Source: Bacteroidota bacterium
GTDB taxonomy: Bacteria > Bacteroidota > Bacteroidia > UKL13-3
Direction of reading: 5' to 3'
Assembly: GCA_027488905.1 (NCBI GenBank)
Contig: JAIYAT010000015.1
Location: forward strand, 1-57,951
DNA: 57,951 bases
Shown piece after piece: positions 1-57,951 of this stretch. How positions within the stretch are numbered: position 1 is the first letter of the stretch; each line of letters starts with the position of its first letter. A program made the position numbers and the translations under genes. Under the pieces are notes generated by a model. It was not told the DNA's origin. It saw only the letters and a program-made list of their open reading frames with translations, and ran no database searches.

Positions 1-112
1 AGGTGAACCCAGTTCGGTTCAAGGATAAACCTAGTTATGTTTAATATTAAACCAGTTCTATTGGAAACTATACCTAGTTCGGTTCAGAAATAAACTTGGT
101 TATGTTTTAAAC
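1..112. repeat. Imperfect direct repeat, period 65 bp
   Basis: Two copies are visible, 11-53 and 76-112. Both begin AGTTCGGTTCA and continue with a TAAAC..GTTATGTTT core, offset by 65 bp. The array may extend left of the window. The AGTTCGGTTCA part resembles half of the GGTTTGAACC motif that recurs through the window. From 113 to 281 the sequence is AT-rich and I see no gene, RNA or clear promoter before rnhA. Confidence 0.6.
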
Positions 113-281
113 TAATCATAACTCAAATATAGCAGATTTTCTAATTATCACCTTGGCATACCTTAATTTATAGGTAGATGACATTTTACAGAAAATACTT
201 GGTTCCTATAGCTTCGAGAAACAAGCCCAGCAGATGCTTCATTTGAAACTAAGGAACAAGCCTTATCTTGCAACCCTAAAC

Positions 282-743
282 ATGAAAATTGTAATCTACA
301 CCGATGGCTCTAGCAGAGGAAACCCCGGTCCGGGTGGTTTTGGCATTGTGTTGCAAAGTGGCCATCACCACAAAGAAATAAGTGGTGGCTTTAGACTCAC
401 CACCAACAACCGTATGGAACTTCTTGCCGTTATCATTGGCCTCGAAACGCTTAAAATTCCTCAGTCGGAAGTGCATATTTATACAGATAGCAAATATGTA
501 TGCGAAGCAGTGGACAAGAAATGGGTGTTCGGCTGGGCTAAAAAAGGCTTTGCGGGCAAAAAGAACCCCGACCTATGGCAAAGATTTTTAAACATTTACC
601 CGCAACATCAAATTCACTTCCATTGGGTTAAAGGCCATGCCGGTAACCCCCTAAATGAGCGTTGCGATCAACTGGCAACGGCTGCTGCAGATGGCAAAAA
701 TCTGGATACCGACCATTATTTTGAAGCAAACCCATCAAGTTAA
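282..743 (+). CDS. rnhA: Ribonuclease HI
   Basis: Cytoplasmic endonuclease that cuts the RNA strand of RNA-DNA hybrids (R-loops, replication primers). The 153-residue product has the full RNase HI pattern: YTDGSSRGNPGPGG at the N-terminus and catalytic D8, E46 (NRMELLA), D69 (YTDSKYV) and D129 (ERCDQLA), with the active-site histidine H119 in WVKGHAGNP. I take the ATG at 282 because the family begins directly with this first beta strand; an in-frame start at 234 would add 16 unconserved residues. Length matches the E. coli enzyme (155 aa). Stands alone, followed by a universal stress protein. Confidence 0.95.
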   Translation: MKIVIYTDGSSRGNPGPGGFGIVLQSGHHHKEISGGFRLTTNNRMELLAVIIGLETLKIPQSEVHIYTDSKYVCEAVDKKWVFGWAKKGFAGKKNPDLWQRFLNIYPQHQIHFHWVKGHAGNPLNERCDQLATAAADGKNLDTDHYFEANPSS

Positions 744-785
744 TTAATAATTTTATCTATATCTTCGAAACATAATATTGCTGCT

Positions 786-1634
786 ATGCTAAAAATATTA
801 GTTCCTACCGACTTCTCACCAGAGGCAAAAAACGCTTGTCTTTATGCTTATGAATTTGCAAGGTATACCAATAGTGCTATTCTGCTTTACCATGCCATTC
901 CACTCCCTATAGCTGTTACAGATATTCCTTTTGAGAATTATTATTTAGACGAGCAACAAGAAATTGATTTGCTACATGATAGTTTTAAAAAGACAATTTT
1001 AGAAAATAACCTCGACCCCTTAATGGTAGAAGTTAGTGCGGCTGTTACTTCTAACAATAATATTTCTGATGGCATACAAGATACTTTCAAAAATCATGGT
1101 TGCGACATGGTCATCATGGGCACGCACGGAGCCAGTGGTTTGAGTGAGGTTATATTAGGAAGCAACACTGCTCAACTTATCTCACAAGCAAAAATTCCAA
1201 TTATTGCCATTCCAGCCAGTTATCGGTTTGAACCTATTTACCATTTGGTATATGCTTCCGACTTAAAAAACTTAAGCGATGAATTGGCGGTAATCATTCC
1301 ATTTTCTAAAGTATTTCAGGCAGTGTTAGAAATATTTTACTTCGACTATGTTGGCCCAGAAAGTGAGCAATTGATGTTTGATGCTGAAAAATATATTGAT
1401 GAGCTGGCTTACAAAAATGTTTCACTAAGGGTTAAAAAAGGCAATCTCCAAATGTCTGTAGCAGAAAACATCAAACAGCAAATAGACCCTAGTAACACGC
1501 AAATGCTAATTCTTTACAGGGCAGAACACAGTTGGTTAGATAATTTGTTATTGGGCAGCAATACCAGGAAATTGGTAATGGAACCAAGCATTCCAATTAT
1601 GGTGTTGCCAAAAAATCCTGTATTCGCAGATTAA
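786..1634 (+). CDS. Universal stress protein, two UspA domains in tandem
   Basis: 282 aa, two UspA-like domains of about 140 residues each. The first (VPTDFSPEAKNACLYAYEFA...) ends with an intact nucleotide-binding loop, MGTHGASGLSEVILGSNT, of the G-x2-G-x9-G(S/N) type, predicting ATP binding. In the second the loop is degenerate (YRAEHSWLDNLLLGSNTRKL), so it probably serves dimerisation or regulation. Cytoplasmic; substrate unknown, as for most of the family. A second protein of this layout is encoded at 6641-7522. Its 3' end overlaps the convergent hydrolase gene by 38 bp. Confidence 0.9.
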   Translation: MLKILVPTDFSPEAKNACLYAYEFARYTNSAILLYHAIPLPIAVTDIPFENYYLDEQQEIDLLHDSFKKTILENNLDPLMVEVSAAVTSNNNISDGIQDTFKNHGCDMVIMGTHGASGLSEVILGSNTAQLISQAKIPIIAIPASYRFEPIYHLVYASDLKNLSDELAVIIPFSKVFQAVLEIFYFDYVGPESEQLMFDAEKYIDELAYKNVSLRVKKGNLQMSVAENIKQQIDPSNTQMLILYRAEHSWLDNLLLGSNTRKLVMEPSIPIMVLPKNPVFAD

Positions 1635-2460
1635 CCGCATTTGCTTCTTCTATTTGCACAAAATGTCCGCATTTTGGATAAACTTCTAAGGTACAATTGG
1701 GCATAACTTCAGCAGCACGCGCGCCAATCTTTGCAGAGGTGTCTGTTAAATGAATGAGACGATTGGGAATTAATAAATCTTGCTCTCCCATCAGCAATAA
1801 AACCTTTACCTGTAGCTCTCCTAAGTAAGGAAATACAGGTTCATCCAACATGGCTTCTATATTGGTTTTAACCATCTTTCGCCAATACTTTCCTTTCTCT
1901 CCTGTCATCAATAATTTTAGGTCGTGTATAATAGATTCCGACCCCGTTTTTTGCTTATGGTAATAGCTTTGTTTGATAACCGTTTCAAGACTCATGGCAT
2001 CGCTGTATACAAATGAACCCAAATGCAATAAACCTTTAAACCAATTTTTCTCAACGTCTGTAAATACCTCTAATCCACTAGGGGCAAATAATACCAAATG
2101 GCTCACCAATTCTGGGTAGCGCAAAGATACCATCAAACTTACATGCCCACCCATGCTATGGCCAATTAACACAACCTGCTTTAGGCCTTTCTGTTGAATA
2201 AACCTCGCCACAGACTCTGCATAAAAATGCATTGTAAAGGGATAGTCCTCCCGAGAGGAAAGTCCGTTTCCTGGTAAATCAATGGCTATGCAACGAAACT
2301 TTTCGCTAAGTGGTTTGATATTGTATTTAAAAACTGGAATATAATTGGCTAGTCCGTGTATAAAGAGTAAGGTGGTTTCTCCCTGACCTTCCTCGCAATA
2401 CGCCATCTTAATCTTAGGGTCAATCTCTAGATAATGAACTGGGAATGGATATTTAATCAT
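1597..2460 (-). CDS. Alpha/beta-fold hydrolase
   Basis: 287 aa, a complete single-domain alpha/beta hydrolase with no signal peptide. The oxyanion region is LLFIHGLANY, the nucleophile elbow is GHSMGG with S102, and the triad is completed by D228 (LLLMGEQDLLIP) and H266 (PKCGHFVQIEEA). The closest families by pattern are the esterases/lyases of the MhpC/BioH group; the substrate cannot be read from sequence. The C-terminal 12 codons overlap the convergent stress-protein gene. Its ATG lies about 45 bp from the likely start of the divergent GT9 gene. Confidence 0.88.
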   Translation of the reverse strand: MIKYPFPVHYLEIDPKIKMAYCEEGQGETTLLFIHGLANYIPVFKYNIKPLSEKFRCIAIDLPGNGLSSREDYPFTMHFYAESVARFIQQKGLKQVVLIGHSMGGHVSLMVSLRYPELVSHLVLFAPSGLEVFTDVEKNWFKGLLHLGSFVYSDAMSLETVIKQSYYHKQKTGSESIIHDLKLLMTGEKGKYWRKMVKTNIEAMLDEPVFPYLGELQVKVLLLMGEQDLLIPNRLIHLTDTSAKIGARAAEVMPNCTLEVYPKCGHFVQIEEANAVNLRIQDFLATP

Positions 2461-2505
2461 GCAGCTACGATATTACGTATATTTGAACAAAAATTAAGTT
2501 TCGGT

Positions 2506-3468
2506 TTGAACCTAAAAATATTAATTATCCGATTTAGCTCCATTGGAGATATTGTGCTCACCACACCTGTTGTGAGGTGCATTAAAATGCAAATTCCAAA
2601 TGTTAGCCTCCATTTCCTCACCAAACCGCAATTTGCTGCCATCCTTGCCGATAATCCTTATATTGATAAGCTACAGGTATTAGACAAATCTCCGCTCCAA
2701 AAGGGCCTTGAATTGCAAGCAGAAGGATATGATTATGTCATCGATTTGCACCATAACCTTAGGACTTTAATTTTAAAGAAAGCATTGGGTGTTCCATCCT
2801 TTGCGTTTAATAAACTCAATGTAGAAAAATTTCTTGCCGTAAACTTCAAGCGAAACAGCTTACCCAACATCCACATCGTTCAAAGGTATTTGGCTACCGC
2901 AGCACCTTTAGGCGTAGCAGACGATGGCCATGGCTTAGACTACTTTTTATCGGCGTCGGTTCAAACCGAAACCGTATTGAATTTTAAGGTATTTGAAACC
3001 CCTTATATAGCTTGGGCAGTGGGTGCACAACATTTTACCAAGCGATTACCCGCAAAAAACATCATTGCCAAAATATCAGCACAAGCACTCCCAGTGGTAT
3101 TATTGGGTGGCAAAGAAGACGTAGCAACGGCTAAAGAAATTGCTGCTGCCTGCGGCGCGCAAGTCATAGATTTCTGTGGCAAAATTAGTTTGGCGCAAAG
3201 TGCTTGGCTAGTTAAAAACGCGGCATTGGTTCAAACCAATGATACAGGATTAATGCATATTGCAGCAGCTTTTCACAAGCCTATTATCAGTTATTGGGGA
3301 AATACCCTTCCAGCTTTTGGCATGACCCCTTATTATGGCAAATTAGCCAAGGATGAGAAATATCCAGCACAGCTCATCGAAAACAAAGATTTGTCTTGCA
3401 GGCCTTGCTCCAAAATAGGGTTTAAGGCTTGTCCAAAAGGACATTTTAAATGCATGGATACCTTGTAG
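2506..3468 (+). CDS. Glycosyltransferase family 9 (heptosyltransferase-like)
   Basis: About 320 aa. The N-terminus LKILIIRFSSIGDIVLTTPVVRCIK is the hallmark of ADP-heptose:LPS heptosyltransferases (WaaC/WaaF/RfaF family), as is the late QTNDTGLMHIAAAFHKPIISYWG donor-binding segment. It probably adds a sugar to the lipid A core at the inner face of the inner membrane. The C-terminus has a cysteine-rich tail (CRPCSKIGFKACPKGHFKC) common in Bacteroidota members. I prefer the TTG start at 2506: an ATG at 2434 would overlap the divergent hydrolase by 27 bp and add unconserved residues. A GGTTTGAACC motif copy lies across this start. Confidence 0.85.
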   Translation: MNLKILIIRFSSIGDIVLTTPVVRCIKMQIPNVSLHFLTKPQFAAILADNPYIDKLQVLDKSPLQKGLELQAEGYDYVIDLHHNLRTLILKKALGVPSFAFNKLNVEKFLAVNFKRNSLPNIHIVQRYLATAAPLGVADDGHGLDYFLSASVQTETVLNFKVFETPYIAWAVGAQHFTKRLPAKNIIAKISAQALPVVLLGGKEDVATAKEIAAACGAQVIDFCGKISLAQSAWLVKNAALVQTNDTGLMHIAAAFHKPIISYWGNTLPAFGMTPYYGKLAKDEKYPAQLIENKDLSCRPCSKIGFKACPKGHFKCMDTL

Positions 3469-3470
3469 GC

Positions 3471-4673
3471 TTAGTCTACATAATCTTGCAAGTATTGGTA
3501 CTTATCTGTGAGTTGACCCGCTTGGGTTAAGGTAGCATTTTTGAGGATATCGTCCTTATCACCCATAAACAATAAAGGCAATACATGGCGTTTTAATTGC
3601 TCTCCAAACTCTATGGAAGCATCTACAGGAAGCTCGCAAGGAAGATTACCAACGGCCTGAACATCGATGATATTGGATAAAAACGGCGTCACTTCACTTT
3701 CAGAAAAAACATTGTAACCGAAGAAGGGCTCTGCAATGGTAGAACTGCGAAGGGTGCTAGGCACAGGACCAGGAATATCGCAAGTAATATCAGAGATTAT
3801 CTTAATTCTAAAATCACTGCCTTTCATTTCTTCATGCGTAAAAAAGGGAGCAATTCCCTCCTTCCAAAACACGGCATTGATAAAGATATCTGCCTTTTGG
3901 TAGTAAGGTTTAAAGGTACTTAGGTAATCTTCTGGATGCTTGTAAAAATCTGGCTTATCCCAAGGGCGGCCATCTTTATGGGCATAGTAATCTTCGCTAC
4001 GCAAATGCACATAAATGGGCTTGTTATAATCATCTTCTAAAAACTCTTCCTGACTCACATGATGAATCTTAAGTTTTTTCATTAACTCTAAGGCACCATG
4101 GGCTACCCTTCCATCGCCACAAACCACTATTCTAACAGGTGGAATTTCAAGTCCTTTATACTGGTCTAATAAAGCTTCGTAATCCTTAAGTTGATTAGCA
4201 GGTTTTAAGCTATAATAGCCATATTTTTTGCCCAACATTAAAAAGGCATAGTGTGTACCCACAATACCTGCAAACCTACCAAACCCAATGATGCGATTGC
4301 CGGCATCCCAAGTAAGGGTTTCGTAATCTATGAGGCGAATATTTTGTTTTAAAATCTCGCGCAAGAGCTTACGGTTATGCAACTGTTTTTTGATGGTATG
4401 CGAGAAAAACAAATAGGTCTTATTGGGTATTAAAGCTTCTATAGCCACCTCTTTCACCCCTAATAAAATATCGGCTTTAGAAAGGTCTTGGGTTACAATA
4501 GCCCCAACGGCAGCATAGGCCTCATCAGAGAAACACCTTTCTGTGCAGGTTTGAACCAAGATGATAAGACCCGGAAAAGAGTTAAGCAACTCCGAACAAT
4601 GAACCGGTGTAAGCGGTGTGCGATGGTCTACCGGAATTTTAGTTTCTTTTATGATGCCTATTGTAATGTTCAT
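3471..4673 (-). CDS. Saccharopine/alanine dehydrogenase-family NAD(P)-dependent oxidoreductase
   Basis: 400 aa. It opens with IGIIKETKIPVDHRTPLTPVHC, the conserved start of alanine dehydrogenase/transhydrogenase proteins, and has a Rossmann-like segment VRIVVCGDGRVAHGALELMKKL around residue 185. The C-terminal AVGNLPCELPVDASIEFGEQL fits the lysine-forming saccharopine dehydrogenase (LYS1/LKR) branch better than alanine dehydrogenase. The real substrate is uncertain; no lysine-pathway gene is adjacent. It lies 5 bp downstream of dnaG on the same strand and is probably cotranscribed. Confidence 0.75.
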   Translation of the reverse strand: MNITIGIIKETKIPVDHRTPLTPVHCSELLNSFPGLIILVQTCTERCFSDEAYAAVGAIVTQDLSKADILLGVKEVAIEALIPNKTYLFFSHTIKKQLHNRKLLREILKQNIRLIDYETLTWDAGNRIIGFGRFAGIVGTHYAFLMLGKKYGYYSLKPANQLKDYEALLDQYKGLEIPPVRIVVCGDGRVAHGALELMKKLKIHHVSQEEFLEDDYNKPIYVHLRSEDYYAHKDGRPWDKPDFYKHPEDYLSTFKPYYQKADIFINAVFWKEGIAPFFTHEEMKGSDFRIKIISDITCDIPGPVPSTLRSSTIAEPFFGYNVFSESEVTPFLSNIIDVQAVGNLPCELPVDASIEFGEQLKRHVLPLLFMGDKDDILKNATLTQAGQLTDKYQYLQDYVD

Positions 4674-4678
4674 GTGTA

Positions 4679-6607
4679 TTAATGTAAGATAACAATACCT
4701 GCTTTTTCACTTAATTCTTTTTGCTTCTCTTTTAAGAGTTTAATGAGTTCTAAAGAAAAATTCACCTCTTCGTCACTGCCCTTTTCTATGGCAATTTTTA
4801 ATTCTTCCGTGGCAAGCTTCTCCATTTTTTCGAGTTGCTTTTTTTCTAGATAAATTAGGTTTGAGGCAATGTCTTCTAAGTAATTATCTTCTGGAGAAAT
4901 AAGGGGTACATTGTATTTTTCTGTCCACTTTTTACTGGCTTCATTTTGCTGAGCCAAGATACTGGCCGTGCTGGCAGAAATAAGTGGATTGCTATGGTTG
5001 ATGAAGGCCGAGGTAGAAAGTGGCAAATTCTCTTGCAACATAAATTTGATTTCATCTACCAACAAACGCATCGCTTCTTGTTCAAACTCCAATTCAAGGG
5101 CTTGCATGGTAGTTAAAATATAATGGGCAGTATTTATATAACCTTCCTTCTCTTTATGTCCGTGCAAAAGCATCATTTTAACCATGTATCGCTCTTGCTC
5201 AAAAATAGGTTCATCTTTGAGTAACTCTTTGAGTTCATCTTGCAAGGAAACCTTAGGCGTTTCGGTAGGCACCCACTCTTTTTCTTTTTGGGTAAGGAAA
5301 TCATTACGTGTTTTGTTTAACTCTGTAATGAGCAATCCTTCGTTCATATCTAGCAGCACAGCACACTCTTTGATAAAGGCCATGCGCTTGATGCCATCCG
5401 GAATTTTGCCAATGCTTTCTACAATATCACGGGTTACTTGTGCTTTTTTCAAAGGGTCGTTTGCCACATCGCTTAGCAGCAACTTCACCTTAAACAAAAT
5501 AAAATCCCGACTCTCTTTTTTGAGGTAAGTTCCAAAGTCGTCCGCACCCACTTTGCGCGAATAGGAATCTGGGTCTTCGCCATCAGGAAAAGGAACCACC
5601 TTAACGTTTAATCCTTGCTCTAGCAACATGTCTATACCTCGCATGCTGGCCTTGATACCTGCAGCATCGCCATCATACAACACAGTCACATTTTCTGTGT
5701 GACGCTTGATGAGTTTAATCTGATTCTCGGTAAGCGAAGTTCCGCTAGAAGCCACCACATTTTCTATTCCGGCTTGATGCATAGAAATGACATCGGTATA
5801 ACCTTCAACTAGGTATACAAAATCATTTTGTCTAATGGCATTTTTGGCATAGAAAAGTCCGTATAACTCATTGCTCTTATGGTACAATAAAGTTTCTGGC
5901 GAGTTAACATACTTGGCACTCTTATCGTCTTTCTTAAGTTGCCTGCCTGCAAAGGCAATTACTTTTCCAGTATGCCCGTGAATGGTAAACATTACCCTGC
6001 CACGGTAGGCATCATAAGTTTTGCCTTGTTCGTTTTTTTTAACTAGGCCTGCTTTTACCAGCACCTCTTCGTTGTAGCTTGCGGCAACTGCGGTTTCGTG
6101 TAAATGGTTCCAATTATCTAAGCTATAGCCCAGTTTAAACTTTTTTATGATATCCTGTCTGAACCCACGCTCCTCGAAATAGGAAAGTCCGATGGTTTGG
6201 CCTTCTTCTGCTTCCCACAATTGCGTTTCGAAGTATTCAGCAGCCCAATTGTTTAGGATTTGAAGGCTTTCTTTTTCAGACCGAAGCGCTTTTTCTTGGT
6301 CGATGTTTACGTTTTCTTGCTGCGGCCATTCGATGCGGTATTTATCGGCAAGGCTTTTAAGGGCTTCGATATAGCCAAGCCCATCGTGCTCCATTACAAA
6401 ATTAACGGAGTTTCCTGCCTTGCCACAGCCAAAGCACTTGTAAATACCTTTGGCCGGCGATACAGAAAAACTAGGCGTCTTTTCATTATGAAAGGGGCAT
6501 AACCCCGTAAGGTTAGCCCCTCTCCTTTTTAACCTTACATAATCGCCAACCACATCTTCAATTGTGGCAGCTTGTAAGATTTCATCTATTTTACTTTGAG
6601 GAATCAA
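4679..6607 (-). CDS. dnaG: DNA primase
   Basis: Synthesises RNA primers at the replication fork. The 642-aa protein has the N-terminal CHC2 zinc finger (C37, H40, C58, C61 in LCPFHNEKTPSFSVSPAKGIYKCFGCG), the central TOPRIM core (LVEGYTDVISMHQAG, then VTVLYDGDAAGIKASMRGID) and a helical C-terminal domain for helicase binding. The length is normal for the phylum. It starts 33 bp from the stress-protein gene at 6641-7522 on the same strand, so readthrough from that promoter is possible. Confidence 0.97.
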   Translation of the reverse strand: MIPQSKIDEILQAATIEDVVGDYVRLKRRGANLTGLCPFHNEKTPSFSVSPAKGIYKCFGCGKAGNSVNFVMEHDGLGYIEALKSLADKYRIEWPQQENVNIDQEKALRSEKESLQILNNWAAEYFETQLWEAEEGQTIGLSYFEERGFRQDIIKKFKLGYSLDNWNHLHETAVAASYNEEVLVKAGLVKKNEQGKTYDAYRGRVMFTIHGHTGKVIAFAGRQLKKDDKSAKYVNSPETLLYHKSNELYGLFYAKNAIRQNDFVYLVEGYTDVISMHQAGIENVVASSGTSLTENQIKLIKRHTENVTVLYDGDAAGIKASMRGIDMLLEQGLNVKVVPFPDGEDPDSYSRKVGADDFGTYLKKESRDFILFKVKLLLSDVANDPLKKAQVTRDIVESIGKIPDGIKRMAFIKECAVLLDMNEGLLITELNKTRNDFLTQKEKEWVPTETPKVSLQDELKELLKDEPIFEQERYMVKMMLLHGHKEKEGYINTAHYILTTMQALELEFEQEAMRLLVDEIKFMLQENLPLSTSAFINHSNPLISASTASILAQQNEASKKWTEKYNVPLISPEDNYLEDIASNLIYLEKKQLEKMEKLATEELKIAIEKGSDEEVNFSLELIKLLKEKQKELSEKAGIVILH

Positions 6608-6640
6608 AGGTTAATTTGAACACTTGAAGTGTTGTCATTA

Positions 6641-7522
6641 CTAGAAGTTAAACTCACTCTTGTAGGTATCAAAATTTGGGTTCACACAAAAAATTGGCAC
6701 ATTACCAGAGTCGTTTACAATTTGTTGCGCATACGTTTCAATGATATATTCTCTAATAGATTTATCATCTTCTTGTTGCGTCATAATCATAATTAAATCT
6801 GCCATTTTAATCTCAGCAAACTCAAGTGTTTTACGTGCGAAATCATCGTTATCCTCCAGAATGGTAACTTCACTCTCTACGCCTACCTCATTAAACAAAC
6901 CTTGTATTTGGCGCAAATTGGCCATCAACTTATTGTTTAAGAACTCGTCTGAAACTTTGTAGGTTAAAATATGGATGGTTGATTTGTAAGATTTACCTAA
7001 GTGAATAGCCCATTTAACTTTTTGCTTAGATTCTGCAGAAAGGTCTAATGGAAACACGATGTTTTTATAGGCATTTGGATTTTTATCCGTTTTAACCACA
7101 ATCACTGGCATGGTTGAATAGCTGATGGTACGGCTAGCATTTGAACCCAATACACGCTCAACACCACTTGCACCATGGGTTCCCATGATTACGCAATCGC
7201 AACCAAATTCTTCTGCAGTTTCGATGATGGTTTTGTAAATCTTTCCAGATTTAACAATGGTATGGCAAGTAATTCCAAACTTATCTTTTATGTCTTTGGC
7301 TCTTTCGTTTAGGCGAGTTAACATGGCTTCTTTGGCCAAATTGTCTTTTATATCACTTTTGCTAAAACTGAAAATATTGCTTAAAAAGTCTTCTTCTAAA
7401 ATACTTAACAATACAAGGTCATTATCAAAATGTTTAGCAACTTGTGCTGCATGACCAAGTGCATTGAGGGAGATTTCAGAGAAATCAACCGGAACGAGCA
7501 TAATGTTTTTTTTCTTTTCCAT
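6641..7522 (-). CDS. Universal stress protein, two UspA domains in tandem
   Basis: 293 aa, with the same double-UspA layout as the protein at 786-1634. The N-terminal domain (MLVPVDFSEISLNALGHAAQVAKHF) carries a complete ATP-binding loop, MGTHGASGVERVLGSNASRTI. The second domain (IVFPLDLSAESKQKVKWAIHLGKSY) lacks the glycine loop, ending in MIMTQQEDDKSIREYII. Cytoplasmic. A good phylum-type promoter lies just upstream (7544-7572). Confidence 0.92.
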   Translation of the reverse strand: MEKKKNIMLVPVDFSEISLNALGHAAQVAKHFDNDLVLLSILEEDFLSNIFSFSKSDIKDNLAKEAMLTRLNERAKDIKDKFGITCHTIVKSGKIYKTIIETAEEFGCDCVIMGTHGASGVERVLGSNASRTISYSTMPVIVVKTDKNPNAYKNIVFPLDLSAESKQKVKWAIHLGKSYKSTIHILTYKVSDEFLNNKLMANLRQIQGLFNEVGVESEVTILEDNDDFARKTLEFAEIKMADLIMIMTQQEDDKSIREYIIETYAQQIVNDSGNVPIFCVNPNFDTYKSEFNF

Positions 7523-7543
7523 TTTTAGTTTCTATTTTCATTG

Positions 7544-7572
7544 CAAATGTAAATTTTTTAATTAGGATGCAA
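7544..7572 (-). promoter_or_regulatory. Promoter of the stress-protein gene (-33/-7 type)
   Basis: Read on the minus strand, TTG (7572-7570) is followed after 18 nt by TACATTTG (7551-7544), matching the Bacteroidota consensus TTG-N17-20-TAnnTTTG. Transcription would start about 15 nt before the ATG at 7522. Confidence 0.7.
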
Positions 7573-7588
7573 CGATTAAAATTCGATT

Positions 7589-8437
7589 ATGAAAATTGCG
7601 GAAAGTGAATTGATTTTAAATTCAGATGGTTCTGTTTACCACCTTCATTTATTGCCAGAAGACCTTGGGGATACTATTATTTTGGTGGGCGACCAAGACC
7701 GTGTGCCTGAGGTTTCTAAGCATTTCGACCAAATTTCTCTAAAAAAACAACACCGAGAATTTATTACACATACTGGGAGGATAGGTTCAAACCTAATAAG
7801 TGTAATTTCTACAGGCATTGGCACAGATAACATTGATATTGTGCTTAATGAAATTGACCAGTTATGCAATATTGATTTGCAGACCAGAGCGCTTAAATCC
7901 AATAAACAGGATTTAAATATCATTCGCCTTGGCACTAGTGGCGCCTTGCAAACAGACATTTCGGTAGACAGTATTTTGGTGTCTACGCATGGGTTGGGCT
8001 TGGATGGCTTGCTGTGGTATTACCCACATTCCCCTAAATTTGAGTTAGGAAACTTACAAGAACAATTGGGTATTCCCTTTGTGAAACCCTATCTTTTTGA
8101 AGCCAATCCCGAGCTGCTAGCCAAGTTCGACAATCAATCCTTAAGAGGTATTACGGCTACCTGCCAAGGCTTTTATGCCCCGCAAGGTAGAAGTTTAAGA
8201 AAACCTATTGTTGAACCAAACTTGCCGCAAAAACTAAGTGAAATTAGAATTGACAACCAAAGAATAACCAATTTTGAAATGGAAACAGCCGCCATTCTAG
8301 GCTTAAGTGAAATATTTGGCTTTAAAGCCATCTCGGTAAATGCAATTTTAGCCAATAGGATCAACCATACGTTTAGTTTGAACCCAAGCAAAATCGTAGA
8401 AAAAGCCATTGTTTATACCCTCGATAGTATTTTTTGA
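7589..8437 (+). CDS. Nucleoside phosphorylase (uridine phosphorylase-like)
   Basis: 282 aa of the PNP/UDP family, which cleaves nucleosides with phosphate in salvage. Family marks: ILVGDQDRVPEVSKHF (phosphate-binding GDPxR-like loop), HTGRIGSNLISVISTGIGTDNIDIVLNE, IIRLGTSGALQ, and NFEMETAAILGLSE, whose MET/E motif contacts the ribose. The FEMET pattern favours uridine phosphorylase-like members over AMP nucleosidases. Its stop codon overlaps the ATG of dprA (TGATG at 8435-8439), so the two are translationally coupled. Confidence 0.85.
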   Translation: MKIAESELILNSDGSVYHLHLLPEDLGDTIILVGDQDRVPEVSKHFDQISLKKQHREFITHTGRIGSNLISVISTGIGTDNIDIVLNEIDQLCNIDLQTRALKSNKQDLNIIRLGTSGALQTDISVDSILVSTHGLGLDGLLWYYPHSPKFELGNLQEQLGIPFVKPYLFEANPELLAKFDNQSLRGITATCQGFYAPQGRSLRKPIVEPNLPQKLSEIRIDNQRITNFEMETAAILGLSEIFGFKAISVNAILANRINHTFSLNPSKIVEKAIVYTLDSIF

Positions 8438-9546
8438 TGCACGAGGAAGAAGTATTAAAATATCGGATTTCGCTGAACCTAATCCCGGGTATTGGAGATA
8501 TTTTGATTAAAAACTTGTTAAGCTATTGCGGCAGCGAAGAAGCAGTTTTCAAAGAAAGTGCAACTAAACTTCAACGAATTCCGGGCATTGGGCAGGTTTT
8601 GGCAAACAATATCAAAAGTTTCAAAGATTTTGGAAGAGCCGAAGAAGAAATAGCGTTTTTAAATAAGCATCAAATTAGCCCACTTTTTTACCTAGACGCC
8701 AATTACCCAAAAAGACTTTTGGAATGCGCTGATGCACCAAATTTGCTTTATTCATTAGGCAACCATGAGCTAAACAATCCTTATGTGGTGGCCATTGTGG
8801 GAACGCGCAAAGCCAGTGAATATGGAAGGCAGTTTACCGAAAAACTAATTGAGGTACTCAAGGATAAAAACGTATTGGTGGTAAGCGGACTCGCCGCTGG
8901 AATAGATGGTATGGCACATAAATATGCCTTGGAAGCAGGCTTACAAACCACGGGTGTTTTGGCCCATGGCTTAGATAGGATATATCCGGTTCAACATAAG
9001 GCAATTGCCAGAAAAATGATTCAACAAGGAGGCTTGTTAACAGAGTACAAAAGCTTTACCGTACCCGACAAAGAGAATTTCCCTAAACGAAATAGAATTG
9101 TAGCTGGCATGTGTGATGCCCTTGTTTTGATAGAAACTGCGATTAAAGGAGGGTCTAGGATAACCGCAGAAATTGCACATTCCTATAATAAAGATGTTTT
9201 TTGCGTACCGGGGAGGGTAAGTGATTATTATTCGCAAGGTTGCAATTATTTGATACAGGCCAACAAAGCAACGATGTTGTGTGAGCCAAAAGACTTGCTC
9301 GACTTCATGAATTGGGGTAAGAAAACGGAGGTAAATGCCAGCAAAAAACAATTGCAATTGTTTGAAGCCTTGCCAGAGAACGACAGGGCCTTATTGCAAT
9401 TTATTAGGCAAAAGTTAAAAATCAGCATAGACGACATGGCATTTGAATTACAAATAGACCCAGGAACCTTAGCCTTAAAGCTGCTAGAATTAGAGTTTTC
9501 TGGATACTTAAGAGCCTTGCCAGGTAAAATGTATGAGTTGAGTTGA
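8437..9546 (+). CDS. dprA: DNA-processing protein DprA
   Basis: Loads RecA onto incoming single-stranded DNA in natural transformation. The 369-aa protein has the usual three parts: a helix-hairpin-helix N-terminus (NLIPGIGDILIKNLL, RIPGIGQVLANNI), the Rossmann-like core (VAIVGTRKASEYGRQF, VVSGLAAGIDGMAHKYAL, FPKRNRIVAGMCDALVLIE, KGGSRITAEIAHSY, FCVPGRVSDYYSQGCNYLI) and a C-terminal winged helix. ATG 8437 is chosen over TTG 8434. The last 11 codons recur downstream at 10564-10599, beyond the toxin-antitoxin genes. Confidence 0.96.
   Translation: MHEEEVLKYRISLNLIPGIGDILIKNLLSYCGSEEAVFKESATKLQRIPGIGQVLANNIKSFKDFGRAEEEIAFLNKHQISPLFYLDANYPKRLLECADAPNLLYSLGNHELNNPYVVAIVGTRKASEYGRQFTEKLIEVLKDKNVLVVSGLAAGIDGMAHKYALEAGLQTTGVLAHGLDRIYPVQHKAIARKMIQQGGLLTEYKSFTVPDKENFPKRNRIVAGMCDALVLIETAIKGGSRITAEIAHSYNKDVFCVPGRVSDYYSQGCNYLIQANKATMLCEPKDLLDFMNWGKKTEVNASKKQLQLFEALPENDRALLQFIRQKLKISIDDMAFELQIDPGTLALKLLELEFSGYLRALPGKMYELS
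9511..9544 (+). repeat. Left copy of the dprA-tail direct repeat
   Basis: These 34 nt are the last codons of dprA and match 10564-10597 with 3 mismatches; the right-hand 24 nt (9521-9544 and 10574-10597) are identical. The two copies lie 1,053 bp apart and bracket the toxin-antitoxin pair. Confidence 0.9.
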
Positions 9547-9629
9547 TGCAGAACACTAACCAAACAAAATGACAACAAAACGTACAGCAATTTCCCGTAC
9601 AAATTTCTCTATTTTACAGAATTTTATCG

Positions 9630-9637
9630 TAAATTTG
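9630..9637 (+). promoter_or_regulatory. Probable -7 box of the toxin-antitoxin operon
   Basis: TAAATTTG fits TAnnTTTG and ends 16 nt before the antitoxin ATG at 9654. No clear -33 TTG is present at the usual distance. Just upstream (about 9579-9602) CGTACA occurs twice, 16 bp apart, which could be an antitoxin operator; this is a guess. Confidence 0.45.
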
Positions 9638-9653
9638 TTTATGAAATTTAACT

Positions 9654-9947
9654 ATGAGTATAACAATTAAAGAATACGCAAGATTTGATGCACGACTTTC
9701 TAAAGAACAAAAACAATTCTTTGAAAAAGCGGCGTATCTGGGTGGTTTCAGGAGTTTAACTGATTTTGTATTATTAACAGTTCAGGAAAAAGCAAAAGAA
9801 ATCGTTCAAGAAAATGAAAGAATAATAGCCTCAGAAAGGGACAGTCAAATCTTTTTTGAATCAATTACTAATCCAAAGAAACCTTCCAAAACACTTAAAA
9901 ATGCTTTAGAAGATTACAATGAATTTGCACTCAATTCAAAGAAATGA
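9654..9947 (+). CDS. DUF1778 ribbon-helix-helix antitoxin
   Basis: 97 aa. The N-terminal ARFDARLSKEQKQFFEKAAYLGGFRSLTDFVLLTVQEKAKEI matches the DUF1778 (TacA/AtaR-like) antitoxins: a ribbon-helix-helix DNA-binding domain followed by a flexible C-terminal tail that wraps and inhibits the toxin. Overlaps the next gene by 4 nt (ATGA), the normal coupling for these modules. Such antitoxins repress their own operon together with the toxin. Lies between the dprA-tail repeats. Confidence 0.88.
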   Translation: MSITIKEYARFDARLSKEQKQFFEKAAYLGGFRSLTDFVLLTVQEKAKEIVQENERIIASERDSQIFFESITNPKKPSKTLKNALEDYNEFALNSKK

Positions 9948-10435
9948 TTGAGCTTTTGGACAAGAATCACAATAGAGATGATTTTGATTGTGGGAAAGAG
10001 CTTTTAAACAATTACCTGAAAACGCAAGCAGGCCAAGACTTCAAAAGAAAATTAGCTGTATGTTTTGTTTTAACGAACAATGAAAAGAATATTCAGGGAT
10101 ACTACACCCTTTCAAATAACAGTATTCCATTAAGTAGCTTTCCGGAACCTATTCGAAACAAACTTCCAAAATCATATAATGCTATTCCAAGCACTTTACT
10201 TGGAAGGCTGGCAATTGACAAAAAGTATCAAGGTCAAGGAATTGGAAAAATATTGCTAATTGATGCACTCAAAAGATCTTATGAAATATCACAAGAAATA
10301 GGATCCTTCGCAGTAATTGTTGACCCAATAGATAAAGAAGCTGAAAAGTTCTATAAAAAATATGACTTCATTAAACTTCCTGATAGTGAAAAAATGTTTA
10401 TTGCTATTAAAACTTTACAAGCGCTATTTAAATAA
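9944..10435 (+). CDS. GNAT-family toxin (TacT/AtaT-like acetyltransferase)
   Basis: 163 aa. The start LLDKNHNRDDFDCGKELLNNYLKTQAGQDFKRK is the typical FDCG...L..YL..QA pattern of type II GNAT toxins, and the acetyl-CoA loop is seen in RLAIDKKYQGQGIGKILLIDALKR (consensus Q/RxxGxG/A). Known relatives acetylate the amino group of charged tRNAs and block translation; which tRNA is hit here is unknown. Overlaps the antitoxin gene by 4 nt. Confidence 0.9.
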   Translation: MIELLDKNHNRDDFDCGKELLNNYLKTQAGQDFKRKLAVCFVLTNNEKNIQGYYTLSNNSIPLSSFPEPIRNKLPKSYNAIPSTLLGRLAIDKKYQGQGIGKILLIDALKRSYEISQEIGSFAVIVDPIDKEAEKFYKKYDFIKLPDSEKMFIAIKTLQALFK

Positions 10436-10505
10436 ATTGAAAAATCCATAGTAAGTTTAAAAAAACAAAATATTAAGTTCAGCAATTGAAAAACATCTTT
10501 TATTC

Positions 10506-10549
10506 CCTTCCAAAAGTTCCGTACCTATTTGTAGGGTTATGAAAAGAAA
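10506..10549 (+). repeat. Copy of the alkaline-phosphatase leader and start codon
   Basis: Aligns without gaps to 11502-11545: about 36 of 43 positions agree, from CCTTCCAAA through the start codon ATGAAAAGAA. The ATG-to-CCTTCC spacing is 33 nt in both. Here the frame stops after 13 codons (ATG at 10539), so the copy is not functional. Confidence 0.75.
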
Positions 10550-10563
10550 ATTCTGTTTATATG

Positions 10564-10599
10564 AGAACCCTGTCAGGTAAAATGTATGAGTTGAGTTAA
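10564..10599 (+). pseudogene. Right copy of the dprA 3' end
   Basis: Reads in frame RTLSGKMYELS-stop, against RALPGKMYELS-stop in dprA. Ends TAA rather than TGA. It would restore a normal dprA C-terminus if the intervening DNA were removed, as expected for an insertion that duplicated the gene end, or for a partial duplication. Confidence 0.75.
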
Positions 10600-10825
10600 A
10601 CTATTACTTGCAGGTTTCAAAGATCTGTGTGACATCAAAATGTTGCCTTACATACAAAACCTAAGCAATACAGTAATAACCCAAGTAAGCCTAGGGGAAA
10701 GAAAAATAAGCACTTATAAATTTAACCAATTAAGGAGATTAACGAATAGGAACAGTTGAGCTAGTGAGAATTTGCCAAGTGTAAAAAATAGATTATATTA
10801 GTATTTAAATAAACACCCAAGAAAT

Positions 10826-11392
10826 ATGAGAAAAATTGTCTTTACACTGATTTTAGCATTACTTGTGGTTAGCGGATGCATGTTTGCAAACCGTGAAAAT
10901 AAAAATGAAACTTCTAGTACGCCAACCCCAAAACCGCTTACAATTGCTGAAAAGAAAGCAGCTTTGGAAGAATGGGAGGCTACCCCTGAAGGTATTTCAT
11001 TCAGAGAATGGGAATCCTCACCTGAGGGTAAAAAAGTTGCTGAAGCTTCTGCCAAAATAAGAAAATCAGTTAGAGCGTATAGTAATTTGGGTGGCGTTGT
11101 AAGCTCGCTGTCTCTTCCTCCAAACGCAAGATTGGGTTTTGGCCTAATGGTGAAAATCCAAGGAGAAGAATATATTCTTACTTTTGGGCCAGAAAAGGTT
11201 ATTAAAAACAATCCCAGTTTAGATAATGGTTTTGAAAAATTGCAAGGTCTTAAAGTAAATGACAAAATAACGATTAGAAGCCAAACCATATTTAAGTCGC
11301 CAAAGTACAGCTATCCAATAATTTCAGCGGATTATGTAGCACAAGGCAGTAAAATAATCTATAAACGTGTTCGGAACCAAGGAGGATGTTAA
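10826..11392 (+). CDS. Lipoprotein of unknown function
   Basis: 188 aa. The signal peptide MRKIVFTLILALLVVSGC has a lipobox (VSGC) with C18 as the predicted lipid-bearing residue, so the protein is anchored to a membrane facing the periplasm or surface. After a low-complexity linker rich in T, P and K come two similar segments, EEWEATPEGISF and EWESSPEGKKVAE. The C-terminal half (LMVKIQGEEYILTFGPEKVI...GLKVNDKITIRSQ) looks like a small beta domain. I do not recognise a family. Confidence 0.7.
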   Translation: MRKIVFTLILALLVVSGCMFANRENKNETSSTPTPKPLTIAEKKAALEEWEATPEGISFREWESSPEGKKVAEASAKIRKSVRAYSNLGGVVSSLSLPPNARLGFGLMVKIQGEEYILTFGPEKVIKNNPSLDNGFEKLQGLKVNDKITIRSQTIFKSPKYSYPIISADYVAQGSKIIYKRVRNQGGC

Positions 11393-11534
11393 GTAATAAA
11401 ATTTGAAACTTAAGCCTACCAACCGTCAAACTAACTAAAATTGCTTTTTCCTTTATCGTTTAATTAAATTTCTAATCGGCGCTCAACATGTTTCAAACCA
11501 GCCTTCCAAATTTTTCGTGCATATTTGCAAGGTT

Positions 11535-12626
11535 ATGAAAAGAATAATCACCTTTAGGTTGCTAAGTTTATTAGCATTCCTATTAACCCTTAATGCAAGC
11601 GCTTGGGCGGGCCCAAAGAAGCCTAAAAAACCAAAACATGTTATTTTCTTAATTGGCGACGGCATGGGTTTGGCGCAAATCTCTGGCGCCATGAGCACCT
11701 ATAAAGGTCAGAATGCTTTTGAAAGATTTAAGGTGATTGGCTTTAGCAAAACAGCTTCTGCCGATAATTATGTAACCGATAGCGGTGCTGGTGCAACCGT
11801 TTTTTCAATTGGCAAAAAAGCCAAAAACGGCGCAATTGGCGTGGATAGTGCAGAAAAAAGCAAAGATGGTTTGTTTGAACTGCTAAAAATAAAAGGTTGG
11901 GGAACAGGGGTAGTAGCTACCAGCAGCATTACACATGCCACCCCTGCGGCTTTTTACGCCCATGTAATTAGTAGAAAATCTCAAGACGAGATTGCTGAAT
12001 TTCTGGTTCGCAAAACCTGCGATATAGCCATTGGCGGTGGTAACCAATTCTTCCTTAAAAGAAAAGACAACAGAAACTTATACAACGAATTAACCGAGTT
12101 TGGCTATTTAACACTTCACGATACTTCCTGGGTTGAACCAATGGCCAATAAACTTATTTATACCCTTGCAGAAGATGGCATGCCTAAAATGAGCGAAGGA
12201 AGAGGCGATTTTTTACTAAAAGCAACCAAACTCGCCTCCCGTAATTTGCAACATCATTATGGCAATTATTTTTTGATGGTGGAAGGCTCACAAATAGATT
12301 GGGGCGGACATGACAATGATTATGCGTATATGGCCCAAGAGTTATATGATTTTAATGAGGTTATCAATGCTGTTTTAGATGCTGCCATTAAAGATGGTAA
12401 TACCTTGGTAGTGGTAACTGCCGACCATGAAACAGGAGGATTAAGTTTGCTAGAAAACAAAGAAGATAAAAGCAGCTTTAAACCAAATTACTCCTCTAAA
12501 GGACATAGTGGAATTATGGTTCCGGTTTTTGCTTTTGGCCCAGGGGCTGAAGAATTTGCTGGTATTTACGAAAACACCGCCATACATTATAAATTCTTAA
12601 AGCTCTTAGGCCTCAATGGAAAATAA
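11535..12626 (+). CDS. Alkaline phosphatase (PhoA superfamily)
   Basis: 363 aa with a Sec signal peptide (MKRIITFRLLSLLAFLLTLNASAWA), so exported. Releases phosphate from organic esters. Metal and catalytic motifs: IGDGMG (D42), VTDSGAGATVFSIG with nucleophile S83, THATPAAFYAH, VEGSQIDWGGHDND, VVTADHETGGLSL and SKGHSG. The ATG at 11535 is chosen because the signal peptide begins there and an ATATTTG box (11521-11527) lies just upstream, implying a leader of only a few nucleotides. That leader is duplicated at 10506-10549. Confidence 0.93.
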   Translation: MKRIITFRLLSLLAFLLTLNASAWAGPKKPKKPKHVIFLIGDGMGLAQISGAMSTYKGQNAFERFKVIGFSKTASADNYVTDSGAGATVFSIGKKAKNGAIGVDSAEKSKDGLFELLKIKGWGTGVVATSSITHATPAAFYAHVISRKSQDEIAEFLVRKTCDIAIGGGNQFFLKRKDNRNLYNELTEFGYLTLHDTSWVEPMANKLIYTLAEDGMPKMSEGRGDFLLKATKLASRNLQHHYGNYFLMVEGSQIDWGGHDNDYAYMAQELYDFNEVINAVLDAAIKDGNTLVVVTADHETGGLSLLENKEDKSSFKPNYSSKGHSGIMVPVFAFGPGAEEFAGIYENTAIHYKFLKLLGLNGK

Positions 12627-12873
12627 TACTAACTGGATTTGGATGTTGGCAGCAATAGGCACGATTGTGCTATTTGTATATGTATTGCTACCCAGGTTGT
12701 TTAAACACAACTATAACAAAGAAAAGATAATCAAGATAGTGTTAGCCGTTGCCGCATTAGGCTATTTGGCTTATGACAACTTCCTAAAAGAAAAATATTT
12801 ATTTGCAGGAATTATGGTCTTAGGAGCTGTGCTTTTTTCTTATACCATAAGTGTTTCTAAGCGCAAGTCCTAA
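12616..12873 (+). CDS. Small membrane protein
   Basis: 85 aa overlapping the phosphatase gene by 11 nt, so probably translated with it. Three hydrophobic stretches: residues about 7-25, 41-55 and 64-78, with a basic loop (KHNYNKEKIIK) between the first two. No catalytic motif and no recognised family; function unknown. Confidence 0.65.
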   Translation: MENNTNWIWMLAAIGTIVLFVYVLLPRLFKHNYNKEKIIKIVLAVAALGYLAYDNFLKEKYLFAGIMVLGAVLFSYTISVSKRKS

Positions 12874-12885
12874 GACCAAAAATGC

Positions 12886-13452
12886 TTATACAGATTTTTG
12901 TCTGAATGTAGTTTTATTGCTGTTGTTGCCTTTGGTATTGGCTTTTGGGGCAGGTGTTTTAGCCACCTTTTTAGCTTCAGGATTTTTAGGGGCAGCGGCC
13001 TTTTTCACTTTCTTTTCCTTTACTTCTTCACCAGCTGCTTCAGAGGTTTCTACCGCTACTTCTTCAGTTTCGGTTTGACCCAATTTCTCAAAATCAAGTA
13101 CATCCTTTAACATATGAAACCAATTGATAAGTTTCTTAATGTCATTGTCATACACGCGCTCGCTGTCTAAATTGATAGCACCAATAAGGAATTCTCTAAC
13201 TTGTTTAAGGTCAGTTTTTGCTTCTGGCACATTGCCAATTTCATTTAACTTAACAAAAACATCTGATAAACGCATATCCTCGCCTGAGGTATAAACTGAA
13301 ATATCTTCTAAAACCGAAACTTTGTCTTGAAAGCTGGTAGAGAACCTTTTGCCTGTACCTATGGTTTCAACAATTAAGCCATTTTTGCTTCTACCTACTA
13401 CCTTGTGAAGGCCACTTTGGCCAGCTATTGCTACTACGTCTTTTAATTCCAT
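12886..13452 (-). CDS. DUF5606 protein
   Basis: 188 aa. The first 120 residues (MELKDVVAIAGQSGLHKVVGRSKNGLIVETI...VFVKLNEIG) match the Bacteroidota-specific DUF5606 family, a cytoplasmic protein of unknown function. The remainder is an acidic stretch (TETEEVAVETSEAAGEE) followed by a Lys/Ala/Pro-rich basic tail, as in proteins that contact nucleic acid. The ATG at 13452 is chosen: the open frame runs further upstream but has no conservation and crosses the promoter. Confidence 0.85.
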   Translation of the reverse strand: MELKDVVAIAGQSGLHKVVGRSKNGLIVETIGTGKRFSTSFQDKVSVLEDISVYTSGEDMRLSDVFVKLNEIGNVPEAKTDLKQVREFLIGAINLDSERVYDNDIKKLINWFHMLKDVLDFEKLGQTETEEVAVETSEAAGEEVKEKKVKKAAAPKNPEAKKVAKTPAPKANTKGNNSNKTTFRQKSV

Positions 13453-13470
13453 ATTTTGAAAAATGAAGGG

Positions 13471-13478
13471 CAAATGTA
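13471..13478 (-). promoter_or_regulatory. -7 box of the DUF5606 gene
   Basis: TACATTTG on the minus strand, 18 nt before the ATG at 13452; identical to the box at 7544-7551. No good -33 TTG at the expected distance. Confidence 0.5.
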
Positions 13479-13490
13479 ATAAAATTTCCT

Positions 13491-13517
13491 TTGACCCATG
13501 ATTCCTACTTATTTTTG
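13491..13517 (+). promoter_or_regulatory. Promoter of the outer-membrane protein gene
   Basis: TTG (13491-13493), 16 nt, then TATTTTTG (13510-13517). The likely TTG start codon follows only 6 nt after the box, so the transcript would be leaderless or nearly so. Confidence 0.55.
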
Positions 13518-13523
13518 CACCGC

Positions 13524-14279
13524 TTGAAACGTGTAATATTACTGTCAATACTCGCTATTTCCTGCCTCAAAGGTGTTTGGGCGCAACAAGTTATTAATGT
13601 TGAAAGCCGAAAATACGACCAAAGAGATAGCAGTTTTCATGGAGAATTAGAGTTTAGCCTTAACCTCATTAAGAACCAAAATCAATTTGTGGCTTTTGGA
13701 AATAAGTTCTTTTTGCAGAAAAATTTAAATGTAAATACCTATTTGTTGCTGAATGAATTTAATTTTATCCAAGCCAATCAAACAAACTTGGATTACAATA
13801 CCTATCAACATTTTAGGTATAAAAGAAATATAAATCCTTGGCTTAATGGCGAAGCTTTTGTCCAAACCCAGTTTAACCAACAGATGGGCATAAAGTTTAG
13901 GGGATTGCTGGCAGGCGGGCCGCGAATTAGGTTACTTTATTCGGATAGCATGAAAGCATTTATTGTTCCTATGTGGATGTATGAATATGAGGAAACAACT
14001 TTGCAAACAGAAAAAAATGTAAAGAACCGTTTGAACCTATACGCCACATTTTCGTATTTTAAGGTAAAAAATTTCACCCTAGATTTAGTTATATACTATC
14101 AACCAGATTTTATCAACCTCAGCGATTTTCGCTTATTATCCGAACTACATGCGGATATGTTCCTAACCCCAAAAATTAATTACCGAGTTAGCTTTAGTCA
14201 AAACTACAATACCAACCCTCCACCCTATATTCCATCGAATTCGATGAACATGCGAAATTCCTTAATCTACAGATTTTAG
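13524..14279 (+). CDS. Outer-membrane beta-barrel protein (DUF481-like)
   Basis: 251 aa. With the TTG at 13524 as start it opens with a clean signal peptide ([20 protein letters not shown]). The rest consists of alternating aromatic/polar strands ([49 protein letters not shown]) and ends in an aromatic residue (IYRF), typical of an outer-membrane barrel. The pattern fits the DUF481/YdiY-type group. Function unknown. Confidence 0.75.
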
Positions 14280-14317
14280 TCTGCTTATTTCCCGCTTCTT
14301 TTATTGGGTCAAAAGTC

Positions 14318-14325
14318 TATTTTTG
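14318..14325 (+). promoter_or_regulatory. -7 box upstream of icmF
   Basis: TATTTTTG fits TAnnTTTG, 27 nt before the ATG at 14353. The nearest TTG (14304) is too close to serve as -33. The box falls inside the possible extended reading frame, supporting the 14353 start. Confidence 0.45.
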
Positions 14326-14352
14326 CGTTCTAATCCTAAATCTGTATCTCGT

Positions 14353-17300
14353 ATGGAAATCATTGAAAAATATACGCCAATCAACAAAATCAGGGTAGTT
14401 ACTGCAGCAAGTTTGTTCGACGGCCACGATGCAGCTATCAATATCATGCGCAGAATTATTCAGGCCAGCGGCGCAGAAGTGATTCACCTTGGACATGATA
14501 GAAGCGCTGAAGAAGTGGTGGATACTGCTATCCAAGAAGATGCAAATGCCATTGCCTTAACAAGTTACCAAGGTGGACATGTTGAATATTTTAAATACAT
14601 GTTCGACCTACTCAAGGAAAAAGGATGCAGTCATATTAAAATATTTGGTGGTGGCGGTGGAACCATTTTGCCTGATGAAATTGCAGAGCTACAAGCATAT
14701 GGCATTACACGCATTTATCACCCAGATGACGGACGTGCAATGGGCTTGCAAGGCATGATCAATGACATGTTGCAGAAATGCGATTTCCCAACGGGTGCAA
14801 ACCTTAATGGAGAAGTTAAACACCTAAAGGACAAAGACTATAAATCTATAGCCAAACTTATCTCTGCCGCAGAAAACTTTCCTGAAGACTTTAATAAAAT
14901 TGCAGGCAGCATTGATAGCGCTAGTTCAACCACCCCTATTCTTGGCATTACTGGGACAGGTGGTGCAGGCAAATCTTCATTGGTAGATGAATTGGTGAGA
15001 AGGTTTTTACTCGACTTTAAAGATAAATCCATCGCAATCATTTCTGTTGACCCAAGTAAAAGAAAAACAGGTGGCGCTTTGTTAGGGGATAGAATTAGAA
15101 TGAATGCCATACGCAACCCGCGTGTGTACATGCGCTCTTTGGCCACAAGGCAAAGTAACCTTGCCCTTTCTAAATATGTAAAAGAAGCTGTAGATATAGT
15201 AAAAGCGGCAGGCTTTGATTTGGTCATCTTAGAAACTTCTGGCATTGGCCAAAGTGATACAGAAATTATTGAGCATAGCAATGTTAGCTTGTACGTAATG
15301 ACCCCAGAATATGGCGCGGCTACGCAACTTGAAAAGATTGACATGCTTGATTTTGCAGATATCATTGCATTAAACAAGTTTGACAAAAAAGGGGCATTGG
15401 ATGCCTTAAGGGATGTTAAAAAACAATACCAACGCAACCATGTATTGTTTGACAAAGATCCAGAGACTATGCCAGTTTATGGCACCATTGCCTCGCAGTT
15501 TAACGACCCAGGCATGAACAGGCTTTACAAAGCAGTAATGGAAAAAATAGTTGAGAAAACTGGCGCATCGCTAGGTTCAACCTACCACATTACTGAAGAA
15601 ATGTCTGAGAAGATATACATCATTCCACCCGCTAGAAATAGGTACTTATCAGAGATTTCAGAAAACAACAGAAACTATGACAAGTGGGTTCAAAAACAAG
15701 CTGCTATTGCCGATAAATTATTTGGCCTCCATGTCTCGGTTCAAACCATAAAAGATAGCAATTTAGACGATAAAGACAGGTTGGTAAAAGGCTTACAAGA
15801 ATCTTACACCCAACTGGCTTTAGACTTAGACCCACGCAACAGAATCTTGTTAGAAACTTGGGACGAAAAAACCCAGCAATATCGCAACGAACACTTTATT
15901 TTTAAAGTAAGAGACAAAGAAATAAAGATTAAAACGCATACCGAATCACTTTCTCATTCGCAAATACCAAAGGTGGCAACACCTAAGTTTAAAGGTTGGG
16001 GAGATATCTTGCGTTGGGCTTTGCAGGAGAATTTCCCTGGAGATTTCCCTTATACTTCTGGAATCTATCCTTTTAAGCGCGAAGGCGAAGACCCAACCCG
16101 CATGTTTGCTGGAGAAGGCGGACCAGAACGCACCAACAAGCGTTTCCATTATGTGAGCTTAGGCATGCCTGCTGCACGTTTAAGTACCGCATTTGATTCG
16201 GTTACCTTATATGGCAACGACCCAGATCATCGCCCAGATATTTATGGTAAGATTGGCAACTCAGGCGTGAGCGTTTGGAGTTTAGATGCTGCGAAGAAAT
16301 TGTATTCTGGCTTTAATTTGGCTGATCCAAAGACTTCGGTATCGATGACCATTAACGGACCAGCAGCCATTATTTGTGCCTTTTTTATGAATGCGGCCAT
16401 CGACCAACAATGCGAAATTTACATTAAACAAAATGGCTTAGAAGCAGAAGTTGACCAAAAGATAAATGATATTTTTAAAGCAAGAGGCACCTCAAGACCA
16501 ACTTATAACGAAACTTTGCCAGAAGGAAATGACGGCTTAGGATTGATGTTACTAGGAGTAAGTGGCGATATGGTATTGCCACAAGAGGTGTATCAAAAAA
16601 TTAAAGTAGATACACTAAAGCAAGTAAGAGGAACAGTTCAAGCTGATATTTTAAAAGAAGATCAAGCACAAAATACTTGTATCTTCTCTACTGAATTTAG
16701 CTTGCGCGTAATGGGCGATGTGCAGCAGTACTTTATTAATAGTGGCGTAAGAAACTTCTATTCTGTTTCTATCAGCGGTTATCATATTGCAGAAGCAGGC
16801 GCTAACCCTATCACACAATTGGCACTCACCTTATCAAATGGTTTTACTTTTGTTGAATACTATTTGAGCAGAGGCATGAACATTGATGATTTTGCGCCAA
16901 ACTTATCTTTCTTTTTCTCGAATGGTGTGGACCCAGAATACGCGGTAATTGGAAGGGTTGCCAGAAGAATTTGGGCCAAAGCCATGAAGTTAAAATATGG
17001 TGCCAATGAAAGAAGTCAGATGTTGAAATACCACATCCAAACCAGTGGTAGAAGTTTACATGCCCAAGAAATTGACTTTAATGACATCCGCACGACGCTG
17101 CAAGCTTTGTATGCCATTTATGATAATTGCAATTCACTTCATACAAACGCATATGATGAGGCCATCACAACGCCAACCGAGGAATCGGTAAGAAGAGCAA
17201 TGGCCATTCAGTTAATCATTAATAGAGAACTAGGCTTGGCCAAGAATGAAAATCCGTTGCAAGGTTCTTTTATTATTGAAGAACTTACAGATTTAGTAGA

Positions 17301-17727
17301 AGAAGCCGTATTAACAGAGTTTGATAAGATAACCGAAAGAGGGGGCGTTTTAGGAGCTATGGAAACCATGTATCAACGCACCAAAATACAGGAAGAGAGT
17401 TTGTATTACGAAATGCAAAAACATTCGGGAGAGTACCCAATTATTGGGGTAAATACCTTCTTATCTTCTAAAGGTTCTCCAACTATTATTCCGCAAGAAG
17501 TGATCCGTTCTACCACTGAGGAAAAAGAGTTTCAGATAAAAATGTTGAATGAGTTAAAGCAGGGCAACAAAGAAAAAGGAGACGCTTGTTTGAAGCGACT
17601 GCAGCAAATTGCCATACATAACGGAAACATATTTGAAGAATTAATGGAAACTGTTAAATACTGCTCATTGGGTCAAATCACAGCAGCCTTATTTGAAGTA
17701 GGCGGACAGTATAGAAGGAATATGTAA
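14353..17727 (+). CDS. icmF: Fused isobutyryl-CoA mutase (IcmF)
   Basis: 1,124 aa, adenosylcobalamin-dependent carbon-skeleton mutase with its own G-protein chaperone. Order: B12-binding domain ([14 protein letters not shown]23-G-H25; [12 protein letters not shown]); MeaI-type GTPase (P-loop GTGGAGKS at 201-208, NKFD at 341-344); substrate-binding TIM barrel from about residue 540. The signature [16 protein letters not shown] is specific for IcmF. The residue at the Tyr89 position of methylmalonyl-CoA mutase is F585 (RMFAGEG), predicting isobutyryl/n-butyryl-CoA rather than methylmalonyl-CoA. Cobalamin must be imported or made elsewhere; no B12 gene is in the window. Confidence 0.94.
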
Positions 17728-17752
17728 AATTTAAAAACAACTAATTTTCAAA

Positions 17753-17790
17753 ATGCAGGGCATTTCAATTACGATTGAGGTGCCCTGTAT
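17753..17790. terminator. Hairpin between icmF and the hybrid kinase gene
   Basis: ATGCAGGGCA (17753-17762) pairs with TGCCCTGTAT (17781-17790), one G-U pair, 18-nt loop. It sits where the two convergent genes end and covers the kinase stop region. The T-tract is weak, so termination is probable but not certain. Confidence 0.45.
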
Positions 17791-20309
17791 TTGTTAATAT
17801 GGCTATTGTATAAGGCATATCCTAAACGCTCTTTTAAATCCTCTGGGTTAAATGGTTTAAAGATATAATCATTCATGCCCACTTCGTAAACCCTTTGTCT
17901 GAACTGCATTTCGTTTTCTGCTGTAAGGGCAATGATTGGAACATTCCTTTTGCGCTCTTCAGGGAGTTTTCTAATCTCAATAGTAGCTTCAATTCCGTCC
18001 ATTTCTGGCATGTGAATATCCATTAAGACGGCATCAAAATGTGCTTCTTTCATTCTGTCTATGGCTTCCCTCCCATTCATGGCAATTTCTGCTTTTACGC
18101 CCCATCTTTCCAAGAACTGTCTTAATACCATAATGTTCATCATGTTATCCTCAACAATTAAGATGCGCTTACCTTCAATAGAATCTTCAAAAGAGGCTGT
18201 TTTTGCGCTTTTGCCAAAACTTGCATTTCTGCTCACCTCAAAGTTTATAGTAAAGTAAAAGGTTGAACCAACTCCAATAGTGCTTTCTAGTTGCAGACGA
18301 CTGTGAAGGGTTTCAAGAATTCTTTTGCAGATAGATAATCCTAAACCCGTTCCGCCATATTTACGAGTTGTATTTGCATCTGCTTGGGTAAAGCTATCAA
18401 AAATTTGCTTTTGCTTGTTCTGGTGAATACCAATGCCTGTATCTGCAACAGAAAAATAAACCAAGGCATGGTTAATAGTGCTCAACTGCAAGCTAACTTC
18501 TATTTTCACATAACCTGACTCAGTAAACTTTATAGCATTTCCAACTAAGTTAATGAGCAATTGATTGATGCGTAAAGGATCTCCTTTTAAAACATTTGGT
18601 ATCTTGTCATCAAAAGCTATCAATAGTTGAATATTTTTTTCAGCAGCTTTAACAGAAAACAAATCTCTTACATCTTGCACCAATGCCTTTAAGTTAAACT
18701 CAATGTTCTCTAGTTGAATTTTGCCAGATTCTAATTTGCTAAAATCAAGAATGTTGTTCACCAAACCCAAAAGATTATCCGAACTTATTTTTAAAATATT
18801 TAGATTCTCAAGTTGCTCCTGGGAAGGATTAGATTGGTGTAACAAATTTGTAACTCCGATGATTGCATTTAGGGGCGTTCTAATTTCGTGGCTAATGGTA
18901 GAAATAAACTGTGTTTTAAGATTTGCGGCTTCTTCGGCAGCCTCTTTGGCCTGCATTACTTCGATGTTCTTAACCTGAAGGATTTTATTTTGCACTTCAA
19001 TCTTTTTCTGGTTTTGTTGCAAGGTTTTGTTAATTGCCTTAATCTTTCTGGTATGAAAAATCATGGATACAAGCGCCGCTAGAACTGAAATAGCGATTAA
19101 GATGAACAATCCATATCTCAGGTATTTTCGTTCTTTTTCGCTATTGGTTTGATCCAACTCTTTTGTTTGAATGAGTTGTTCAAAGTTTTCCTCAAACGTT
19201 TTCAATTGAACTGCACTTTCTGCAGTAGACAAACTATCCTTAAGCGCAGCATATTTTTTCATCCAACTCACTGCTTCTGGATAATTCTTTTTTGCTTCAG
19301 CTAACAATGAATATTCAAAATACACCTCAACCAAGGTTTCATTTGCAGATTCTTTTTTGGCTGCTAGGTAGGCTTTGTTTAAGAAATAAAATGCAGAATC
19401 ATAGATTTTTTGTTTTCTATAAACTGTTGCGATATTTCCATAAGTATTTCCTAAACCACTACCCTTGCCATTGGCTTCCTTAATAAAAATAGCTTTATGG
19501 AAAAACGTTTTTGCCTTTTCTAATTGTCCATTCTCACTTTCGACAACTCCTAAATTATTATAACTACTCGAAATATTATCTGGCTCGCCTTGTTTGATAT
19601 CTATTGCCAGTACCTTTAAGAAATAGGTTCGAGCCAATTCCATGTTTTTCTGTTCTTGGTAGCAAATAGCTAAATTATTGTAAGCATTAGCCAAAATGGT
19701 TTCATTTCGCAATTCTTGCCCAAGCTTCATCGCTTCTTCAAAAAACTTAATCGCATTTTTATATTGCTTTTGCAATTGATAAATTAAACCAATGTTATTT
19801 ATTTCATTTGCAATGCCTTCTTTATCTTCAAGTCTTCTAAAAATAATTAGGCTGCTATAATACAATTCCAATGCTTTTTTATATCGGCCAACTCTTTCAT
19901 TAACTATTCCTAAACTATTTCTTGCGTAGGCTTCCTTTTCTTCTAAACCAGCTTTAGAAAAAGCAGAAATTGCTTCTTTGTAAAGAAAATCAAGGCTATC
20001 AAAAGAAACTTTTCCTTCTTTGTATTGGGCTATCATAAAGTAGGTTTGACCCAAACCTTTATCATACTTAAGTTTTTTGGATAGCTCGTTTGCCTCCAAA
20101 ACATACTTTTGAGCAGCAGGATTGCCTTCTTCATTGTAAACTGAAGCTATTTTAACCAATACATCTACCTTATCTTTTGGTTTAAGATTTTTCTGAAGCA
20201 AAAAATTTAAACTATCAAGATTGTAAGAAGGCATTGTGGCCCCTACCTTGGTGAGTTGCAATAAGGCAAGAACTACAAAAATTGTAATATATTTTAATTG
20301 TTTTGCCAA
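17769..20309 (-). CDS. TPR-repeat hybrid sensor histidine kinase
   Basis: 846 aa. Signal peptide at the N-terminus, then about 350 residues of tetratricopeptide repeats (e.g. AYNNLAICYQEQKNMELARTYF) in the periplasm, a transmembrane helix (LRYGLFILIAISVLAALVSMIF, about 393-414), a coiled coil, HisKA with H474 (FISTISHEIRTPLNA), an ATPase domain (DTGIGI, KYGGTGLGLSI) and a C-terminal receiver with phosphoacceptor D764 (AVLMDIHMPEMDG). A complete phosphorelay input protein without its own DNA-binding domain; the ligand and output partner are not visible nearby. Confidence 0.93.
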   Translation of the reverse strand: MAKQLKYITIFVVLALLQLTKVGATMPSYNLDSLNFLLQKNLKPKDKVDVLVKIASVYNEEGNPAAQKYVLEANELSKKLKYDKGLGQTYFMIAQYKEGKVSFDSLDFLYKEAISAFSKAGLEEKEAYARNSLGIVNERVGRYKKALELYYSSLIIFRRLEDKEGIANEINNIGLIYQLQKQYKNAIKFFEEAMKLGQELRNETILANAYNNLAICYQEQKNMELARTYFLKVLAIDIKQGEPDNISSSYNNLGVVESENGQLEKAKTFFHKAIFIKEANGKGSGLGNTYGNIATVYRKQKIYDSAFYFLNKAYLAAKKESANETLVEVYFEYSLLAEAKKNYPEAVSWMKKYAALKDSLSTAESAVQLKTFEENFEQLIQTKELDQTNSEKERKYLRYGLFILIAISVLAALVSMIFHTRKIKAINKTLQQNQKKIEVQNKILQVKNIEVMQAKEAAEEAANLKTQFISTISHEIRTPLNAIIGVTNLLHQSNPSQEQLENLNILKISSDNLLGLVNNILDFSKLESGKIQLENIEFNLKALVQDVRDLFSVKAAEKNIQLLIAFDDKIPNVLKGDPLRINQLLINLVGNAIKFTESGYVKIEVSLQLSTINHALVYFSVADTGIGIHQNKQKQIFDSFTQADANTTRKYGGTGLGLSICKRILETLHSRLQLESTIGVGSTFYFTINFEVSRNASFGKSAKTASFEDSIEGKRILIVEDNMMNIMVLRQFLERWGVKAEIAMNGREAIDRMKEAHFDAVLMDIHMPEMDGIEATIEIRKLPEERKRNVPIIALTAENEMQFRQRVYEVGMNDYIFKPFNPEDLKERLGYALYNSHINKYRAPQS

Positions 20310-20366
20310 ACTTTCGAATTATGAATGATATACACTTATTTTGAGAAAAAAATACAGAACTTACCT

Positions 20367-21092
20367 ATGGCAAATCTGAGTGTAAACATAAATAAACTTG
20401 CATTAATACGCAATTCAAGAGGCGGAAATAATCCAAATGTCATAAACTGGGCTGTTAACTGCGAAAAATTTGGTGCAGAAGGCATTACCATTCACCCTCG
20501 CCCTGATGAACGACACATAAAATATGCCGATGCAATGGCTTTAAAAGAGTTTGTTAAGACAGAATTTAACATTGAAGGAAATCCTAAAGAAAGCAAGTTT
20601 GTAGAATTAGTGTTACTCACCAAACCCACTCAGGTTACCTTGGTACCAGATAATACCAATCAATTAACCAGTGACCATGGTTGGGATACACATAAAGAAA
20701 AGGATTTTTTAAAAGAGATGATTTTGCTTTTTCAATCCCATGGCATTCGAACTTCTATTTTTGTTGACCCAATTCCCCAAATGGTAGAAGGGGCGGCAAT
20801 ACTAGGTTCAAACCGAATTGAACTGTATACCGAAAGTTATGCAAGTGATTATGCCGCAAATAGAAATTTGGCCATAGCACCTTACAAATTAGCTGCGAAA
20901 ATTGCGCAAGAAGTTGGGCTTGGGTTAAATGCAGGCCATGATTTAAGTCTAGAAAACCTACATTTCTTTGCGCAAGAAATTCCAAATTTATTAGAAGTTT
21001 CTATTGGCCATGCGCTCGTTTGTGATGCATTAACGTATGGCATGGAAAATACTATTCAACTGTACAAAAGACAGCTGAAAGTTATTTCATAA
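20367..21092 (+). CDS. pdxJ: Pyridoxine 5'-phosphate synthase
   Basis: 241 aa. Condenses 1-deoxyxylulose 5-phosphate with 3-amino-2-oxopropyl phosphate in vitamin B6 synthesis. Clear family pattern: LSVNINKLALIRNSRGG, GITIHPRPDERHI, FNIEGNPKESKFVELVLLTKPTQVTLVPD, RTSIFVDP, GLGLNAGHDLSLENL and EVSIGHALVCDAL. ATG 20367 is the family start. pdxH, the last step of the same pathway, lies at 30129. The 3' end overlaps purA by 11 bp. Confidence 0.96.
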   Translation: MANLSVNINKLALIRNSRGGNNPNVINWAVNCEKFGAEGITIHPRPDERHIKYADAMALKEFVKTEFNIEGNPKESKFVELVLLTKPTQVTLVPDNTNQLTSDHGWDTHKEKDFLKEMILLFQSHGIRTSIFVDPIPQMVEGAAILGSNRIELYTESYASDYAANRNLAIAPYKLAAKIAQEVGLGLNAGHDLSLENLHFFAQEIPNLLEVSIGHALVCDALTYGMENTIQLYKRQLKVIS

Positions 21093-22344
21093 TGGTTTCT
21101 TCTCTATCTGGACCTACAGAGATAACATTTACAGGAACCCCAATTTGTGCTTCTACATAATCCATATAGGTTTTAAATGTAGCAGGTAAATCTTGGTAAT
21201 TTCTAATTTTAGTTAAATCTTCTGTCCAACCTGCGAATGAGCGGTACAAAGGCAAAATATCTTTTCTGCTTAAATCAAATGGAATTTCTGAGGTGGTTTT
21301 CCCATTCATATTATATCCATCGCAAACCAAAACTTCTTCAAAGCCACTGAGCACATCACTTTTGGTGCAAATTAAATCGGTAACACCATTAAGCATGATG
21401 GCATATTTTAAGGTAGGCAAATCTAACCAACCCGTTCTTCTAGGTCTGCCTGTTGTTGCGCCAAATTCATGACCCAACTTTCTAAGCTTTTCACCCGTTT
21501 CATTTTCTTGTTCGGTTGGAAATGGTCCATTTCCTACGCGTGTGCAATATGCTTTAAAAATTCCATACACTTTATTGATATGTTGAGGTGCAATACCTAG
21601 TCCACTGCAAGCCCCACCTGTAATGGTATTTGAGGAAGTAACAAACGGGTATGAACCAAAATCTATATCAAGCAAAGTTCCTTGAGCGCCTTCTGCCAGA
21701 ACTTTTTTACCTTCTTTGATAAGGCTATTTACGTAGTATTCAGAGTTGATTATTTTGAATTGTTTCAAAAACTCTACCGCCTCAAAAAACGCAGGCTCAT
21801 GGTCGGCAAGGTTATATTCATAGTTAAAACTATCCAATAATTTCTTGTGGTTAGCTACTACTTGGGCATATTTTTCATTGAAATTTGGGTCGAGCAAATC
21901 CCCAATACGCAAACCACTTCTACCAATTTTATCTTGGTAGGTTGGACTAATACCTCTAAGGGTTGAACCAACTTTATGTTCACCTTTATGGGCTTCGCTG
22001 GCAGCATCTACTAATCGATGTGTAGGCAAAATCACATGTGCTTTTTCTGAAATATAGAGGTTCTTTTTAATGTCAACCCCTGTGGTCATGGCTTTTTCAA
22101 TTTCCTTTTTCAACTGAACAGGATCAACCACTACTCCATTTCCAATGATATTAATACAGTGTTCATGAAAAATACCAGAAGGAATCGTGTTCAAAACATA
22201 TTTATTCCCGCCAAACTCTAGAGAATGTCCTGCATTTGGGCCACCTTGAAACCTTGCCACAACATCATAGCGAGGCGTTAACACATCTACAATCTTACCT
22301 TTGCCTTCATCACCCCATTGAAGCCCTAATACTACATCTACCAT
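21082..22344 (-). CDS. purA: Adenylosuccinate synthetase
   Basis: 420 aa. Catalyses the GTP-dependent IMP + aspartate step toward AMP. Starts with GLQWGDEGKGKIVDVL (GTP/IMP-binding loop with catalytic Asp) and has GGPNAGHSL, VGSTLRGISPTYQDKIGRSGLR, AEGAQGTLLDIDFGSYPFVTSS and GRPRRTGWLDLPTLKYA. Full length. Six bp downstream of the fur-family gene and probably cotranscribed with it and spoT. Confidence 0.97.
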   Translation of the reverse strand: MVDVVLGLQWGDEGKGKIVDVLTPRYDVVARFQGGPNAGHSLEFGGNKYVLNTIPSGIFHEHCINIIGNGVVVDPVQLKKEIEKAMTTGVDIKKNLYISEKAHVILPTHRLVDAASEAHKGEHKVGSTLRGISPTYQDKIGRSGLRIGDLLDPNFNEKYAQVVANHKKLLDSFNYEYNLADHEPAFFEAVEFLKQFKIINSEYYVNSLIKEGKKVLAEGAQGTLLDIDFGSYPFVTSSNTITGGACSGLGIAPQHINKVYGIFKAYCTRVGNGPFPTEQENETGEKLRKLGHEFGATTGRPRRTGWLDLPTLKYAIMLNGVTDLICTKSDVLSGFEEVLVCDGYNMNGKTTSEIPFDLSRKDILPLYRSFAGWTEDLTKIRNYQDLPATFKTYMDYVEAQIGVPVNVISVGPDREETIMK

Positions 22345-22350
22345 ACCCTT

Positions 22351-22848
22351 TTATAAATTGATTTTTTTCTTACAAGATAAACATTTTCCTTCCGCATCTA
22401 ACAGCGGGTTTCCAAACAAATAAAGCGAGTGATTTGTAATTTCAAACTGCATCAACTCTCCCATTGTGGTTTTAATTTGCTGTATGCGTGGGTCGCAAAA
22501 CTCTAAAACCTCATTGCATTGGTTGCAAATAAGGTGATCATGCTGCCTAAACCCATAAGCCCTTTCAAACCTGGATATATTTTTTCCAAACTGATGTTTA
22601 ATTACCAAACCACAATCTAACAATAAGTCTAAAGTGTTATAAACAGTTGCTCTGCTTACGCGGTAGTTTCTATCCTTCATGTGCTCAAAAAGCGTTTCAA
22701 CATCAAAATGCTCTTTGTTAGAATAGATTTCGTCTAATATGGCAAATCTTTCAGGAGTTTTGCGCTGCTGTTGCTGCTCAAGGTACTCCACAAACTTTTG
22801 CTTTACCTCTTCCTTTATTTTTAACGCTGCCTGATTATCTGTGCTCAT
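22351..22848 (-). CDS. Fur-family metal-dependent repressor
   Basis: 165 aa. N-terminal winged helix (RKTPERFAILDEIYSNKEHFDVETLFEHM...RVSRATVYNTLDLLLDCGLV), then the metal-binding dimerisation domain with FRQHDHLICNQCNEVLEF and a second CxxC (CLSC) forming the structural zinc site. Fur, PerR and Zur cannot be told apart securely here. Lies between spoT and purA, 40 and 6 bp away. Confidence 0.9.
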   Translation of the reverse strand: MSTDNQAALKIKEEVKQKFVEYLEQQQQRKTPERFAILDEIYSNKEHFDVETLFEHMKDRNYRVSRATVYNTLDLLLDCGLVIKHQFGKNISRFERAYGFRQHDHLICNQCNEVLEFCDPRIQQIKTTMGELMQFEITNHSLYLFGNPLLDAEGKCLSCKKKINL

Positions 22849-22888
22849 TCAAAGTTTGAAAGGGACGAAAATACACAAATCTTTGTTA

Positions 22889-25105
22889 TCAATTCAAATC
22901 AACTCTTTGCACACTTATAAGATTACTTGCTTCCTTAATGGCATTAATAATGTTTTCGAGTTGTTGCGTATCATGCACCTCTAAAAAAATATTTCCTTCA
23001 AAGGTTCCTTCATTACTAGAAATGCTAATAGATTTCATATTGATATTCAACTGCTTTGATATGATATCTGTGATAATACTCACAATACCAACGCTATCAA
23101 TTCCAGAAACCCGTATAGAAGAAAGAAATCCCTTTTGAGAAACCGCGGCTCCACCTGCCCATTTAGCTTTTATGATACGGTAACCATAATTACTCATGAG
23201 GGCAACAGCATTAGAGCAACTGGTTCTGTGTATTTTAACGCCTTCACCAATGGTGATAAAACCAAAAATTTCATCACCAGGAATTGGATTGCAACATTTG
23301 GCAAACCCATATTCCATAGCGGCTTCATTTTCACTTAAAATAACCACGTCATTTGGCACATTTGGAATGGCTGGCTTGGGTTTAACAGGCTGATTTTGGT
23401 CTGAAATCTTATTGTGCTCATTCGCTAAAATCGACTCAATATCCATTTTAGTTCGGTCTATGGTCTCCTGCGCCAATTGGTAGTATAGGTCGCTTACAGA
23501 TTTTAGCTTATAAAACTTAATGAGTGAATTTAGGGCATCAGAGGTAAAAGAAATCTTGGCATTTTTAAACTTACGCTCCAAAATTTCTTTACCCATTGAA
23601 GAAGCTTTAAGCCTTATTTGCTTAAAATATTCTCTGATTTTGGATTTTGCCTTGGCAGTAATTACAAAGTTTGACCATTCTTCACCTGGCTTTTGCTTGC
23701 TGCTGGTAAGAATTTCTACCTGATCTCCATTATTTAGTTTATGGTTGATTGGAACTAGTTTATTATTGAGTTTTGCCCCAATACATTGCAAACCAATATC
23801 TGAATGAATATCAAACGCGAAATCTAAAACAGTGGCATTTGCGGGCATTTTCTTCAAATCACCTTTTGGCGTAAACACAAAAATTTCATCGGCATACAAA
23901 GCCAATTTAAAATCATCCAAAAATTCTAATGCAGTCGCATCTGGATTTTCAAGAATTTCTCTAACCCTGCCTATCCAACCTTCCAAGCTGCTATCTTGCC
24001 CTGCGGCAGCTTTTTCTTTGTACTTCCAATGCGCAGCAAAGCCTTTTTCAGCAATTTCATCCATTCGTTTGGTTCTAATCTGAACCTCTACCCAACGACC
24101 CTTAGGGCCCATTACCGTAGTGTGCAAACTTTCATAGCCATTTGCTTTGGGAGTGCTCACCCAATCGCGCAGCCTATCTGGATTAGGCGTATAATTGTCG
24201 GTAACGATGGAATAAACGCGCCAGCAATCACTTTTCTCGCGCTCAAACTCAGAATCTATGATAATTCTAATGGCAAATAAATCATATACCTCTTCAAATT
24301 GCACATTCTGCGACTTCATCTTATTTAAAATAGAATGAATGCTTTTGGGGCGACCTTTAATTTCAAAATTAAAGCCCTCATTTTCCATTTGTTCCTCTAT
24401 TGGGTCAATAAAAGTGCGAATGTATTTGTTACGCTGAATTTTGGTTTCTGAAAGTTTATTTTTAACAAAGGTGTAATTCTCGGTTTGCAGGTACTTGGTA
24501 GACAAGTCTTCAAGTTCAGATTTTAGTGCATAAAGCCCTAAACGATGCGCCAATGGAGCATAAACATAAGCGGTTTCTGAAGCAATTTTCAGTTGAGACT
24601 TAGGACTCATGCTGTCGAGGGTGCGCATGTTATGCAGTCTATCCGCAAGCTTGATAAGAATTACACGTACATCATCACTGAGAGTAAGAAGCATTTTCTT
24701 AAAATTCTCTGCTTGAATGCTTCGGTCGGGTTGGTCAAAAACACCAGAAATTTTGGTTAATCCATCAATAATTCTGGCAACCTTTTCTCCAAATTTGAGT
24801 TGAACTAATTCAAGGGTTATTTCTGTATCTTCTACCGTATCATGCAATAATGCACAAATAACAGAAGTAACACCAAGGCCAATTTCTTCTGCACAAATTT
24901 GAGCCACGGCAAGGGGATGAAAAATATAAGGCTCCCCGCTTTTTCTGCGCATGTTTTTATGCGCTTCAAGGGCGAGTTTAAAGGCAGATTTTATAAGCGC
25001 TTTATCCTCTTTTGTAACAGCACGCCTAATGCTCCGCAAGAGCTGTTGATAGGCTTTAACAATTTCTTTATTTTCTTGTTCGGTATTGAATTCCTTTAGC
25101 ACCAT
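22889..25105 (-). CDS. Bifunctional (p)ppGpp synthetase/hydrolase (RelA/SpoT)
   Basis: 738 aa. Makes and degrades the stringent-response alarmone. Order: HD hydrolase (EPYIFHPLAVAQICAEEIG, ALLHDTVEDTEI with the HD pair intact), synthetase (KGRPKSIHSILNKMKS, YDLFAIRIIID), TGS domain (IFVFTPKGDLKKMPANATVLDFAFDIH), a conserved cysteine/histidine region (AKCCNPIPGDEI...HRTSC) and a C-terminal ACT domain. Both catalytic halves look active. First gene of the spoT-fur-purA run. Confidence 0.96.
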   Translation of the reverse strand: MVLKEFNTEQENKEIVKAYQQLLRSIRRAVTKEDKALIKSAFKLALEAHKNMRRKSGEPYIFHPLAVAQICAEEIGLGVTSVICALLHDTVEDTEITLELVQLKFGEKVARIIDGLTKISGVFDQPDRSIQAENFKKMLLTLSDDVRVILIKLADRLHNMRTLDSMSPKSQLKIASETAYVYAPLAHRLGLYALKSELEDLSTKYLQTENYTFVKNKLSETKIQRNKYIRTFIDPIEEQMENEGFNFEIKGRPKSIHSILNKMKSQNVQFEEVYDLFAIRIIIDSEFEREKSDCWRVYSIVTDNYTPNPDRLRDWVSTPKANGYESLHTTVMGPKGRWVEVQIRTKRMDEIAEKGFAAHWKYKEKAAAGQDSSLEGWIGRVREILENPDATALEFLDDFKLALYADEIFVFTPKGDLKKMPANATVLDFAFDIHSDIGLQCIGAKLNNKLVPINHKLNNGDQVEILTSSKQKPGEEWSNFVITAKAKSKIREYFKQIRLKASSMGKEILERKFKNAKISFTSDALNSLIKFYKLKSVSDLYYQLAQETIDRTKMDIESILANEHNKISDQNQPVKPKPAIPNVPNDVVILSENEAAMEYGFAKCCNPIPGDEIFGFITIGEGVKIHRTSCSNAVALMSNYGYRIIKAKWAGGAAVSQKGFLSSIRVSGIDSVGIVSIITDIISKQLNINMKSISISSNEGTFEGNIFLEVHDTQQLENIINAIKEASNLISVQRVDLN

Positions 25106-25143
25106 TTAACGTAAATAGGAGTTTTCCCAAAAATAGTTTTTAA

Positions 25144-25156
25144 TTCGGTTTGAACC
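25144..25156. repeat. Intergenic copy of the dispersed TTCGGTTTGAACC motif
   Basis: An exact 13-mer between spoT and the lipoprotein gene. The core GGTTTGAACC or its complement also occurs at 1225, 2503, 2958, 3228, 4548, 7784, 15738, 20805, 29040, 29245, 32212, 35127, 41813, 51200, 51328 and 52858. The remaining bases of 25106-25232 hold nothing else I can identify. Confidence 0.85.
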
Positions 25157-25232
25157 TAGCACCATTTAATCCAAAATAAAGCGGTTTTATCAAAGACTCT
25201 CGACAGAACACCATGTAATAAATTTATTTTTT

Positions 25233-25877
25233 CTATTCTTTCAAAAGGTATGTTGTATCCTTACTAAGCAAATCAATATAACAAATAATACCCTCTTTTT
25301 TGCTATAATAAAATGTTTCAACTTTCTCTTTTGTTTCTACCATAAAAAATTCCATCTTGACAACATCATAATAAGTATTTCCGCCTATGTTTATCATATC
25401 ATAATGAATAATACTGGTATCATTTCTATATAAATCATCCTTAAATAAATTCAAATTAAAATCTTTTATAGATACCTCTAACAGCCAAGATATGTCCTTA
25501 TCACTATGTTTTGTCAATGTTACTTCTGGAAAATACCAATCTTCTAAAACGTACTTGCAAGAATACCGTTGATAATAATTTATTCTTAGGTAATTATTTT
25601 TATAATCATAAATCGAATTCCATGTGTAACTAGAATCGAAAGATTCCTTAAAGATATAAAATGTATCACCTTTAGAATCTCTAAAACCAAATTTATCAAA
25701 ACGTTTATCTATAAAATATGGAGAAGAAGCGATATCTTCAGGACTGAATCGATAGTAAAAGGTATCAATTTTTATGGGCTTCTCTTTTGCTACTTCTTGT
25801 TCTTTTTTACATGATAAAATGTTAGTTGCAAAAAATAACATCAGGATAAATGGCAGGTAGCTAGATTTTGTATTCAT
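25233..25877 (-). CDS. Lipoprotein of unknown function
   Basis: 214 aa. Signal peptide MNTKSSYLPFILMLFFATNILSC with lipobox ILSC (C23), followed by a short charged linker (KKEQEVAKEKPIK). The mature part is rich in Tyr, Asp and Lys (FDSSYTWNSIYDYKNNYLRINYYQRYSCKYVLEDWYF) and ends KEGIICYIDLLSKDTTYLLKE. No family recognised. More AT-rich than its neighbours, which may mean later acquisition. Confidence 0.65.
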   Translation of the reverse strand: MNTKSSYLPFILMLFFATNILSCKKEQEVAKEKPIKIDTFYYRFSPEDIASSPYFIDKRFDKFGFRDSKGDTFYIFKESFDSSYTWNSIYDYKNNYLRINYYQRYSCKYVLEDWYFPEVTLTKHSDKDISWLLEVSIKDFNLNLFKDDLYRNDTSIIHYDMINIGGNTYYDVVKMEFFMVETKEKVETFYYSKKEGIICYIDLLSKDTTYLLKE

Positions 25878-26037
25878 TATGTTTAATGGGCTAAAATACT
25901 ACGAATTTAATATTATTAAGCAAATAGACAATCTGCAAACTATGTGTCGTTACACTTTTTAAATAGAGCAAAAATACTTTTAAAATGCTAATGGGTGGTT
26001 ACAAGACTTCTTTTTCCGCGGATTTTAAGAAAGATTA

Positions 26038-26065
26038 TTGTTTTTAAAAAATATCCCTATATTTG
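26038..26065 (+). promoter_or_regulatory. Promoter of tRNA-Leu
   Basis: TTG (26038-26040), 17 nt, then TATATTTG (26058-26065): a near-ideal -33/-7 pair. The tRNA begins 21 nt after the box. Confidence 0.75.
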
Positions 26066-26086
26066 CCCTCCCTTTTCGAAGGAAAG

Positions 26087-26168
26087 GCGCATGTGGCGTA
26101 ATTGGTAGCCGTGCCAGACTTAGGATCTGGTGCCGAGAGGCGTGGGGGTTCGAGTCCCTCCATGCGCA
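26087..26168 (+). tRNA. tRNA-Leu (anticodon UAG)
   Basis: 82 nt. The acceptor stem GCGCATG (26087-26093) pairs with CATGCGC (26161-26167). The anticodon stem CCAGA/TCTGG encloses the loop CTTAGGA with anticodon TAG, reading CUN leucine codons. The long variable arm (GCCGAGAGGC) is typical of a class II tRNA, and the T loop is TTCGAGT. The 3' CCA is not encoded. Confidence 0.97.
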
Positions 26169-26192
26169 CAGTATGCAGCTTGCTGCAAAATC

Positions 26193-26223
26193 AAATAAGA
26201 CTGACCCCTCGTCAGTCTTATTT
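26193..26223 (+). terminator. Terminator after tRNA-Leu
   Basis: AAATAAGACTGAC (26193-26205) pairs perfectly with GTCAGTCTTATTT (26211-26223) around a 5-nt loop, followed by a T-rich stretch. It separates the tRNA from tig. Confidence 0.75.
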
Positions 26224-26251
26224 GTTATTATGTCCTTGTAAATAAAGTATA

Positions 26252-27637
26252 ATGAACGTTACATTCGAAAAAAAAGATGATTTAAACGGAACCATTTCCG
26301 TAAAAATTAGTACTGAAGACTACTTAGCTAACTACGACAAAAGACTAAGAGATTACAGCAAAAAGGCTAATATTCCTGGCTTCCGCGCGGGACATGCCCC
26401 TAAAAGCATGATCGAAAAAATGGTTGGCAACAACCTTTTACTCGAAGAAATAAATACACTTGCTAGCAAAGGTCTTTTTGATTATATCGAAGAAAATAAA
26501 CTCAATGTATTGGGTCAACCCGTAATGAACGATGATACCAAGATTGATGAGTTAACTAAAACTGCCGAATATACCTTTAGTTTTGATATTGGCCTTAGCC
26601 CTGAAATTGAATTAAACATCAGTGCTGCTGATACCTTTACAAAATACACTGTTGAGGTTACTCCAGAAATGATAGACGACGAAGTGGAGCGCATGACCAA
26701 ACGTTTTGGAAACCTTGTAGATGTAGACGTTGTTGGCGAAAATGACATGGTTTATGTAGGCTTAACAGAATTATTAGAATCGGGTGAGGCTTTAGAAGGC
26801 GGAGTGGATGCTGAAAGTGTTCCTATTGCTGTAAATACTATCACCAATGAAGAAATTAAAGCAAAGGTTTTAGCCGCTAAAAAAGGTGATACTTTTACGG
26901 TAAATATCTTTGGTCTATTCAACAATGATGAAGGTGAAATGAGCCATGCCCTTGGTGTGCAAAAACAAACCATTGGCGATTTAAGTCCAGATTTTAAATT
27001 AGAACTTAAAGAAATTAAACACACAGAAAAAGCTGAATTGAACCAAGAGTTGTTTGATAAACTTTATGGTGAAAATACCATTACAGGTGAAGAAGAATTG
27101 AGAGAGAAATTAAAAGCAGAAATTCTTGGGTATTTTGATCAGCAGGCGCAGCATTTGTTGGAACATGAATTATTCGATCATTTGGTTGCTAAACATAATA
27201 TTACCCTTCCAGATGCATTTTTAAAGCGTTGGTTAATAGATCGTCATGCTGATAAATTTAACCAAGACAATATCGAAGAAGGTTATATTCCTGAGGCCAA
27301 TTATTTAAAGAACCACATTTTAGAAGAAAAAATTCTTTTGAGTGCAGGTATCAAAATAGATGAAGCTGATATTAGAGACGCGGCATTTGCTTATACAAAA
27401 AACATGTTTGGTGCTTACGGCAACCAAGGCATAAGTGATGAGGTAATGATGAGTATTGTAGAGCCACAATTAAAGAAAGAAGACTTTAGAAGCAGAATGA
27501 TAAATGTGGCTGCAAGAACTAAAGTAAATGAGTACATTTTAAACACCGTTACTATCGAAACCAAAGCGGTTCCAACTGAGGAGTTTAACCAAATCATTTC
27601 TCAACATAACAACAAGCACCACCATTCTCACGAATAG
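26252..27637 (+). CDS. tig: Trigger factor
   Basis: 461 aa ribosome-bound chaperone. The N-terminal ribosome-binding domain holds the signature NIPGFRAGHAPKSMIEKMVGNNLLLEEIN. The middle PPIase region is divergent, with acidic insertions (VGENDMVYVGLTELLESGEALEGGVDAES), as usual in this phylum, and the C-terminal helical arms end in a His-rich tail (HNNKHHHSHE). Its peptidyl-prolyl isomerase activity is doubtful; the chaperone role is secure. Confidence 0.92.
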   Translation: MNVTFEKKDDLNGTISVKISTEDYLANYDKRLRDYSKKANIPGFRAGHAPKSMIEKMVGNNLLLEEINTLASKGLFDYIEENKLNVLGQPVMNDDTKIDELTKTAEYTFSFDIGLSPEIELNISAADTFTKYTVEVTPEMIDDEVERMTKRFGNLVDVDVVGENDMVYVGLTELLESGEALEGGVDAESVPIAVNTITNEEIKAKVLAAKKGDTFTVNIFGLFNNDEGEMSHALGVQKQTIGDLSPDFKLELKEIKHTEKAELNQELFDKLYGENTITGEEELREKLKAEILGYFDQQAQHLLEHELFDHLVAKHNITLPDAFLKRWLIDRHADKFNQDNIEEGYIPEANYLKNHILEEKILLSAGIKIDEADIRDAAFAYTKNMFGAYGNQGISDEVMMSIVEPQLKKEDFRSRMINVAARTKVNEYILNTVTIETKAVPTEEFNQIISQHNNKHHHSHE

Positions 27638-27660
27638 GATTTGATAAAATAAGAACACAA

Positions 27661-27691
27661 AAAAACCCACTGCTATACACAGTGGGTTTTT
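27661..27691. terminator. Bidirectional terminator between tig and the desaturase gene
   Basis: AAAAACCCACTG (27661-27672) and CAGTGGGTTTTT (27680-27691) form a perfect 12-bp stem with a 7-nt loop. There are T-tracts on both strands, so it can serve both convergent genes. Confidence 0.9.
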
Positions 27692-27711
27692 TATTGAATA
27701 TAATTTGGAGG

Positions 27712-28695
27712 TTAGGCTCTAATCCAACTGAATTTGAATTGTTGGTCGTTAGGTTTTGCTCTTTCGGCAATCCTAGCCATTCTATCAGGTAAGCCCATCA
27801 AGAAATCTCTAGCCTTTTCACCATCTTCCTGTAAATTTCGGATACTTTCAAGCTTCCAATCTGTTACAAGATTTCTTAACAAATCAACGTAATCCATTGA
27901 GGTGTAAACACCTAATCGTTGCGCTGCAATGCTAAAGTTTGAAAACGTATTGAGTTCGCCACCTAATTCTTTAAGACATTGTGCAGGCATTAAAATTTTC
28001 TTGCGCATCATGTCTTCAAAGGCAAGCATCATTTCATTTGGGTCTATTTCAAAAATCCTGCTTACAAAAGATTTATAAGCTTTTGCGTGTCTGGCTTCAT
28101 CAGCAGCTACCATTCCGCAAAGTTTAGACAACATATTATTGCCATCTTTTTTAACCAAAGTAGCAACCCTTCTATGAGAAATATTGGTTGCCATTTCTTG
28201 GAAACTGGTGTACACAAAATTGCGGTAAGGGTCACTTCCTGCGCCGTTATCAAAGCCATCCACAATTAGATATTGGGTGCTAGCTTCAAACTCACGCATG
28301 TTAATTCTGCCACATAAGTATAGGTAACGGTTTAGCACATCGCCATGTCTATTTTCTTCGGCAGTCCAAGAGCGAAGCCATTTCATCCAAATATTATCTT
28401 GACCTTGGTTTACGCCGGTCATGCCTGCCAACCAAGTTTCATAGGTTGGCAAAGCCTCTTCAGTAATTGTATCAGCAACTAATACTGCCATTAAATCATA
28501 AGAATGATTTTGGGCTACTTCTTGGATCTCTTTTAAATCCTCAACGAAAGTATCGTCAGAGGTAAGTGGCAATAATTCAGAGGCTTGCCAATTAACATCA
28601 ACTGGATTCAAATACGTTTGTATATCCTGTTCAATTTCTCTGCCGACGAAGTTCATCACTTCTAAGCGGCTTGGTTTGAGTGGTATTGCATTCAT
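27712..28695 (-). CDS. Acyl-ACP desaturase (soluble diiron type)
   Basis: 327 aa, a soluble, O2-dependent desaturase that inserts a cis double bond into acyl-ACP. The diiron ligands are visible: TITEEALPTY (E79/E80), AEENRHGD (E113/E114, H117), FQEMATNISHRR (E167) and ADEARHAKAY (E200, H203), i.e. two EExxH-like motifs. The length fits the FA_desaturase_2 family of Bacteroidota and Actinobacteria. Position of desaturation unknown. It has its own promoter at 28716-28744. Confidence 0.92.
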   Translation of the reverse strand: MNAIPLKPSRLEVMNFVGREIEQDIQTYLNPVDVNWQASELLPLTSDDTFVEDLKEIQEVAQNHSYDLMAVLVADTITEEALPTYETWLAGMTGVNQGQDNIWMKWLRSWTAEENRHGDVLNRYLYLCGRINMREFEASTQYLIVDGFDNGAGSDPYRNFVYTSFQEMATNISHRRVATLVKKDGNNMLSKLCGMVAADEARHAKAYKSFVSRIFEIDPNEMMLAFEDMMRKKILMPAQCLKELGGELNTFSNFSIAAQRLGVYTSMDYVDLLRNLVTDWKLESIRNLQEDGEKARDFLMGLPDRMARIAERAKPNDQQFKFSWIRA

Positions 28696-28715
28696 AATCT
28701 GCTAAGATAAGGTTT

Positions 28716-28744
28716 CAAATTTAGTATTTCTTATTAATTTGCAA
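28716..28744 (-). promoter_or_regulatory. Promoter of the desaturase gene
   Basis: On the minus strand TTG (28744-28742), 18 nt, then TAAATTTG (28723-28716). The box ends 20 nt before the ATG. Confidence 0.7.
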
Positions 28745-28770
28745 ATCTTACAAAATCAACACACACTCCC

Positions 28771-29433
28771 TTGAATTATTATAATGTCCATTCTCACTTT
28801 AAACCACTTGCAAATAATGAAGTGAGTATACGAAATGCATACCATTTTCCTATCTCAAAAAATACGCTAAACCAATTTCTTAGTGTTGGAATTCATCCTT
28901 GGTATGTGGGTAAATTTAACCTAGCTAAAATACCAGATATCCTTCTACCATTGCTTAAAAATCCTGAGGTTATTGCCATTGGAGAAATCGGTTTAGATAA
29001 ATTAAAACCAGATTTCGAGTTGCAATGCGCTGCATTTTTGGTTCAAACCGAAATAGCCTTGGCTGCTAAATTGCCAATTATTATTCATTGTGTAAAAGCT
29101 TATCCAGAAATAGTAAGCATGTTAAAAAACTTTCAAGGGCAAGTAATACTACATAACTATTATTCCTCAGAAGTTTTAACGGAAGCATTTCTTAAACTGC
29201 CAAACGTATATTTTTCTTTAGGCAAAAGGTTTAGGTTGGCAAGCGGTTTGAACCAAAAGTATGTTCAAAAAATACCATTAGAAAGATTATTTGTAGAAAC
29301 AGACCAAACTAGAGAACCCGTTAGTATTGCTTATGAGGAAATTTCGGGCAAATTACACATCGATAGATTGGCATTTGCCACTCAGGTGGAAAGTAATTTT
29401 AAGCAAGTTTTTAAACGCACATTTATTAATTAA
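28771..29433 (+). CDS. TatD-family metal-dependent hydrolase
   Basis: 220 aa, somewhat shorter than classical TatD nucleases (about 260). Conserved pieces: HSH near the N-terminus (NVHSHFKP), GIHPWYV, AIGEIGLDKL, PIIIHCVKAYPE, VILHNYYSS and LFVETDQTRE. These are the metal-binding residues of the TIM-barrel fold. TTG is used as start (NYYNVHSH follows at once). Could be a 3'-5' DNase, but the substrate is not established. Overlaps yqgE by 4 bp at the 3' end. Confidence 0.85.
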   Translation: MNYYNVHSHFKPLANNEVSIRNAYHFPISKNTLNQFLSVGIHPWYVGKFNLAKIPDILLPLLKNPEVIAIGEIGLDKLKPDFELQCAAFLVQTEIALAAKLPIIIHCVKAYPEIVSMLKNFQGQVILHNYYSSEVLTEAFLKLPNVYFSLGKRFRLASGLNQKYVQKIPLERLFVETDQTREPVSIAYEEISGKLHIDRLAFATQVESNFKQVFKRTFIN

Positions 29434-30005
29434 TTCCAGAGAAAATCTTCTGGCGAGTCAGCCAAATAGGCAAAATCGGGCCCAAGATTTCGCACCGCGG
29501 TAGGCCAAATTTCTTCAATATTTTCCAGAAATACTAAGTTAACACTTGGTTTGGCAAGCCACCAAGCTTTTTGTTCTATTTCAAATTCAAGTTGGCCTTC
29601 TCCCCAACCGCTATATCCAACAAAAAACTTAAAGTCGGAAATTTTAGCCTGACCCGAATTAATAACTTGGTTGATGGTTTCAATGTTTCCACCCCAATAC
29701 AATCCGTTTCCAATAGGAAATGCATCTTCTATAAGCAATCCACATTTATGAATAAAGTGCAAGGTATTGGGTTCAACGGGTCCTCCAAAATAAACTGGAA
29801 AATCACTCTGCAATAAATCAGGAATAATATCAGAGGTTTGCATGTCTAATAAGCGATTAAGAACAAAGCCAAAGCTTCCTTCTCTTTCGTGTTCGCAAAG
29901 TAAAACCACTGTTTTTCTAAAGTTTGGGTCATTTAAAAAAGGTTCACTAATAAGTATTCGCCCACCTTCTGGAGTAAAGTTATATTGCTTTTTGCTTATT
30001 TCCAT
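29430..30005 (-). CDS. YqgE/AlgH family protein (UPF0301)
   Basis: 191 aa from the ATG at 30005 (a TTG three codons upstream is less likely). Family landmarks: GRILISEPFLNDPNFRKTVVLLCEH, GSFGFVLNRLLD, YFGGPVEPNTLHFIH, GLYWGGNIETI and FFVGYSGWGEGQLEFEI. The molecular function of this widespread cytoplasmic family is not settled; AlgH affects exopolysaccharide expression in pseudomonads. Confidence 0.92.
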   Translation of the reverse strand: MEISKKQYNFTPEGGRILISEPFLNDPNFRKTVVLLCEHEREGSFGFVLNRLLDMQTSDIIPDLLQSDFPVYFGGPVEPNTLHFIHKCGLLIEDAFPIGNGLYWGGNIETINQVINSGQAKISDFKFFVGYSGWGEGQLEFEIEQKAWWLAKPSVNLVFLENIEEIWPTAVRNLGPDFAYLADSPEDFLWN

Positions 30006-30116
30006 TTTCTGCAAACTAGGAAAGAAGTATCAATTTTTTTGACTTTTTTTTGAGGTTATAAAATTTAATATTTCGCTCGGCTGATTTTTATCAAGTTATG
30101 TTTATAAACAATAATA

Positions 30117-30124
30117 TAGTTTTG
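30117..30124 (+). promoter_or_regulatory. -7 box of pdxH
   Basis: TAGTTTTG fits TAnnTTTG and ends 4 nt before the ATG at 30129, implying a leaderless message. A -33 TTG is not evident. Confidence 0.5.
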
Positions 30125-30128
30125 AGTT

Positions 30129-30776
30129 ATGATAGATTCTAAAAAAATAGCTAGCATTCGAAAAGATTACTCTTTAAGAGAGTTTGATGAAACACATGTA
30201 AATCCAAACCCAATTATTCAATTTAACGAATGGTTTAATGAGGCCTTAGATGCTGAAGTAATGGAGCCAAATGCCATGACACTAGCAACTGTAGGTTTTG
30301 ATGGAAAACCTTGTGCGCGCATTGTACTATTAAAAGGAATTGAAGAAAATGGATTTGTTTTTTATACAAACTATGATTCAAACAAGGGCAAACAATTAAG
30401 AACTAATCCTTACGCAGCATTAGTGTTTTTTTGGCCAGAATTGCAGCGTCAGGTTCGTATTGAAGGTGAAGTAAAAAAGAATTCAGAAAAGGATGCTGAT
30501 GCTTATTTTCTAAGCAGACCATTTGAAAGTCAAGTGGGTGCGCATGCCTCTAACCAAAGCCAACCGCTTAAAAATAGAGAAGAATTAGAAAATGAATTCA
30601 TTAGGTTAAAAGCAATATTTTCAACAGAACCGCCAGTTAGACCAAAACATTGGGGAGGCTTCAAAGTTATTGCGCATAAAATTGAGTTTTGGCAAGGACG
30701 TCCTAGTAGACTTCATGATAGGTTTGAATTTACATTATCAAAAGGAGCTTGGGTTAATAAAAGGTTATCTCCATAA
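30129..30776 (+). CDS. pdxH: Pyridoxamine 5'-phosphate oxidase
   Basis: 215 aa FMN enzyme that oxidises pyridoxine/pyridoxamine phosphate to pyridoxal phosphate with O2. Pattern: NAMTLATVGFDGKPCARIVLLKG, GFVFYTNYDSNKGKQL, ALVFFWPELQRQVRIEG, SRPFESQVGAHASNQS and EFWQGRPSRLHDRFEF near the C-terminus. Full length. Complements pdxJ at 20367. Confidence 0.97.
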   Translation: MIDSKKIASIRKDYSLREFDETHVNPNPIIQFNEWFNEALDAEVMEPNAMTLATVGFDGKPCARIVLLKGIEENGFVFYTNYDSNKGKQLRTNPYAALVFFWPELQRQVRIEGEVKKNSEKDADAYFLSRPFESQVGAHASNQSQPLKNREELENEFIRLKAIFSTEPPVRPKHWGGFKVIAHKIEFWQGRPSRLHDRFEFTLSKGAWVNKRLSP

Positions 30777-30841
30777 AAAATAATTATTAAAATTTTTATT
30801 TTAAGAACTTTTTAATAAATTGCCCTATATCTTACTCACTC

Positions 30842-31954
30842 ATGATTGATATAATCCTGCTAGTTTCTGCTTCATTTTTGATATGCATTTATGCAATACC
30901 TTCAATTATTACTGTAGCCAAGTTAAAGAACCTATATGATAAACCTGAAGAACGTAAAATTCATACCATAAAAATTCCACGCTTAGGCGGGGTGGCTATT
31001 TTTGCAGCCTTTTCCATCTCTATGCTTATTTTTGGAGATGCAGGTCAAATTGAAGGAATTAAGTTTATCACTGCGGGTGGGTTAATTTTATTTATAAGTG
31101 GATTAAAAGATGATATTGTAATTTTATCACCTTTGAAAAAGTTAATGGCTCAACTTTTGGCAGCAGGTTTTGTAACTATTTTAGCAGGTGTAAGAATAAA
31201 TGATTTGCAGGGAGTTTTTGGCATCAATGAAATTCCAAGCTATGTAAGCATTCTGTTAAGCATGTTTATGATTATAGTGATAACAAATTCTATGAATCTA
31301 ATAGATGGAGCTGATGGTTTAGCTGGAAGTTTAGGTTTAATTATCAGCTTAACTTTTGCCTATTTTTTCACCACATTAAATGATACAAACTGGGCTATTT
31401 TTGCTTTTGCTTTAAGTGGTGCTTTGCTTGGATTTTTGTTTTTCAATTTTAATCCAGCCAAAATTTTTATGGGAGATGCAGGGTCTTTAACCCTAGGATT
31501 TTTGTTATCTGTTTTTGCCATTCACTTCATCGAATCCCATAGCCCTGGTGCAGGAAACTATTTACGTTTAAAATCTGCACCTGGAATTGCTGTAGCTATT
31601 TTAATCGTACCTTTATATGATACGCTTAGAGTTTTTTTATTACGAGCCTATAAAAGAACCTCACCATTTAAAGCCGATAAAAATCACTTGCATCATTGGT
31701 TAATGAAAATTGGTTTAGGTCACAAACAAGTAAGTTTGATATTAAGTGGAATCAATTTGCTTTTTATCTTAATTGCTTATGCTATTAAGGATCAACCTGC
31801 TTATGTAGTGCTTTCTGTGGTGGTTGGGCTAACTATAATAGCTGGCCAATTGCCAGTTTATATTTATAGTCATAAAATAACAGATATAGAGGTAGACGAT
31901 TCGGTTCAAGAAGAAATCACCCAATCTTTGTTTGAAAACCGCATTAGAAAATAA
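30842..31954 (+). CDS. WecA/MraY-family undecaprenyl-phosphate sugar-1-phosphate transferase
   Basis: 370 aa, about ten membrane helices. Starts surface-glycan synthesis by moving a sugar-1-phosphate from UDP-sugar to undecaprenyl phosphate. Visible motifs: RKIHTIKIPRLGGVAIF, SGLKDDIVILSP (metal-binding DD), NLIDGADGLAGSLG, NPAKIFMGDAGSLTLGF and a cytoplasmic HLHHWLMKIGL loop. Closer to WecA (GlcNAc-1-P) than to MraY. It could prime the polysaccharide built by the locus at 34088-47492, though it is not in that operon. Confidence 0.9.
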   Translation: MIDIILLVSASFLICIYAIPSIITVAKLKNLYDKPEERKIHTIKIPRLGGVAIFAAFSISMLIFGDAGQIEGIKFITAGGLILFISGLKDDIVILSPLKKLMAQLLAAGFVTILAGVRINDLQGVFGINEIPSYVSILLSMFMIIVITNSMNLIDGADGLAGSLGLIISLTFAYFFTTLNDTNWAIFAFALSGALLGFLFFNFNPAKIFMGDAGSLTLGFLLSVFAIHFIESHSPGAGNYLRLKSAPGIAVAILIVPLYDTLRVFLLRAYKRTSPFKADKNHLHHWLMKIGLGHKQVSLILSGINLLFILIAYAIKDQPAYVVLSVVVGLTIIAGQLPVYIYSHKITDIEVDDSVQEEITQSLFENRIRK

Positions 31955-31956
31955 GC

Positions 31957-32535
31957 TTAAGATTTCCCTTTTAAAAAATCCAACATTTTCATAAAAGCTT
32001 TTGCTCTATGACTGATTGCATTTTTTTCTGCTAAGGACATTTCAGCTAAAGATTTTGCAAACCCATTTGGAATGAAAATTGGATCATACCCAAAACCATT
32101 TGATCCACTATAGTCTATAGCAATTCTACCTTCCAATTCACCTTTAAAGAAGTGCTTTTCTCCTGCTACAATCATGCAAATAATGGTAACAAATTTTGCG
32201 TTTCTGTTTTCGGTTTGAACCAAATCCTGAAGCAATTTATGATTATTTGCTTCCGCGCTTCTTTCTGGTCCGGCAAACCTGGCAGAATACACACCTGGAG
32301 CGCCACCAAGCGCTTCTACCAATAAACCTGTATCATCTGCAAAACAGTTTAAATTTGTTGCTTTGTAAACAGTTGTTGCTTTAATCTCGGCATTCTCTTC
32401 TAAAGTTGAACCTGTTTCGGCAATTTCTTCAAAAAATCCAATATCTTCTAAGGAGCTTACCTCTGCAAAACCTTGAAAAATTGCAGCAATTTCCTTTGTT
32501 TTGTTTTTGTTGTGAGAGGCAAAAATGAGTTTCAT
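31957..32535 (-). CDS. rdgB: XTP/dITP diphosphatase
   Basis: 192 aa. Hydrolyses non-canonical purine triphosphates. Signature: KLIFASHNKNKTKEI, FADDTGLLVEALGGAPGVYSARFAG, GFGYDPIFIP and EKNAISHRAKAF. ATG 32535 is the family start; the frame stays open upstream only by chance. It begins 1 bp after the upstream gene ends and is cotranscribed with it. Confidence 0.94.
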   Translation of the reverse strand: MKLIFASHNKNKTKEIAAIFQGFAEVSSLEDIGFFEEIAETGSTLEENAEIKATTVYKATNLNCFADDTGLLVEALGGAPGVYSARFAGPERSAEANNHKLLQDLVQTENRNAKFVTIICMIVAGEKHFFKGELEGRIAIDYSGSNGFGYDPIFIPNGFAKSLAEMSLAEKNAISHRAKAFMKMLDFLKGKS

Positions 32536-32536
32536 A

Positions 32537-33016
32537 TCAATTAAAAAATAATTTCTGCATGGCCGACCAAAGTTTAGGCTTTTGTGCAGGCTCAAGGATA
32601 TATTGCCCAAGAGGAAGTGCTTGCAAAATTTCAACCCCTTCAAACAAGGCACTTTTATGAATATGCACATTGCATCCTTGCGCGCCAATCCAAGTATCTA
32701 GCCCCCAAACAATGATGTGTGTTGGTTCAAAATAACCTACCATGTATGTAAGATTTTTATCAGGAAATCTGTCGTAGTTAACCACCCAAACATCTTCCAT
32801 GGTTCTTCTAAGACCCTTTTCTACAATGGTTTGAAGAAGTTTCAATTCATCATTTTCTAGAAATTCAGTTGTTTTGGAGTTTACTAACATCAATAATTTT
32901 TGCCGACCTTCCCCCATAGGATTGTATTCTATGGAAAAATCTCTTTCTTTGACCACGAAAATTTCTCCAAAAAGGGGAGCTAGAAACGAATCATCTATTT
33001 CAAAACCATCTTGCAT
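32537..33016 (-). CDS. Hypothetical protein, possibly HolD-like (Pol III psi)
   Basis: 159 aa, no signal or membrane segment. A hydrophobic strand QKLLMLVNSKTTEFLENDELKLLQTIV, a central VGYFEPTHIIVWGLDTWIG and the end LEPAQKPKLWSAMQKLFF follow the order seen in the DNA polymerase III psi subunit (strand, G/W-rich core, LxxNPxxKxxLW helix). This is my own alignment by eye and weak. Coupled to rdgB; its ATG is 3 bp from the start of the divergent ilvE. Confidence 0.6.
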   Translation of the reverse strand: MQDGFEIDDSFLAPLFGEIFVVKERDFSIEYNPMGEGRQKLLMLVNSKTTEFLENDELKLLQTIVEKGLRRTMEDVWVVNYDRFPDKNLTYMVGYFEPTHIIVWGLDTWIGAQGCNVHIHKSALFEGVEILQALPLGQYILEPAQKPKLWSAMQKLFFN

Positions 33017-33019
33017 ACC

Positions 33020-34081
33020 ATGGCAATTTCAATAAAAATAAATAAAACACAAAGCTCAAGGATTCATTTATGTGATTTTGATAATATTGAGTTTGGGAAA
33101 ATCTTCTCAGACCACATGTTTAGGGTTGACTATAAAGATGGTGAATGGCAAAAAGGAGAGATTAGTCCATATGGCGAAATTTCGATGGCGCCAAGTATTT
33201 CTGCATTGCATTATGGCCAAGCCATTTTTGAAGGAATGAAAGCTTTTAAAGGGGCAGATGGCAATCCGCAATTATTTAGACCCTTAGAAAACTTCAAAAG
33301 ATTCAACATCAGTGCTCAACGCATGGGTATGCCATCAATTACAGAGGAGTTGTTTATGAATGGTTTGAAGGAGTTAATTAATATTGATAGAAATTGGATT
33401 CCAACCAAAGAAGGTTCAGCCTTATACATTAGGCCATTTATGTTTGCTACGGATGATTTTGTGGGAGTAAGACCTAGTAGCAACTATAGTTTCATTATTT
33501 TTTGTTGCCCTGTAAATTCTTATTATCCAAAACCTATTAAGGTAAAAGTTGAGCAAAAATATGTAAGGGCATCAGAAGGAATGGCTGGTTATGCAAAAGC
33601 CGCAGGGAATTATGGCATTAGCATGTTACCCTCCATGGAAGCCAAAAAACTAGGTTATGATCAAATCATCTGGACTGATGGCAGAACCCATGAGCATGTT
33701 GAAGAGTCTGGCACTACAAATTTATTCTTTGTAGTGGATGACAACTTAATTTTAACACCTGCCTTAGATGGAAATATTTTGCAAGGTATCACAAGAGATT
33801 CTTGCATCAAGTTATTGAAGAAAGAAGGTTATACTGTTGAAGAGAGAAAAATCAGCATAAAAGAAATCATATCCTTTGCCAATGAAGGCCGACTTACAGA
33901 CTGCTTTGGAACAGGCACAGCGGCCATTATTGCAAAAATTGAGGCAATAGGATATGAAGGCGAAGATTATATATTACCAGAAGCAGACAAGCGTAAAGTA
34001 AGTAATTGGCTATACAGCACAATTTATGGAATTCAAACTTCTAAAGTTGAAGATAGCTTTGGTTGGATAGAAAAGGTTTAA
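33020..34081 (+). CDS. ilvE: Branched-chain amino-acid aminotransferase
   Basis: 353 aa PLP enzyme for Leu/Ile/Val synthesis and breakdown. Features: DHMFRVDYKDGEW, LHYGQAIFEGMKAFKG, SALYIRPFMFATDDFVGV, YAKAAGNYGISMLPSMEAKKLGYDQIIWTDG (the family's PLP-lysine lies in AKAAGNY) and GTGTAAIIAKIEAIGY. This is the larger BCAT group (type II, eukaryote-like). ATG 33020 preferred over TTG 33011. Confidence 0.95.
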   Translation: MAISIKINKTQSSRIHLCDFDNIEFGKIFSDHMFRVDYKDGEWQKGEISPYGEISMAPSISALHYGQAIFEGMKAFKGADGNPQLFRPLENFKRFNISAQRMGMPSITEELFMNGLKELINIDRNWIPTKEGSALYIRPFMFATDDFVGVRPSSNYSFIIFCCPVNSYYPKPIKVKVEQKYVRASEGMAGYAKAAGNYGISMLPSMEAKKLGYDQIIWTDGRTHEHVEESGTTNLFFVVDDNLILTPALDGNILQGITRDSCIKLLKKEGYTVEERKISIKEIISFANEGRLTDCFGTGTAAIIAKIEAIGYEGEDYILPEADKRKVSNWLYSTIYGIQTSKVEDSFGWIEKV

Positions 34082-34082
34082 A

Positions 34083-34117
34083 GCAAATTAAGCGCGCTTC
34101 GCGCGCTCCCAATTTGC
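34083..34117. terminator. Nested hairpin between ilvE and the polysaccharide operon
   Basis: AGCGCGC (34091-34097) pairs with GCGCGCT (34101-34107) around TTC, and outside it GCAAATT (34083-34089) pairs with AATTTGC (34111-34117). The structure lies inside the last codons of the minus-strand GT2 gene (WERAKRA), so coding and stem share sequence. No long T-tract. Confidence 0.5.
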
Positions 34118-35257
34118 ACTTTGCTTACCTCTAATAAACCTTACAAATCCAAGGTACATGCACAAATTCATGATAAAAAAGTAATAAGGTACAAACAATG
34201 CCTTCACTTTAATTTGCTTATTGGCTAGGTACCAACCTAATAATGCCATGCTATAAAATACCACTTGGCCAATCATCAGCAAGAGATACAAAATGCCCAC
34301 ATTTAAGGCCAATGGAATATTTATCAAAAATAATAGCAAAAGAGATAGAGGAGCCAAGGTCCATCTAAGTACGCGATGGGAAATAAATAAAAAGCTCACT
34401 TTAAAATTTCCAATAAGATTAAACGCCTTTGGAAGCCTAGACATACTTTGAAATGCCCCAGCAGCAATTCTAACTTTACGCTTTAATTCCTCCCCAACAT
34501 TAGCACTAGCTGTTTCGGCTGCATACGCATTCTTTTCGTAAATTACTCTATAACCATCTGTAGCAATTAACATGCTTTGCATTAAATCATCCAGCAGGGT
34601 GTCTTTAGGCAATGGCCTAAACAACTCAGTTCTATAACTCATCAACTCCCCTGCTGCGCCAACAATGGTGTAAAAATCAGAATCAAGTTGCTTTAAGAAA
34701 CTTTCGTATTTCCAATAAATACCTTCCCCTGCCCCACTCGCATTTTCTTTGTCTTTGGTAATGATTCTTTTTTCGCCAGTAACAGCACCAACACCAGGAT
34801 CTGCATAGTGTTTAACCATTTCTTTAATAGCTTCAGGATTTAGGTCTGTGTTGGCATCGCAAAATACTACTATAGGCGCTTTAACAAATTGCATGGCTCT
34901 GTTCATAGCAGCAGCTTTGCCATTTCTTGCAGGTTCATGTAAAGCAAGCACCTCAGGATATTTTTTTACCCTTTCATAAGTATCATCATTTGAGCCATCA
35001 CTAATAAATATTAACTGTAGTTTATCTTTAGGATATACAAGTTGTAAGCTATTTATAATCTTATCCTCGATGTATTCTGCTTCATTAAAACACGGTACCA
35101 CCAAGGCTACTGGAGGTTCAAAGTTTGGTTCAAACCGAATTGACTTACTCATTGCTTTTTTAATTTTCACCAAAAAATAAAGCAGAACGCCATAACCAAT
35201 ATAGCTGTATAAAACCACTGCAATTCCAATCCAAAAAATCCATTCTAATACATTCAT
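34088..35257 (-). CDS. Glycosyltransferase family 2, membrane-bound
   Basis: 389 aa. One N-terminal helix, the GT2 catalytic domain (ALVVPCFNEAEYIEDKI, FISDGSNDDTYE, PIVVFCDANTDL with the DxD-type motif, DDLMQSMLIATDGYRV) and two to three C-terminal helices. This resembles processive or inner-membrane GT2s (IcaA/BcsA-like layout without PilZ). Last gene of the minus-strand polysaccharide run, separated from the previous gene by 42 bp. Confidence 0.88.
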   Translation of the reverse strand: MNVLEWIFWIGIAVVLYSYIGYGVLLYFLVKIKKAMSKSIRFEPNFEPPVALVVPCFNEAEYIEDKIINSLQLVYPKDKLQLIFISDGSNDDTYERVKKYPEVLALHEPARNGKAAAMNRAMQFVKAPIVVFCDANTDLNPEAIKEMVKHYADPGVGAVTGEKRIITKDKENASGAGEGIYWKYESFLKQLDSDFYTIVGAAGELMSYRTELFRPLPKDTLLDDLMQSMLIATDGYRVIYEKNAYAAETASANVGEELKRKVRIAAGAFQSMSRLPKAFNLIGNFKVSFLFISHRVLRWTLAPLSLLLLFLINIPLALNVGILYLLLMIGQVVFYSMALLGWYLANKQIKVKALFVPYYFFIMNLCMYLGFVRFIRGKQSANWERAKRA

Positions 35258-35299
35258 TACAATTACAATTAGTAGGTTAAAAAATCATGCAATAGGAAA

Positions 35300-36430
35300 T
35301 TAGCTTAGAACCTCTTCATATATCTTTAAAGTAAGCGCTGCATTTGCATCCCAGTTAAAATATTTAGCTCTTTCTAGCCCTTTATTTACGAGTAAATTTT
35401 GCAGTTCTTTATCAGCCCATAAGTTTTCAACTGCGGTTGCAATGGCCTCGGGATTAAATGGATCTACAAGAATTGCCGCATCTACAGCTATTTCTGGCAT
35501 GGAAGAGGTATTTGAAGTTATCACAGGAACGCCACATCCCATTGCTTCAACAAGCGGAATTCCAAAACTTTCGCGCAAGGAAGGATATAAAAACAAATTG
35601 GCTAAACTATAAATGGCGGGTAATTCTTTGTTAGGCACATATCCAGTAAAATGTATATGGTTTAATATTTCTGCATCACCAATCTCTGTGGCCAACTTAT
35701 TTAAATAATCTTTATTAATATCTAACATTACTAAAGGAGCTGGTAACGCATTTCTTTTCCTAAGGATACTAAGCGCTTGCAAAACGCCTTTTACATTCTT
35801 TTTGGGGTCTGTATTTCCTAAAAAGAAAATAAACTCGTCAGGCAAATTGTATTTGGCTTTGGCATTTTTTAATTCGGTTTGATCCAAAACCCTTTTGAAG
35901 TGTGAACCAACTCCGTTATAAGCTGTGATAACGCGTTGGTTGTCTAGCTTAAAATAATTCTGAATACGTTCCTTTTCAAAATCTGAAACTGTAAGGATTC
36001 GCTTTGCATGCGGAACTATGCGAGGAACATTAAGCTTTCTATAGATGTTTCCAAACTTTTGATAAGCTGTGCCTTGATCTAAGGAAATTTTTTCTAGATA
36101 AATTATATCATGTAAGGTTAAAACCAAAGGCATTGAGAGGTATAAAGGAGCAGTATTACTTGTACAATGCAACAAATCTACCTTTTCTTTAGCAGCGGCC
36201 TTAGGGAGATAAATTTGTTCCCAAATGGGATATGGCGCTGATTTAACCTTTACAATTTTAACTTTTTCTGAGGCTTGAAGGCAGTTTTCATCTTCATCTG
36301 CTTGCACAAAAACTACAAATTCATGTTTAGAATTGCTGCGTTGCAAAGCTTTAATAAGCTCGAGGGCAACCATGTCCATGCCATGTTTTTTTTTGCGAAA
36401 AATTCTTTGCGCCTCAATTCCTATTTTCAT
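35300..36430 (-). CDS. Glycosyltransferase family 4
   Basis: 376 aa GT-B fold enzyme. N-terminal acceptor domain (IGIEAQRIFRKKKHGMDMVALELIKAL), C-terminal donor domain with FIFFLGNTDPKKNVKGVLQAL, HIHFTGYVPNKELPAIYSLANLFLYPSLRESFGIPLVEAMGCGVPVITS (the EX7E motif region). Cytoplasmic; adds a sugar to the lipid-linked repeat. Overlaps the upstream GT2 gene by 4 nt. Confidence 0.93.
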   Translation of the reverse strand: MKIGIEAQRIFRKKKHGMDMVALELIKALQRSNSKHEFVVFVQADEDENCLQASEKVKIVKVKSAPYPIWEQIYLPKAAAKEKVDLLHCTSNTAPLYLSMPLVLTLHDIIYLEKISLDQGTAYQKFGNIYRKLNVPRIVPHAKRILTVSDFEKERIQNYFKLDNQRVITAYNGVGSHFKRVLDQTELKNAKAKYNLPDEFIFFLGNTDPKKNVKGVLQALSILRKRNALPAPLVMLDINKDYLNKLATEIGDAEILNHIHFTGYVPNKELPAIYSLANLFLYPSLRESFGIPLVEAMGCGVPVITSNTSSMPEIAVDAAILVDPFNPEAIATAVENLWADKELQNLLVNKGLERAKYFNWDANAALTLKIYEEVLS

Positions 36431-37620
36431 GCATTGGGATTTTTAACAGTGGCCGTATGTTCTGTTTGCACAAACTTTTTACTATTACCCTTACTCTTAA
36501 TCATTGCAAAAAACATCAGGAAAAATGCCAATGGCAAACGCAAGGCTGCTTTAAGTGTATTTACATTAAAATAAGAAGAAGGAATAGCTACAATATAACT
36601 TAAGCAATTGATGATAAACAATGTGAGAAAATACTTGCCTAATTGAATGAATGGTATAAAAAACAATAAGGCGCAAAAGAATGAAAAACCTAGCAGCAAC
36701 ACGCGTGGAAGAATTATCCTTTGCAATCCTTTGTCGAAAAAATCAAACTTCCCTTTAAAAAGTAAATCTCTAATGCCTTCTCCTAAAACTTTATTCATTT
36801 CATGAAATTGCGAAGAAATCCAACGTTTTCTTTGTGAGGTAAAGACTTTCGAGTTTTGCACTTTTTCATCAAAAACTAAGGCATCATTCTCGTATAAAAC
36901 CTTAAAATTATTTCTCAATAAATAATATTCTAGGTCTTTATCTTCTACAGCAGAATGAATTCCAGACATGGCGGTTTTGAACTCATGAATACGCATGGCT
37001 TGACCAGAACCTGAGAGCGCAGAGGTTACCCCAAGGGCTACATGTCCTTTTCTAAAAATATGATTATTGATTTCCTCGCTAATCCCATCTAAAATTGAAA
37101 AAGGGGTATCAAGATTTTTCGCAGTTCTATGTCCTTGAATAACCATTTGATCCTCTTGGAGCCGCGCATTAATTTTGGAGAGGAAATTTTTCTCCATGAT
37201 ATTATCTACATCTAATACCAAACAATAGTCGTAATTTTCTAAAGTCAATTGAGACAAAGCTGTGTTAATTGATTTTGCCTTAGTACTTACCTCGAAAGAA
37301 ACTTCAATTAATCTAATTGGCATTACCTTTAGCTCTCCCAAGGTGAGATGCTCTAAAGAGTCAGCAATAACAATTACCTCGAATTTATCCTGAGGATAAT
37401 TTTGGTTCAAACAATGCCCTACAGTGTTTAAAACAACATCATCGTGTTTGTATGTTGGAATTAAAATTGCAAATCTTTGGTATTTTGAAATAGCAATAGT
37501 TTTGAAGTTTGTAGATTTATACAAGATTCCACCAAAGCTAAAAACAGCCACATAAACCACATTAAATGCCAGATAAGCAAGTATAAAAATCTCTATTATT
37601 AGCAGCAAAATGGCTATCAT
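36427..37620 (-). CDS. Glycosyltransferase family 2 (paralogue A)
   Basis: 397 aa with an N-terminal helix, a GT2 domain (RFAILIPTYKHDDVVLNTVGHCL, CLVLDVDNIMEKNFL as DxD, RKRWISSQFHEM as the QxxRW-like site) and C-terminal helices. About as long as, and clearly related to, the next gene; they share the segment DGISEEINNHIFRKGH, so the pair arose by tandem duplication. Confidence 0.9.
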   Translation of the reverse strand: MIAILLLIIEIFILAYLAFNVVYVAVFSFGGILYKSTNFKTIAISKYQRFAILIPTYKHDDVVLNTVGHCLNQNYPQDKFEVIVIADSLEHLTLGELKVMPIRLIEVSFEVSTKAKSINTALSQLTLENYDYCLVLDVDNIMEKNFLSKINARLQEDQMVIQGHRTAKNLDTPFSILDGISEEINNHIFRKGHVALGVTSALSGSGQAMRIHEFKTAMSGIHSAVEDKDLEYYLLRNNFKVLYENDALVFDEKVQNSKVFTSQRKRWISSQFHEMNKVLGEGIRDLLFKGKFDFFDKGLQRIILPRVLLLGFSFFCALLFFIPFIQLGKYFLTLFIINCLSYIVAIPSSYFNVNTLKAALRLPLAFFLMFFAMIKSKGNSKKFVQTEHTATVKNPNA

Positions 37621-37622
37621 GT

Positions 37623-38807
37623 TTAATTTTTATTTTCTTTCTGGGTAGTTGAATGTGGGGTATGAATAAACTTCTTATTGGCTCCTCTAAGTTTAAATAA
37701 GTTCATGAACATTAAAAAGAAACCATAGGGTAATCTTGCCATTGAAGACAAACCTTTTTCATTAAAATATTTTTTAGGGGTGGAAATAAGTAATACAATA
37801 ATCTGGGCAATAAGTGTAAATAAAAAGAATTTACCAAACCAAGGATTTAAGAAATAACTTAGAATCATTAAGCCTGTTAAGCCTAAATTTATCACCCTTG
37901 GCAATAATATTAACTGAACGCATTTATCTAGGTAATCAATGTTAAAAGTAATGATTGATTTAACAATTCCTTTTAAAGCATACTTTCGCATGAACACCAA
38001 TTGAGCCGACATCCAGCGTCTTCTTTGATTTTGAAAGATTTCTGCAAATTGCACTTTCTCATCATAAACGATAATATCATCAGCGTAATCAATGGTTATT
38101 CTACGCGAAATGAGTAAGATTTCCATTTCTTTATCAAAACCTCCAACTGCTGTAATCTCACTCATGATTTCTACAAACAAAGGATATTTTAAGGCCTTTC
38201 CTGAACCAATTAGCGCCGCAGATAATCCAACTGTTTTGTGTCCCTTTCTAAAAATGTGATTATTTACTTCCTCGCTTATTCCGTCCAAAACAGAAAACTG
38301 CGTATCTTCATTTTTAGCAGCCCTATGTGTTTGAATTACTTGTTGTCCAAGCTGCAAGCGCTCATTTAGCTTAGTTAAATAAGCAGGCTCCATAACATTG
38401 TCAATGTCCAAAATAATCGCATAGTCATAATGGTTATTTTGTACTGCCTTTATTCCTGCATTTAAGGATTTTCCTTTGGTACTGTTTTCAAATTTAACCT
38501 CAACTACAATAATTGGACTTTTCCTAAGTTCAAGAATAGTTTCTGGCATTAGAGAATCTGCAATAACTACAACATCAAATAAAGTGCTATCATAATCTTG
38601 CTTTAATACCTCTTTTGCTGTATTTAAAATTACTTCATCTCCTTTATAGGAAGGCATGAAGATGGCAAACTTATTCTTTTTCGTAATCGGCAATTTTGGT
38701 GGTTTAGGCAATAAATGCCCCATTATGGAAAAAAACAACATATATAACAAATTGAATCCCAACATAACTGCAAAGAATCCAAGTATAATGTTAATGAGTA
38801 AATCCAT
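37623..38807 (-). CDS. Glycosyltransferase family 2 (paralogue B)
   Basis: 394 aa; the same domain order as its neighbour: KFAIFMPSYKGDEVILNTAKEVL, IILDIDNVMEPAYL, DGISEEVNNHIFRKGHKTVG and QRRRWMSAQLVFM. Membrane segments at both ends. Two bp separate the paralogues. They probably transfer two sugars in succession, or have diverged in acceptor. Confidence 0.9.
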   Translation of the reverse strand: MDLLINIILGFFAVMLGFNLLYMLFFSIMGHLLPKPPKLPITKKNKFAIFMPSYKGDEVILNTAKEVLKQDYDSTLFDVVVIADSLMPETILELRKSPIIVVEVKFENSTKGKSLNAGIKAVQNNHYDYAIILDIDNVMEPAYLTKLNERLQLGQQVIQTHRAAKNEDTQFSVLDGISEEVNNHIFRKGHKTVGLSAALIGSGKALKYPLFVEIMSEITAVGGFDKEMEILLISRRITIDYADDIIVYDEKVQFAEIFQNQRRRWMSAQLVFMRKYALKGIVKSIITFNIDYLDKCVQLILLPRVINLGLTGLMILSYFLNPWFGKFFLFTLIAQIIVLLISTPKKYFNEKGLSSMARLPYGFFLMFMNLFKLRGANKKFIHTPHSTTQKENKN

Positions 38808-38810
38808 ATG

Positions 38811-39728
38811 CTATTTAATTATTAAACCTGTATTGTGATGAATATTAAAGTGCGTGAGATTCCATAACGCACCCTTTATAAAAGCCTGGAGCAATATAAA
38901 ATCTTTCCTTATTAAATACTTAAAAATCCCCTTTGGGAATGAAAAAATAAAGAAAAAAAACAGTGCTGCAATCCTTTGAAATCCTTTAGCATTTCTCCGA
39001 GTGTATATCAATCGGTTTCTGGTAAGGTAGTAAGTTTTCATTGGACTTTCTTTACCAACAGACATAGATTCTTTATGTAACACAACTGATTTTCCACAAT
39101 ACCAAATTTCGAAACCAGCCCTTTTTACTCTTTCACAAAAATCGGTTTCTTCATAGTAAAGGAAATACAATTCTGCCATCAAGCCAATTTTCTCGACAAC
39201 TGCTCTAGAAATAAGCATAGCGGCACCATGTGCCAATTCACTTTTATAACTTTGGTTATATGCTTCTTTATCTTTATCCATATATCCTATGGAAAAACCC
39301 CTACCAGTATACATATTTATGCCTTTACTTCCTGCAAACTGAAGTGTATCTGGGGCATTAAAGTATTTTAGTTTTGAGCTTGCAACACCAATGAGCGGAT
39401 TACTTTCCATTAATGCAACAATAGGTTCAAGAAAATCAGGAAGCGGTTCTGTATCATTATTGATGAGAAAAAAATATTTCCCTTTGGCTTGTTCAATAGC
39501 AATGTTATTACCACCTGCAAATCCCAAGTTTTCTTTACTTTCTATAAAATTAACGTTTCTAAACTCTTCCTTTAAAGGCAAAATAGATTCTGTTGAAGCA
39601 TTATCTACCACCCAAACTTCATAATTTGGGTAAGAAACTTTTTCTAGCGATTTTAAAAATGCTCTTGTATGAATTACACCATTAAAATTAACTGTGATAA
39701 GGCTAACTAAAGGGTAGTTTTGATTCAT
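38811..39728 (-). CDS. Glycosyltransferase family 2 (rhamnosyltransferase-like)
   Basis: 305 aa, soluble GT2 of the WbbL group: SLITVNFNGVIHTRAFLKSL, VWVVDNASTES, NLGFAGGNNIAIEQAKGKYFFLINNDTEPLP (NNDT metal site), ELAHGAAMLISRAVVEKIG and YYEETDFCERVKRAGFEIWY. Relatives often use dTDP-rhamnose, but donor specificity is not readable. A one-base overlap joins it to the upstream polymerase gene. Confidence 0.92.
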   Translation of the reverse strand: MNQNYPLVSLITVNFNGVIHTRAFLKSLEKVSYPNYEVWVVDNASTESILPLKEEFRNVNFIESKENLGFAGGNNIAIEQAKGKYFFLINNDTEPLPDFLEPIVALMESNPLIGVASSKLKYFNAPDTLQFAGSKGINMYTGRGFSIGYMDKDKEAYNQSYKSELAHGAAMLISRAVVEKIGLMAELYFLYYEETDFCERVKRAGFEIWYCGKSVVLHKESMSVGKESPMKTYYLTRNRLIYTRRNAKGFQRIAALFFFFIFSFPKGIFKYLIRKDFILLQAFIKGALWNLTHFNIHHNTGLIIK

Positions 39729-41176
39729 TAGGTTAATTTTTTAAGGGGTACTTCTTCTGGTTCATCGTATCGATAAGCAACTGACAACATGGTCATTGAC
39801 ATATACATTAAGGCTCCCAAGGGAGCCTGACCAAATACTGGGTTACCAAAAGAAGCTGAAATAATCCCTAGGAATCCACCGTACAATGCCAACATTTTTT
39901 GTTTGGCATCGCGGTTCTTCATTTTTCGAATATTCACAACTCCAAAAACAATAACGAATGCTAAACCAAATGAATAAACTGATAAACCTACAATTCCATT
40001 TTCTACCCAAATTTTCACGAACCAGCTATCTGTTGGCACATTCACTAAATAACTAGTTGGATAAAAACGTGTTGCCCATGTATCGGTGGTTCCAATACCT
40101 GCACCAAAAGGTCTTGTTTGAAGGTATTCACGAAGTTTGGCTTGGTTACTTAAACGAACCAAAAGCGAGGCATCTTTTGGGTCAAGTGCTGTTCTTACCC
40201 TAAAAATCTGATAGTTAGTATTACCAATATAGGTAAATTTAAGGAATGCAAATACCACTAGGATACCAATAACACCAGGAATTAAAATGCGATAATTTCT
40301 GATCATCAAAAGGTAGGAAACTAAACCAATAAATACAACAAATATAGGACCTCTAGAACCAGACGTCCCCATACCAAGTATACATACAATAAACGCTACA
40401 AAGTACCAAAATCTTTTAGATGCTTTATAGGGTCCTAAAGCCATAATCAAAGACAAGAAAGCCACATAGGCCATGGTTGCACCAAACTGTCCAGCATCGG
40501 AGAAAAAGGAAAACGCCCTTAACTGTCCATCCAAAACGTGGGTTACCTTTCCTCCAGCTTCCAACCAACCATTTTCAAAAGGGTCTAAGCCTATATTAAT
40601 TTGCTTCCAACCCCATACTGCACCAACTACTCCCCAAATCAAAACTAACCTAAAAAACTGGTCTAAATCGCGTTTTGTAGCAAACAACACCAAGGTTAAC
40701 GGAACAGTTTGAACCGCATAAAATGTAATACCACGAGCGGCATATGCCCAAGCTCCTAAATTACTCGCCTCTGGGTTCAATGCTTCGAACAAAGAATATA
40801 AAAACCAAAGACCTGTTACTGCAAAAAAACCATTTTGCAATCTACTTGCGCTATCTTTTGTGAGTCTAAATACCATTGACAAGGTAGTTAGAGCCAAAAG
40901 TCCATCTACCATCAAACCAAGTGGAATGGCTGGAACATATCGGTTCAACCCGATAAAGAAAAATGAATAGTTAACGTAAAATATTAATCCATAATAAGGA
41001 TTAGAAATAATAAGCGCAATCAACCCAACGATGGCAGGTAAGAAAGCCACCAAACTCCCAATACCCAAATCACCAATAGACAAGACCACACCCATAGTTA
41101 TACCAGTTACCACTATCAGTAGGGCAATGATAAAATTATTGGTACGTTGACTTACACTGCTGGTATTAGGTCTCAC
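39728..41176 (-). CDS. O-antigen ligase/polymerase family protein (Wzy-like)
   Basis: 482 aa with about eleven to twelve membrane helices and a large periplasmic loop (residues about 335-390) containing RTALDPKDASLLVRLSNQAKLREYL and GAGIGTTDTWATRF, the pattern of the Wzy_C/O-antigen ligase superfamily. Either polymerises repeats or ligates the chain on the periplasmic side. Overlaps the flippase gene by 11 nt. Confidence 0.85.
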   Translation of the reverse strand: MRPNTSSVSQRTNNFIIALLIVVTGITMGVVLSIGDLGIGSLVAFLPAIVGLIALIISNPYYGLIFYVNYSFFFIGLNRYVPAIPLGLMVDGLLALTTLSMVFRLTKDSASRLQNGFFAVTGLWFLYSLFEALNPEASNLGAWAYAARGITFYAVQTVPLTLVLFATKRDLDQFFRLVLIWGVVGAVWGWKQINIGLDPFENGWLEAGGKVTHVLDGQLRAFSFFSDAGQFGATMAYVAFLSLIMALGPYKASKRFWYFVAFIVCILGMGTSGSRGPIFVVFIGLVSYLLMIRNYRILIPGVIGILVVFAFLKFTYIGNTNYQIFRVRTALDPKDASLLVRLSNQAKLREYLQTRPFGAGIGTTDTWATRFYPTSYLVNVPTDSWFVKIWVENGIVGLSVYSFGLAFVIVFGVVNIRKMKNRDAKQKMLALYGGFLGIISASFGNPVFGQAPLGALMYMSMTMLSVAYRYDEPEEVPLKKLT

Positions 41177-42506
41177 TTCTTTTTATTTTTAAAATTCGAA
41201 CAATATAGCCTTTATAATCTATCCATCCAAGATTTAACATACTTCTAAAGCTAATATCCATTTGCTTTTTCAAATGGTAATAGCCAAAAATCATCCCAGA
41301 TAAAAATGTAGCCGATGAAACAAATGCAACAGATTCAACATTTTGAAAAATAGAAATTGCAATAATATCGCCAATAATATTTACCAAAAGCATGAGAAGC
41401 ACCTTGTAGAAATTTAGATCAGGTTTGTTGATGGTATCAAGCATAACACCACTGAATTTGTCCAATGGGAGAATCGCCATATAACTTGCAAAAAACCTTA
41501 AGGTTAAGGCAGCATCTGCATATTGATTTCCGCCTATCAATAAAACCAGATAATCTGCAAAAACAAAGCAAAATATAGCAATTGGAAGCAACAAATAAAA
41601 TACCATACCCGATTTGCGTTCAAATTCATTCTTCAAAGCCACAAAATTACCATCCGCGTATTGTCTGGCAAATTGAGGTAAAGCCGTTACCGCAAAACTA
41701 CGCAAGGGCATTTCCATTACTTCTAATAATCTTGCTGGCACGTTATACTTCGCAACCCCTTGATTTCCTAATGCACTAAAACCTATTATGAAGGTATCAG
41801 AACTTCTTAAAAGGTTTGAACCAAGCAATGTTCCCATACTGTATTTTCCAAAATGAAAAATATCCAACACAGTCTTTCTTGTATATTTTAATAAATTTAC
41901 AAAACCAGACCATCCCATTATTATGGCTATTAAGCTTACTAATAAATGTGATAATAAATATCCATTTACCACATTATAAATTGTCTTCTCTTCGAGGATA
42001 AAAAAGTAAATATAGGCTATAAAGGCTAATTGGCTAACAATCCGAATTACACTCATGCTTTTAATCATAAGTTTTGCATTTAGCAACCATGTAGCATAAT
42101 TATTTGGCAAGGAAAGAAATGCCAAACCAATCCACCATTTAAAGAAAAACAAGTACTCCCCAAACAGTCCAAATTGCTTAAAAATGTAATACAAAATGAA
42201 CATTACAATTGCATATACAAAGGTCAAAGCAATTGTCATAAAAAGGGTTGAACCAATCACCATTTCTTCCTCTTCTATGGTTTTGCATTGTGATAAATTT
42301 CGAACAAGTGCATTCATAACCATCCCGATTCTTAGGTTTTCAAAAATCCCGTAAATGGCTAAAAAAATGATGTAAGGCCCAAAAATGCCCTTTGGTAAAA
42401 CTCTGGCTAAGTAGGCAAATGTAATTACACCAAGTAAGGCTCCTAATCCATTCCCAATAAGCGAAGAGAAACTTTTACTTTTAATAATTTGTAATACAGC
42501 TTGCAT
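41166..42506 (-). CDS. Polysaccharide flippase (Wzx/MATE-like)
   Basis: 446 aa, twelve or so membrane helices. Opens IIKSKSFSSLIGNGLGALLGVITFAYLARVLPKGIFGPYIIF, typical of PST/Wzx exporters, with GKYSMGTLLGSNLLRSSDTFIIGFSALGNQGVAKYNVPARLLEV in the middle. Moves lipid-linked sugar repeats across the inner membrane. Second in function to the polymerase just downstream. Confidence 0.9.
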   Translation of the reverse strand: MQAVLQIIKSKSFSSLIGNGLGALLGVITFAYLARVLPKGIFGPYIIFLAIYGIFENLRIGMVMNALVRNLSQCKTIEEEEMVIGSTLFMTIALTFVYAIVMFILYYIFKQFGLFGEYLFFFKWWIGLAFLSLPNNYATWLLNAKLMIKSMSVIRIVSQLAFIAYIYFFILEEKTIYNVVNGYLLSHLLVSLIAIIMGWSGFVNLLKYTRKTVLDIFHFGKYSMGTLLGSNLLRSSDTFIIGFSALGNQGVAKYNVPARLLEVMEMPLRSFAVTALPQFARQYADGNFVALKNEFERKSGMVFYLLLPIAIFCFVFADYLVLLIGGNQYADAALTLRFFASYMAILPLDKFSGVMLDTINKPDLNFYKVLLMLLVNIIGDIIAISIFQNVESVAFVSSATFLSGMIFGYYHLKKQMDISFRSMLNLGWIDYKGYIVRILKIKRSET

Positions 42507-42518
42507 TCCTTAACTCAA

Positions 42519-44726
42519 TTAATCTGCTTCTACAGCCTCATCAAGTTCTTGTTTTAAGGCAGGCTTAGATTGATTACGTTTAGGTTTAGGGATATTTCCC
42601 ACCATGTTTTCCAAGTTCTCAGCTTCCACATAATTCAACCAACACATTATTTTTGTGTCTTCTGTTGAAGCTTTTCTAAATAATTTCAGGATGTTTTCAT
42701 CTGCAGCCGACCATGACCTTCTTGCATCAACAACAAGTAAAGACAACCTTGAATTCTTGATTAATTGATTTGGAATTGCATTGATACTAATTGCAGGAAT
42801 TTCAACAATAATAAAGTTATATGAACTTCTGTTCACACGTGAAAATTCTGGTAGCAGATTTTCTTCTGTTTTAGCGGAAAAGAATCTTGAAGTTACATCA
42901 TATCTCAAAGTTCTGAACTTTCTGTCTTCTGTTTCGGCGTCTTCCATATTATCATCATTTGAAATGAATAATACAGAGTAATCTAGATTATATAACTTTT
43001 CTGCCAATTTCTGAGCAGCATAGGTTTTACCTTCCTGTTCGCGCGTACTTAGGAATGTAATCAGATAATTATTAGCAACAAGTGGATTGTTTTCAAGTTC
43101 AATCTTAAGATTGGTAGCAGCATAATCTAATAAGGTATTTTCAATTCTGCCTATTTGCAAGCTGTTATTCAAAGACAATCTATTTGGTAAGGCACTAAAA
43201 GTTTTAAGTCCGATAATATCTTCTGCTCTTTGTGTATTCTTAATAGAACTATCCAATAATTCTTTAGCAATGAAATATACCAATAAGAAAAAGAAAGTAG
43301 CTAAAAATGCAAGAACTACTAATAATGGCGCTCTACTTGCCAGCGGTTTCGTAGGAAACACCGGTTCATCCATAACTTGTAAGTTATTAGACATCTCGAT
43401 ATTTTGCTGACGAAGTTTAGCTAAATGGTAACCATGTAAAATCTCTAAATATTGCCGTTCATTTACACTGATTTCGCGTTCAAGCCTGCTAACCTGCATG
43501 TTTAAAGGAGAAAACTCATTGTATCTTCTATCAAATTCTTTTCTTCTATCAATGTAGATTTGAAGACGGGCCTCTGAAGCATCCATTTGAAGTACCTCTT
43601 TGAGCCAATTTTCTAAAACAATATTTGCAGGAACAGATTCAATAGTATTATTAAGACTATAATATTGAAGTACCCACAACCTCAACTCTTGTTTTATGGC
43701 ATCAACTTTTGTGGCAAGTTTTTCAATTTTCTCTGGTGAATTACTATAAATTTTGGCTCGCTCATACTCCTCGTGCGCAATTGCAAGGTCTTTCCTCAAT
43801 TTATTTAACTCAGTGTTATTCCTAAGTAAAATTTCACGGCTTTCAAGTTGATCTTCTAACCTAGCTACAGCGCGCTTATGCGACTCATACGCCATTAATT
43901 CTTTGTAGTAATCGGTTTCGTTGGTTTCATTTTCAATGGCAACTGCTTTTGCTTGCTCATAGTAGTTAATGATTTTATTACGAATACCAAAGTCTTTCAG
44001 CTTATTCTCAGAATTATTTAAAGCAGAAGAAGATTCCTTCAAACGTGCCTCAAACCATTTCAAAACGTTTACAGTTTCAGCTCCTTTAAGTGATTTATAC
44101 TTTAAAATAAAAACTTCTGTAATGAATTTTAAGGTATTTAAACATACTCCTTGGTCATCCGACTTGTAGGTTAAATCGATAAAATCGGAGGTGGATTTTC
44201 TAGAAGCTGTTAGATTTTTATTGATTTGGGTAAGACTATAATGACCTTTTGGCCTAGAAAGTAAATCTACAATGATATTATCGGTGGAGGCATTCTTAAA
44301 CTTAATAATTTTTTCTACAGTGGCAGAAAAATTACCAGGTACTACAATTAATGCTCTTTCTTCTGTAATGGTATTTTTTAGTTCTGCAAAACTCTTTTCA
44401 CTTAGAATAAGCGGGTCAGGCATTTCAAGCAATAAATGTTGTGCCAATAATTTGATTGCAACATCTTCTAACGTTTGCCTTGCGGTAATGGTTGCCAATA
44501 AATTATCAAATGCATTATTGATTGTAAAATAATCTGCCCTAGGAGCATTTTCATCAGATGTGATTCCATATCCAGATGCAATACCTGTGTAAACTATTGT
44601 TGCTGCTGCGTATTCTTTGGGTAACCTAGAAGTTAGGAAATAAACCAAAATTGCCACTAAAAGTGGGAATATTATTAACCATTTAAGGTTTTTACTTAAT
44701 ACGCGTAAAAACTGTACAAGTGTCAT
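42519..44726 (-). CDS. Wzc/GumC-type chain-length protein with a degenerate kinase domain
   Basis: 735 aa. N-terminal Wzz domain with helix 1 (LKWLIIFPLLVAILVYFL), a long periplasmic coiled coil (residues about 200-440), helix 2 (APLLVVLAFLATFFFLLVYFIA) and a C-terminal BY-kinase-like domain. The kinase site is eroded: Walker A reads STREQEGKTYAAQK, the Walker B aspartate is replaced in YNFIIVEIPA, and the C-terminal tail (NQSKPALKQELDEAVEAD) has no tyrosine cluster. It likely sets chain length without autophosphorylation. Confidence 0.87.
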   Translation of the reverse strand: MTLVQFLRVLSKNLKWLIIFPLLVAILVYFLTSRLPKEYAAATIVYTGIASGYGITSDENAPRADYFTINNAFDNLLATITARQTLEDVAIKLLAQHLLLEMPDPLILSEKSFAELKNTITEERALIVVPGNFSATVEKIIKFKNASTDNIIVDLLSRPKGHYSLTQINKNLTASRKSTSDFIDLTYKSDDQGVCLNTLKFITEVFILKYKSLKGAETVNVLKWFEARLKESSSALNNSENKLKDFGIRNKIINYYEQAKAVAIENETNETDYYKELMAYESHKRAVARLEDQLESREILLRNNTELNKLRKDLAIAHEEYERAKIYSNSPEKIEKLATKVDAIKQELRLWVLQYYSLNNTIESVPANIVLENWLKEVLQMDASEARLQIYIDRRKEFDRRYNEFSPLNMQVSRLEREISVNERQYLEILHGYHLAKLRQQNIEMSNNLQVMDEPVFPTKPLASRAPLLVVLAFLATFFFLLVYFIAKELLDSSIKNTQRAEDIIGLKTFSALPNRLSLNNSLQIGRIENTLLDYAATNLKIELENNPLVANNYLITFLSTREQEGKTYAAQKLAEKLYNLDYSVLFISNDDNMEDAETEDRKFRTLRYDVTSRFFSAKTEENLLPEFSRVNRSSYNFIIVEIPAISINAIPNQLIKNSRLSLLVVDARRSWSAADENILKLFRKASTEDTKIMCWLNYVEAENLENMVGNIPKPKRNQSKPALKQELDEAVEAD

Positions 44727-44748
44727 AAGTTGTAATTAATCTCTAAAA

Positions 44749-45519
44749 TTAGTTGGGTTTAATCATTATTGTTTGCAACGGCACCCCTATAACTGCCTCC
44801 ATTTGCTCTAATGCGCTATAAAAGAACCTAAACGCTTCATTATATGCTGCCTCAGCATCTGCCAATACATTCTTTTGACGTGCATATTCAGAAATATGTA
44901 TAGTTCCTTCCCTGTATTCCTTCTCTGCAACTTGACAAGCTACAATTTGGGTCAATAAATCCTCATTTCTTCCTCTATACAACTTACCATACCCAACTGC
45001 ATCGGTATAGTATAAACTTAATTTTCTTCTTAACTCCATGGCTTCAGCATCTCTTAGGTATCTGCTAATCAAGGCTCTTTCTTTATGTTCATTTACCCTG
45101 CCTCTATGCCCCATGATATCAAAAATCGAAAATTGAATATTTATACCTGCACGATAACCCTCTCTTACCTGAACCAAGTTTTGCCTTGCTGGTTGCGTTG
45201 GGTCTTGCTCTGTATAGGCAAAGAATGGTAAACTACCAAAAGAATAATTTGCAAAAACATACACATTTTGACCCCAAATCCACTTGTTGTAATCTGCTGC
45301 CCATAAGCTTGCCCTCATGGCTGCATTCTGTTGCTTTAGTGTTGGATTTACAGAAATGGCTATTTCGTATAAAGAATCCAAAGTGGGAAGTAGCATTTCA
45401 ATTTCGTATTTAGGATTCAAGAATAAAGTGTCTTCCTGCGCATTAACAGAACCTAAAAAACCAATTAGGACAAGAATGACCAAAAAATGTTTTTTATAGA
45501 TTTTTCCCAAATTTGACAT
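44749..45519 (-). CDS. Half-size TolC/OEP-family outer-membrane protein
   Basis: 256 aa including a signal peptide (HFLVILVLIGFLGSVNAQ). Contains one outer-membrane-efflux repeat: LDSLYEIAISVNPTLKQQNAAMRASLWAADYNKWIWG, then YRAGINIQFSIFDIMGHRGRVNEHKERALISRYLRDAEAMELRRKLSLYYTDAV and a long helix to VIGVPLQ. Normal TolC proteins have two repeats (about 450 aa). Nothing suggests truncation by frameshift; the stop lies just before the Wzc-like gene. First gene of the polysaccharide run, perhaps its outer-membrane exit, since no Wza is present. Confidence 0.8.
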   Translation of the reverse strand: MSNLGKIYKKHFLVILVLIGFLGSVNAQEDTLFLNPKYEIEMLLPTLDSLYEIAISVNPTLKQQNAAMRASLWAADYNKWIWGQNVYVFANYSFGSLPFFAYTEQDPTQPARQNLVQVREGYRAGINIQFSIFDIMGHRGRVNEHKERALISRYLRDAEAMELRRKLSLYYTDAVGYGKLYRGRNEDLLTQIVACQVAEKEYREGTIHISEYARQKNVLADAEAAYNEAFRFFYSALEQMEAVIGVPLQTIMIKPN

Positions 45520-45561
45520 AGTTATTAATTTTTCAAATGTTCACTCAACAAAGTAAAACGA

Positions 45562-45569
45562 CAAATATA
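45562..45569 (-). promoter_or_regulatory. -7 box of the polysaccharide operon
   Basis: TATATTTG on the minus strand, 42 nt before the ATG at 45519, in the 156-bp divergent region between the TolC-like gene and the plus-strand glycosyltransferase. No matching -33 TTG at ideal distance. Confidence 0.45.
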
Positions 45570-45675
45570 TAAGAAAACAAACCAAATATGAACCATTTCA
45601 CAAAGTTGTACACTTTTTTATTTAAGTAGGATTTTTAAATTATTTTTATGTCTTTTGGCTGTTAAACTAATTCAT

Positions 45676-46875
45676 ATGACAGGTTATGATATTGTTTTGG
45701 TAGGATTGCAGCCCTATGACAGTGATATTGGGACGAATACAATAAACATTGCGGAGGAATTTTCTAAGCAAAATAGAGTACTTTATGTCAATTACCCCTT
45801 AGATAAAAAGTCATTTAATCTTGATAAACATCTCCCAAATGTTCAAAAACGGGCTAAAATGAGATCCAAAGAAATCCCAAATTTAATTGAAGTTAAACCT
45901 AATCTTTGGAATTTATATCCTAACAGTTTGCTCGAATCAATTAATGGAATTCCGCTCACAAGCATATTCCGTATTTTCAATTATTTCAATAACAAAAAAT
46001 TCGCAGCCGACATACAGGAAGCTATTAATACCTTAGGCTTCAAGGACTTTATACTTTTCAATGACACCGTGATGTTAAGGGGATTTCACCTTCAAGAATT
46101 CCTCAAACCTAAAATGAGTATTTATTATACCCGAGACAATATGATGTCTGTACCTTATTGGTATAAACACGGCAGGGTCCTTGAACCAATATTAATGGCC
46201 AAATCTGATTTGGTTTGCGCAAACTCTACCTACCTCGCAGAAATTGCTTCGGAATACAATAAAAATACTTTTTATGTGGGTCAAGGTTGCGATATTTCTG
46301 CGTTTGACCCCAACAAACAAGTTGAAAAACCTAAAGATATAGCACATCTCAAGGGTCCAATTATAGGGTACATTGGAACCTTATTTACCTTGCGACTAGA
46401 CATAAACATCCTTAAAGAAATTGCAGCTTATCAATCCAATTGGACGGTGGTTTTGATAGGACCAGAAGATGAAGTTTTTAAGCGTTCAGCGCTTCATAAT
46501 TTACCTAATGTGCATTTTCTTGGATTCAAAGAAAGTGCTGAATTACCAACCTACCTCAAATATTTTGATGTTGCCATAAATCCCCAAATTCTTAACCCAA
46601 CTACTATTGGTAATTATCCTAGAAAAGTAGATGAATATTTAGCCATGGGAAAACCTGTAGTGGCAACAGAAACAAAAGCGATGAGTATTTTTAAAGACCA
46701 CACCTATTTGGCAAAATCGGCTAACGAATATGTCTCTTTGATTGAACAAGCATTAAGTGAAAATTCTACTGAATTAGAAACACAAAGAATTAAATTTGCT
46801 AGGTCGCACACCTGGGAAAATAGTGTGAAAGAAATCTATAAAGCAATTCAAATTGTGAACCCAAATATTAATTAA
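45676..46875 (+). CDS. Glycosyltransferase family 1/4
   Basis: 399 aa GT-B enzyme: DIVLVGLQPYDSDIGTNTINIAEEF at the N-terminus, a middle SIYYTRDNMMSVPYWYKHG, then the donor domain GPIIGYIGTLFTLRLDINILKEIAAY, NVHFLGFKESAELPTYLKYFDVAINPQ and NYPRKVDEYLAMGKPVVATE. ATG 45676 chosen; TTG 45655 is possible. Divergent from, and probably part of, the polysaccharide locus. Two bp upstream of the acyltransferase gene. Confidence 0.9.
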   Translation: MTGYDIVLVGLQPYDSDIGTNTINIAEEFSKQNRVLYVNYPLDKKSFNLDKHLPNVQKRAKMRSKEIPNLIEVKPNLWNLYPNSLLESINGIPLTSIFRIFNYFNNKKFAADIQEAINTLGFKDFILFNDTVMLRGFHLQEFLKPKMSIYYTRDNMMSVPYWYKHGRVLEPILMAKSDLVCANSTYLAEIASEYNKNTFYVGQGCDISAFDPNKQVEKPKDIAHLKGPIIGYIGTLFTLRLDINILKEIAAYQSNWTVVLIGPEDEVFKRSALHNLPNVHFLGFKESAELPTYLKYFDVAINPQILNPTTIGNYPRKVDEYLAMGKPVVATETKAMSIFKDHTYLAKSANEYVSLIEQALSENSTELETQRIKFARSHTWENSVKEIYKAIQIVNPNIN

Positions 46876-46877
46876 TT

Positions 46878-47492
46878 ATGTCTTTTATTACTTACATCAA
46901 AACCAACCCTAACTTAAAAAAGTTAGTTCATTGGATGCTTATTCCCAAAGGCCAAGCCAGACCAAGAACTTGGGTTTCTTGGTTTGTGAATCCCTTTTTC
47001 CACAAGGTTGCAAGGGGGAGCAGAATCAATAGAAGAACCAGAATTGATGTGCTACCTTTTAATGAATTTGAGCTAGGTAAATTGAGTACTGTTGAAGATT
47101 ACAGTACAATCAATAATGGTGTAGGTTCTGTGATAATTGGAGAAAGTTGCAGAATAGGAATTGCCAATGTTATCATAGGGCCTGTTACGATTGGCAACCA
47201 TGTAATTTTAGCACAAAACATTGTGGTAAGTGGACTTAACCATACTTACGAACGAATTGATATTCCTATTAAATACCAAAAAGTTACCACGGCTAGGATA
47301 ACCATTGAAGATGAGGCTTGGATTGGCGCAAATGTGGTTGTAACTGCTGGTGTTACCATAGGAAAACACTCTGTTGTAGCAGCTGGAGCAGTGGTAACTA
47401 AAGATATTCCTCCATATTCTATTGCAGTTGGCAACCCTGCTCGGGTTATCAAAAAGTATGACTTCGAACAAAAAGCTTGGGTAAAGGTTTAG
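46878..47492 (+). CDS. Hexapeptide-repeat acyltransferase (WbbJ/CysE-like)
   Basis: 204 aa. Left-handed beta-helix repeats are plain: VIIGESCRIGIANVIIGPVTIGNHVILAQNIVVSG, ITIEDEAWIGANVVVTAGVTIGKHSVVAAGAVVTKDIPPYSIAVGNPARVI. The His in LNHTYE is the usual catalytic base. Probably O-acetylates a sugar of the polysaccharide in the cytoplasm. Confidence 0.92.
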   Translation: MSFITYIKTNPNLKKLVHWMLIPKGQARPRTWVSWFVNPFFHKVARGSRINRRTRIDVLPFNEFELGKLSTVEDYSTINNGVGSVIIGESCRIGIANVIIGPVTIGNHVILAQNIVVSGLNHTYERIDIPIKYQKVTTARITIEDEAWIGANVVVTAGVTIGKHSVVAAGAVVTKDIPPYSIAVGNPARVIKKYDFEQKAWVKV

Positions 47493-47530
47493 GTTTGGTG
47501 TAACACTCTTTCTGCCTTACCTTTGGCACT

Positions 47531-48673
47531 ATGATTAGGATACTATTTACCCTTATTATTCTGCTCTTTTGCGCTCATGTAAAGTCGCAAACCTTTGTTA
47601 TCAATGATGGCGATACCATCAACCTAACCTTAGCCAATGGAAAAAAGCAAGGTTTTTGGAGATATTTTTGGCCTAATGGCGATCTTAAATATGAAGTGTA
47701 CTATGAAAATGGCGAAAAAGAAGGCTTAGAAATTAGCTATTATGATGGACAAGATTGCATAGAATATTCTAATACCTACAACAAGGGAGTCCTAGATGGC
47801 CCGAGGGTTATGTTTTACCCGAATTGCAGCACCAGGGTTGAAGAAATGTACAAAAATGGTTTGAAAGATGGATACGAAAGAAACTTTGACCAAACAGGCG
47901 TTCTGCTTACCGAAGGAAATTTTCTAAAAGGAGAACTTGATGGTAGTTATGCGCATTTCGATAAAAAAGGATATGTAACTTATGAGAGTCCTTCCAAAGA
48001 AACTACTTTAAAATTCGACAAATTCCTTAGTGGAGAATATAAAATCAAAGACTCCACCCTATTCTTTGTTTTCAAAAGAAATAAAGAATGGAAAAAAATG
48101 ATGCTTGTGGTTGATATGACTGGAAGTATGTTTCCTTACATCGGTCAAATGTTGGTTTGGTATAGGCAAAACTATGAGGATGGCAGGGTTAAATACTATG
48201 CGCTTTTTAATGATGGCGACAATTTAACGGATGACAAAAAAGTTTTAGGAAGAACAGGCGGTGTCCATTCTTTTGAAGCAAAAGATTATAGAAAACTAAA
48301 AAAAGATATAGAAGATGTTAGAAAAATGGGGGAAGGTGGAGACGACCCTGAAAATGACATAGAAGCACTCACCGCTGCCATGGTAGCCTTTAGAGATTAT
48401 TCTGATATTATATTAATTGCTGATGAAAGCAATGTGCGAGACATGGCCCTTCTTAAACGTATCAAAAAACCTATCCATGTGATTATGTGTGGCACAAAAA
48501 AAGGAATCAATGAACAATACCTTCGAATTGCCTTTCAAACCAAAGGCTCCTTTCATACCATAAGCAATGATATTGATATGAAAAAACTCAAGGATGGGGA
48601 AGAGTTTCAAGTAGATAATGACATTTTTAGATTAAGTGGCGGAAAATTTATCTGGGTTGATGCCGTTGAATAA
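47531..48673 (+). CDS. Secreted MORN-repeat plus VWA-domain protein
   Basis: 380 aa with a signal peptide (MIRILFTLIILLFCAHVKSQ). Residues about 30-150 hold five or six MORN-like repeats (GKKQGFWRYFWPNGDLKYEVYYENGEKEGLEISYYDG...KNGLKDGYERNFDQTG). From about 185 there is a von Willebrand A domain: MLVVDMTGSM with MIDAS D195/T197/S199, and GGDDPENDIEALTAAM. Periplasmic or surface; likely a protein- or glycan-binding module. No partner is known. Four bp before the maf-tlpA gene. Confidence 0.8.
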   Translation: MIRILFTLIILLFCAHVKSQTFVINDGDTINLTLANGKKQGFWRYFWPNGDLKYEVYYENGEKEGLEISYYDGQDCIEYSNTYNKGVLDGPRVMFYPNCSTRVEEMYKNGLKDGYERNFDQTGVLLTEGNFLKGELDGSYAHFDKKGYVTYESPSKETTLKFDKFLSGEYKIKDSTLFFVFKRNKEWKKMMLVVDMTGSMFPYIGQMLVWYRQNYEDGRVKYYALFNDGDNLTDDKKVLGRTGGVHSFEAKDYRKLKKDIEDVRKMGEGGDDPENDIEALTAAMVAFRDYSDIILIADESNVRDMALLKRIKKPIHVIMCGTKKGINEQYLRIAFQTKGSFHTISNDIDMKKLKDGEEFQVDNDIFRLSGGKFIWVDAVE

Positions 48674-48676
48674 ACC

Positions 48677-50620
48677 ATGGAAATAATTTTAGCTTCAAAA
48701 TCACCAAGAAGACAAGAATTGGTTAAACATTTAGATATCCCCTTTCGCCTAGCGCTTTATGAAGTGGATGAATCTTTCGACGATAGCCTAACCCCAAACC
48801 TAATTGCAGAAAGATTGGCCATAAAAAAAGCTAGTTTTTATCCTGAACCAATTAAAAATAATGAAGTTTTGCTAACTGCCGACACCATTGTTTGGGTCAA
48901 CCAAAAAGTTTTAAATAAGCCACAAGATAAAAATGAGGCCATGGAAATGTTAACTCAAATTTGTGGCAATACACACAGTGTTTATACTGGTGTTTGTCTT
49001 AAATCTGCCAATAAAGAAGTTAGTTTTGCCGAGCAAACGGAAGTAACTTGTAGCAATATCAGCATGAAAGAAATGGAAAATTATATTAGCAAACACCAAC
49101 CTTTTGATAAAGCAGGAAGCTATGGCATTCAGGATTGGTTTGGCCTTACCGTGGTAGAAAAAATTGAAGGTTGTTATTACAATGTAATGGGTTTGCCTGT
49201 TAATAAGATTTATGCAACCCTAAAAAAAGAATTTGGGCTATTGCTCACACTATTATTTTTGAGCTTCGGCGCTTTGGCTCAAACCGAAACCACGATAAGT
49301 GGCGTATTACCAGACAAAGCAGGGCAAGCCATGTTGCAATATTTTTCTAACCCCTACAGCAGCAACCCTGACAACTTAAACTTTATGATTGCCACAGAGG
49401 GTAGTTTTAAAGAAAAAATCAAAATAACAGAAGGCCAAATGTTGGTGTTTGTAACGGCTATTGATTATTTTAAAGTTTATGTAAAACCAGGAGACAGCTT
49501 GTTTTTTAGGGTTGATCCAAAGCAGCCCAAGTCTATCCTTATTACAGGAAATGGAGCCAAAGAAGCACTATATGGCTACAACTACTTTCAATATTTTAAA
49601 ACAAGTACGGAGGCAAATGATTTTCAAAAACAAATTGGTTTGCAAATTTCTAATAGAACGCCAGAAGGCTTTAAATTTTGGGCAGATAGCATCATCAAAA
49701 TAAAGTTAGCCTATTTAGAAAAGAATGGCAAAGACTTATCACCCAATACCAAAAATCAATTGCAAGCAGAATATATTTTTGAATATCAAAACCTAAAGTT
49801 AAGCTACCCGCAATATTACCAAAGTAAGAAAAAAAGCAATCCCGGATTGCCAGCATTAGATAGCACTTATTTTGACTTTGTTAATGGAATTGATTTGAAC
49901 CAAAGAAAGTACATGCAATCCTTGCAGTATAGAACCTTTCAAAAATTATTCTTAATCAGAGCCATTACAGCCTTAGGAAGACGCCTAGAAATGGAAGAAA
50001 TTTGGAATATGTGTGCACAGTATTTCAAAGGAGATATCTTGCCTCAGTTTAGGTTAAATATTTGGTCGGATATAGTTTTCAATGGAAGTAATGAAGATGC
50101 CTCAAAGCTTTATAAACTAGCTCAAAAAGATTGTGCTGGCACACCGGGTTTTAAATTTATTGAAGAAGGCTATTTAGATAAGCTGCCGTTTTTACCCGGC
50201 TCTAAAGCATTTCCTTTTGTGATGAAAGATGATCAAGGAAAAGTAATTAGTTTAGAAAGCTTAAAAGGTAAAGTGGTTTACTTAGACTTTTGGGCCAGTT
50301 GGTGCCGACCATGCTTAGGAGAAATTCCGGCAGGCGAAGAATTAAAGAAACACTTCGAAGGAAAAGATGTAGTATTTATCAATATATCAATTGATGAAGG
50401 CGAACAAAATTGGATAGCAGCAAAAGCTAAATACAATATTAATGGTATCCATGCGCTTTCAAATAATCGCAATCATCCAGAGGTTCAAAAGAAATATAAA
50501 GTAGAAAGCATACCTTCCTATTTTTTAATTGACAAAGAAGGAAACTTTATTTCTGCACCCGCGCCAAGGCCTAGTAACCCTTCAATTTACCAACTCATTG
50601 AAGAGGCACTTAAAAAGTAA
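48677..50620 (+). CDS. Maf nucleotide pyrophosphatase fused to a TlpA-type thioredoxin
   Basis: 647 aa. Residues 1-186 are a complete Maf protein (ILASKSPRRQELVKHL, LLTADTIVWVNQKVLNKP, DKAGSYGIQDW), which hydrolyses modified dNTP/UTP. Immediately follows a signal-peptide-like segment, GLLLTLLFLSFGALAQ (about 187-202), then a DUF4369-like region and a thioredoxin domain with FWASWCRPC (C543, C546). Maf is cytoplasmic while TlpA proteins are exported, so the fusion is unexpected. The only in-frame alternative start at the junction is TTG 49241. Either one two-faced protein or two products from overlapping genes. Confidence 0.85.
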   Translation: MEIILASKSPRRQELVKHLDIPFRLALYEVDESFDDSLTPNLIAERLAIKKASFYPEPIKNNEVLLTADTIVWVNQKVLNKPQDKNEAMEMLTQICGNTHSVYTGVCLKSANKEVSFAEQTEVTCSNISMKEMENYISKHQPFDKAGSYGIQDWFGLTVVEKIEGCYYNVMGLPVNKIYATLKKEFGLLLTLLFLSFGALAQTETTISGVLPDKAGQAMLQYFSNPYSSNPDNLNFMIATEGSFKEKIKITEGQMLVFVTAIDYFKVYVKPGDSLFFRVDPKQPKSILITGNGAKEALYGYNYFQYFKTSTEANDFQKQIGLQISNRTPEGFKFWADSIIKIKLAYLEKNGKDLSPNTKNQLQAEYIFEYQNLKLSYPQYYQSKKKSNPGLPALDSTYFDFVNGIDLNQRKYMQSLQYRTFQKLFLIRAITALGRRLEMEEIWNMCAQYFKGDILPQFRLNIWSDIVFNGSNEDASKLYKLAQKDCAGTPGFKFIEEGYLDKLPFLPGSKAFPFVMKDDQGKVISLESLKGKVVYLDFWASWCRPCLGEIPAGEELKKHFEGKDVVFINISIDEGEQNWIAAKAKYNINGIHALSNNRNHPEVQKKYKVESIPSYFLIDKEGNFISAPAPRPSNPSIYQLIEEALKK

Positions 50621-50626
50621 TTCGAT

Positions 50627-51856
50627 TTGAAAGTAAAAGCAGCAGTAAGCTTTTGGTTGATTTGCATATTAGTAAGTCTACTTATTGGTTTAGCTTCTTC
50701 TCTTTTTCTACAAAGCTTAGATTGGGTTACCAAACAACGAATTCAAAATGATAATTGGTTGTATCTGTTGCCTTTGGCTGGTCTTTTAATTGGGTATGTT
50801 TATCACAGGTGGGGTCAAACAATTACCAAAGGAAATAATCTTTTACTTGACGAGTTTCATGTGCCTCAAGGAGGCATTCCTTTTAAGATGTCGGTATTTA
50901 TATTTGGCTCGACCCTACTCACCCATTTGGTAGGAGGTTCTGCAGGCCGAGAAGGAACAGCAGTGCAAATGGGAGGCGCAATTGCCCACCCTTTTAAACA
51001 TTTTTTAACAGCAAATTCCTACCCGGCAAAATTCTTAATTGTCATTGGTATCAGTGCTGGATTTGCGGCTGTATTTGGGACACCTTGGGCTGCAACCATT
51101 TTTGCATTAGAAGTAATTTGGGTAGGTAAAAGCTGGTATAAGTATTTGCTACCAAGTTTAGTTTCTGCATTTGTCGCGCATTACAGTTGCTGTTTTCTTG
51201 GTTCAAACCATACCGAATACAGTAAACCCATTCTTCCTGCTATTTCATTTACCACCTTTTTGTGGATTATTCCTGCTGCAATAGGCTTTGGATTGATCGC
51301 CAGACTTTTTACTTCTTGTGTGCATTGGGTTCAAACCTTGTTTAAAAAACAGGTAGGCTACCCCCCACTCAGACCTGCAATTGGTGGCCTTATTATATTA
51401 ATGTTTGCATTAGCGTTTAACTTAAAAACTTACTTAGGCTTAGGCATTCCAAGCATCTTAGATTCGTTTGAATACGCACAAGGCTATGAAGTATGGCTAC
51501 TCAAATTGGGATTAACCGCCTTAACCTTGGGCTGCGGTTTTAAAGGTGGAGAGGTTACTCCCCTATTTTTTATTGGGGCAACTTTAGGAAGCGCGCTATC
51601 CTTATGGCTTCCACTACCTGTATCGTTTTTAGCCGCAATAGGATTTGTAGCAGTATTTGCAGGAGCAGCGAATACACCAATTTCCTGCGCAGTAATGGGC
51701 ATGGAATTGTTTGGAATTGAAATGGGTATTTATATATTATTGTGTTCAATTATCGCATATTATTTTTCTGGTAAACAAGGTATTTATTCGTCTCAAAAAT
51801 TACTTATCCCAAAGATTGAATTACCTTTGAAGTGGAATAGAAACAATCAAAATTAA
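50627..51856 (+). CDS. ClC-type antiporter of the fluoride (EriC-F) subfamily
   Basis: 409 aa, about ten or eleven membrane helices. The selectivity segment reads GGSAGREGTAVQMGG (107-111 GREGT, gating E109). Chloride-transporting ClCs have GREGP; GREGT/GREGV marks the fluoride/proton antiporters described with fluoride riboswitches. TTG start, 6 bp after the preceding stop. The next gene, 6 bp downstream, is inorganic pyrophosphatase, a fluoride-sensitive enzyme, so the pair probably forms a fluoride-defence unit. Confidence 0.83.
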   Translation: MKVKAAVSFWLICILVSLLIGLASSLFLQSLDWVTKQRIQNDNWLYLLPLAGLLIGYVYHRWGQTITKGNNLLLDEFHVPQGGIPFKMSVFIFGSTLLTHLVGGSAGREGTAVQMGGAIAHPFKHFLTANSYPAKFLIVIGISAGFAAVFGTPWAATIFALEVIWVGKSWYKYLLPSLVSAFVAHYSCCFLGSNHTEYSKPILPAISFTTFLWIIPAAIGFGLIARLFTSCVHWVQTLFKKQVGYPPLRPAIGGLIILMFALAFNLKTYLGLGIPSILDSFEYAQGYEVWLLKLGLTALTLGCGFKGGEVTPLFFIGATLGSALSLWLPLPVSFLAAIGFVAVFAGAANTPISCAVMGMELFGIEMGIYILLCSIIAYYFSGKQGIYSSQKLLIPKIELPLKWNRNNQN

Positions 51857-51862
51857 CAAACT

Positions 51863-52405
51863 ATGAGCGACCACAAACACCCTTGGCATGATGTAAACAT
51901 TGGAGATAATATTCCAGAACTTGTTAACGGTATTATTGAAATACCTAAAGGTACTCGCGCAAAATATGAACTTGATAAAGACAGCGGTTTGCTAAAGTTA
52001 GATAGAGTGTTGTATTCGTCGGTGTATTATCCTGCCAACTATGGCTTTATTCCGCGCACCTACTGCGATGACAAAGACCCTTTAGATATTTTAGTTTTGT
52101 CTCAAATAGATATTGTTCCAATGTGCATTGTGGAAGCGAAAATTATTGGCGTAATGCGAATGCTGGATAACAATGAAGCTGATGATAAATTAATTGCAGT
52201 AGCCTCGGGCGACCCTAGTGTAAATCATTACAACGATATTTCTGAATTGCCTCCGCATTTTATTTCTGAAATGAAAAACTTCTTTGAAGATTACAAAAAA
52301 CTTGAAAATAAAACAGTAGTTGTTGAGGAGTTTTTTGGCAAAGACTTAGCGCAAAGAATATTGATGGAAAGCATTGATTTATATAATAAGACCTTTAGAA
52401 AATAG
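51863..52405 (+). CDS. ppa: Inorganic pyrophosphatase (family I)
   Basis: 180 aa. Splits pyrophosphate made in biosynthesis. Family I pattern: [57 protein letters not shown] with the catalytic D-x-D-P-x-D (DDKDPLD), and LIAVASGDP. Cytoplasmic, Mg-dependent. Directly follows the fluoride-type antiporter gene. Confidence 0.97.
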
Positions 52406-52495
52406 TTGGTTCAAGCCTACTTCTGCTAACCTACTAAAGGAACTGAGGAAAATCAATCCTTACAAGTGGTTTAATGTGCTTACATTCGTACGCAT

Positions 52496-52840
52496 ATGAG
52501 TGATACGATAATACCTTGCCCAATTTGCAAATGTGAATATACCTATGCCATGGATCATTTAATGGTTTGCCCAGAATGTGGCCATGAGTGGAATGCTACT
52601 GATATTGTAGAGGCATCCAATGATGGCTTAATTGTTAAAGATGCGCATGGCAATTTGTTAAAAGACGGCGATTCTGTGAGCATCGTCAAAGATTTACCAG
52701 TAAAAGGTTTTGCAAAATCTATTAAGGTAGGGACAAAAGTTACCAATATCAGATTGGTGGAAGGCGACCATAACATTGATTGCAAAGTACCTGGTTTTGG
52801 TGGCATGGCACTAAAGAGCGAGTTTGTAAAGAAGGTTTAA
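52496..52840 (+). CDS. Zinc-ribbon protein YjdM/PhnA
   Basis: 114 aa. N-terminal zinc ribbon with [25 protein letters not shown], then the conserved small beta domain ([68 protein letters not shown]). Named after the phn region of E. coli, but its function is not firmly known. TACATTCG (52481-52488) is a one-mismatch -7 box, 7 nt before the ATG. Its last 18 codons recur, diverged, at 53197-53253. Confidence 0.95.
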
Positions 52841-52854
52841 ATAAGTCTTTCAGG

Positions 52855-52867
52855 TTCGGTTTGAACC
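52855..52867. repeat. Intergenic copy of TTCGGTTTGAACC
   Basis: Exact 13-mer 14 bp after the phnA stop, the second intergenic copy of the window-wide motif. It is followed by AT-rich DNA up to the tandem array. Confidence 0.85.
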
Positions 52868-52921
52868 TAAAATAATTATTGGCAGTCAATCCTTTAACGA
52901 TTTTAGTCAATTTAAAAGGAA

Positions 52922-53149
52922 GGTACCTATGATACACCAAGGGGGTGGGTACCCATGATGTATGGAGGGGGTACCTACGATACTCCAAGGGGGTACCCAT
53001 GATACTCCAAGGGGGTACCCATGATACTCCAAGGGGGTACCCATGTTAATCCAAGGGGGTACCCATGTTAATCCAAGCAGGTACCCATGTTAATCCAAGG
53101 GGGTACCCATGTTAATCCAAGGGGGTACCCATGTTATTCGGAGGGGGTA
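52922..53149. repeat. Tandem array, ten 22-bp units with a GGGTACCC palindrome
   Basis: Ten head-to-tail units plus a partial eleventh. The unit is GGTACCCATG, then ATACTCC or TTAATCC, then AAGGG; joined units create GGGGGTACCC. Unit 2 (52944-52969) carries a 4-bp insertion. Units 3-5 share ATACTCC and 6-9 share TTAATCC, so the array grew by local duplication of sub-blocks. Units are contiguous, without spacers, so it is not a CRISPR. Between the array and 53196 is purine-rich filler (AGAGAAAGGGGGAAGAG). Confidence 0.93.
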
Positions 53150-53196
53150 GGTAAAAAGTATAGAGCAAGAGTAAAGAGAAAGGGGGAAGAGAAAGC

Positions 53197-53253
53197 AAAG
53201 TGCCTGGTTTTAGTGCAAGGGGGCTAAAAAGCGAATTTATAAAGAAAGTTTAG
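53197..53253 (+). pseudogene. Detached second copy of the phnA 3' end
   Basis: Reads KVPGFSARGLKSEFIKKV-stop, against [18 protein letters not shown]-stop at the end of phnA: 13 of 18 residues agree and the stop lies in the same place. No start or upstream phnA sequence precedes it; the tandem array takes that place. Its last bases meet the 3' end of the SGNH-like gene. Confidence 0.75.
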
Positions 53254-54176
53254 TGTGCAAAAAAATTGGCAAAAAAGAAAGAATAAAAGGAGGCACCTTT
53301 GACATTCAAATGTCCTTCGTCTGCCATTAACATAGGGTTTCTTAGTGCTGCTAAAAATTCACAATTGAAGTTAATTCGATTTTCAATTGGTATTAATTTA
53401 AACAACTGTATCAACCTTTCTTTTTGTTCATCACTGGTGGTATGGGGAGGTAAATAAAAGTACACCTTAGCGTTTGATATTTTACTTTTCTCCAAAATTA
53501 ATTTGATCAAATTTTCATAAATAATAAAATCGTGGCTTGGCTTAGCATAGTCTTTATTTAAGTCACCGCATTTAATGGAATGGTAAGGAAGTAAGTTTAA
53601 ATTTTTATTATGGACTCCAAATTTAGTCAAAGAAGAAATAGATTCATTTGAAAGCAAATAACTTAGGTAAGGTTTAATGGAAAAATAATCAAAAAAATAA
53701 GCTTCATAATAAGGAAAATAAATTTTGTATAAGTCTTCAAAGGAACTTTGTTGCATGTTAGATTCAAAGGTAGAATGAAGATAGCGTGTTTCAACAAGCA
53801 TGCTTATTTGAGTGGGTGCTTTGCCATTTACCACACCTAGTTCAATGCATAGGGTTGAATTTGAATCCATGCTTAGAATTTCTAGGGCGAGCATAGTTGA
53901 ACTTAAGAAATTAGCTGATAAAACCCCTGCATTTACCACTTTTATGTTTTTCAAACGTCTTTCAATTAGGGTATCATTTATACCATATTTTGTTCGGCTT
54001 GAACCAACAAAATAAAGTGTACTTTTAAAATTGTCCTTAGGTTGAAATAAAGATTCTGGAATACTTTTAATCCCTAAAACTTGAAAACAAAAATGTTTGA
54101 TGCCAAACACAATACCCGAAACCAGTACAAAAAAAAGCAATAGTTTGAAAGTTGATTTAATGAGAATTGCATTCAT
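53250..54176 (-). CDS. SGNH-like (DltD/AlgX-like) exported protein, MBOAT partner
   Basis: 308 aa with one N-terminal membrane anchor (KLLLFFVLVSGIVFGI). The block I motif is YFVGSSRTKYG (S59 or S60, as GSSE in DltD), followed by VVNAGVLSANF (block II-like), CIELG and a final D286-x-x-H289 (ADEGHLNVKG), the layout of SGNH hydrolases/acyltransferases. Overall similarity to named families is low. Last gene of a four-gene run, 3 bp after the MBOAT gene; expected to act outside the membrane together with it. Confidence 0.75.
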   Translation of the reverse strand: MNAILIKSTFKLLLFFVLVSGIVFGIKHFCFQVLGIKSIPESLFQPKDNFKSTLYFVGSSRTKYGINDTLIERRLKNIKVVNAGVLSANFLSSTMLALEILSMDSNSTLCIELGVVNGKAPTQISMLVETRYLHSTFESNMQQSSFEDLYKIYFPYYEAYFFDYFSIKPYLSYLLSNESISSLTKFGVHNKNLNLLPYHSIKCGDLNKDYAKPSHDFIIYENLIKLILEKSKISNAKVYFYLPPHTTSDEQKERLIQLFKLIPIENRINFNCEFLAALRNPMLMADEGHLNVKGASFYSFFFANFFAH

Positions 54177-54179
54177 AAT

Positions 54180-55589
54180 TTAAAACTTAAAGTAATAATT
54201 ATTTATAGACCAAAAAGTGGTGAAAGCAGAAATCCCTATGGCTAAGAATATATATATAAACCATCTTTTTGAAAAACTTAAAGTATCGAGGTAAACATCA
54301 AAATTATGAGCACCCATTTTTCTGCTTATCCAATCAAATGGTGCAAAAAGTAAGAAAATGATTAGGCCATGTTTAAACAACCAATATAATGTAACACTGT
54401 TACAAGTTGTGGGAGAGAATAGTTTACTATAGGTTAATAAAGGCAACTTTGAACTAAAAATAATCGCTAAAAAAGAGGCAAATATTAAATGATAGAATAA
54501 ACCCAAAACATTCTTTACCCTAGGTGAAATGAAATTGAAGTATGGCAGAAGCCTTTCTTCGGTAATTACCCATAATCCATTCAACAAGCCCCAAATTGCA
54601 AATTGAAATGAAATGCCATGCCAAAGTCCAATGAGTAAAAATGTAATAAGCATGGCAATATTCAAACCTAGTTTGCTTCTTACTTTCTTTGCAATGGCAA
54701 AAAAAAAGTAATCTCTAAACCAATTATTAAGCGTTATATGCCATTCACTCCAGAACTTTTTACGAGAGGTAGAGGCGTATACTCTATTTCCAAAATTTCT
54801 AACTAATTGTATATTGAAAATCCGTGATATGCCAGTGAATATATCAACATAGGAACTAAATGTAAAGTATAAATAAAAGAAAAAAGATAAACCTTGGAGA
54901 AGGATTAAAAACCCACTTGCATCACTTTTTTCAATGGTTTTCATGTAAATATAAAACTGTTGACCAAGCACAAAATTTTTGAACACTCCCCATAGAAACA
55001 ACCTAAAGCCATAAGAGAAATTTCGATAAGATAAAAACAACTCACCTTTAAACTGACCTAAAAGTTGAGAACTTCTGAGCAATGGCCCAGATAATAATAT
55101 TGGAAAAAAAATAATATAAAGTAAAATTCTTAGAAAATTTGGTTCAGGTTTTACATACCTCTTTCGTATGTCTATTAGATACCCAATCCCATTGAAAGTA
55201 AAATAAGAAAAACATAAAAATGTAGGTGTTAAACTATTAAAATACGAATACTCTATTACAATACTTGAATCATTCCAATTTGTATTAATAGGAATAATTG
55301 AAGATAATTTAGAACCAAGTAAAGGTATGAGACATAGTAAAACATACCAAGCAGTTACTGTCTTTGCTAGATTATGGTTGAGACTAATTTTATTTATATG
55401 ATGGGATCCAATATAAACTACCGCTGCAAAAACCAAGGCGATTATAACTTGATATCCTAAAGTTAAGCTGTAAAAAAGTAAGCTAATAAATAGTAAGACA
55501 ATCCATCTATGGCTTGGTTTGAAAATTATAAAGCCAACCACACCGGCAAGTATGGAAATAAAAAGAATAGAAAAATTTATACTTAACAT
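54180..55589 (-). CDS. MBOAT-family O-acyltransferase (AlgI/DltB-like)
   Basis: 469 aa, ten or more membrane helices. Typical sites: FNGIGYLIDIRKRYVKPEPNFLRILLYIIFFPILLSGPL, FWSEWHITLNNWFRDYFFF (H284) and LIGLWHGISFQFAIWGLLNG with the family's catalytic H324. Such proteins pass an acyl group across or at the membrane to a polysaccharide or lipid on the far side. Overlaps the P450 gene by 7 nt. Confidence 0.93.
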   Translation of the reverse strand: MLSINFSILFISILAGVVGFIIFKPSHRWIVLLFISLLFYSLTLGYQVIIALVFAAVVYIGSHHINKISLNHNLAKTVTAWYVLLCLIPLLGSKLSSIIPINTNWNDSSIVIEYSYFNSLTPTFLCFSYFTFNGIGYLIDIRKRYVKPEPNFLRILLYIIFFPILLSGPLLRSSQLLGQFKGELFLSYRNFSYGFRLFLWGVFKNFVLGQQFYIYMKTIEKSDASGFLILLQGLSFFFYLYFTFSSYVDIFTGISRIFNIQLVRNFGNRVYASTSRKKFWSEWHITLNNWFRDYFFFAIAKKVRSKLGLNIAMLITFLLIGLWHGISFQFAIWGLLNGLWVITEERLLPYFNFISPRVKNVLGLFYHLIFASFLAIIFSSKLPLLTYSKLFSPTTCNSVTLYWLFKHGLIIFLLFAPFDWISRKMGAHNFDVYLDTLSFSKRWFIYIFLAIGISAFTTFWSINNYYFKF

Positions 55590-56800
55590 TCCGATTTTTT
55601 ACGTGTTGCAATTAAGCTTTGCATCCCCCGCATGAAAATAGTTTTTTGCCAAACTGGTTCGGCCTTAACATCCAACTTATATTCGTTTAAAAAGAGGGTT
55701 ACAGGCTTTAGCCAATTTCTAATTTCATTTCTTGCAATTTTTGCACCTAGACAAGAATGAATTCCAGTTCCAAAAGATAAATGGGGATTATACTTTCTAT
55801 TAAAAATTATTGAATCTGGCATTTCAAAAATTTCGGGATCCCTATTAGCGGCGGCCAATGATAAAAACAATCTATCTCCTTTATTTACTTTTTGATTACT
55901 AATCACACAATTTTCATTTGCAATTCTAACTGTGTATTGGAGTGGAGAAACATACCTTAATAATTCTTCTGATAACACATTAATTGCGGTGTCATCTGCC
56001 TTGAGAATCCAGTCAGATAATTCTGGATTTTTTAATATCTCAAACAAAATTACACTCATCGAATCCTTGGTGGTTTCTAAGGCAGCCATAAAAACTACAA
56101 TCAGAATAGAGATGATTTCATCATTGGTAAAATCAGTTGATTTTAAAGAATCTGCCTGTTTTAAAAGCGTTACTATGTTAGATTGGGTGGCCGCATCGCT
56201 CCTGTTATATAGATCTCCAAAAAAATCAAAGGCCCAACTAAAAACAGCATTTATTTCCCGATAAACACTTTTTGGAACGAATATATCTTGAGAGACTGCC
56301 AATAAATGTGAAAACCTTTTTAATTCTTGAAGCTTGCACATGCCTTCAATGCCAAAAAACGACTCAATAACATACAGTGGAATTTGGGTTGAAATATCAA
56401 CAATATCTATTATATCATTTTGCTTATTGGCTCGTATACAATTCTCAACGGCCGTTTCGATAACTGGATTAAAATTAAATTGCCTAAGGACAGAATCAAC
56501 TAACTGTTTTGTATTTTCATGTTCTTTATCATTTAAATACATGAGCCATTTTGCGGTACCTCTAGATAAAAAAGGGCAAACGCTCTCCCCTAAAATTATT
56601 GACTCCTTTTCTTTAAAAAAACCAGATAAGTTAGTGACACCAAATGAAGGGGATTTCAAGATTGTTTTAACATCTTTATACTTAAAAAACAATAACTCTT
56701 TGTGCACACCATAATGGATTGGAGCCTGCTCTCTACAATCCTTTAAATGAATATAGGGATTACTAAAATAACCGGGTGTATAAGGATTCCATATAATCAT
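55583..56800 (-). CDS. Cytochrome P450
   Basis: 405 aa, soluble bacterial P450. Heme-thiolate loop LSFGTGIHSCLGAKIARNE (C350), ExxR in EELLRYVSP (E279/R282), I-helix acid-alcohol pair in MAALETTKDS (E242/T243, with Ala at the usual glycine). Needs a ferredoxin and reductase, not encoded here. The ATG overlaps the ACP stop by one base (TAATG), so it is coupled to the ACP; an ACP-bound substrate is therefore likely, as known for P450-BioI and carrier-bound amino-acid hydroxylases. Confidence 0.95.
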   Translation of the reverse strand: MIIWNPYTPGYFSNPYIHLKDCREQAPIHYGVHKELLFFKYKDVKTILKSPSFGVTNLSGFFKEKESIILGESVCPFLSRGTAKWLMYLNDKEHENTKQLVDSVLRQFNFNPVIETAVENCIRANKQNDIIDIVDISTQIPLYVIESFFGIEGMCKLQELKRFSHLLAVSQDIFVPKSVYREINAVFSWAFDFFGDLYNRSDAATQSNIVTLLKQADSLKSTDFTNDEIISILIVVFMAALETTKDSMSVILFEILKNPELSDWILKADDTAINVLSEELLRYVSPLQYTVRIANENCVISNQKVNKGDRLFLSLAAANRDPEIFEMPDSIIFNRKYNPHLSFGTGIHSCLGAKIARNEIRNWLKPVTLFLNEYKLDVKAEPVWQKTIFMRGMQSLIATRKKSEC

Positions 56801-57036
56801 TAGGTGTTGGATTGAATCGCCTCTGAAAGCAGTCGGATACTATTATATTGATAAAACAAAGTTGGATCAATCTCCCTACCTAATATAGTTTCTAAATCAA
56901 ATGAGACTGTAATCATAGAAAGTGAGTCTAAATTAAAAGAATCAAATGGGACATCAATTTTTACTTGGTCTTTATTTAGTCCAGTTTCCTCGGAAATTTT
57001 TTCAACCAGCCAATCCTGAATTTGTGCTTGATTCAT
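56800..57036 (-). CDS. Acyl carrier protein (PKS-type, stand-alone)
   Basis: 78 aa. Phosphopantetheine attachment site DSFNLDSLSM with S38. The segment LETILGREIDPTLFYQYNSIRLLSEAI follows the pattern of polyketide/nonribosomal carrier domains (..LGR.I..TLLF.YPTI..LA) more than that of the fatty-acid AcpP. First gene of the run ACP-P450-MBOAT-SGNH. Confidence 0.93.
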   Translation of the reverse strand: MNQAQIQDWLVEKISEETGLNKDQVKIDVPFDSFNLDSLSMITVSFDLETILGREIDPTLFYQYNSIRLLSEAIQSNT

Positions 57037-57225
57037 AAAAAATGTTAGATAGGAAACAAAATTCCTACTTTTAATTTAAAGTTTTATTTTATTTTTTGTT
57101 TAAAGATTATTTTAAATAGAAATGAAGTTAATTTCTATCTTCATTTATGCCAAGCTTTGCAGCCACTCATACACTGTGCTTTGTAATTTATAAATATACC
57201 CTTTGGCTTAATTAAAGCCTACCAT

Positions 57226-57315
57226 TTACATATAAATTTGCGACATCTGATCAGTCGAATGACCTACGTAATATTTATCAGCATCTGTTGAATATAATAT
57301 GTAAACGTAATACAT
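57226..57315 (-). pseudogene. Relic of a GIY-YIG nuclease gene
   Basis: A 29-codon frame that reads MYYVYILYSTDADKYYVGHS and nine further residues before a stop. YVYIL...YYVG is the defining start of GIY-YIG (UPF0213-type) proteins, normally about 80-100 aa. The stop follows soon after the second motif and no further family sequence appears in any frame downstream, so this is a truncated remnant. Confidence 0.65.
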
Positions 57316-57354
57316 ATAACCTTTTGAATAGCTTTGAAATAACCATTGAATGAA

Positions 57355-57378
57355 AAAAGGCCGCGACTGCGGCCTTTT
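57355..57378 (-). terminator. Terminator of the receptor gene
   Basis: AAAAGGCCGC (57355-57364) and GCGGCCTTTT (57369-57378) form a perfect 10-bp GC-rich stem with a 4-nt loop. On the minus strand it is followed by a run of six T. It lies 165 bp after the receptor stop and insulates the ACP operon. Confidence 0.88.
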
Positions 57379-57543
57379 GCTCCCCAAGCTGGTCTATTCT
57401 CGAACCAATTCTGGGATGAATTGAGAGCTTATGCTACGCTTAATTATTTGTTTAACAGTGTTTTATGCAATAGCAATGTTACTCTTGAAGTCGTTTTTAT
57501 TATGATGTTCATGATCTGACGGATTTGATTAAGATTTTTAGCT

Positions 57544-57951
57544 TTAAAATTTATAACTATATCCAAGTCTTATAACTTGTGTTTCATAATAGTCGTTGCT
57601 TGTATAATTAAAACCTTGTCCATTGATTTCTTTTTTGATTATCATTGTATTTAGCAAATCTGTTGCATTAAAAAATAGTTCGCCCTTGCCTTTCTGAATT
57701 GCTTTTTTTAGTCCGAGGTCTAATGAAAACCTCGATTTAATTTTCCCCTGTGGAATAATGTCAGGTGCCAAATAAATTACGGTTAATTGTACATCTATGT
57801 TTTTACGAAAATGAAATGTATTGTTCAATTTAATGTTTCCTGAATATATTTCTTGTTTGTCTGCTGAAAATGTATGTGTGGTTGGATATTTGTTTTCAAC
57901 TGTAAACGCATCAATTTGATTTCTGTATGCGTTTAGATTAATATTGAATGC
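57544..57951 (-). CDS. C-terminal end of a TonB-dependent receptor/outer-membrane barrel (partial)
   Basis: The frame stays open to the window edge, so only the last 135 residues are seen; the 5' part is missing. Strand pattern NIKLNNTFHFRKNIDVQLTVIYLAPDIIPQGKIKSRFSLDLGLKKAIQKGKGELFFNATDLLNTM and the final aromatic residue (LGYSYKF) match the outer-membrane barrel end of Bacteroidota TonB-linked receptors, including the typical P-QG-.. turn and FNATDLLN. The substrate cannot be inferred. Confidence 0.8.
   Translation of the reverse strand, partial: AFNINLNAYRNQIDAFTVENKYPTTHTFSADKQEIYSGNIKLNNTFHFRKNIDVQLTVIYLAPDIIPQGKIKSRFSLDLGLKKAIQKGKGELFFNATDLLNTMIIKKEINGQGFNYTSNDYYETQVIRLGYSYKF

Follow-up and report, generated by a model that had tools for sequence, protein, structure and literature searches.

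The window, the whole stretch of 57,951 nucleotides that was analysed, carries four genes on the minus strand in the order ACP, cytochrome P450, MBOAT and SGNH-fold protein. The ACP gene (56800–57036, minus strand; 78 residues) matched PF00550 with an E value of 1.6e-11, the P450 gene (55583–56800, minus strand; 405 residues) matched PF00067 with 5.3e-21 and the MBOAT gene (54180–55589, minus strand; 469 residues) matched PF03062 with 6.6e-19. The product of the fourth gene (53250–54176, minus strand; 308 residues) gave no significant match in a Pfam scan and was assigned using a predicted model and conserved residues. The ACP and P450 genes share 1 nt (TAATG), the P450 and MBOAT genes overlap by 7 nt and a gap of 3 nt separates the MBOAT and SGNH genes. 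The open reading frames, Pfam matches and predicted SGNH fold thus bear out the operon and the junctions described in the first-pass annotation.

The same gene order was found in six genomes: that of the window and G005, G443, G444, G702 and G614. A seventh locus is interrupted by a contig end and was left out of the complete-locus counts (n = 6). Co-occurrence of the four genes had been set beforehand as one test that could refute the operon, and they form a fixed unit in all six uncut loci. In each of these the P450 gene lies between those for ACP and MBOAT and overlaps the ACP gene (by 1 nt in five and 22 nt in one, with the starts as chosen); gaps between genes of the operon do not exceed 7 nt. 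Identity to the window proteins falls in parallel, from 94 to 37% for P450, 93 to 41% for MBOAT, 92 to 37% for ACP and 88 to 18% for the SGNH protein. The dN/dS ratio between the window and G005 is 0.14–0.35 across all four genes, and this value together with the shared order in the five other genomes places the four reading frames beyond chance. The surroundings otherwise differ among distant loci. P450 matches in G003, G010 and G332 were rejected as cassette members because no ACP or MBOAT reading frame was found within ~1.5 kb on either side. Searches of PADLOC and PHROGs with the four window proteins gave no match at an E value of 0.001, and membership of an anti-phage or phage family was set aside. 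Plasmid carriage was also rejected, since the plasmid matches of the P450 (1194 records) and MBOAT (91 records) were all below 60% identity and the SGNH protein had none.

A block with 92.9% identity to the close relative G005 extends from 53195 to 57170 (blastn boundaries) and was taken as the transferred unit. Between the window and G005, dS is 0.11–0.26 in the four operon genes versus 1.2–4.0 in all five neighbouring genes tested. The similar block begins inside a leftover yjdM/phnA 3' end (53195–53254, plus strand), which abuts the SGNH stop and was recognized by its nucleotide identity to intact yjdM genes. This orphan end matches yjdM of G005 at 52 of 58 nt and the intact yjdM of the window at 47 of 58; the two intact genes match each other at 51 of 58 in the same stretch. 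A 22-bp tandem array (52966–53149, plus strand; 8.4 copies, 93% matches in Tandem Repeats Finder) separates the orphan end from the intact yjdM. The low dS inside the block, set against values above 1 in the neighbours, and the start of the block in the yjdM remnant suggest that the operon was transferred between genomes as one unit. The first-pass annotation had taken AT-richness as a hint of transfer. The block is indeed AT-rich in the window (31.3% GC versus 36.0% for the window) and in G005 (31.0 versus 36.1% in the flanks), and movement is supported by dS; GC content as a sign of it did not hold, the other four loci being mixed (block versus flanks, 41.8 versus 38.4, 37.9 versus 36.3 and 49.7 versus 48.3% in three, and 38.6 versus 41.2% in the fourth). 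It is synonymous divergence, rather than GC, that points to transfer. The yjdM gene, a neighbour in the window and at locus L050 of G614, was considered as an insertion site but is not put forward as one: in G614 it flanks the other side of the operon, from which a GH97 gene separates it.

The MBOAT is related to the solved DltB (E = 6.7e-16), and the cassette MBOATs form one clade in the tree (support 100/100). His324 (codon 54620–54618), conserved in all six, is the putative catalytic residue. The protein ends in the hexapeptide NYYFKF (54183–54200, minus strand), which is predicted from its conservation and the FXYXXF precedent to be an acyl-tyrosine shuttle (Tyr466); FXYXXF is described as the shuttle motif of MBOATs in the excerpted text of PMC12148441. 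All six cassette MBOATs end in [NS]YY[FA][KRQ]F, with the Tyr and final Phe invariant. Position 1 is Asn or Ser in each, not the Phe of FXYXXF, which counts against the mechanism proposed below. The six other MBOATs of the genome end in F[IV]YF[QKR]F. Scored with the DltB model TIGR04091 (cut-off 375 bits), the cassette MBOATs reached 110–143 bits (four of six scanned), below the cut-off, and the other MBOATs of the genome 134–157 bits (four of six). By these scores the likeness of the cassette MBOATs to DltB does not go beyond that of the superfamily.

The fourth protein had been called SGNH-like, with structure prediction advised. An AlphaFold model based on an alignment of six sequences has a mean pLDDT of 80; it replaced an earlier model from four sequences, which was dropped as too poor (pLDDT 54). 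Helix 2–34 is a predicted membrane anchor. The top Foldseek match was DltD (E = 2.8e-4), with low TM-scores (0.38/0.31) that weigh against the mechanism. VIA-align matched TesA (Z = 15.4, r.m.s.d. 2.5, 157 aligned) and PatB (Z = 13.9, r.m.s.d. 3.0, 176 aligned); DltD is absent among the 50 VIA-align matches listed, and a likeness to it is possible. The model thus predicts an SGNH fold, as proposed, with DltD, TesA and PatB among its matches. Ser60 and His289 are conserved in six of six sequences and Asp286 in five of six. In the G614 protein the triad Asp is replaced by Ser and Asn117 by Leu, again a point against the mechanism.

In the ACP, the phosphopantetheine Ser38 (codon 56925–56923) lies in a DSL motif that is present, with its Ser, in all seven cassette ACPs. 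The nearest solved chain is 7wrp, a mycolic-acid PKS ACP (E = 2.4e-10); the protein resembles PKS ACPs, and three of seven ACP-profile matches sit in frames of 1,894–1,908 residues. PF01648 (phosphopantetheinyl transferase) has one match per genome in all six genomes, which counts for the mechanism. The mechanism is weakened by the lack of a loading enzyme: no DltA ligase was found in the six complete operons, and no dedicated ACP-loading enzyme was identified among four genomes (the window's own, G000, and G005, G443 and G444; ten AMP-binding frames named). The AMP-binding proteins of the own genome are AcsA, a FadD-like protein, a MenE-like protein and an adenylation-carrier protein of 828 residues on contig C21. 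The last is the candidate ligase if the cassette is a Dlt-like aminoacyl system with an unlinked ligase. Its adenylation domain scored below the cut-offs of the amino-acid adenylation and DltA models that it matched (133 bits versus 476 for DltA). A frame of 835 residues with the same layout and AMP-binding matches is present in G005. However, the 828-residue protein has its own carrier domain, the MBOAT scores given above show likeness to DltB at the superfamily level only, and no such frame was found in the operon-bearing G444 or among the three named frames of G443 (where a fourth match, 225 residues long, is a fragment close to the end of a contig). We therefore consider this alternative improbable. 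The earlier suggestion of an aminoacyl cargo, loaded by an unlinked ligase, is weakened by G444, in which the only ligases found are an acetate-CoA ligase (AcsA) and a FadD-like protein, the completeness of this genome not being given.

The P450 carries what we take to be the standard motifs of the family, the FGxGxHxCxG heme site, ExxR and the acid–alcohol pair, and all three are present in the six full-length P450s. The heme-thiolate Cys350 (codon 55753–55751) is conserved in these six, and the acid–alcohol pair Glu242-Thr243 and residues Glu279 and Arg282 of ExxR (279–282) in seven of seven. The best solved relative is BioI (PDB entry 3ejb; E = 2.5e-29, 105.7 bits), followed by 3wec (104.9 bits) and PksS (99.9 bits), the last of which acts on a free substrate. 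With so slim a lead, carrier-bound chemistry is not readable from the P450 sequence. The near-equal scores fit an alternative in which the MBOAT and SGNH proteins acylate the envelope from the ACP and the P450 works on a substrate that is free or has already been transferred, such as a lipid acceptor, its oxidation being uncoupled from the carrier. This is possible but, given the overlap of the ACP and P450 genes and the position of the P450 gene before that of the MBOAT in all six complete loci, we think it rather unlikely. PF00111 ferredoxins gave 22 matches across the six genomes and none at the operon; no redox partner is indicated, which also counts against the mechanism.

We propose, at about even chances, that the cassette is a self-contained mobile operon, spread horizontally, in which acyl groups supplied by a carrier are oxidized and transferred across the membrane. 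Directly supported are its gene content, fixed order, conserved residues and predicted SGNH fold, and a pattern of divergence consistent with joint transfer of the genes. A host phosphopantetheinyl transferase would arm the ACP, and general fatty-acid metabolism would supply the acyl group loaded onto it, either as fatty-acid synthase acyl-ACP or from acyl-CoA via a FadD-like ligase. The P450, with an unlinked host redox partner, would oxidize the ACP-bound chain in the manner of BioI. The MBOAT, using His324, would pass the acyl group to its own C-terminal Tyr466 at the outer face, as its conserved residues and the PatA precedent suggest, and Ser60 of the SGNH protein would accept it and esterify an acceptor of the envelope that is probably a glycan or a lipid. 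In PatA, as described in the excerpt of PMC12148441, the acyl group moves to Tyr and then to the SGNH Ser. This mechanism is favoured by the six same-order loci with tight junctions, the parallel divergence, dN/dS and the conserved residues, by the PatA precedent (PMC12148441) and the action of BioI, the best solved P450 relative, on ACP-linked fatty acids (PMC10741444), and by the SGNH fold matches (DltD, TesA and PatB), the Metabacillus stretch described below and the transferase in each genome. Other MBOAT/SGNH pathways in the excerpt of PMC12148441 have no carrier protein and are evidently acyl-CoA-fed, which counts against it. So does the finding that no acceptor-synthesis or glycan-synthesis genes are common to the flanks of the loci, which together with the PKS-like ACP and its large-frame profile matches would suit a tiny biosynthetic cluster, with the SGNH protein releasing or transferring the oxidized acyl chain and the product a secreted small molecule or lipid rather than a surface polymer. 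That outcome is unlikely, since the N-terminal helix of the SGNH protein looks like an anchor and the protein is paired, as envelope-acylating SGNH proteins are, with an MBOAT that bears a shuttle (excerpt of PMC12148441).

Carrier-fed transfer with oxidation allows a broader reading, which we offer as a rather unlikely speculation: the cassette may be a mobile surface-conversion element whose four genes decorate the envelope with an acyl ester tailored by the P450 and delivered by the carrier. It would spread between Bacteroidota because it changes the view presented to phages, predators or hosts, and would be a third MBOAT–SGNH export layout beside Dlt and PatA/AlgI, with oxidation preceding export, while the acyl group is still on the carrier. 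That a carrier and an oxidase belong to the fixed unit suggests that cargo can be assembled and oxidized before it leaves the carrier, so surfaces could bear hydroxylated or cleaved acyl chains that have not yet been sought. Both the ACP and the P450 seem to be soluble and of a size that makes direct tests feasible, and the recent transfer makes donor–recipient comparisons possible.

The Dlt pathway comprises DltA, DltB, DltC, DltD and DltX and carries out the D-alanylation of teichoic acids. The cassette resembles it in that one operon combines a dedicated carrier with an MBOAT and an SGNH protein. It differs in that the operon has no DltA ligase and its genes leave no space for DltX, in the location of the shuttle Tyr on the MBOAT itself, and in its extra P450 and Bacteroidota host; its MBOAT scores no higher with the DltB model than background MBOATs. 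Membership of Dlt was rejected on the TIGR04091 scores (110–143 bits versus the cut-off of 375) and the missing operon ligase, and the Tyr motif on the MBOAT also argues against it. What is retained of the dlt-like acyl export in the first-pass annotation is therefore a pair of MBOAT and SGNH proteins with the residues for passing acyl groups across the membrane, but not a Dlt system. BioI (CYP107H1) of Bacillus subtilis acts on ACP-linked fatty acids in the excerpt of PMC10741444; action on ACP-linked acyl chains is the likeness, as a feature of BioI and a presumed one of the cassette P450. BioI differs in serving biotin precursor synthesis, and its sequence similarity to the cassette P450 is only general. 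The MBOAT–SGNH examples in the excerpt of PMC12148441 transfer either acetyl, supplied by acetyl-CoA, or D-alanine, supplied by a carrier. PatA/PatB and AlgI-type acetylation share with the cassette an MBOAT with a C-terminal Tyr hexapeptide adjoining an SGNH protein. They are described as acyl-CoA-fed and without a carrier protein (same excerpt), whereas the cassette has an ACP and a P450 in all six loci, and their hexapeptide is FxYFxF rather than [NS]YYxxF. Plasmid pB218 of Metabacillus sp. B2-18 (NZ_CP088246.1) has an ACP, an AMP ligase, an MBOAT ending in FIYGGF and a protein with SGNH-like motifs and no Pfam match in one stretch. It shares the carrier, the shuttle-fused MBOAT and the SGNH-like protein with the cassette, and shows that a carrier can accompany such an MBOAT elsewhere; it differs in having the ligase in place of the P450, in its phylum and in an MBOAT outside the cassette clade. 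No system of this composition is described in the excerpts of PMC9558356 or PMC12419801. The cassette is best described as a hybrid that combines a carrier as in Dlt, a putative shuttle fused to the MBOAT as in PatA and an added P450.

The operon lies on the minus strand and consists of an ACP (57036-56800), a P450 (56800-55583) and an MBOAT (55589-54180), all supported by Pfam, followed by an SGNH-like protein (54176-53250) without a significant Pfam match. The ACP and P450 genes overlap by 1 nt (TAATG), the P450 and MBOAT genes overlap by 7 nt and a 3-nt gap separates the MBOAT and SGNH genes; the four ORFs, their order and junctions agree with their placement in the first-pass annotation.

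Seven loci were compared, six of them complete, of which two are near-identical. Identical gene order was observed in the close relative G005 (locus L015) and in genomes G443 (L016), G444 (L017), G702 (L049) and G614 (L050); in G539 (L051) the ACP is followed by a P450 within which the contig ends. The co-occurrence on which a functional link had been made to depend was thus complete in 6/6 of the loci that no contig end truncates. A single-P450 search (E = 1e-20) matched 7/147 relatives, with only the window's own genome (G000) and G005 close. P450 profiles matched 2/395 genomes of the class (1e-40; G000 and G005), 4/294 genomes of the family of G443 (1e-40), 5/64 genomes of the order (1e-30; G000 and G005 being the close ones) and 2/395 genomes of the phylum (1e-35; G000 and G332); neither an ACP nor an MBOAT lies within about 1.5 kb of the G332 P450. 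The ACP profile (1e-12) matched 7/394 genomes, namely four operon carriers and three others, in which the matches sit inside frames of 1894-1908 residues. A pattern scan of an 84 980-species collection, with a reach of close relatives only, returned three loci, all complete. These samples overlap and, apart from the pattern scan, all lie within Bacteroidota; in the sampled genomes the operon is rare. The G444 operon (L017, 277-4035) occupies a 9.7 kb contig together with type I methyltransferase and specificity genes and a HipA-like kinase, and a ParE-like toxin gene (L016, 11591-11890) adjoins that of G443.

Flanking ORFs of at least 100 aa were compared all against all over up to 9 kb (far less at contig ends). 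Among the distant loci this ORF comparison gave two flank matches and no others: a weak one (24%) between window 47531-48673 and L016, and yjdM, the gene adjoining the SGNH end (66%, window versus L050, on the opposite side of the operon). The four genes appear to have been transferred together. The window and G005 have their yjdM-side neighbours in common. Between these two, dS (NG86 only) is 0.11 for the ACP, 0.20 for the P450, 0.16 for the MBOAT and 0.26 for the SGNH gene, versus 1.2 for yjdM, 1.4 for ClC, 2.2 for the Maf fusion, 1.9 for 47531-48673 and a saturated 4.0 for the pyrophosphatase. The block of high identity to G005 (53195 to 57170) begins inside an orphan yjdM 3' end that matches the G005 yjdM at 52/58 nt versus 47/58 for the window's own copy; over the same stretch the two intact genes agree at 51/58 nt. 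The pattern is interpreted as a recent transfer, in either direction, by way of recombination at yjdM. Between the intact yjdM and the orphan end lies a GC-rich tandem array of 22 bp units (8.4 copies, 52966-53149). G005 lacks it at the corresponding junction, its SGNH and yjdM genes overlapping at their ends, and has a different tandem-repeat array upstream of the ACP (L015, 275-633). The Maf fusion is a single 647-aa ORF (48677-50620) joining a Maf-like to a thioredoxin/AhpC-TSA-like domain, and a 651-aa ORF of G005 aligns with it over its whole length.

In a Pfam scan, one of six SGNH alignment members matched Lipase_GDSL_2 (E = 0.072). The AlphaFold model calculated from the six-sequence alignment (pLDDT 80.2, pTM 0.82; 41.7-65.7 pLDDT in the remaining four runs) has an SGNH core, as had been proposed for the fourth protein, and an N-terminal helix (residues 2-34) taken as a putative membrane anchor. 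The top Foldseek match was DltD (E = 2.8e-4, with TM-scores of only 0.38/0.31), with TesA a close second; in VIA-align, TesA gave Z = 15.4 (r.m.s.d. 2.5, 157 aligned) and PatB gave Z = 13.9 (r.m.s.d. 3.0, 176 aligned). Ser60 and His289 are kept in 6/6 cassette sequences and Asp286 in 5/6, with Ser in G614.

A complete heme site and the E-T pair are present in the P450, whose best match among solved structures is BioI (105.7 bits, barely above 3wec and PksS). By analogy with BioI (PMC10741444), and from the gene order, the P450 would act on an ACP-bound chain. AMP-binding proteins of the window's own genome are AcsA, FadD-like, MenE-like and an adenylation-carrier protein; G444 has only AcsA and a FadD-like protein, and G443 has four matches, of which three are named (two FadD-like, one AcsA), the completeness of neither genome being stated; G005 has seven, one of them named. 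On the basis of these sets, a fatty acyl group supplied by core metabolism is a more likely cargo than an amino acid. PF01648 (phosphopantetheinyl transferase) has one match per genome in six genomes. The adenylation-carrier protein (828 aa; L020 55-3271, contig C21) has a 247-aa ORF overlapping its start, and a frame of the same layout occurs in G005. By eye, a further locus (L026, 1495-3193) holds a second small ACP followed by an apparent ketoacyl synthase and short-chain dehydrogenase, behind sugar-transferase-like ORFs, and is perhaps another carrier-based surface modification.

The cassette MBOATs form one clade (support 100/100) on a long branch in a 17-row tree, in which the DltB row is long and of unsure placement. 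They end in [NS]YY[FA][KRQ]F (6/6), and the six other MBOATs of the genome all end in F[IV]YF[QKR]F. According to PMC12148441, PatA acylates the Tyr of its own C-terminal hexapeptide, from which PatB accepts the acyl group on Ser; the shuttle Tyr of Dlt sits on DltX; and MBOAT/SGNH pathways other than Dlt are described there as having no carrier protein. Given the C-terminal motif and this precedent, the operon is predicted to combine a Dlt-type carrier with a PatA-type fused shuttle. The combination is not confined to the operon, since a Metabacillus plasmid stretch (L089, 3760-8088) encodes an ACP, an AMP ligase, an MBOAT ending in FIYGGF and an SGNH-like protein (assigned from motif reading only, with no Pfam match), and is likewise an MBOAT system fed by a carrier, with its shuttle fused, and not Dlt. 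As the first-pass annotation had stated, no described system uniting MBOAT, P450, ACP and SGNH protein was found in the open-access literature, subscription journals lying mostly outside the search. Its description of the operon as dlt-like holds for the carrier, which is common to both, but not for the shuttle Tyr, which appears to be fused to the MBOAT as in PatA rather than carried on DltX; the Dlt assignment was rejected and the operon filed as a variant of the MBOAT-SGNH kind, new in composition.
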